24,915 nt of DNA from a virus. Below the pieces are notes generated by a model that worked only from the letters and a program-made list of their open reading frames with translations, made no database searches and was not told the DNA's origin. Each line of letters opens with the position of its first letter. The first letter of the stretch is position 1. Shown piece after piece: positions 1 to 24,915 of this stretch. The stretch spans positions 1 to 24,915 of IMG/VR virus record IMGVR_UViG_3300030331_005221; one strand, 5' to 3'. The position numbers and the translations under genes are program-made.

Positions 1-3000
1 AGAGATCAAGAGTTACAACACCACTTGATGATGATACAGAACCTGGACTTTCAAAGTATGTTTTAAATCTTGTCGATCCTTCTAGATCAATATCTGCTCG
101 TGGAACTAGTGTTCCTAATCCAACACTGTTTGTTTTAATTGAAACTCCTGTTCCAACATTTAAAGTGGTTGCGGTAATAACACCTGCGTTAATTTTACCA
201 ACAGATGATGTCTGTAGATCAAAGTTGGTTGCAGTAAGAACACCAGTGACTTGAAGATCCTTGGTAGTAGTAAATCCTGCAAAGACTGCATTGTTTCTTA
301 CGTTTAAGGCTGTGGTTCCTATTCCAGTGATACCCACATCTAGAATGAAATGTGGTTCAGAGTTACCAATACCAAATCGTTTCGTTGCTGCGAGGATTGG
401 AGCATAACCAGCAGAGTTACCCGAACCAACATTCTCCAAGAGACTATCTGTTGGAAGATTATTCAATCCAGAACCATCACCTTTGAAACTAGTAGCAGTT
501 ACGATACCAACAACATTTACATTACCAATCGCATGAAGTTTATATCCGTTGGCGGTAGTGCCAATACCCACACCAGTTCCATCTACTGAGAATAAGGATG
601 AACCAGCACCAATCTGAAGTGTATTCAAACCAGGTGATGTTGTTCCTATACCTAATTGATCGAAGACTCCAATGTCAAGTGTCTTGGAAATACTAATATT
701 ACCAAAGCGATACCAATCATTATCTGTTGTATAAACCCAACCAGTGTATCCACCTTTAGTTGGATTAGCAAAATAAGTTATGTCACCTGGATTTCCTGCA
801 AGTGAAGGAGTTCCAACACCGATTGTTTGTTTTCTAGAAACTGTTGCATCACCTTGCAAGAACAATGAATTAGATTCAATACCCTTACTTGAGGTTGATG
901 TAAGTTTATTATTGAAGATTACTGGACCATCAAACTCAGATATGATGTTAGCATTTGGACCACCCTCAACTCTTAGTGATCTACTAATCGATGCCTCAAG
1001 TGGAGTCAGAACATCAAATCCAATGTTAATTCCACTCTCTGATGCGTCCTCTCCTGTTGTTGTAGGAATAGGTGCATCAAATACTTCCTCCTGACCCGTG
1101 GCAGAACTTACTTTCTTGTTACCAATATAGAAGTCACCAGCATCATTCATACCAGTGTAAACATTCACACCACCATCTTTCTTAGTTGATTGAGAAAGCA
1201 GTTCCTCCTGTGCAGTCAAACTACGATCTTGTTTATCAGGAAGTGCAGTGGAGTAATTACCAGGCCCAAATCCAACATACTCAAACGTTTGACCTGATGC
1301 ACGAATAATAGAGTTTCTTCTGAACTCAATCGGACGGCACTTTACTTTCTTAATAACTGTGTTTATCGCATATGTTGATGCTTGTGTCCCTTGTGCTCCT
1401 CTGAACACAGTGATTGGATTGCCAGTAACAGTAGACTTAACACGAACTATCTCAGATCCAACCTCTAAGAAATCACCAATATTAATATCAAGGTCACCTA
1501 TGTTCGTGATAGAAAGACTTGTCGTGGATTCTGTTAAAACAGCAGAAGACAATGTAGTTGTAATACCAGCATATTCAGCAACCTGTCTACCACCTAAGTT
1601 TTCATTATCTACTGAGATATTACCACCAGCAGATGCATATCCAAACTTGTAAGCAAACATTGTGCCATCAGCATCAGGAGCTGTGGTTCCCACACCTATG
1701 TTTACGTTGAATGAATTTTGATCATTTACTTTTTTAACAATAAAATCACCACGATATAGTGGTCTATCGGATCCACCCAATTCAATCTTATTGTCAACTG
1801 ACAGTCCATGTCTTTGTGCCGTCGTGACAACACCTACACCCGTTACTTTATTGTAATTAAATGCGGTTACGTTCAATGCTTGTCCAGTCACATGAACTGA
1901 TGCAGCAGCGAGGTTTGTTAATCCTATTCCAGCAGAACTAGAGGCTCCGATGGTTGAAGCAGATGCAACTTGGAATTGTTTTGTCGCTCCAGTATCAATA
2001 CCAGTTATTCTGTATAGACTATTAAATTCATCATTACTGTCAGGCACTACACCTTTAACCTCTACAGTATCTCCGATATTATCGTAGATTGCGGTAACGG
2101 TTACTATACCAGTGATGTGTCCAGATGTGGTAGCAATTCCGACAACATTTAAAGAATCACCAACGGCGTATGAACTACCACCATCCATGATTTTAACATC
2201 GACAATGTTACCAGCAGCGTTAATCTCTACCCTACCAGTTGCAAAATTACCTTGAGTTGATATACCACCAGCAGAAACTAAGTTTGCATTATATAAGAAT
2301 CCAGCAGATCCTGATCCATATCCAGCACCACTACTTGCGATACCAACTGAAGTTACTCTGTTCAATCCATGATCTATTGTGCTAAAGAAGGTATGTGCTG
2401 TTCCAGCTGAGTTAGAGGTAAGAGCAGTGATTCCAAATCCAATGCTAAGATCAAAGATCGCCTCATCTATTGTTTCTTTTGTAATACTATGCTGAAGATC
2501 ATCTATTACAACTTGACCAATTGGATCAGGTAATGCGTAAGATGTTGCTTCCTTGCAATCAGATTTTGGATTATCTCTGTTTAATTGTGGATAGAGATTT
2601 TGAATTGGTTGTGAGTATTTTTCTGTAGAGAAAGGACTCGCTGTTGGTTTGTTTGAAGCATTAGTAACCAATAAATGATAGATACCATCCTGAATACCAG
2701 CAACATACTCTTGAATTTGTTGTGCTCTGTAAACTTGGAATGTACCAGGAAACTTTTTCTGAGTAAATGTTGGAAGACTTGTGGTCCTAGAGTCAATATT
2801 GTTTGTTATTGTTCCTGGCCCAAGGGTGCTCGTAAGTGTAACAGTAAACTCTCTTGCACTACTTACACCAGTAACATTAAATGTTCCATTAAATCCTGAA
2901 TTAGCAGTTCCAACTGGATTTTCCGTGCTTGTTATGTTTTTAACTTCTACTTGAGCACCAGTTTTTAAACCATGTGGCAATTCAGATAAGAAGTGTGCGG

Positions 3001-5581
3001 TGTTACTTGCCCACCGTGCGTTTGATATGAAACTAAAGTTTCTTTGCTCATTTTCATTACTCAAACTAACAGCAGTAGGACTAAAGTATGATGCTACCTC
3101 TGCGTCAGTTGCACCAGTTACAGTTCCAGAATCCTCTATGATATATCCATCAACTGGAGGTCTCGCAGATGTAATTCCAGTTCCTGATGGAATGACATAA
3201 CGAGCACGATATACACTGTCTATGATATTTCTTGTGTCTGGAGTTCTTTTGATAAACGATCTAGGTGTGGCATCACCAAGAGTTGTCGATCCTAATCCAA
3301 CAACAGTAGAGAATATATCATTATCTGTTGCAGCAGTTCCTACAGTGACATACCATTGACTCTCATTTACATCAAATTGTATGGGATGTCCTATATCACC
3401 AGCGATTTTATCAGAAACTCTACTGGTTACATGTAAAATACCACCTTTATTATTAATGGTTAAAGCATCACCAGCCACAGCATCATTAAGTGTTTGACCA
3501 ATTTTAATTTGATCATCACTTACACCAGATGTGATTGCAAAGTAAACTCTATTGGCATCTAAACCATCAGGTAAGTGTCCATTCTCACTAATGACACGAA
3601 TACTTTCACCCTCTATCAAACTGTGGTCTTCAGTAAGGGTTAGTATGTTTGAAGTTATACTACTAACTCCAGCAGCTCTCCCTACCTCAAATGATTTTTC
3701 AAATGATAATTGAGTATCAGAGAGTTCTGTATTCGGCATAATAATTCTTGCCGAATGCTCATTAGTAACTCCTGATGCATCAGGTATTAAAACATTTAAT
3801 TTATCATTTACTTTCGCACCAACTCTGTAACCTTCTATAACACTACTTGGTTTTGCATCTGGGTTAGTTTGATTATATAAGTATAGACGACTCGTTGATC
3901 CTACACCAACAGCAGTTCCCGTTTTTTTAACATCTATCGCATCATACTCAATTGCGATTTCAGCAGATTCTATTTGTTTTGGTGGAATTATATGAGTAAT
4001 ATATCCAACATCATCTCTTGCAAATGCGTCTTTCTTGAAACCCTCTGACACTAATGATTTTGCACCAAAGTTAGAGTTAGAGTTTGTAACAGATAAATCA
4101 CCACCAGTTTCAGCTAGTAAATGTTGAGCATATCCAATTGCAAATACAGATACTATCTGTATGACAGAATCATTACTTGCCTTAATATGGAAATTTCTAT
4201 AATCTGGTTTATATACCGCCCTTGAATCTGAATTTAGATTTTCATTACCTGCTACCGTGCTATCTTTATACTGTCCCTCTGTTGCGTTATACTTTACAAA
4301 AGCATTATTATCTTTTTGTAGACCAATACCAGTATATTGTGCCACAACCATTGATTTAAATCCTGTGGCCTTATTTCCATCAGCATGAAGACCACACATA
4401 CCAAAGACAGATCTTAATGATATATTGAATACATATGGAGATGCAGAAGTGACAGTATCAACTTGAAGATTAACTGAAGATCCTGTTACAGATGGTAATG
4501 GGTTTAATGGTGAATTTAATACTTTATATTTAAACTCTGTTGTTCCGTTTGCATTTGTAGTAACAACATCACTAACAACAAATTGTCCACTATATCCGTC
4601 AGCAGTTATACCACTTACTTGGAACGCAGTGTCTACATCTAAACCTTCTATTGCCTCCTCTAATTCAACGGTAATAACTGTTGATGAGGTTGCTCCATCA
4701 CCCGCTTTAATACTAGAAATACCAACTGTCCCTCCAGTTGGCCCAACAATTCTATATTCATCAATTTTTGGTTGAATATCAAGACCTGATGATGGATAGT
4801 CAGGTTCAATCTCTCTACCAGATGATGGACCATACGCCAAACCAACTTTTTCATAGAACATATCAAGATCGGTTCTTGCAGCATCAAAGTCTGATATAAA
4901 GGCATCATCAATTTTTACGTTATTGACACCATCTGCATATTCAAAGACTGTTAGTTTATGGTGTGAAAAATTAGGAACAAACTTATTTCCAGTGTAATCT
5001 TTGTAAACAGAACCGTTGGGATCACCATCAAAAATGGTAAATTGCCACATATAGCATGTTCCAGTCAATCTGAAAATAGCAGATCTCTCAATATCTGCAT
5101 TTTCTGGATTTGGAACGTATTTTGGTCTAATTTTTGTTTTTCTTAAATCTAATCCAACAATAGAAGTACCACGAGGCATAATAACTCCCCCGAAGACACT
5201 ATTCATCTTATAAAGTGCATTATCCTCAGTTGCTAAATCATAGTTTGTTGTCAAAGACCATGCAGAGAAGTTATCAGAACTACTACCATCTCTGAGTCTA
5301 AAATTATCTGTTCCATCTGGAATCCACCCTGGCCTATTGTCTACAATATGTTCACCAGGATATAGAAGAATTGTTGTCTTACTAAATCTATCGTTATCTA
5401 ATCCTTTCTGATATGAAAACCTTGCCGCTTCAATAAGAGCTCTTTGAATGGTTTTAAATGGACGGGTTAATGAATTTCCTTGATTCTCAATACTATCTGT
5501 GGCATCCAAATCATTTGGATTAACGTACAGAATATTGCCACGAACATTCTTCAGGAAATTATCTAGACGACTGAGAGGCAT
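1..5581 (-). CDS. giant virion structural / tail-fibre-like protein with pectin-lyase-like N-terminus (3' end outside window)
   Basis: The frame is open from an ATG at 5581 to the left edge, 1860 codons without a stop, so this is the N-terminal part of a larger protein. Residues about 15-230 (NILYVNPNDLDATDS, then RPFKTIQRALIEAARFSY, TTILLYPGEHIVDN) match the right-handed beta-helix (pectin-lyase-like) start seen in cyanophage structural proteins and tailspikes. The rest is a chain of beta-rich modules rich in Gly, Ser, Thr and Val, with repeated 'HGL..G..v.v', 'GIGTT' and 'SSGAGYGSG' phrases. Near residue 1690 it carries VTATSFKGDGSGLNNLP, a phrase typical of phage fibre shafts that end in a chaperone domain; that end is not visible. 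It is last in the leftward block, behind its own GATAAATA late promoter and a candidate terminator. A role in the fibre or baseplate periphery is inferred; no enzymatic residues were identified. Confidence 0.85.
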   Translation of the reverse strand, partial: MPLSRLDNFLKNVRGNILYVNPNDLDATDSIENQGNSLTRPFKTIQRALIEAARFSYQKGLDNDRFSKTTILLYPGEHIVDNRPGWIPDGTDNFRLRDGSSSDNFSAWSLTTNYDLATEDNALYKMNSVFGGVIMPRGTSIVGLDLRKTKIRPKYVPNPENADIERSAIFRLTGTCYMWQFTIFDGDPNGSVYKDYTGNKFVPNFSHHKLTVFEYADGVNNVKIDDAFISDFDAARTDLDMFYEKVGLAYGPSSGREIEPDYPSSGLDIQPKIDEYRIVGPTGGTVGISSIKAGDGATSSTVITVELEEAIEGLDVDTAFQVSGITADGYSGQFVVSDVVTTNANGTTEFKYKVLNSPLNPLPSVTGSSVNLQVDTVTSASPYVFNISLRSVFGMCGLHADGNKATGFKSMVVAQYTGIGLQKDNNAFVKYNATEGQYKDSTVAGNENLNSDSRAVYKPDYRNFHIKASNDSVIQIVSVFAIGYAQHLLAETGGDLSVTNSNSNFGAKSLVSEGFKKDAFARDDVGYITHIIPPKQIESAEIAIEYDAIDVKKTGTAVGVGSTSRLYLYNQTNPDAKPSSVIEGYRVGAKVNDKLNVLIPDASGVTNEHSARIIMPNTELSDTQLSFEKSFEVGRAAGVSSITSNILTLTEDHSLIEGESIRVISENGHLPDGLDANRVYFAITSGVSDDQIKIGQTLNDAVAGDALTINNKGGILHVTSRVSDKIAGDIGHPIQFDVNESQWYVTVGTAATDNDIFSTVVGLGSTTLGDATPRSFIKRTPDTRNIIDSVYRARYVIPSGTGITSARPPVDGYIIEDSGTVTGATDAEVASYFSPTAVSLSNENEQRNFSFISNARWASNTAHFLSELPHGLKTGAQVEVKNITSTENPVGTANSGFNGTFNVTGVSSAREFTVTLTSTLGPGTITNNIDSRTTSLPTFTQKKFPGTFQVYRAQQIQEYVAGIQDGIYHLLVTNASNKPTASPFSTEKYSQPIQNLYPQLNRDNPKSDCKEATSYALPDPIGQVVIDDLQHSITKETIDEAIFDLSIGFGITALTSNSAGTAHTFFSTIDHGLNRVTSVGIASSGAGYGSGSAGFLYNANLVSAGGISTQGNFATGRVEINAAGNIVDVKIMDGGSSYAVGDSLNVVGIATTSGHITGIVTVTAIYDNIGDTVEVKGVVPDSNDEFNSLYRITGIDTGATKQFQVASASTIGASSSAGIGLTNLAAASVHVTGQALNVTAFNYNKVTGVGVVTTAQRHGLSVDNKIELGGSDRPLYRGDFIVKKVNDQNSFNVNIGVGTTAPDADGTMFAYKFGYASAGGNISVDNENLGGRQVAEYAGITTTLSSAVLTESTTSLSITNIGDLDINIGDFLEVGSEIVRVKSTVTGNPITVFRGAQGTQASTYAINTVIKKVKCRPIEFRRNSIIRASGQTFEYVGFGPGNYSTALPDKQDRSLTAQEELLSQSTKKDGGVNVYTGMNDAGDFYIGNKKVSSATGQEEVFDAPIPTTTGEDASESGINIGFDVLTPLEASISRSLRVEGGPNANIISEFDGPVIFNNKLTSTSSKGIESNSLFLQGDATVSRKQTIGVGTPSLAGNPGDITYFANPTKGGYTGWVYTTDNDWYRFGNISISKTLDIGVFDQLGIGTTSPGLNTLQIGAGSSLFSVDGTGVGIGTTANGYKLHAIGNVNVVGIVTATSFKGDGSGLNNLPTDSLLENVGSGNSAGYAPILAATKRFGIGNSEPHFILDVGITGIGTTALNVRNNAVFAGFTTTKDLQVTGVLTATNFDLQTSSVGKINAGVITATTLNVGTGVSIKTNSVGLGTLVPRADIDLEGSTRFKTYFESPGSVSSSSGVVTLDL

Positions 5582-5611
5582 CTTATTTGCACTATGAGTT
5601 CTGTTATGACT

Positions 5612-5619
5612 TATTTATC
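5612..5619 (-). promoter_or_regulatory. T4-type late promoter, GATAAATA
   Basis: On the minus strand this reads GATAAATA, one base from the T4 late-promoter consensus TATAAATA. It lies about 30 bp upstream of the ATG at 5581, within the 128-bp gap behind the giant structural gene. The same GATAAATA variant occurs upstream of gp26 (20808-20815). The placement fits a promoter that gives the giant gene its own late transcript. Confidence 0.6.
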
Positions 5620-5638
5620 ATAGGAGAGTCCCGTGTTT

Positions 5639-5680
5639 AAAAAAGTAATGGGGTCAAAAAATTTGGCGAATTTTTTTCCC
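5639..5680 (-). terminator. possible intrinsic terminator after the 63-aa gene
   Basis: Read on the minus strand, GGG pairs with CCC around an 8-bp A/T stem (AAAAAATT with AATTTTTT) and a 5-nt loop, with a small asymmetric bulge. TTTTTT follows six bases after the stem. It lies between the end of the 63-aa gene and the late promoter for the giant gene, where termination would be expected. The stem is mostly A/T and the T-run is displaced, so it is a weak candidate. Confidence 0.35.
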
Positions 5681-5709
5681 GACTTTTTTGAAAATGAAAG
5701 CTATTTTTC

Positions 5710-5901
5710 CTACAGGGGATCTGAATACGACAATTGATCTTCGGGACATTTATCACGAACAACACGCAACACATTCATAAATTCATCAACGGTGTCACAA
5801 TTTACGACCCTTTCTCTTCCCTCCTCAGAATATAGATATATTCTACGTTGAATTGTATCCACAACACAACGAGAAAGAAGATCTTTATCTTCTGGTTTCA
5901 T
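5710..5901 (-). CDS. small conserved cyanophage-type hypothetical protein
   Basis: A 63-aa ORF, highly charged, with no membrane segment or signal peptide. The N-terminus (MKPEDKDLLSRCVVDTIQRR) looks helical; the middle (RIYLYSEEGRERVVNCDTV) looks like a beta hairpin and is followed by a helix (DEFMNVLRVVRDKC). It resembles small hypothetical proteins I associate with T4-like cyanophages, but I know no function for them. Its start has no Shine-Dalgarno sequence, and a TATAAT box lies 7 bp upstream of the ATG. It sits between the 77-aa protein and the giant fibre-like gene. A regulatory or assembly role is possible but unsupported. Confidence 0.7.
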   Translation of the reverse strand: MKPEDKDLLSRCVVDTIQRRIYLYSEEGRERVVNCDTVDEFMNVLRVVRDKCPEDQLSYSDPL

Positions 5902-5907
5902 AAAATA

Positions 5908-5931
5908 ATTATACCATTACAATGCATTGTA
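5908..5931 (-). promoter_or_regulatory. TATAAT box next to a 14-bp palindrome upstream of the 63-aa gene
   Basis: On the minus strand TATAAT (5908-5913) lies 7 bp before the ATG at 5901. A perfect 14-bp palindrome, TACAATGCATTGTA, occupies 5918-5931 and ends against the stop codon of the preceding gene. This could be a sigma70-like promoter with an operator, or chance in AT-rich sequence. No convincing -35 box is visible, and the box is closer to the ATG than is usual. Confidence 0.3.
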
Positions 5932-6165
5932 TCATATATCATCCTTAATGTCAAGGGGTTCACCCATTATCACATAATAGCAGTTTACGGGCAGTCCATT
6001 TGTTTGAAGATGAACCTCAAGACCTTGAACTCTTTTTACTATTAATCCTTGATTGGCACCTATCTCCGTTAGGTGAACCGTGACTGTAGATAAATCAACT
6101 AATTTTTCCCACTCTTCAGGTAAATTAATTAGATCTTTTTGAGATCTACCATGTATGATTTCCAT
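5932..6165 (-). CDS. stand-alone mini-paralogue of the 351-aa structural protein's C-terminal module
   Basis: A 77-aa ORF. Residues 6-77 can be aligned by eye, with one- or two-residue gaps, to residues 246-320 of the structural protein encoded at 7793-8848. Shared elements are LPE.W..LVD, the T.L.IG strand, a VK pair, NC.Y near the end, then GE..DI. In the larger protein this block follows an EGPTSDVYVRGRL segment, a C-terminal module found in phage fibre and baseplate proteins. Here it is translated alone, two bases after the 541-aa structural gene. It may be a decoration or trimer-capping subunit, or a chaperone for the larger paralogue. The paralogy is seen in the sequence; the role is inferred. 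Confidence 0.75.
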   Translation of the reverse strand: MEIIHGRSQKDLINLPEEWEKLVDLSTVTVHLTEIGANQGLIVKRVQGLEVHLQTNGLPVNCYYVIMGEPLDIKDDI

Positions 6166-6167
6166 AG

Positions 6168-7793
6168 TTATTTGTTATCTATAATATTTAAAGCAGTTGA
6201 AACACCCAAAACATCTTTCAATCTAATTTGGACATCCACCTCTTCATTTAATTTAGTTAGTGCTTGTCTCATTCCCCATATTCTAATACTATATTCATCA
6301 TTTCTTTGTGCTCTCAATGCGTTGGTGGCATCAATCAATATATTATTATCCCCACTTTCTGCCAAAAATGCAGTTTCAGACGTGCTTGATATACCAAGTT
6401 TTTCTGTTAAGGTATTTGCAACACCTGTAGAACATGCTGGCAGAGGTTCATAAAGCAAGTTAAATTCATCTTCGGTAACAGTTCGTTGATCTCCTTCCAC
6501 TGCAGCTGATATATTCCCTGCTCTCATGGGTTGGCTTGCAAACCCAACTGGATAATACATTTTACCACCACCAACCTTAGGTTCCTCCACAGGGCCTGCT
6601 AATGGATTGCCACTATCATCAAACTCCACAATGAACCCTACCTCATTAGGATCCCATGACTGCGGAACCTCAGGGTCTCCCGTTACATCTAATTTAATCG
6701 AAACTCCTGTGCCAACGGTGCTTGTTGACAATATTCCAACCTCCTGCGGGACAAAAGGATCAGTATCAAATCCACTTTGCGTAAGTCCACCTGGATTTTG
6801 AGCAGGAGACATTACATCTCCAAACCTATCGGTCAATGGTCTATTTGGTAATATAAATTTTGTTCTACCTTCATTTGCAAATTCATCAGGATCGCCTATG
6901 ACTTTAAATGATGTGAAAGTGTCATCATTAAGTTTAATATCTTTATTTGATGTTTGATCAACAGTAAGTATGTTAACAAGTTGAGAGTTAGTATTGATAC
7001 CAGTTAAATTTGGAACAACAGATAAATCCACTGATGCTGTTGCAATACCAATTATCTTTGCAGTTGCAGAAAATATTGCGGGATCATCAGGAACCACTAT
7101 GTTACCCAAACCAAATGACTCTGAGAGACCTGCACCTAATGGTTCCATCACAGTTATAATAGAACCAGATTGAGCTATGGTTCCTATGAAACTAGATTTA
7201 AAAGTATCTCCTATATCTCTTGCATAAGGTTCATTATAAACTTGAAGTGCATACTTATGTCTGATATCAAAACCAAACTTTGATCCGTTAATAGTGGTGG
7301 TGAGTCCAGTCGATCCTAAAATTGTTGAAACGCCTTGAGTGGTAATCCCAAATCCAATTTCAGCAGCAGTATTAATAGGGAAGGATTCTAATTGTCCACC
7401 TCCACCAGGACCAATTATCGTCATAGTTTTACATGTGCTAAATACCGAGGCAGAACCAGCGTAACCAGAGTATCCCGCACCACTTAATCTTTCGCATTGT
7501 ACCGTATATTCATCGGTTCCAGCACCATCATCTTCAAATCGAATTACTTGCCAAAACAAATCACTTCTACAACCAGAGTCAAGTCTACCTTGATAAGCTT
7601 GCTCTACTTCTTGAAAAGTATCATTAACTTTTTTTGCCTCAGTTACTAAAACAGTGTCTAAATTATTAATTGCATAATCATAGTCTGTTTTCTCATTATC
7701 AAGAATTACTATCTGATCCTGCAACACCGTGATTTGTTCTAATTTTCTTTCTAGCACATCATTAGTTTTTTGTACCAAATCAGACGATAACAT
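6168..7793 (-). CDS. virion structural protein with N-terminal coiled coil (541 aa)
   Basis: The N-terminus, residues about 4-72, is a likely coiled coil (VLERKLEQITVLQDQIVILD and onward). The body is Gly/Thr-rich and beta-type, including a GPGGGG loop near residue 130. A helical C-terminus (about 488-530, with DATNALRAQRNDEYSIRIWG) suggests an oligomer held at both ends. The ATG overlaps the upstream stop as TAATG and sits behind a strong GGAGG, so it is translationally coupled to the 351-aa protein. I recognise it as the cyanophage-type structural protein usually encoded beside the hub and needle genes. The precise virion location, whether baseplate or short fibre, cannot be set from sequence. 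Confidence 0.8.
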   Translation of the reverse strand: MLSSDLVQKTNDVLERKLEQITVLQDQIVILDNEKTDYDYAINNLDTVLVTEAKKVNDTFQEVEQAYQGRLDSGCRSDLFWQVIRFEDDGAGTDEYTVQCERLSGAGYSGYAGSASVFSTCKTMTIIGPGGGGQLESFPINTAAEIGFGITTQGVSTILGSTGLTTTINGSKFGFDIRHKYALQVYNEPYARDIGDTFKSSFIGTIAQSGSIITVMEPLGAGLSESFGLGNIVVPDDPAIFSATAKIIGIATASVDLSVVPNLTGINTNSQLVNILTVDQTSNKDIKLNDDTFTSFKVIGDPDEFANEGRTKFILPNRPLTDRFGDVMSPAQNPGGLTQSGFDTDPFVPQEVGILSTSTVGTGVSIKLDVTGDPEVPQSWDPNEVGFIVEFDDSGNPLAGPVEEPKVGGGKMYYPVGFASQPMRAGNISAAVEGDQRTVTEDEFNLLYEPLPACSTGVANTLTEKLGISSTSETAFLAESGDNNILIDATNALRAQRNDEYSIRIWGMRQALTKLNEEVDVQIRLKDVLGVSTALNIIDNK

Positions 7794-8848
7794 TATTCTT
7801 TTCCTCCAGTATCATAGGTGTATCCTGCAATTGATGAGTGAGTACTATCACCTGGATAATCTTTTGGAGATTCTCCCACATACTCAGGAATATTTTTTTC
7901 AATATCTTTTCTCTCGCCATAAACATGATAAAAACAATTTGCCTGTATTAAATTATCAGACGAAAGAATAATTTTATTTTCTATAATCTCTTTCACATGT
8001 AAAGATAAGTCTGGTTTACCTATTGGCGTAAGACTTACCGTGATTGAATCGGAATCAACTAATCCACTCCAATACTCTGGTAATTCTATCACATTTTTAT
8101 TTTTAAGTCTACCTCTAACATAAACGTCTGACGTAGGGCCCTCTAAACAAACATGAGACAGTCTATGTCCTTTTTTCGTAGGGTGTTCAATGTCAAATTT
8201 TTTATTTTTTAATGCATGACCAGTAAAAATTTTACCTATCATCGTCTTTGCTTTTGTTATTGGAGCATTGGTGATTGCAAATTGTGATCTGACACTCGCA
8301 CCAGTTTCCGCACCTGATGTTGCTTCCACACCACTCCTTGTCTCCGCACCAGCTTTTACTCTTGCACCAGCAGAGACATACGCTCCTGTCAAAAATTCAT
8401 TTGTCAAAAGAATTGTAGTGGGAGATGCAATATTGATAGTCGAACTATTAACAACAGTCATTATCAATGAGTTGACTGTGACTCCAACCATATCTAATGG
8501 TCCCTTGGTTATATCACCTAACTGAACATCTAATGGTGTTGGTGGACTCGGTGGTATTCCAAAATTACTAACCTTAAACAATCCAACACACTTTGCCGCA
8601 AGAGGATTCATGACTGGATTAGGTCGTGAAACCATCAATGCAGCATCTGGAATCTCAGGGATAATGAAAGATGTTGGATTACCTATGAGAACCACACCAT
8701 TGGCATATATTGAGCCTGGAATGGCAGATGGACCTATCCCAAGGTTTATTGGATCTCTACCAGGTAAAATAGGACTCTCATTTAAGAATGGTAGTGCAGA
8801 GGATACTGTTAATTGATTTCCTATATGAACATCGGTAAACTGAGACAT
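7793..8848 (-). CDS. virion structural protein with fibre-type C-terminal module (351 aa)
   Basis: Residues 1-150 are Pro/Gly/Ile-rich beta-type sequence (INLGIGPSAIPGSIYANG). Residues 155-190 form a small Ala/Gly/Thr repeat (SAGARVKAGAETRSGVEATS) that looks like a fibrous shaft. Residues 217-320 form a compact C-terminal module (FDIEHPTKKGHRLSHVCLEG, then GPTSDVYVRGRL, VIELPEYWSGLVD, NCFYHVYGERKDI). That module is known from phage fibre and tail-associated proteins and resembles sequence accompanying intramolecular-chaperone domains. The start has a very strong Shine-Dalgarno sequence (GGGAGGG), and the stop overlaps the next ATG (TAATG). The 77-aa gene downstream duplicates the last part of the module. 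A baseplate-attached fibre role is probable. Confidence 0.8.
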   Translation of the reverse strand: MSQFTDVHIGNQLTVSSALPFLNESPILPGRDPINLGIGPSAIPGSIYANGVVLIGNPTSFIIPEIPDAALMVSRPNPVMNPLAAKCVGLFKVSNFGIPPSPPTPLDVQLGDITKGPLDMVGVTVNSLIMTVVNSSTINIASPTTILLTNEFLTGAYVSAGARVKAGAETRSGVEATSGAETGASVRSQFAITNAPITKAKTMIGKIFTGHALKNKKFDIEHPTKKGHRLSHVCLEGPTSDVYVRGRLKNKNVIELPEYWSGLVDSDSITVSLTPIGKPDLSLHVKEIIENKIILSSDNLIQANCFYHVYGERKDIEKNIPEYVGESPKDYPGDSTHSSIAGYTYDTGGKE

Positions 8849-8852
8849 TTTC

Positions 8853-9482
8853 CTACCCTCCCACTATATTTTTTGCCAATTTTGCCATTGATTCACCCCA
8901 CTGAAAAATAGACAAGTTACCTGTACCAGGTATTCTAAGAGCATCAGCACCCTCAATAGTTTGAACATCACCACCCTCTGTTTTAATATTACCCACGGAG
9001 GCTATATTCATAGAATTTTTACCACTTATACCACAAGAGTCACCAGCATCCATTTTAATTTTATCAGATTTTCCAACTATTTGAGACCCTCTAAAATTAA
9101 CATAACCAGTTTCTTTTCCGTCACCAGTGGCAATTAAGTCTACGTTTTGAGCAGACAAAACTATCTTTCCTCTCGGTGCATGAATAATCACATCTCCATT
9201 TTCAGCATACCAAAATCCTGCCATACCATTATCAGATCCTGTGTATGCAGCTGGTCTCTCGCCACACATAATTTCAAAGACAGCAGGAGCACTATTTATT
9301 ATGCTACCCTTCAATTTACCAGTTTGTTGTAACGTAATATAATGAGCCCTTTTAAATCCCATAGGAAAAATATTACGAAGCATCACAGACATCTTGGCAT
9401 TATTTCTAGCGACACATCCAAGAAATAATCCACCCTCAGTGGTATTAAAATTTTGTTGTTGAGTTACTTTAGTTTGAGACAT
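8853..9482 (-). CDS. beta-helical needle-like baseplate protein (gp5 C-terminal / VgrG-tip-like)
   Basis: 209 aa. Residues about 90-185 are short alternating strands with regularly spaced Gly, Ile and Val (GDVIIHAPRGKIVLSAQNVD, then GSQIVGKSDKIKMDAGDS and GNIKTEGGDVQTIEG). This pattern is typical of the trimeric beta-helix of phage T4 gp5 and VgrG spikes. The N-terminal 90 residues are globular and unassigned. The start overlaps the stop of the 1419-aa hub gene (TAATG), as expected for a partner made in fixed ratio. I infer that it forms the membrane-puncturing needle below the hub. No lysozyme-type catalytic segment is visible. The needle assignment rests on repeat character and context, not on a clear family match. 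Confidence 0.65.
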   Translation of the reverse strand: MSQTKVTQQQNFNTTEGGLFLGCVARNNAKMSVMLRNIFPMGFKRAHYITLQQTGKLKGSIINSAPAVFEIMCGERPAAYTGSDNGMAGFWYAENGDVIIHAPRGKIVLSAQNVDLIATGDGKETGYVNFRGSQIVGKSDKIKMDAGDSCGISGKNSMNIASVGNIKTEGGDVQTIEGADALRIPGTGNLSIFQWGESMAKLAKNIVGG

Positions 9483-12400
9483 TATCTAACAGTGGTTCGA
9501 GCAGCAGGGCCAACATTTCCAACACAATCAACCACCTGCACAACAGGGGTTTCAGGATCAGCATCAGGAATTTGATCTGGTCTGAGACATTTTATGACAG
9601 GAATCAAAACAGCATTGTATCCAGTGCTAGTATTTATTCTAACATCTGGCATTGATGTAAATCCAGCACCAGGTCTTGTAACGGTTATGTTTTGAATTCT
9701 ACCATCAGATCTTGATATCACTGCTTGAGCACCATTATCAGGAATAATTTCAACGGTGTCATTTACAGGATCATATCCAAATCCCTCATTGTCTATTACT
9801 ATTTCATCTAATGTGCAAATCAAAGGATAAGTTGGTGTTGGAAAGTCTGTGTCATCACGATCCTCTGGTATTGTTGGAGGGCAAGCAGGTGCTGAAAGTG
9901 TAACAGCTATATTACCATTTCCAAAAGTTCCCCAATCCTCATCATCCATGAGATCTTTCATTATATCATCAAGATTTAAATTCTTTCCTTTTCCATTAGT
10001 GTTATTTGCGAGGAAGTTTCTTATGTCAGCGTCTGTGTATCCCAAGAACTTAGCTCTTGTATAATCCTTTGTGTATCCAAAGTATAGATCACCATCACCA
10101 TTATTACTTCTGTTTTTATTTAAAACATTATATGATAAAATACTGTAAAAAGTCTCTGCTGATACTTTATTAGCAACTGGATATGGATCAAGAGATGATT
10201 TTATAATTTGATTGTAAGGATCTCTTACTACAAATGCAACACCTGCAGGGTTGTCCTCCCAATTATTTTGATATCCAGCAGTTGGATGAAGTAAATTTTC
10301 AATCGTGACAGTCACCTGATGAATGCCAGGTTCAACATCACCTGCATAAGCAGCAAAAACAGATGTATTATGTGATTGAAATTCTGTTGTCTCAGCGAGT
10401 TGAACTCCATCCCAAGACACTGTTGCCTTGTTATCTGCTTGAATTTCAATAGAATACTTACCAGCATAAGATGCCTGAACCTCCCATGTCGCAGTATGAG
10501 ATCCTATCAATGCTTTAGTGTTGGATGGATACACCGCATAATTTTTCATGAAAGGTGACCATAAACCTTCAACACCTCTAGGGAGATTATCAGCTGACCT
10601 CACCCAAGGAGTTTGTTGTGCGATAGGATCAATTCTTGGGTCATCTTTCAAGTTACCAACTCTATACAAAATATTATTTTCTTCATCATAAATTTGAGGT
10701 ATCTCGGTAAGACTAGTTTGAGTAAAAGTTCCCACAGTTTCATTATTATATCTAAATTTCCATTCATCATCAAGAACAGAATTATCATTAGGATTTGTAT
10801 CTGTTTGTTCAACACCAAACTTCTCCCAATCCCACCTTTCATCTATTAGAACAATGTTAGTAAAGTCAACCGTTCTATCCCCATTCGTATTTAAACCAAC
10901 AGGGAAATTTTTCATGTCATTTAATACAATGCCACCAGTTGATCCGATCCCAGTTATGGTGCATCCTGGCAAGTCATTCTCGTTAAAACCATCATCAATG
11001 CAAACTCTCGGTTTTCCTGGTAATTGTATACAGTCACCATAGTATAAAATGATAATATCATTGTAATTAAATCTAACCCAATCACCATTTCTTCTCTGAA
11101 CAACAGTTTGGCATCGATTAGCCCATGTTCTATTCATTCCACCAGTAGACCCATCTGGTCGGAACATGTATCCATATCCACCATCACGAATTACAACTTT
11201 GGTTACACCCACAACTGTATCTTCAGTGTCTGTATCAACACTTGATATGATGTTTACAATATCTCCAACTTCATATGATGATCCCTTATTATTGATCGAT
11301 AGTAAAGTGATACCTCCAGCATCAACGGTTTCAATATCAAGAGTTAATCCAGATCCACTACCACCAGTTGTGCTTTGATTAGTTGATCCTGCTACATATC
11401 CACTACCACCAACTAAATTCTTTAATGTCAAAGCACCACCACTTGCATCGACGGTCTCGATCTCGATAGTTGCATTTTTACCATTCCTGTTAAATCCTAC
11501 AAAATCTGGATCGTCAATTACATTTATTTTGGCTCCCATACCAGAGTGGTTTATACAATAATAATATAAGGTATTTGGTGTATTGTTGTTGACGATTATT
11601 CTAGAATACGCAATCTCTGTTCCAGGTATTCCATCAATAGTAACTCCCCTTTCATACTCTACACCACCATTCCAAGTTCCATTATCTGTCTCAGAAAATC
11701 TCAATTGATGAGTTTTATTTGTCTCATCCTGTTGATCAAAAATATATGTATTGCCTCTAATAAATGTTAATACTCTTTGTTGTCTACCATCAACGACATA
11801 TTTATTACCACCACTTGTTTTTTTAACAGTAACAATAAATGTCACTCCTATCCCCGTCCCAGATCCTTGACCAAATTGACCTCCAGTTAATTCACCACCA
11901 GTGGTGCCAGCACCAATTGTTGTTCCTGTTCCAACATTTGTAGTTCCTATTCCTGTTCCTATTCGAGTGGTTTTACCAATACTGACATCACCCCATCCCC
12001 CTCTTCCACGACCACATCTATCATCAAATTCAACGTTAGGTGCTGAAGAATATTCTCCAGGTAAAATTATATCAACACTGAATAATGATCCTGCTGTATC
12101 AACAATGGCATTGCCAGTAGCACCTGATCCATTTCCTCCCCAGAAAAGAACATCTGGTAATCCACATAACAAAGGCCCTGTGTCGCACTCTTTCCCAGTA
12201 ATATCTACTGCAGTATCAAGAGCATCTTGAGGATCAAAGAAGAATTTATAATTCTCAATATCATCAGGAACATTTGTTATATCTCTAAACTTTTGTCCAA
12301 CTTTTTTTGCTTTATCAAATACACTTTTAATATCAATTTTAATTTTATTTGGTTTACCCCCATCTATTGGATTCCATGCACTTGCCTCCTCAGGGCCACC

Positions 12401-13741
12401 TTGAGTAAATTCGCATCTTAAAAGTGATAAAATAGATTCTAATACATCACCAATGGCATTTAAAAAATCAACTCCTGCTAGTGCAAATCCAGATAACTTA
12501 CTCATTATCCCAGTTATACCACCCAACACCCCTTGAATTAATGCGGATATTTGTCCTACTATTTGACCTATAAATGTTCCTACAAAATTTTCAATTAAAC
12601 ATGAAGTTACATTTACTATTTTGTCAAATACAGCCTCTATCGCATTTCTTACTAAATCTCCTAGATTAGCTATCAACAAGTTAAAAGCACAAGATATTCC
12701 TTTTAAAATTATTGATATTATTTCATTTTGTTTGAATCTCCCTGTCGCTGGAAAAGCACCCTTGACTGCATTCCATATTGAGTTGAATTGTGCAAGTAAT
12801 TTTTCTTTTACATTTTCAACTATTTCTTTTATCCACTCTGCCATCTGTTTGGCACCCTTATTTATTTCATCCTGAAAAGAATCTAAACTCTCTTGTGCTG
12901 CGTTAAGATTACCAATTCCAACTCTAAGTAAACCGCCTAATCCTGTGGTTGATAGTCCTATAGGTATACCATCTGCACCAGTGCCTCTTGGATTACCGAA
13001 TTCATCAAAACCTAAACTTTGATTAAAATTTAAAAGTTTTGCCTTTAGAAGATCAATATTTTTAATTACCCCCTCAAATGCTTTACCAATTCCCACGACA
13101 GAATTATCACTATTATCTTTGCCCTTAACTGTAGGGATTACAATATCAGGGTCTAAAGCAAATGAATCTTGATTCCAATCAAATAGACTTGCATCGGTAT
13201 AATTGTATATCTCTCCGAAATTTTTACCCGACAAATTTGCATACCCAGTCCAAGCCTCATTGTAAAGGGTGTTTGGAATTAAAAATGCTTGAGTAGTAAG
13301 ATCAAATCCACTAACGGGTTCATACTTCGTAGTTTTCTTTATCTTTGGATCTGATATGGTATTCGGAACAACTCTGTCAATAAAATATTCTTCCGTGTCA
13401 GTGTCCATGTAAACATAAACATAACTTCCACGAGGGAGAATTTGATTCCCTGTGGACTCACCTCTTAACCCTGATGTGTGATATTGAGGATATGCCCAAG
13501 CAAATCCTCCAGTCGGAACAAATTTCCCGTCATCCTCAGTAAATAATTTTATTTTGTATCGAGGATATATTACCTTAGGGTTTGGATTATCCCCACCATC
13601 ATTATATTTTGTCTTTTGAAGAGTCTCTACGTAACTTGCATTATCATCTATCTGAGCTAACTCCAGCCTTGTTTTGCCAGTGTGCTCTTCAATAAGTTTT
13701 CTTATTAACTTAACCTGTTGAGAATCTAAATTAATCGTCAT
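9482..13741 (-). CDS. large multidomain baseplate hub protein (gp5-like OB domain, hydrophobic helices, cupredoxin-like domain)
   Basis: 1419 aa. Residues about 55-125 (YPRYKIKLFTEDD, FAWAYPQYHTSG, LPRGSYVYVYMDTDTEEYFI) have the layout of the N-terminal OB domain of gp5/VgrG hubs. Residues 336-445 are strongly hydrophobic and helical. Residues 645-742 form a cupredoxin-like domain. GSGY-type beta repeats lie near 555-575, 757-860 and 1310-1375. Residues about 1055-1180 (YAGKYSIEIQADNKATVSWD) resemble a PA14- or carbohydrate-binding-type beta sandwich. It overlaps the 89-aa gene upstream by 11 nt and the needle gene downstream by 1 nt. Proteins of this size and place are annotated simply as structural, or VrlC-like, in cyanophages. 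The hub assignment is inferred from the OB-like region and from its position between gp27-like and needle genes. No lysozyme domain is visible. Confidence 0.75.
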   Translation of the reverse strand: MTINLDSQQVKLIRKLIEEHTGKTRLELAQIDDNASYVETLQKTKYNDGGDNPNPKVIYPRYKIKLFTEDDGKFVPTGGFAWAYPQYHTSGLRGESTGNQILPRGSYVYVYMDTDTEEYFIDRVVPNTISDPKIKKTTKYEPVSGFDLTTQAFLIPNTLYNEAWTGYANLSGKNFGEIYNYTDASLFDWNQDSFALDPDIVIPTVKGKDNSDNSVVGIGKAFEGVIKNIDLLKAKLLNFNQSLGFDEFGNPRGTGADGIPIGLSTTGLGGLLRVGIGNLNAAQESLDSFQDEINKGAKQMAEWIKEIVENVKEKLLAQFNSIWNAVKGAFPATGRFKQNEIISIILKGISCAFNLLIANLGDLVRNAIEAVFDKIVNVTSCLIENFVGTFIGQIVGQISALIQGVLGGITGIMSKLSGFALAGVDFLNAIGDVLESILSLLRCEFTQGGPEEASAWNPIDGGKPNKIKIDIKSVFDKAKKVGQKFRDITNVPDDIENYKFFFDPQDALDTAVDITGKECDTGPLLCGLPDVLFWGGNGSGATGNAIVDTAGSLFSVDIILPGEYSSAPNVEFDDRCGRGRGGWGDVSIGKTTRIGTGIGTTNVGTGTTIGAGTTGGELTGGQFGQGSGTGIGVTFIVTVKKTSGGNKYVVDGRQQRVLTFIRGNTYIFDQQDETNKTHQLRFSETDNGTWNGGVEYERGVTIDGIPGTEIAYSRIIVNNNTPNTLYYYCINHSGMGAKINVIDDPDFVGFNRNGKNATIEIETVDASGGALTLKNLVGGSGYVAGSTNQSTTGGSGSGLTLDIETVDAGGITLLSINNKGSSYEVGDIVNIISSVDTDTEDTVVGVTKVVIRDGGYGYMFRPDGSTGGMNRTWANRCQTVVQRRNGDWVRFNYNDIIILYYGDCIQLPGKPRVCIDDGFNENDLPGCTITGIGSTGGIVLNDMKNFPVGLNTNGDRTVDFTNIVLIDERWDWEKFGVEQTDTNPNDNSVLDDEWKFRYNNETVGTFTQTSLTEIPQIYDEENNILYRVGNLKDDPRIDPIAQQTPWVRSADNLPRGVEGLWSPFMKNYAVYPSNTKALIGSHTATWEVQASYAGKYSIEIQADNKATVSWDGVQLAETTEFQSHNTSVFAAYAGDVEPGIHQVTVTIENLLHPTAGYQNNWEDNPAGVAFVVRDPYNQIIKSSLDPYPVANKVSAETFYSILSYNVLNKNRSNNGDGDLYFGYTKDYTRAKFLGYTDADIRNFLANNTNGKGKNLNLDDIMKDLMDDEDWGTFGNGNIAVTLSAPACPPTIPEDRDDTDFPTPTYPLICTLDEIVIDNEGFGYDPVNDTVEIIPDNGAQAVISRSDGRIQNITVTRPGAGFTSMPDVRINTSTGYNAVLIPVIKCLRPDQIPDADPETPVVQVVDCVGNVGPAARTTVR
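11516..11809 (-). other. cupredoxin-like domain inside the hub protein, with a complete candidate type-1 copper ligand set
   Basis: Within residues 645-742 of the 1419-aa protein the strand pattern ends with LYYYCINHSGMGAKINV, the classic cupredoxin C-terminal loop and strand. The candidate ligands are His678 (in KTHQL), Cys729, His732 and Met735. The C-x2-H-x2-M spacing matches amicyanin, whereas plastocyanin has C-x2-H-x4-M. All four ligands being present argues against a degenerate fold. Whether copper is bound in the virion is unknown. Confidence 0.65.
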
Positions 13742-14000
13742 ACACTCTACACTCTAATGCATCTGGATGATTGTCACAATAGACTTCTAAATGTTGATCT
13801 TCATGCCTTGTATGCCAATCATTAATCTTTGCGTCATTTTCATCAACTTCATCCTCACTATGAGCATGGAATGCATCATTATGTAATTTTAAATCTTCCT
13901 TAGTATATTCGATCATACCATGATTGATATGTTCTTTATGATCCTTGGGATCAATATAGACCTCATGGTCTAAATCGTGATCTGGTGTATTAGTTGTCAT
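13731..14000 (-). CDS. small His/Asp/Glu-rich protein, possibly metal-binding
   Basis: 89 aa from the ATG at 14000, with 12 His, 26 Asp or Glu and 2 Cys, and no hydrophobic core. Much of it is D/E-H pairs (DHDLDHE, KDHKEHINH, HTRHEDQH). I chose this start because GGAG lies 9 nt upstream and because it avoids overlapping the gp27-like gene. An in-frame ATG at 14015 would add five residues and overlap that gene. The stop overlaps the hub gene start by 11 nt, so the two are probably coupled. I do not recognise a family. The composition suggests binding of divalent metal ions, or a disordered acidic assembly factor; both are inference. Confidence 0.75.
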   Translation of the reverse strand: MTTNTPDHDLDHEVYIDPKDHKEHINHGMIEYTKEDLKLHNDAFHAHSEDEVDENDAKINDWHTRHEDQHLEVYCDNHPDALECRVYDD

Positions 14001-14004
14001 GGGT

Positions 14005-15402
14005 TTAATCTCCATCGAGTTTTGTACCGAATGAATCTCTTACTAAATTCAGACCAGTGAAAGCACTTGTAACATCACCATAGTGGCATAAGTCTGCTAT
14101 CATATATATACCACTTTTTCTTGTTCGACTACCAAGATTTAATTTACGACTAGTAAGTGAGGAAAATTCACAATAAATTAGATCACCAGCACGTAATCCT
14201 AAATTAGCATCAGTAACAATTGTTAAACTAGTGGTAAGTTTTTGTCTAAAATTTTGATGAGATTGTTGAATTGTTTCCTTAACATTATACGCCTCTTTCT
14301 CTGTTTTTTCAACCTGAAGTTTGAGGTCATCAACACCTACAACTGTTTGTCCAACAGGAACTCTTGTTCTTTTTCTTGCCGTTGGGAAAGGATTTCCTTT
14401 CTCATCACAAAAATCTGGATTTATTTTTGGTAAAGCACGACCTGCTATCACACTATTACCATCATCTTTAGCAGAAAGTTTGAGAATATCATATTCTTTT
14501 GAAACATTATTAAATGTTTCTATTTGAGTTGAATACGCACCATCTTCAAAATTTTTTAATCCACTGATGCTCATTGGGATTTTTGATTTGATTATTTTCC
14601 CATCATATCCCTCAGGTAGATCTTCACCAGTTTCACTATTTTCTACAAAATTAGGTATTTTTCTTCCTGTTGAATCTTTTATCTCTGGAAATACTCCCTC
14701 TGTTTTAAACATTTGATCTAAAGATCTAAAGTTATATCCACCTGATGTTTGCCAAAAAAGATAACCAGAACTTTTTCCTTTTGCAGATTTACCATTAATC
14801 TGCATCTCAGGTATGGCAAGGCTTTGCAAATCTAAAATCATTTCAAAAGGATTTCTATCCATCCCTCTTCCATGATATTCATTTATGGTTTTATCAATAA
14901 AAGATTTATCCCATTTAGGAGTTTTTAAATTATGTTTTAATATTGCAATGACAGCTTCATGTATTTTACCACTGTACAATGCATTTGAATTACATCTATT
15001 ACTTACTAAAGTATTGTTATAAGCCTCCTTAGAAACAATCGTCATGGTATAACTAGAATTTGCAAAAGTTTGATCCTCATTTCCAACATAATCAACTCTA
15101 AGATCATCTTCATCTGTTAAATTAATTTGATTTCCAAATTCATCTTCAATATGAAATTTAATTGTTTCTGTTCCTTGCCCAAATCCACCCTCTAATAATC
15201 CAACGGTTGTCTTACCATCATCAACAGGAACTGTATTTCCAGTATCAATAATCCTTGCAGTTATTTCAACAAAAGGCATGAAAATACTTTCTCTATATTC
15301 TAAAATAGGGAGACCCTCTCCACTGAGAGAAATTGATTTATTTTCATCCTCATTTGATATGATTTCAAAAGTTTTAATTTTTAACGGATCTCTTGAATGC
15401 AT
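14005..15402 (-). CDS. gp27-like baseplate hub protein
   Basis: 465 aa. The layout fits the gp27/gpD hub family: beta-rich N-terminus (IFMPFVEITARIIDTGN), a central segment with GYLFWQTSGGYNFRSLDQMF, and a C-terminal beta barrel ending in SGIYMIADLCHYGDV followed by FTGLNLVRDSFGT. The 'x-W/F-x-GGYNFRSL' and terminal 'Y.I....H' patterns recur in hub proteins that form the pseudo-hexameric ring between tail tube and needle. Context agrees, since it lies between the tape-measure genes and the gp5-like protein. It starts through a TAATG overlap with the 759-aa gene. Cyanophage versions are often left as hypothetical because the similarity to T4 gp27 is weak, so this rests on pattern and synteny. 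Confidence 0.6.
   Translation of the reverse strand: MHSRDPLKIKTFEIISNEDENKSISLSGEGLPILEYRESIFMPFVEITARIIDTGNTVPVDDGKTTVGLLEGGFGQGTETIKFHIEDEFGNQINLTDEDDLRVDYVGNEDQTFANSSYTMTIVSKEAYNNTLVSNRCNSNALYSGKIHEAVIAILKHNLKTPKWDKSFIDKTINEYHGRGMDRNPFEMILDLQSLAIPEMQINGKSAKGKSSGYLFWQTSGGYNFRSLDQMFKTEGVFPEIKDSTGRKIPNFVENSETGEDLPEGYDGKIIKSKIPMSISGLKNFEDGAYSTQIETFNNVSKEYDILKLSAKDDGNSVIAGRALPKINPDFCDEKGNPFPTARKRTRVPVGQTVVGVDDLKLQVEKTEKEAYNVKETIQQSHQNFRQKLTTSLTIVTDANLGLRAGDLIYCEFSSLTSRKLNLGSRTRKSGIYMIADLCHYGDVTSAFTGLNLVRDSFGTKLDGD
14010..14013 (-). promoter_or_regulatory. Shine-Dalgarno GGAG that sets the start of the His-rich gene
   Basis: GGAG on the minus strand lies 9 nt before the ATG at 14000, within the last codons of the gp27-like gene. 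The alternative ATG at 14015 has no such element upstream, so this site favours the shorter 89-aa product. Confidence 0.6.
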
Positions 15403-17681
15403 TATACCTCTTCTTCAACTGGCAAGATAAAGTTATTATTATTTATTTCAACCGTATTATAATATGGATACAATTCAATGTCACCCGTATCCTTTATGGA
15501 TTTTGATTTTAATAATTCACTTCCAGAATAACCTCTATTATCAAAATCAAATAGGTCACCTGTGAAAAAATCAGCAGTTCCACCTAGTATCCTACCCAGT
15601 CCTCCACCTGATTTACCCTTCTTATTTTTACCATCAAAAACAGTAGTCTGACCATCAAAAGTTGAATATCCACGCACTTTAACCTCACCATTCTTATCTG
15701 TGTAAATAGCCTCTGCTGGAGTTCCTGACAATATAAGTTTCTGTTTCTGTACTTCATTATATTCTGGTGAATTAAATCCATATATGCTTATTGCTCTATC
15801 TTCTGCCTTCTCTAATTCTAGTCTCTTTAAATGTTTCTCAGCATCTGCTTGACTCATATTACCAGATGTTACTTTACCACCTTGCATAGTAGCACTCTCA
15901 CTGGTGCTACTAGTGCTAACTTCTCTACTAGATGATTTTTCCTGCTCTTCTTTTTTTAATTCTCTGGTTTTTTCTCTAGTTTGAGTTTTAGGTGTTTTAT
16001 TATTAAATATTGTTTCATAAAGACCAGCACCAATAGCATCACCTATAATTCCACCACCAATGGTGGTAAAGAGTGCAAAGGGCCCACCAATAATTGTTCC
16101 GATAAAACTACCTAGTGCTCCACCAGTTGCTCTAAAAGCTGCTTTTGCTGGTTTATCACCAAAAACAAACCAACTTATAAGAAAATCAAGAAACGCACCA
16201 ATAAAAGGTATGGACTTAAGTGGTCTCTTAATGATTTTTTTAAATATTGGAGTATTAAATGCTTTACGAAGACCACCCTTCTTTCCATCTCTAATGATTT
16301 TTACACCAATTTTTCTGAATTGATCAGTTAATGTTCTAAGTGGTAATTTTTTTCTATCTAATATGGGAACCTTAGTAAATTGTTGCCTTGGTGATGCTTT
16401 TAAGGGTAAAGATAATTGTCGTGTTGATCCTTTCAAGGGCAAAGATAATTGTTCAAAGGTACGTGGTAAAGTTGATGGAAGATTAAACGACCCAGTAGGA
16501 ACTTTTCTAAATTGTTGAACACCCTTGACAACTTTTCTTGATACCTCTGTGCCTCTTTTTTGAAAGAATTTACTTTTAAAGTTTACTTTAAAAATGGCTT
16601 TCCCAGTAATTGGATCAAATTTTGATAGTAAGTTCTCTGCTCTTGCTAACCCTGCTTTACCAAACACTCTTCTTGCTCTACTGTAACCAAATCTCTTTAC
16701 ATATCTGGCCACCGCCTCTGGTTTAACACTTTTACCACCAACTCTAACAAATCCACGAGTCACATTTGACAGTGCTCCCCCTCCTCCTCCTGCTCCAATA
16801 CCACGACCTACATTGCGAAAAGGAATTGTTCCAAGACGACCCCCTCTTGCTAATGTACGCAATCTACGAAGAAGATTGATAGAATTTTTTCCACCAACTA
16901 CCCCAATAATAGACGCTATAAGTGCTCCATTAATTGCAATTCTAAGAAGATTATTAAATTTTTCAACCTGAGGAATAAGACCATCTGCTTCTGTTTGTAT
17001 TCCAACTAATTCTCCTGCACGAGATACCAATGCTTGTGTCTGATCAACTCTTATAAAAACTTCATCTATGACATTAGCAATTGTGTTTAATACAAAACCA
17101 CCAAACTTTACAATCCCATCTACAGATTTTGCAAGCATTGTTCCAATCTCTGCAAGGGATGGAAGGAATGGAACAATTCTATTAAGAATAAATCCAGCTG
17201 CTAAGAAGGTGAGAAAATTAGTAATTGATTTAAAAATATTTCCTCCACCAGGAATCATCCCCTTTATAATCCCCAAAGGAGATCTAGACGGTTTATTCTC
17301 CTCTTGTTGTTCTTCCCTTAACCTTCTCCTCTCATCTGCTTTTTGTTTTCTTTTATCTAAAAATTCTTTAAATGCTAGAGACGATCTAAGTTTAAATATA
17401 CCAAATATTAATTTTAATTTTTCTATGGTATCTTTTATATTTCCATCTTTAGAAGATCCGTCACCCTCAGGTGTTAAAGATTTAATTAAAGTTGGACTTA
17501 CCATAGTCCTTCTAATTATGTCAGTCTTAGGACTTGATATTTTTTCTTTTTTCTCGTCAACATTCATCCCCATCATTTTTCTGACAGAGGATCTTCTCTC
17601 TTCAATTTTTTTCTTCTTTTTTGGGTCTCTAGACTTTACTATATTTTTAGCTAGAAACAAACCAGTTGAAAGTATTCCCAT
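15402..17681 (-). CDS. second tape-measure/hub-associated protein with glycine-zipper region
   Basis: 759 aa, very basic. An N-terminal Lys/Arg/Glu helical region spans 1-130. Hydrophobic stretches lie at about 150-210 and 245-265. A Gly-rich hinge (IGAGGGGGALSN) is near 295-306, and two adjacent 11-residue repeats (LSLPLKGSTRQ, LSLPLKASPRQ) occupy 412-433. Residues 516-558 (TGGALGSFIGTIIGGPF, IGGGIIGDAIGAGLYE) form a glycine-zipper segment of the kind found in proteins that insert into host membranes. A charged Ser/Glu linker and a hydrophilic C-terminus follow. It overlaps both neighbours by TAATG. Position and composition suggest a gp29-type hub or tape protein that could be ejected to help DNA cross the inner membrane. 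No family motif settles this. Confidence 0.6.
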   Translation of the reverse strand: MGILSTGLFLAKNIVKSRDPKKKKKIEERRSSVRKMMGMNVDEKKEKISSPKTDIIRRTMVSPTLIKSLTPEGDGSSKDGNIKDTIEKLKLIFGIFKLRSSLAFKEFLDKRKQKADERRRLREEQQEENKPSRSPLGIIKGMIPGGGNIFKSITNFLTFLAAGFILNRIVPFLPSLAEIGTMLAKSVDGIVKFGGFVLNTIANVIDEVFIRVDQTQALVSRAGELVGIQTEADGLIPQVEKFNNLLRIAINGALIASIIGVVGGKNSINLLRRLRTLARGGRLGTIPFRNVGRGIGAGGGGGALSNVTRGFVRVGGKSVKPEAVARYVKRFGYSRARRVFGKAGLARAENLLSKFDPITGKAIFKVNFKSKFFQKRGTEVSRKVVKGVQQFRKVPTGSFNLPSTLPRTFEQLSLPLKGSTRQLSLPLKASPRQQFTKVPILDRKKLPLRTLTDQFRKIGVKIIRDGKKGGLRKAFNTPIFKKIIKRPLKSIPFIGAFLDFLISWFVFGDKPAKAAFRATGGALGSFIGTIIGGPFALFTTIGGGIIGDAIGAGLYETIFNNKTPKTQTREKTRELKKEEQEKSSSREVSTSSTSESATMQGGKVTSGNMSQADAEKHLKRLELEKAEDRAISIYGFNSPEYNEVQKQKLILSGTPAEAIYTDKNGEVKVRGYSTFDGQTTVFDGKNKKGKSGGGLGRILGGTADFFTGDLFDFDNRGYSGSELLKSKSIKDTGDIELYPYYNTVEINNNNFILPVEEEV

Positions 17682-19882
17682 TATGTCACCGATAATCCGC
17701 TATCTAATCCTAAAGCCATAAGTGTCATAGATCTTCTTGGAGAGATAGTTGTAATGTCAAAATATGGGAGTGTGCTCTCTCTTTCTTGAATTGTATCTTT
17801 TGGTTTTGATCTTCCTTTAATAGCAGGTAAAACAATAGTCTGATTGTTTACTGATACTATAGGAGGAGATATGGGAACACCCTTTGTGGATTCCTCTTTT
17901 AAAATTGACTCTATAAATGTTGCTTTCTTAACAGGGGAATCTCCTGGCTTTGGTAAATCTTTTGGTGGTGGAGAGAATTTCTTCCCTTTAAATGGGTCTT
18001 CAAATTCCTGATATGGTGATCCACCTTTTCCTGTTGCTAAAGATACCAACGATGCTAATATCATTGATCCTTTTTGTCTTATATTTCCAGTTCTATCTCC
18101 ATCATTAAAATTAGATATAGAATTAAATAAATTAGAAACTAAACCACCACCCTTAAAGTTTTGATAAGTATTAACTAATCCACCGCCCTTAAAGTTTTGA
18201 TTAAAGTAACTAAAACCTTTTACAGTATTATCAGAATTTATTAAATTATTCTCTTGCATCATTTGCAGAGTAGCAGCACGTTCTTTAGCATTAGAAACTG
18301 CCTGTGCATCACTAGTTTGTAGTATCGGATAAAGAGTTGCAGCATCAATACCAGATGTTCCATTAATAATACTTTCTATAGTTGTTCCTTGAGGTAATTG
18401 AGAAAGAATTTGATCTTGATTCGCATAAAGATCTTCGAGTTTAATAGAACCTTGAGTTTTTTCTCTAGTCTTCGTTCTTGTTATTTCATCTCCCTTTACC
18501 ACTTTTTCTGTAGTAAATTTCTTTAAACTATAAACTAATTCCTCTCCTCCATCCATTCCTCTAACCCCATCCATTCCTCTAATAACACCACCACCTTCAT
18601 TATATTTACCCTTTCCTCTACTAAACGTTGGTTTATTAGTTCCACCACCAGCAGCATTCATACTCTCTAACATATTAACACCATACTTTTGAACTGCTCC
18701 TTTGCTCATGATAAACTCACCAGGAGTTAACATCGCAGGGACTGTATCCTTATTACCAAATCCAGGAACTTTTCCACCTTTATTAAATTCTTGAGTTTCC
18801 TCCCCTCGACTCTCTCCCATCAGGTTTTTTAGTTGCTCAGCTTCGGGACCACCACTAGTTGTAAAAGATTGAGAAGTTCTTTCTGTTATTGCACCAGTAT
18901 CTTCTCCTATTGCACCAGTATCTTCTCCTATTGCACCAGTATCTTCTCCTATTGCACCAGTATCTTCTCCTTCCCCTATGATTTTCTGTGTTGATTGATT
19001 CTGTGCATTTGATAAATTTTCTACCTCTTTATTTTTACTCAACTTATCATTAAGTAGTAATCCTCCTCCCACCAAAAGAGTGGCTGCCGCAGCAGCCGCA
19101 TAAGGATTCGCTGCTATCAAAGCAATCAATTTTGGTATCGCAAACGCTAATGTTTGTACCATACCTCTAATCAAAAATCTTACAGGTGATAAAAGAGTGA
19201 GACCTAAAGCTATTAAAGCAGGATAAAAGTTTCCTACAAATCTTCCTATTGCTTCTACTTTTCTTTTATTATTTGGATCACTAAACCAAGAGAGAACCTT
19301 ATTGATAAGATATCCTATGACAGTCGCTGATAAAAAGTTAGTTATTCTGTCAATAATATCCTCAAAAGGTTTTACTAATGAGGAGGTTAATTTTTTAGCG
19401 ACCCCTAAACTAGATTTTTTAATTTTTTCTAAATTTTTTTCTCTGTTTATTCTCCTCTGTCTTTGTTCATCTTTATCATCTTGTCTATCTTGATTTTTTT
19501 CCCTTTTAAAATCTAAAGAAATTACTTTTAAGATAGCGTCCAAAATATTGTTAACTCTTCCAAAATCTTGTTTTTGAGAATCCTCCTCTTGTGCTGCTGG
19601 CAAGAGTGATTTAGGATTCACTCTATTTGCAGATACCGATCTTCTAGAAAATAATTTATCAACATTTACTCTCCTTCTTTTTTCTCTGAGTGCCTTGAGT
19701 TCATCTCTTAGTATTATTGACCTTGGACTGTCTCCCTGATTGGCAACCTCAAGAGTATTAATACCCTCAACCAACGCAGACATGTATGTTTTCTCTGCAT
19801 TATCAACAGCATAAACATCTACTGGTTCTATTCCAAGATCCAATAGAATTTTTGAAATTTCTGGTTTAGCAGTTACTGCCAT
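17681..19882 (-). CDS. tape measure protein (gp29-equivalent candidate)
   Basis: 733 aa. Residues 366-410 carry the best diagnostic, the tape-measure motif GKVPGFGNKDTVPAMLTPGE followed by KGAVQKYGVNMLESMNAAGG. Upstream are a charged helical region (about 105-165), hydrophobic segments (175-200, 220-275) and an Ala run (261-267). Three tandem repeats interrupt the protein: four copies of GEDTGAI, two of RGMDGV/G, and an imperfect QNFKGGGLV pair. It lies directly downstream of the gp26/gp51-like chaperone pair, the usual place for a tape measure, and begins by a TAATG overlap with the latter. It would set tail length and later leave through the tube. It is not recognisably homologous to T4 gp29 by eye, so the name is by role and position. 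Confidence 0.7.
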   Translation of the reverse strand: MAVTAKPEISKILLDLGIEPVDVYAVDNAEKTYMSALVEGINTLEVANQGDSPRSIILRDELKALREKRRRVNVDKLFSRRSVSANRVNPKSLLPAAQEEDSQKQDFGRVNNILDAILKVISLDFKREKNQDRQDDKDEQRQRRINREKNLEKIKKSSLGVAKKLTSSLVKPFEDIIDRITNFLSATVIGYLINKVLSWFSDPNNKRKVEAIGRFVGNFYPALIALGLTLLSPVRFLIRGMVQTLAFAIPKLIALIAANPYAAAAAATLLVGGGLLLNDKLSKNKEVENLSNAQNQSTQKIIGEGEDTGAIGEDTGAIGEDTGAIGEDTGAITERTSQSFTTSGGPEAEQLKNLMGESRGEETQEFNKGGKVPGFGNKDTVPAMLTPGEFIMSKGAVQKYGVNMLESMNAAGGGTNKPTFSRGKGKYNEGGGVIRGMDGVRGMDGGEELVYSLKKFTTEKVVKGDEITRTKTREKTQGSIKLEDLYANQDQILSQLPQGTTIESIINGTSGIDAATLYPILQTSDAQAVSNAKERAATLQMMQENNLINSDNTVKGFSYFNQNFKGGGLVNTYQNFKGGGLVSNLFNSISNFNDGDRTGNIRQKGSMILASLVSLATGKGGSPYQEFEDPFKGKKFSPPPKDLPKPGDSPVKKATFIESILKEESTKGVPISPPIVSVNNQTIVLPAIKGRSKPKDTIQERESTLPYFDITTISPRRSMTLMALGLDSGLSVT
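18138..18201 (-). repeat. imperfect 36-bp-period repeat (QNFKGGGLV twice)
   Basis: Two 28-bp near-identical segments (18138-18165 and 18174-18201, two mismatches) lie 36 bp apart inside the tape-measure gene. They encode QNFKGGGLV-NTY-QNFKGGGLV and keep the reading frame. Confidence 0.9.
18549..18582 (-). repeat. 18-bp-period tandem repeat (RGMDG twice)
   Basis: A 16-bp identical segment (18549-18564 and 18567-18582) repeats with an 18-bp period in the tape-measure gene. It encodes IRGMDGVRGMDGG and is in frame. Confidence 0.85.
18888..18971 (-). repeat. four perfect 21-bp tandem repeats (GEDTGAI x4)
   Basis: The 21-bp unit, beginning attgcaccagtatc on the plus strand, occurs four times without a mismatch. 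It encodes four GEDTGAI heptapeptides at residues about 305-332 of the tape-measure protein. Perfect identity including third positions points to recent expansion by slippage or unequal recombination. The acidic, flexible unit lies between the hydrophobic segment and the tape-measure motif. Confidence 0.97.
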
Positions 19883-20055
19883 TACATTGATGCTTGTTGT
19901 TGCTGTTGTCTAAGTTTTTCTTCTTCTAGATGTGCTCTGAGTAACTCAACATAGACATCCCGTTCCCACGGCATCATATTTTCAATCTCAGTTAATGAGT
20001 ATTTATGATACTGCATCAAAGAAAAGTTTAATTTAAAATAATTCTCTAGATCCAT
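19882..20055 (-). CDS. gp51-like / T-like tail assembly chaperone domain (57 aa)
   Basis: A short ORF, MDLENYFKLNFSLMQYHKYS followed by LTEIENMMPWERDVYVELL, then a charged helix with a Gln run and stop. Helical character, the 'LMQYHKYSL.EI..M.PWER..Y' pattern and position between gp26 and the tape measure match the small second chaperone of tailed phages: lambda gpT type, called gp51 (hub assembly catalyst) in T4-like phages. No Shine-Dalgarno precedes the ATG, and that ATG is partly buried in a hairpin. The frame is open upstream into the gp26 slippery heptamer, so it may be made mainly as a -1 frameshift extension of gp26, about 301 residues in total. Its stop overlaps the tape-measure start (TAATG). 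T4 gp51 is much longer, so that equation is tentative. Confidence 0.75.
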   Translation of the reverse strand: MDLENYFKLNFSLMQYHKYSLTEIENMMPWERDVYVELLRAHLEEEKLRQQQQQASM

Positions 20056-20079
20056 GTGGACTAGAGCTATCCGAAAAAA
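20044..20079 (-). promoter_or_regulatory. candidate programmed -1 ribosomal frameshift signal at the gp26/gp51-like junction
   Basis: On the minus strand the gp26 codons end AGT TTT TTC GGA TAG, which contains the canonical heptamer T_TTT_TTC (20079-20073). A 6-nt spacer (20072-20067) includes the zero-frame TAG. A hairpin follows: CTCTAGTCC, loop ACAT, GGA-T-CTAGAG (20066-20044), 9 bp with one bulged T. A -1 slip continues as R-I-A-L-V-H into the ATG at 20055 and the whole gp51-like frame without a stop. Confidence 0.7.
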
Positions 20080-20786
20080 CTTGTTAACCCTTCCAAAACT
20101 ACCTCATTTTTAACTTTGGTGTTTGGATTAGTAATTGTCACTGTGTGAGATAGTTTGGGCATGGTCTCAAAAAATTTCTCAATATCTTTAAATTGAGAGG
20201 AGTTCATAGACTCAAGAAATGAATTTACTTCTTTCTTGGTGCAGTCAGATGTAGTCCAAACCTCTTCTTCATTATAAATTTTATCCATACAAGATGCAAT
20301 CAATTCAAAGGATTGATCCATAACATTGTCTTCCTTGAAATCAAAATTATTTTTTATAAACTCATCTAATGAGGGATACTTCATTTCCATCATCAAATTA
20401 TCATCTAATTTAATTTTATTAGTATGATTTTCATCCCTCTGTATGGCGATATCATCAATAGCGATTGTCACTGGCACAGATGTTTTTCCATCATCAGGGC
20501 AAATTACATTTACCTCAATATCCTCCCCTACAGATTTTCCTCTAATGTTTAAAAAGAGATATTCAATATCAAATGTTGGGAGGGTTTCTATTTTAACACC
20601 CTTGGTTAAAACACATGACTTAAGAACATTTTTTATGGCCGTCGTCATCTCTTTTGTATTCTCACTTTCTAGTGCAAGAACTAGAAGTTTTTCCTCCTTA
20701 ACTAAAAATGGTCTATATTGAATAGTCTTTCCAGTTGATGGTAATTCCAACTCATAAGTTGGTGTTGCAATTTTTGGTAATGGCAT
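20067..20786 (-). CDS. 26: baseplate hub / tail assembly chaperone gp26
   Basis: 239 aa. The N-terminus MPLPKIATPTYELELPSTGK, then QYRPFLVKEEKLLVLALES, is the signature of the T4 gp26 family (T4_baseplate). Further conserved features are an acidic middle with the NVICPDDGK segment and a C-terminal helical part ending EGLTSFFG. T4 gp26 (208 aa) is needed for hub assembly. By position ahead of the tape measure it corresponds to the gpG-type chaperone that coats the tape before tube assembly. A GATAAATA late promoter lies 22 bp upstream. The last codons form a slippery heptamer that could extend the product into the gp51-like frame. Confidence 0.87.
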   Translation of the reverse strand: MPLPKIATPTYELELPSTGKTIQYRPFLVKEEKLLVLALESENTKEMTTAIKNVLKSCVLTKGVKIETLPTFDIEYLFLNIRGKSVGEDIEVNVICPDDGKTSVPVTIAIDDIAIQRDENHTNKIKLDDNLMMEMKYPSLDEFIKNNFDFKEDNVMDQSFELIASCMDKIYNEEEVWTTSDCTKKEVNSFLESMNSSQFKDIEKFFETMPKLSHTVTITNPNTKVKNEVVLEGLTSFFG

Positions 20787-20807
20787 GTCGTTTCACTTCA
20801 GTAAATT

Positions 20808-20815
20808 TATTTATC
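20808..20815 (-). promoter_or_regulatory. T4-type late promoter, GATAAATA, for gp26
   Basis: The minus strand reads TGATAAATA. Its TGA is the stop codon of the tail-tube-fold gene, so the promoter is embedded in the gene end. It lies 22 bp upstream of the gp26 ATG. It is the same variant as the promoter at 5612-5619. Confidence 0.6.
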
Positions 20816-21497
20816 AAGCAACTCCAGCAGTGCTCCCAGCTAAATCATTAGCACCAATTGTTTCATCTGTTGGTAGTTCTGATAGTGTCCTAACATAATA
20901 GCGAGAAAAATTAAAATTAACAGTGCATCTTAATAATTGAGAAGCATCATAAGTAACAGGCATTGAATTTATACTAATAGGATATGCTTTTTCAAAAGTA
21001 TATTGTAGAAAACCACCATAATCTTTTTCAAATTTATTGATATAAACTTTGCCTTGATATTGTATAGGAAATTTAACTCTATAATTATAATCAGGTCTTC
21101 CTAATTCACTCGTAGATCTTTCACTATAATTATCATTATCAGGATCATTAACAATATATCCAATATATTTTTCAAAAAAAGTTATCAAATGATAATCAGT
21201 ATCAACATAAAAAGTAAATGAGGAGGTTGCATCATACTGTCTTCTATATGCATGTCTCTCAGTAACACCAGTTGCATCATTAAACATCTCATGAGTTGCT
21301 AATGAGGTTCCTGGTAGTGCTGCCTCCGTGCAAGATAAGGATATGAATTCACCATCTCTTTCCTTAAATTTTAAATCATTTTGAATTAAGTCAACAGGAG
21401 CCGCAAACCAACATTGATAATGTGATGTGAGTGCAGGTCGTAAAATACTTGACTTTAAATCCGATAAGATTTTTTTATTTGGCCGTGGTGTTGGCAT
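20814..21497 (-). CDS. tail-tube-fold protein (gp19/gp54-like, tube initiator candidate)
   Basis: 227 aa. The pattern fits the tail-tube fold: LTSHYQCWFAAPVDLIQND, then SCTEAALPGTSL, an AYRRQYDATSSFTFYVDTDY strand pair, HLITFFEKYIGYI, and a long C-terminal sheet (YTFEKAYPISINSMPVTYDA, then TVNFNFSRYYV). These elements recur in gp19-like tube proteins and in gp54, which starts tube growth on the baseplate. Because it is encoded with hub and chaperone genes rather than beside a sheath gene, I favour a hub or initiator role. The start lies 32 bp from the divergent gp4 start. No good Shine-Dalgarno sequence or late promoter is visible on this strand. Confidence 0.6.
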   Translation of the reverse strand: MPTPRPNKKILSDLKSSILRPALTSHYQCWFAAPVDLIQNDLKFKERDGEFISLSCTEAALPGTSLATHEMFNDATGVTERHAYRRQYDATSSFTFYVDTDYHLITFFEKYIGYIVNDPDNDNYSERSTSELGRPDYNYRVKFPIQYQGKVYINKFEKDYGGFLQYTFEKAYPISINSMPVTYDASQLLRCTVNFNFSRYYVRTLSELPTDETIGANDLAGSTAGVA

Positions 21498-21506
21498 CTA
21501 TAAATA
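21498..21506 (+). promoter_or_regulatory. perfect T4-type late promoter, C-TATAAATA, for gp4
   Basis: CTATAAATA lies directly beside the start codon of the divergent tube-fold gene and 23 bp upstream of the gp4 ATG. It matches the T4 late consensus exactly. With the usual start about 10 bp downstream, it leaves only a short leader. Confidence 0.75.
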
Positions 21507-21529
21507 TTACTACTGATATATTATGTATA

Positions 21530-21982
21530 ATGGGAGAAAGTAAAAAGAGTTTATTCAAACCCTCTTTTCCCAAAAAATACAAGGGAAATCCAAATAATAT
21601 TATATGTCGCAGCACTTGGGAAACCAAATTCTGCAACTATTGTGATCTAAATGAGAATGTTCTTGAATGGGGTAGTGAAGAGTTTTATATTAAATATGTT
21701 TCTCCTATTGATAATCGAATGCATCGTTATTATCCTGACTTTATTATCAAAGTAAAAGAAAGCACTGGTCAGATTAAAACCTATGTGATTGAGGTAAAAC
21801 CCAAGAAACAAACTCGACCTCCTAAGAAAAGAAAAAAAGTGACTCAATCCTATCTTTATGAATGCAAAACCTACGCTGTTAACACGGCTAAATGGGCAGC
21901 AGCAAGAGATTTTTGTAATGATAGAAAAATTGAATTTAAAATCATCACCGAACAAGAGCTAGGAATATATCATGGAAGATGA
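21530..21982 (+). CDS. 4: head completion protein gp4, PD-(D/E)xK / TnsA-like nuclease fold
   Basis: 150 aa from the ATG at 21530, the same length as T4 gp4. The sequence FPKKYKGNPNNIICRSTWE, ENVLEWGSEEFYIKYVSPID, RMHRYYPDFII and TYVIEVKPKKQTRPP is diagnostic of the gp4/gp50 head-completion family. Glu31, Asp70 of the PD pair, and Glu88-x-Lys90 form a complete PD-(D/E)xK set, as in TnsA-like nucleases. In T4 gp4 is needed for maturation of DNA-filled heads and tail joining. An earlier in-frame ATG at 21431 would overlap the divergent gene and the late promoter and would add a non-homologous hydrophobic leader, so I rejected it. The gene overlaps the next by 11 nt. Confidence 0.9.
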   Translation: MGESKKSLFKPSFPKKYKGNPNNIICRSTWETKFCNYCDLNENVLEWGSEEFYIKYVSPIDNRMHRYYPDFIIKVKESTGQIKTYVIEVKPKKQTRPPKKRKKVTQSYLYECKTYAVNTAKWAAARDFCNDRKIEFKIITEQELGIYHGR

Positions 21983-22370
21983 ATTAGAAGGTTACTTTGA
22001 ACAATATGAACAACAAGTAGGTGATAATCGAATCGCATCTATCATGGATGATTTAAAATCCACAAGTGATCCAGAAGATATGATGCTATTAATCATAGAT
22101 GTTTTGAAAGACACTGAGGTGATTCCTGATGTGGGACAATATTATACGTTCATATATAATGCTAAGACTCCTGAATTAACGTATGATCAACATCCCCTCA
22201 TTGCATGTGTTGATGTTCAACGATGGGGATTTAGAGGGTTGAATTATCATTGGGGTGACTTTAAAAATTATACTTGGGAAGAAATAGCAGGTGTGTTACA
22301 TGTGGTTCGACCCAGTGAGATAAATGATCTTCGTAATATATCATACGGATACTTCAAAACTTCTCTATAA
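21972..22370 (+). CDS. conserved T4-like hypothetical protein between gp4 and gp48
   Basis: 132 aa with an acidic N-terminal half (MEDELEGYFEQYEQQVGDN) predicted helical. A more conserved-looking C-terminal half follows: GQYYTFIYNAKTPELTYDQH-PL, then RWGFRGLNYHWGDFKNYTWE. The 'Y.F.Y..KTP...YD..PL' and 'GFRGLNYHW' phrases look like a small beta domain; I have seen them in T4-like phages without an assigned function. AGGA lies 8 nt upstream of the start, inside the end of gp4, so the two are co-translated. The stop codon lies within the late promoter for gp48. Co-transcription with gp4, gp48 and gp53 suggests a head-tail or baseplate assembly role; that is inference. Confidence 0.8.
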   Translation: MEDELEGYFEQYEQQVGDNRIASIMDDLKSTSDPEDMMLLIIDVLKDTEVIPDVGQYYTFIYNAKTPELTYDQHPLIACVDVQRWGFRGLNYHWGDFKNYTWEEIAGVLHVVRPSEINDLRNISYGYFKTSL

Positions 22371-22373
22371 ATA
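22365..22373 (+). promoter_or_regulatory. perfect T4-type late promoter, C-TATAAATA, for gp48-gp53
   Basis: CTATAAATA begins inside the last sense codon of the 132-aa gene and contains its TAA stop. It ends 13 bp before the gp48 ATG. The match to the late consensus is exact. The region between it and the ATG is A/T only, with no Shine-Dalgarno sequence. Confidence 0.75.
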
Positions 22374-22386
22374 ATTAAAAAAATAA

Positions 22387-23814
22387 ATGTCTCAGTTCCT
22401 CAATTTAAATAGTGAACAGAATAATGTGTATGATCTATCCAAAGATATTCCAGTTTTACTTGATGGAAAATTTTATACAAACGTAGAGCAAACCTCAGAT
22501 TCAAATTTTGAGGTAACTGTTTACAATCAAGAACTTAAGGATGGTGAATTATTAACCACTGTAGTCGGAGTTAGAAATGAAGAGGGAGAATTTTTTGTAA
22601 CTGCAGATAATGATACATGGAAAAACAATAGTGGTATAATAGATGCTATATCAAAAAATCAAACAGAAAAATTAAAAGATGATTTTAGTTTAACTGCAGA
22701 ACAAAAAGGATTTTACAATATTGCAACTGGAAATAACAACACGGCAGAGGATGGTGAGGTTATTGGTGACGGTATTAAGAAAAATGAAGGTGAAGAAATC
22801 GATTTTGAAAAGGGTGGTACGGTATTAACTGAAACTGAAATTGCGGATGGGGATAATGCAAGAAGAAAAAGATATGAAAATTTAGCTTACCCAATAGCAT
22901 TAAAAAGTGAGAGTAATAGACAAGATAGAATAAAATTTACTCAAGAATTTGTGACTAAAACAGAGATTAGTCTGACGGGTTCCCTTACGAGAAGAAATCC
23001 ATTTAAAAGAGAGAGAAAAAAAATAGAAGGTTCAGTTATTTTACCAATCACCGAGGGTATCGCTGATCAGACAGGTGTAGATTGGAGAGGTGGACAATTA
23101 AATCCAATATCTGGACTAGCAGCACAAGGAGCAGTGAACCTATTCAGTAGGGCTGGAGAGGGAGGAAGCATACTCCAAACATTTGAAGATGCGAAAACAG
23201 AACTTAAAGGGACTTTATCAAAGGAGAATACAGGTTTTAGAGATGCTTTAAACATTTACTTAGCTCAAAAAGCAACTGGTGCTCAAGGATTATTATCAAG
23301 AACAACTGGAGCAATTCTTAATCCTAACTTAGAATTACTTTTTGGTGGTCCTAAATTAAGAGACTTTGGTTTTACTTTTAAACTATCTCCTAGAGATCCA
23401 GATGAAGCAAGACAAGTTAAAAAAATAATTAGATTTTTTAAACAAGGAATGTCCGTTAAAACTTCTCAAACAAATGTCTTTTTAAAAACACCAAATATAT
23501 TTAACATAAACTATGAAATTTTTTCACCCAACACGAACAGCTTTATTGATCATCCTTCTATCAATAGAATAAAAAGATGTGCCCTATTGAACTGTGTTGT
23601 CCAATACACTCCTGATGGATCATATATGACATATGATGATCCTGCTAAAACAATGACATCATATCAATTAACCCTGTCCTTTAGTGAGCTTGAACCTATA
23701 TATGATGAGGATTATACAGATCTAGATAGAGGAGGAAGCCGTCTTGGACTTAATGATTCAGCAGCAGAAACGACTGGTCTTCCTAACAATGACTCAGCAG
23801 GAATAGGTTTCTAA
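22387..23814 (+). CDS. 48: baseplate tail-tube cap gp48
   Basis: 475 aa. The C-terminal half is the tail-tube-cap region: ILNPNLELLFGGPKLRDFGF, TFKLSPRDPDEARQVKKII, then NINYEIF, HPSINRIKRCALLNCVVQYT and TSYQLTLSFSELEPIYDEDY. In T4, gp48 sits on the hub and with gp54 starts tube polymerisation. The N-terminal 110 or so residues (IPVLLDGKFYTNVEQTS, VVGVRNEEGEFFVTADND) and an acidic Gly/Asn/Glu linker make it longer than T4 gp48 (364 aa). A hydrophobic Gly/Ala-rich segment (PISGLAAQGAVNLFSRAGEG) lies mid-protein. gp54 shares some of these strands, so the gp48 name rests also on its position before gp53. Confidence 0.8.
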   Translation: MSQFLNLNSEQNNVYDLSKDIPVLLDGKFYTNVEQTSDSNFEVTVYNQELKDGELLTTVVGVRNEEGEFFVTADNDTWKNNSGIIDAISKNQTEKLKDDFSLTAEQKGFYNIATGNNNTAEDGEVIGDGIKKNEGEEIDFEKGGTVLTETEIADGDNARRKRYENLAYPIALKSESNRQDRIKFTQEFVTKTEISLTGSLTRRNPFKRERKKIEGSVILPITEGIADQTGVDWRGGQLNPISGLAAQGAVNLFSRAGEGGSILQTFEDAKTELKGTLSKENTGFRDALNIYLAQKATGAQGLLSRTTGAILNPNLELLFGGPKLRDFGFTFKLSPRDPDEARQVKKIIRFFKQGMSVKTSQTNVFLKTPNIFNINYEIFSPNTNSFIDHPSINRIKRCALLNCVVQYTPDGSYMTYDDPAKTMTSYQLTLSFSELEPIYDEDYTDLDRGGSRLGLNDSAAETTGLPNNDSAGIGF

Positions 23815-23815
23815 A

Positions 23816-24481
23816 ATGGCTTCATACTTTTCTTACGTTCCAGAATTTGAATATGTGAGTCGGTTTCCCCACTCTAAAATATCACAGTATATTAATGTAA
23901 AAAATTTATTTAAAAGGGGAAAAATTAAGTCAGATATATTTGAAGACTTAATGTTTTTTGAGAAATATAAAATCATAGGTGATGATCGACCTGATAATGT
24001 TGCGGCACTAGTATATGATGATCCCTCTTTAGATTGGGTAATTTTATTATCAAATAATATAACTAATATTCAATCTGAGTGGCCTCTTGAACACAAGTCC
24101 TTTCAGAATTTTTTACTTGATAAGTATGGATCCGAGGAAAATCTTCAAGGTATTCATCACTATGAAACAACAGAGGTTAGAAACACTAAACGAACAATTA
24201 TTATTCCTAAAGGTTTAGAAGTTCCTAAAGATTATTCAGTTGAATTTTGGGATGAAAAAATTGGAAAGTCTACAACAGTTTCAAACATAACCACACCTAT
24301 AACAAATTATGTTTATGAATTAAATATTGAAGATAAAAAAAGAAATATATTTTTATTGAAACCAAACTTTTTAAATATTGTTATTACCGATTTAGAGGCA
24401 GCAATGTCATATAAAAAAGGTTCTACTCAATATAAGAGCAGAACCTTAGTCAAAGGAGAAAATATTAAACTTTACTCCTAA
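23816..24481 (+). CDS. 53: baseplate wedge subunit gp53
   Basis: 221 aa. The opening MASYFSYVPEFEYVSRFPHS, then KNLFKRGKIKSDI, YKIIGDDRPDNVAALVYDDP and LDWVILLSNNITNIQSEWPL, is the gp53 family signature, with DRP, L-W-x-I-L-L-x-N and WPL in the expected order. In T4, gp53 joins the wedges to each other and to the hub. AGG lies 8 nt before the ATG, and the gene starts one base after the gp48 stop, so the two are coupled. The last codons also encode, on the opposite strand, the terminator hairpin of gp32. The stop codon abuts the gp32 stop with no gap. Confidence 0.92.
   Translation: MASYFSYVPEFEYVSRFPHSKISQYINVKNLFKRGKIKSDIFEDLMFFEKYKIIGDDRPDNVAALVYDDPSLDWVILLSNNITNIQSEWPLEHKSFQNFLLDKYGSEENLQGIHHYETTEVRNTKRTIIIPKGLEVPKDYSVEFWDEKIGKSTTVSNITTPITNYVYELNIEDKKRNIFLLKPNFLNIVITDLEAAMSYKKGSTQYKSRTLVKGENIKLYS
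24413..24447 (-). terminator. intrinsic terminator for gp32, lying inside gp53
   Basis: Read on the minus strand: AAGGTTCTGCTC, a 7-nt loop, GAGTAGAACCTT, then a T-run (TTTTTT counting the last two stem bases). This is a 12-bp stem with one G-U pair, beginning 34 nt after the gp32 stop. On the plus strand the wobble becomes an A-C mismatch and no T-run follows, so the signal is directional for gp32. Confidence 0.8.
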
Positions 24482-24915
24482 TTATTCTTCAGCAAGACGT
24501 TGAAAATATGCTAATGTATCCTCCTCATCTTCATTTACTGAAGCAGGAGCTGAGGCAACAACAGGTTCTGGTTTGCGAGAACTGAAGTCAGGAGCATAAG
24601 AACCACGACTGTTATCTTCATCCACAACCTCTTCGTCTACACGACGTGCAGGTTGTTTGTTACCTAAAACATAATCCAAACGCTTCTTCAAATCTTCATA
24701 TGATTTGAATTGGTCTGGTGCTGTGACAGCAGATAGTGAATACTGCTTCTTCCATAATGCTTCTAATGCATCGTCATCATCTAGTAGAGGAGATACTTTA
24801 TCGAACTCTGATTTGTCATAGTTCCAGTATCCATCCTTCTTCACAATCTTCAATTTGAAGTTTGCACCTTGCCAGAAGTCAAAAGGATTGATTGGAGTTT
24901 CATCCTCAAACTCTG
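24482..24915 (-). CDS. 32: single-stranded DNA-binding protein gp32, C-terminal part (5' end outside window)
   Basis: The frame is open to the right edge, with 144 residues visible. The sequence FEDETPINPFDFWQGANFKL, then KDGYWNYDKSEFD, SPLLDDDDALEALWKKQYSL and FKSYEDLKKRLDYVLG, is diagnostic of T4 gp32 (core C-terminal side). A Pro/Arg/Glu linker follows, then the acidic tail (NEDEEDTLAYFQRLAEE) through which gp32 recruits other replication proteins. gp32 coats single-stranded DNA in replication, recombination and repair. It is the only non-structural gene in the window. A TTG at 24853 is not the start, because family sequence continues upstream of it. It converges on gp53 with no spacer, and its terminator lies within gp53. 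Confidence 0.96.
   Translation of the reverse strand, partial: EFEDETPINPFDFWQGANFKLKIVKKDGYWNYDKSEFDKVSPLLDDDDALEALWKKQYSLSAVTAPDQFKSYEDLKKRLDYVLGNKQPARRVDEEVVDEDNSRGSYAPDFSSRKPEPVVASAPASVNEDEEDTLAYFQRLAEE

Follow-up and report, generated by a model that had tools for sequence, protein, structure and literature searches.

The window analysed here, the whole 24,915-nucleotide stretch of IMG/VR virus record IMGVR_UViG_3300030331_005221, belongs to a marine T4-like phage related to cyanophages and very probably specifies two tail assembly chaperones on a single message, of which a short form (TAC-N) would be extended to a long form (TAC-NC) by −1 ribosomal frameshifting. A programmed −1 frameshift had been proposed in a sequence-only reading of this DNA, and it is supported by the slippery heptamer, its register, the open −1 frame, selection on the codons before the downstream ATG, the loss of that ATG in relatives and a covarying hairpin. 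The junction elements are all on the minus strand, a point that the earlier reading had left unstated in an otherwise accurate description of heptamer, spacer, hairpin and frame.

The 0-frame product, gp26 or TAC-N (20067–20786), is a 239-aa member of the T4_baseplate family (PF12322, E = 4.8e-76; phrog_150, E = 6.8e-81). Its last codons, read directly from the sequence, are AGT TTT TTC GGA TAG. The heptamer T_TTT_TTC (20079–20073; 0-frame codons AGT TTT TTC) is in the X_XXY_YYZ register and is followed by the 6-nt spacer GGATAG (20072–20067), which contains the 0-frame stop TAG (20067–20069), both as had been proposed. The −1 frame has a stop at 20106 and is then open through a 57-aa ORF (20055–19882) to 19882. 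The −1-frame extension, TAC-C (19882–20073), consists of RIALVH and this ORF, 63 aa plus the stop, and is homologous to T4 gp51; it matches phrog_634 (E = 2e-29) and also the C-terminus of phrog_150. The fusion product therefore has 238 + 63 = 301 residues, in agreement with the length of about 301 first suggested, and reads ..GLTSFFR, then IALVHMDLENYFK, across the junction.

The short and long forms share their N-terminal domain and are encoded between a tail-tube-like gene and a weak tape-measure match. The upstream tail-tube-like protein (20814–21497, minus strand) matches PF23849 (E = 1.7e-13) and the tail tube family phrog_45 (E = 6.2e-30). Downstream, the start codon of a 733-aa gene (17681–19882, minus strand) overlaps the TAC-C stop; this gene is a weak tape-measure candidate through phrog_37649 (E = 2.3e-6) and otherwise by position only. 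It carries a tandem GAIGEDT repeat of about four copies. A separate observation concerns positions 21431–21982 of the window, which encode a protein with a TnsA-like endonuclease fold and a match to phrog_218, a head closure (gp4-like) family.

Comparison of the junction across phages, which the sequence-only reading had advised, found the heptamer, its register and the −1 offset to be conserved, and a 3′ structure to be present in clade-specific form. The comparison covered 366 readable junctions, gathered in six protein-guided scans and from a number of named phages, one locus being truncated. An in-frame TTTTTTC or TTTTTTT is found at the junction in 365 of 366 loci, and in 363 of 366 relatives it is located 0–24 nt upstream of the stop and is accompanied by a homologous −1-frame domain. 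In-frame heptamers of this kind occur only 7 times in 42,707 other gp26 codons. Loss of the heptamer or of the −1 frame was looked for in close relatives; both are kept in all 80 of the nearest, with TTTTTTC at the identical offset. Among 183 diverse representatives, with similarity below 85%, the codon preceding the Phe pair is AGT, TCT, GAT, AAT, GCT, GGT, CAT or ACT, such that the residue varies (Ser, Asp, Asn, Ala, Gly, His, Thr) and the third base is always T. The Phe pair itself is encoded as TTT TTC at the junction in 158 of these 183, compared with 13 of the 179 Phe-Phe pairs that these genes contain at other positions. On these counts, the junction heptamer is not due to chance.

A few loci depart from this pattern. 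In S-SCSM1 (L085, 1915–1945) the heptamer is intact, but 11 additional nucleotides follow the stop, disrupting the −1 frame and placing gp51 in a +1 relation to gp26; this insertion is either a sequencing error or a real loss. VAP7, Vibrio K361 and K474, and Serratia Kevin maintain the −1 relation without the canonical heptamer. VAP7 and Kevin carry GTTTTT or GTTTTC in place of T_TTT_TTC, and in K361, K474 and VAP7 an ATG overlaps the stop. For the Vibrio and Ackermannviridae loci that lack the heptamer (L090, L373, L374 and L376), a different slip site or reinitiation may have taken over.

In GenBank, gp26 and gp51 are annotated as separate genes for P-SSM2 and S-PM2, and in most of the window clade an ATG sits 11 nt past the gp26 stop, from which gp51 could be translated by reinitiation after this nearby stop. 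Such a two-gene arrangement does not account for the codons upstream of the ATG, which show the constraint of a −1-frame protein. In 130 representatives from three clades, the six codons between slip site and ATG contain no −1-frame stops, and pN/pS for this stretch is 0.37–0.48 in the −1 frame, against 0.78–1.37 in frame 0 and more than 2 in frame +1. By this measure, the stretch leading from the slip site to the start of the 57-aa ORF evolves as −1-frame protein. As its codons are read in this frame only if the frame shifts, they point to a frameshift rather than a separate gene.

The ATG is also missing in over half of the diverse representatives: none precedes the conserved core in 99 of 183 (S-SCSM1 among the 99), and 72 of 183 have none of ATG, GTG or TTG there. 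The gp51 of S-WAM1, S-CAM4 and Cronobacter S13 is unannotated, yet encoded in the −1 frame; the lack of annotation of the gp51-like segment (L082, L083 and L089) is apparently due to the lack of a start codon. In the window clade the ATG lies within the hairpin in 44 of 47 relatives, and Shine-Dalgarno-like tetramers are found upstream of it in 3 of the 44 that have it. These numbers accord with two earlier remarks, that the 57-aa ORF has no Shine-Dalgarno sequence and that its ATG is overlapped by the hairpin (hairpin 20066–20044, ORF from 20055). As most members of the window clade carry this ATG in the hairpin, TAC-C might to some extent also be produced on its own. Reinitiation as the source of gp51 would leave the heptamer with no reason to be kept, and we consider it very improbable.

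The putative 3′ stimulatory stem-loop of the frameshift site (20044–20066, minus strand) begins 6 nt after the heptamer and has the sequence CTCTAGTCC-ACAT-GGA(T)CTAGAG. Folding and covariation bear out the 9-bp hairpin with an ACAT loop that had been described, and add a one-base bulge. The 42 nt after the heptamer fold with −11.3 kcal/mol, and a 76-nt segment of the window taken alone is modestly more stable than its shuffles (z −1.7). Clade averages were calculated for the 45 nt starting 3 nt past the heptamer, with the 45 nt just upstream as a control. The mean folding z is −2.0 for the window clade (47), −3.7 for the S-PM2 scan (28), −1.4 for the pelagiphage scan (55) and −1.0 for the others (53), and is close to 0 in the control. 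Across the 47 relatives of the window clade, 89% of cells form the five inner pairs, and each of these pairs shows double changes, with 27 doubly changed cells compared with 5.1 in shuffles, an imperfect control as part of the hairpin region is also protein-coding. The window-clade structure outscores all slid versions, and RNAalifold agrees.

Other clades form different stems at the same place. The window clade has a hairpin that is both stable and covarying; that of clade B is stable, and those of the others are weaker, being weak in some pelagiphage and distant loci. The structure lies within 5–10 nt of the heptamer, as programmed −1 frameshifting calls for. The chances are roughly even that the downstream stimulator is a conserved, repeatedly remodelled RNA element, which beside a fixed heptamer would place the TAC-N:TAC-NC ratio under strong selection. 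Each clade would then carry a stem-loop of its own sequence and shape about 6–10 nt after U_UUU_UUC, and the group of T4 would have met the same ratio problem by gene duplication. These clade-specific hairpins may be undescribed so far.

The run of 6 to 8 T present at every junction could also be a site of transcriptional slippage, giving mRNAs one base longer or two shorter in which the frames are fused without ribosomal frameshifting, and T7–T8 variants could add some product in this way. However, a run of T6 ending in C is short for slippage by RNA polymerase, and the invariant codon register, the preference for C as the last base (158 of 183) and a covarying hairpin at a distance suited to ribosomes are all signals directed at the ribosome. 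Transcriptional slippage as the origin of the fusion is thus extremely unlikely.

The assignment of the two domains follows from comparison with T4. Pfam places both T4 gp26 and T4 gp51 in T4_baseplate (PF12322), as it does gp26 of the window. T4 gp26 matches the TAC-N part of a profile of the fusion (E 9e-21). T4 gp51 matches the fusion profile (E 2e-12) and, through its residues 207–245, the TAC-C profile (E 8e-7), and phrog_150 covers the whole of T4 gp51, C-terminus included; shuffled decoys gave no match to the fusion or TAC-C profiles. By these matches, T4 gp26 is a TAC-N, and T4 gp51 is a paralogous TAC-N with the same C-terminal domain, made from a separate gene. Genes 26 and 51 of T4 are separate and on opposite strands, so no frameshift can join them. 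The proposal that gp26 is fused to a gp51-like domain is supported as regards the fusion, but the 57-aa piece corresponds only to the C-terminal domain of T4 gp51. Since T4 gp51 is a full gp26 paralogue plus this domain, the arrangement is better described as an extension of TAC-N to TAC-NC than as a fusion of gp26 to gp51.

AlphaFold2 models of both domains are confident, with a pLDDT of 87 for TAC-N and a mean of 90 for TAC-C, which is helical. The highest Foldseek probability for the TAC-N model among the PDB matches listed is that of the HK97 tail assembly chaperone (gp13, 2ob9), although with a probability of 0.75 and E = 1.1 the match is not significant. A Foldseek search with the TAC-C model returned nothing significant, a PDB sequence search with the TAC-N and TAC-C profiles nothing meaningful, and Pfam only chance-level matches to TAC-C members.

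We infer the slippage itself and its rate from the junction sequences, and likewise infer a chaperone role for TAC-N and TAC-NC. Most ribosomes would terminate at the TAG to give TAC-N. A minority, pausing while tRNA-Phe occupies UUU and UUC of U_UUU_UUC and aided by the hairpin 6 nt further on, would move back by one base and continue in the −1 frame, producing TAC-NC. If lambda gpG/gpGT is a guide, many copies of TAC-N may coat the tape measure protein, and the few of TAC-NC may recruit tail tube or hub subunits via the extra helical domain.

This reading mends a common misannotation, as ‘gene 51’ in hundreds of cyanophage and pelagiphage genomes would be the −1-frame tail of a chaperone. 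It also relates T4 genes 26 and 51, long listed as a baseplate hub component and a hub assembly catalyst, to lambda G/GT. The natural junctions, with their differing hairpins, are a good resource on how the short-to-long ratio is tuned.

A search of the open literature gave no relevant gp26/gp51 frameshift under those names, the system being described under ‘tail assembly chaperone’. The abstract of the 2022 study that identified the T4-like TAC genes reportedly describes frameshifting as conserved in several T4-like groups, and T4's group as having separate genes 26 and 51. As credited in later papers, the TAC genes of T4-like phages were identified by Vladimirov, Gautam & Davidson (2022, Virology 566:9–15; PMC12846349, PMC10885494), together with poly-T signals for frameshifting within T4-like TAC-N (PMC12846349) and separate short and long TAC genes in some T4-like phages (PMC10885494). 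So credited, these are the same genes, with the same short and long forms, as in the window. The sequence-only reading knew of no described frameshift here, whereas on these accounts the T4-like arrangement had in kind been reported in 2022; in a 2016 review T4 was still excluded from the G-T frameshift rule (PMC5009743). The finding in the window is real and correctly read but, with T4-like TAC genes and poly-T signals published, known in kind. What may be added here is how deeply the junction is conserved, along with the covarying hairpins particular to each clade.

T4 uses two genes, one short and one long, where the window phage has a single gene with a slip site. Lambda uses the heptamer G_GGA_AAG. 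As in lambda gpG/gpGT, the −1 shift of the window phage would occur shortly before the short chaperone gene ends, in a locus flanked by a tail-tube-like gene and a tape-measure candidate; in lambda, where the neighbours are the tail tube and tape measure genes, the long form gpGT is made in the minority (PMC5009743). In contrast to lambda, a 3′ hairpin is a prominent feature of the window clade; sequence homology to lambda is not expected. A −1 frameshift at a poly-T motif is likewise conserved in the TAC locus of the Vandenendeviridae and Andersonviridae, where the −1 frame is also uninterrupted and the motif is GTTTTT in place of the T_TTT_TTC of the window phage (PMC12846349).
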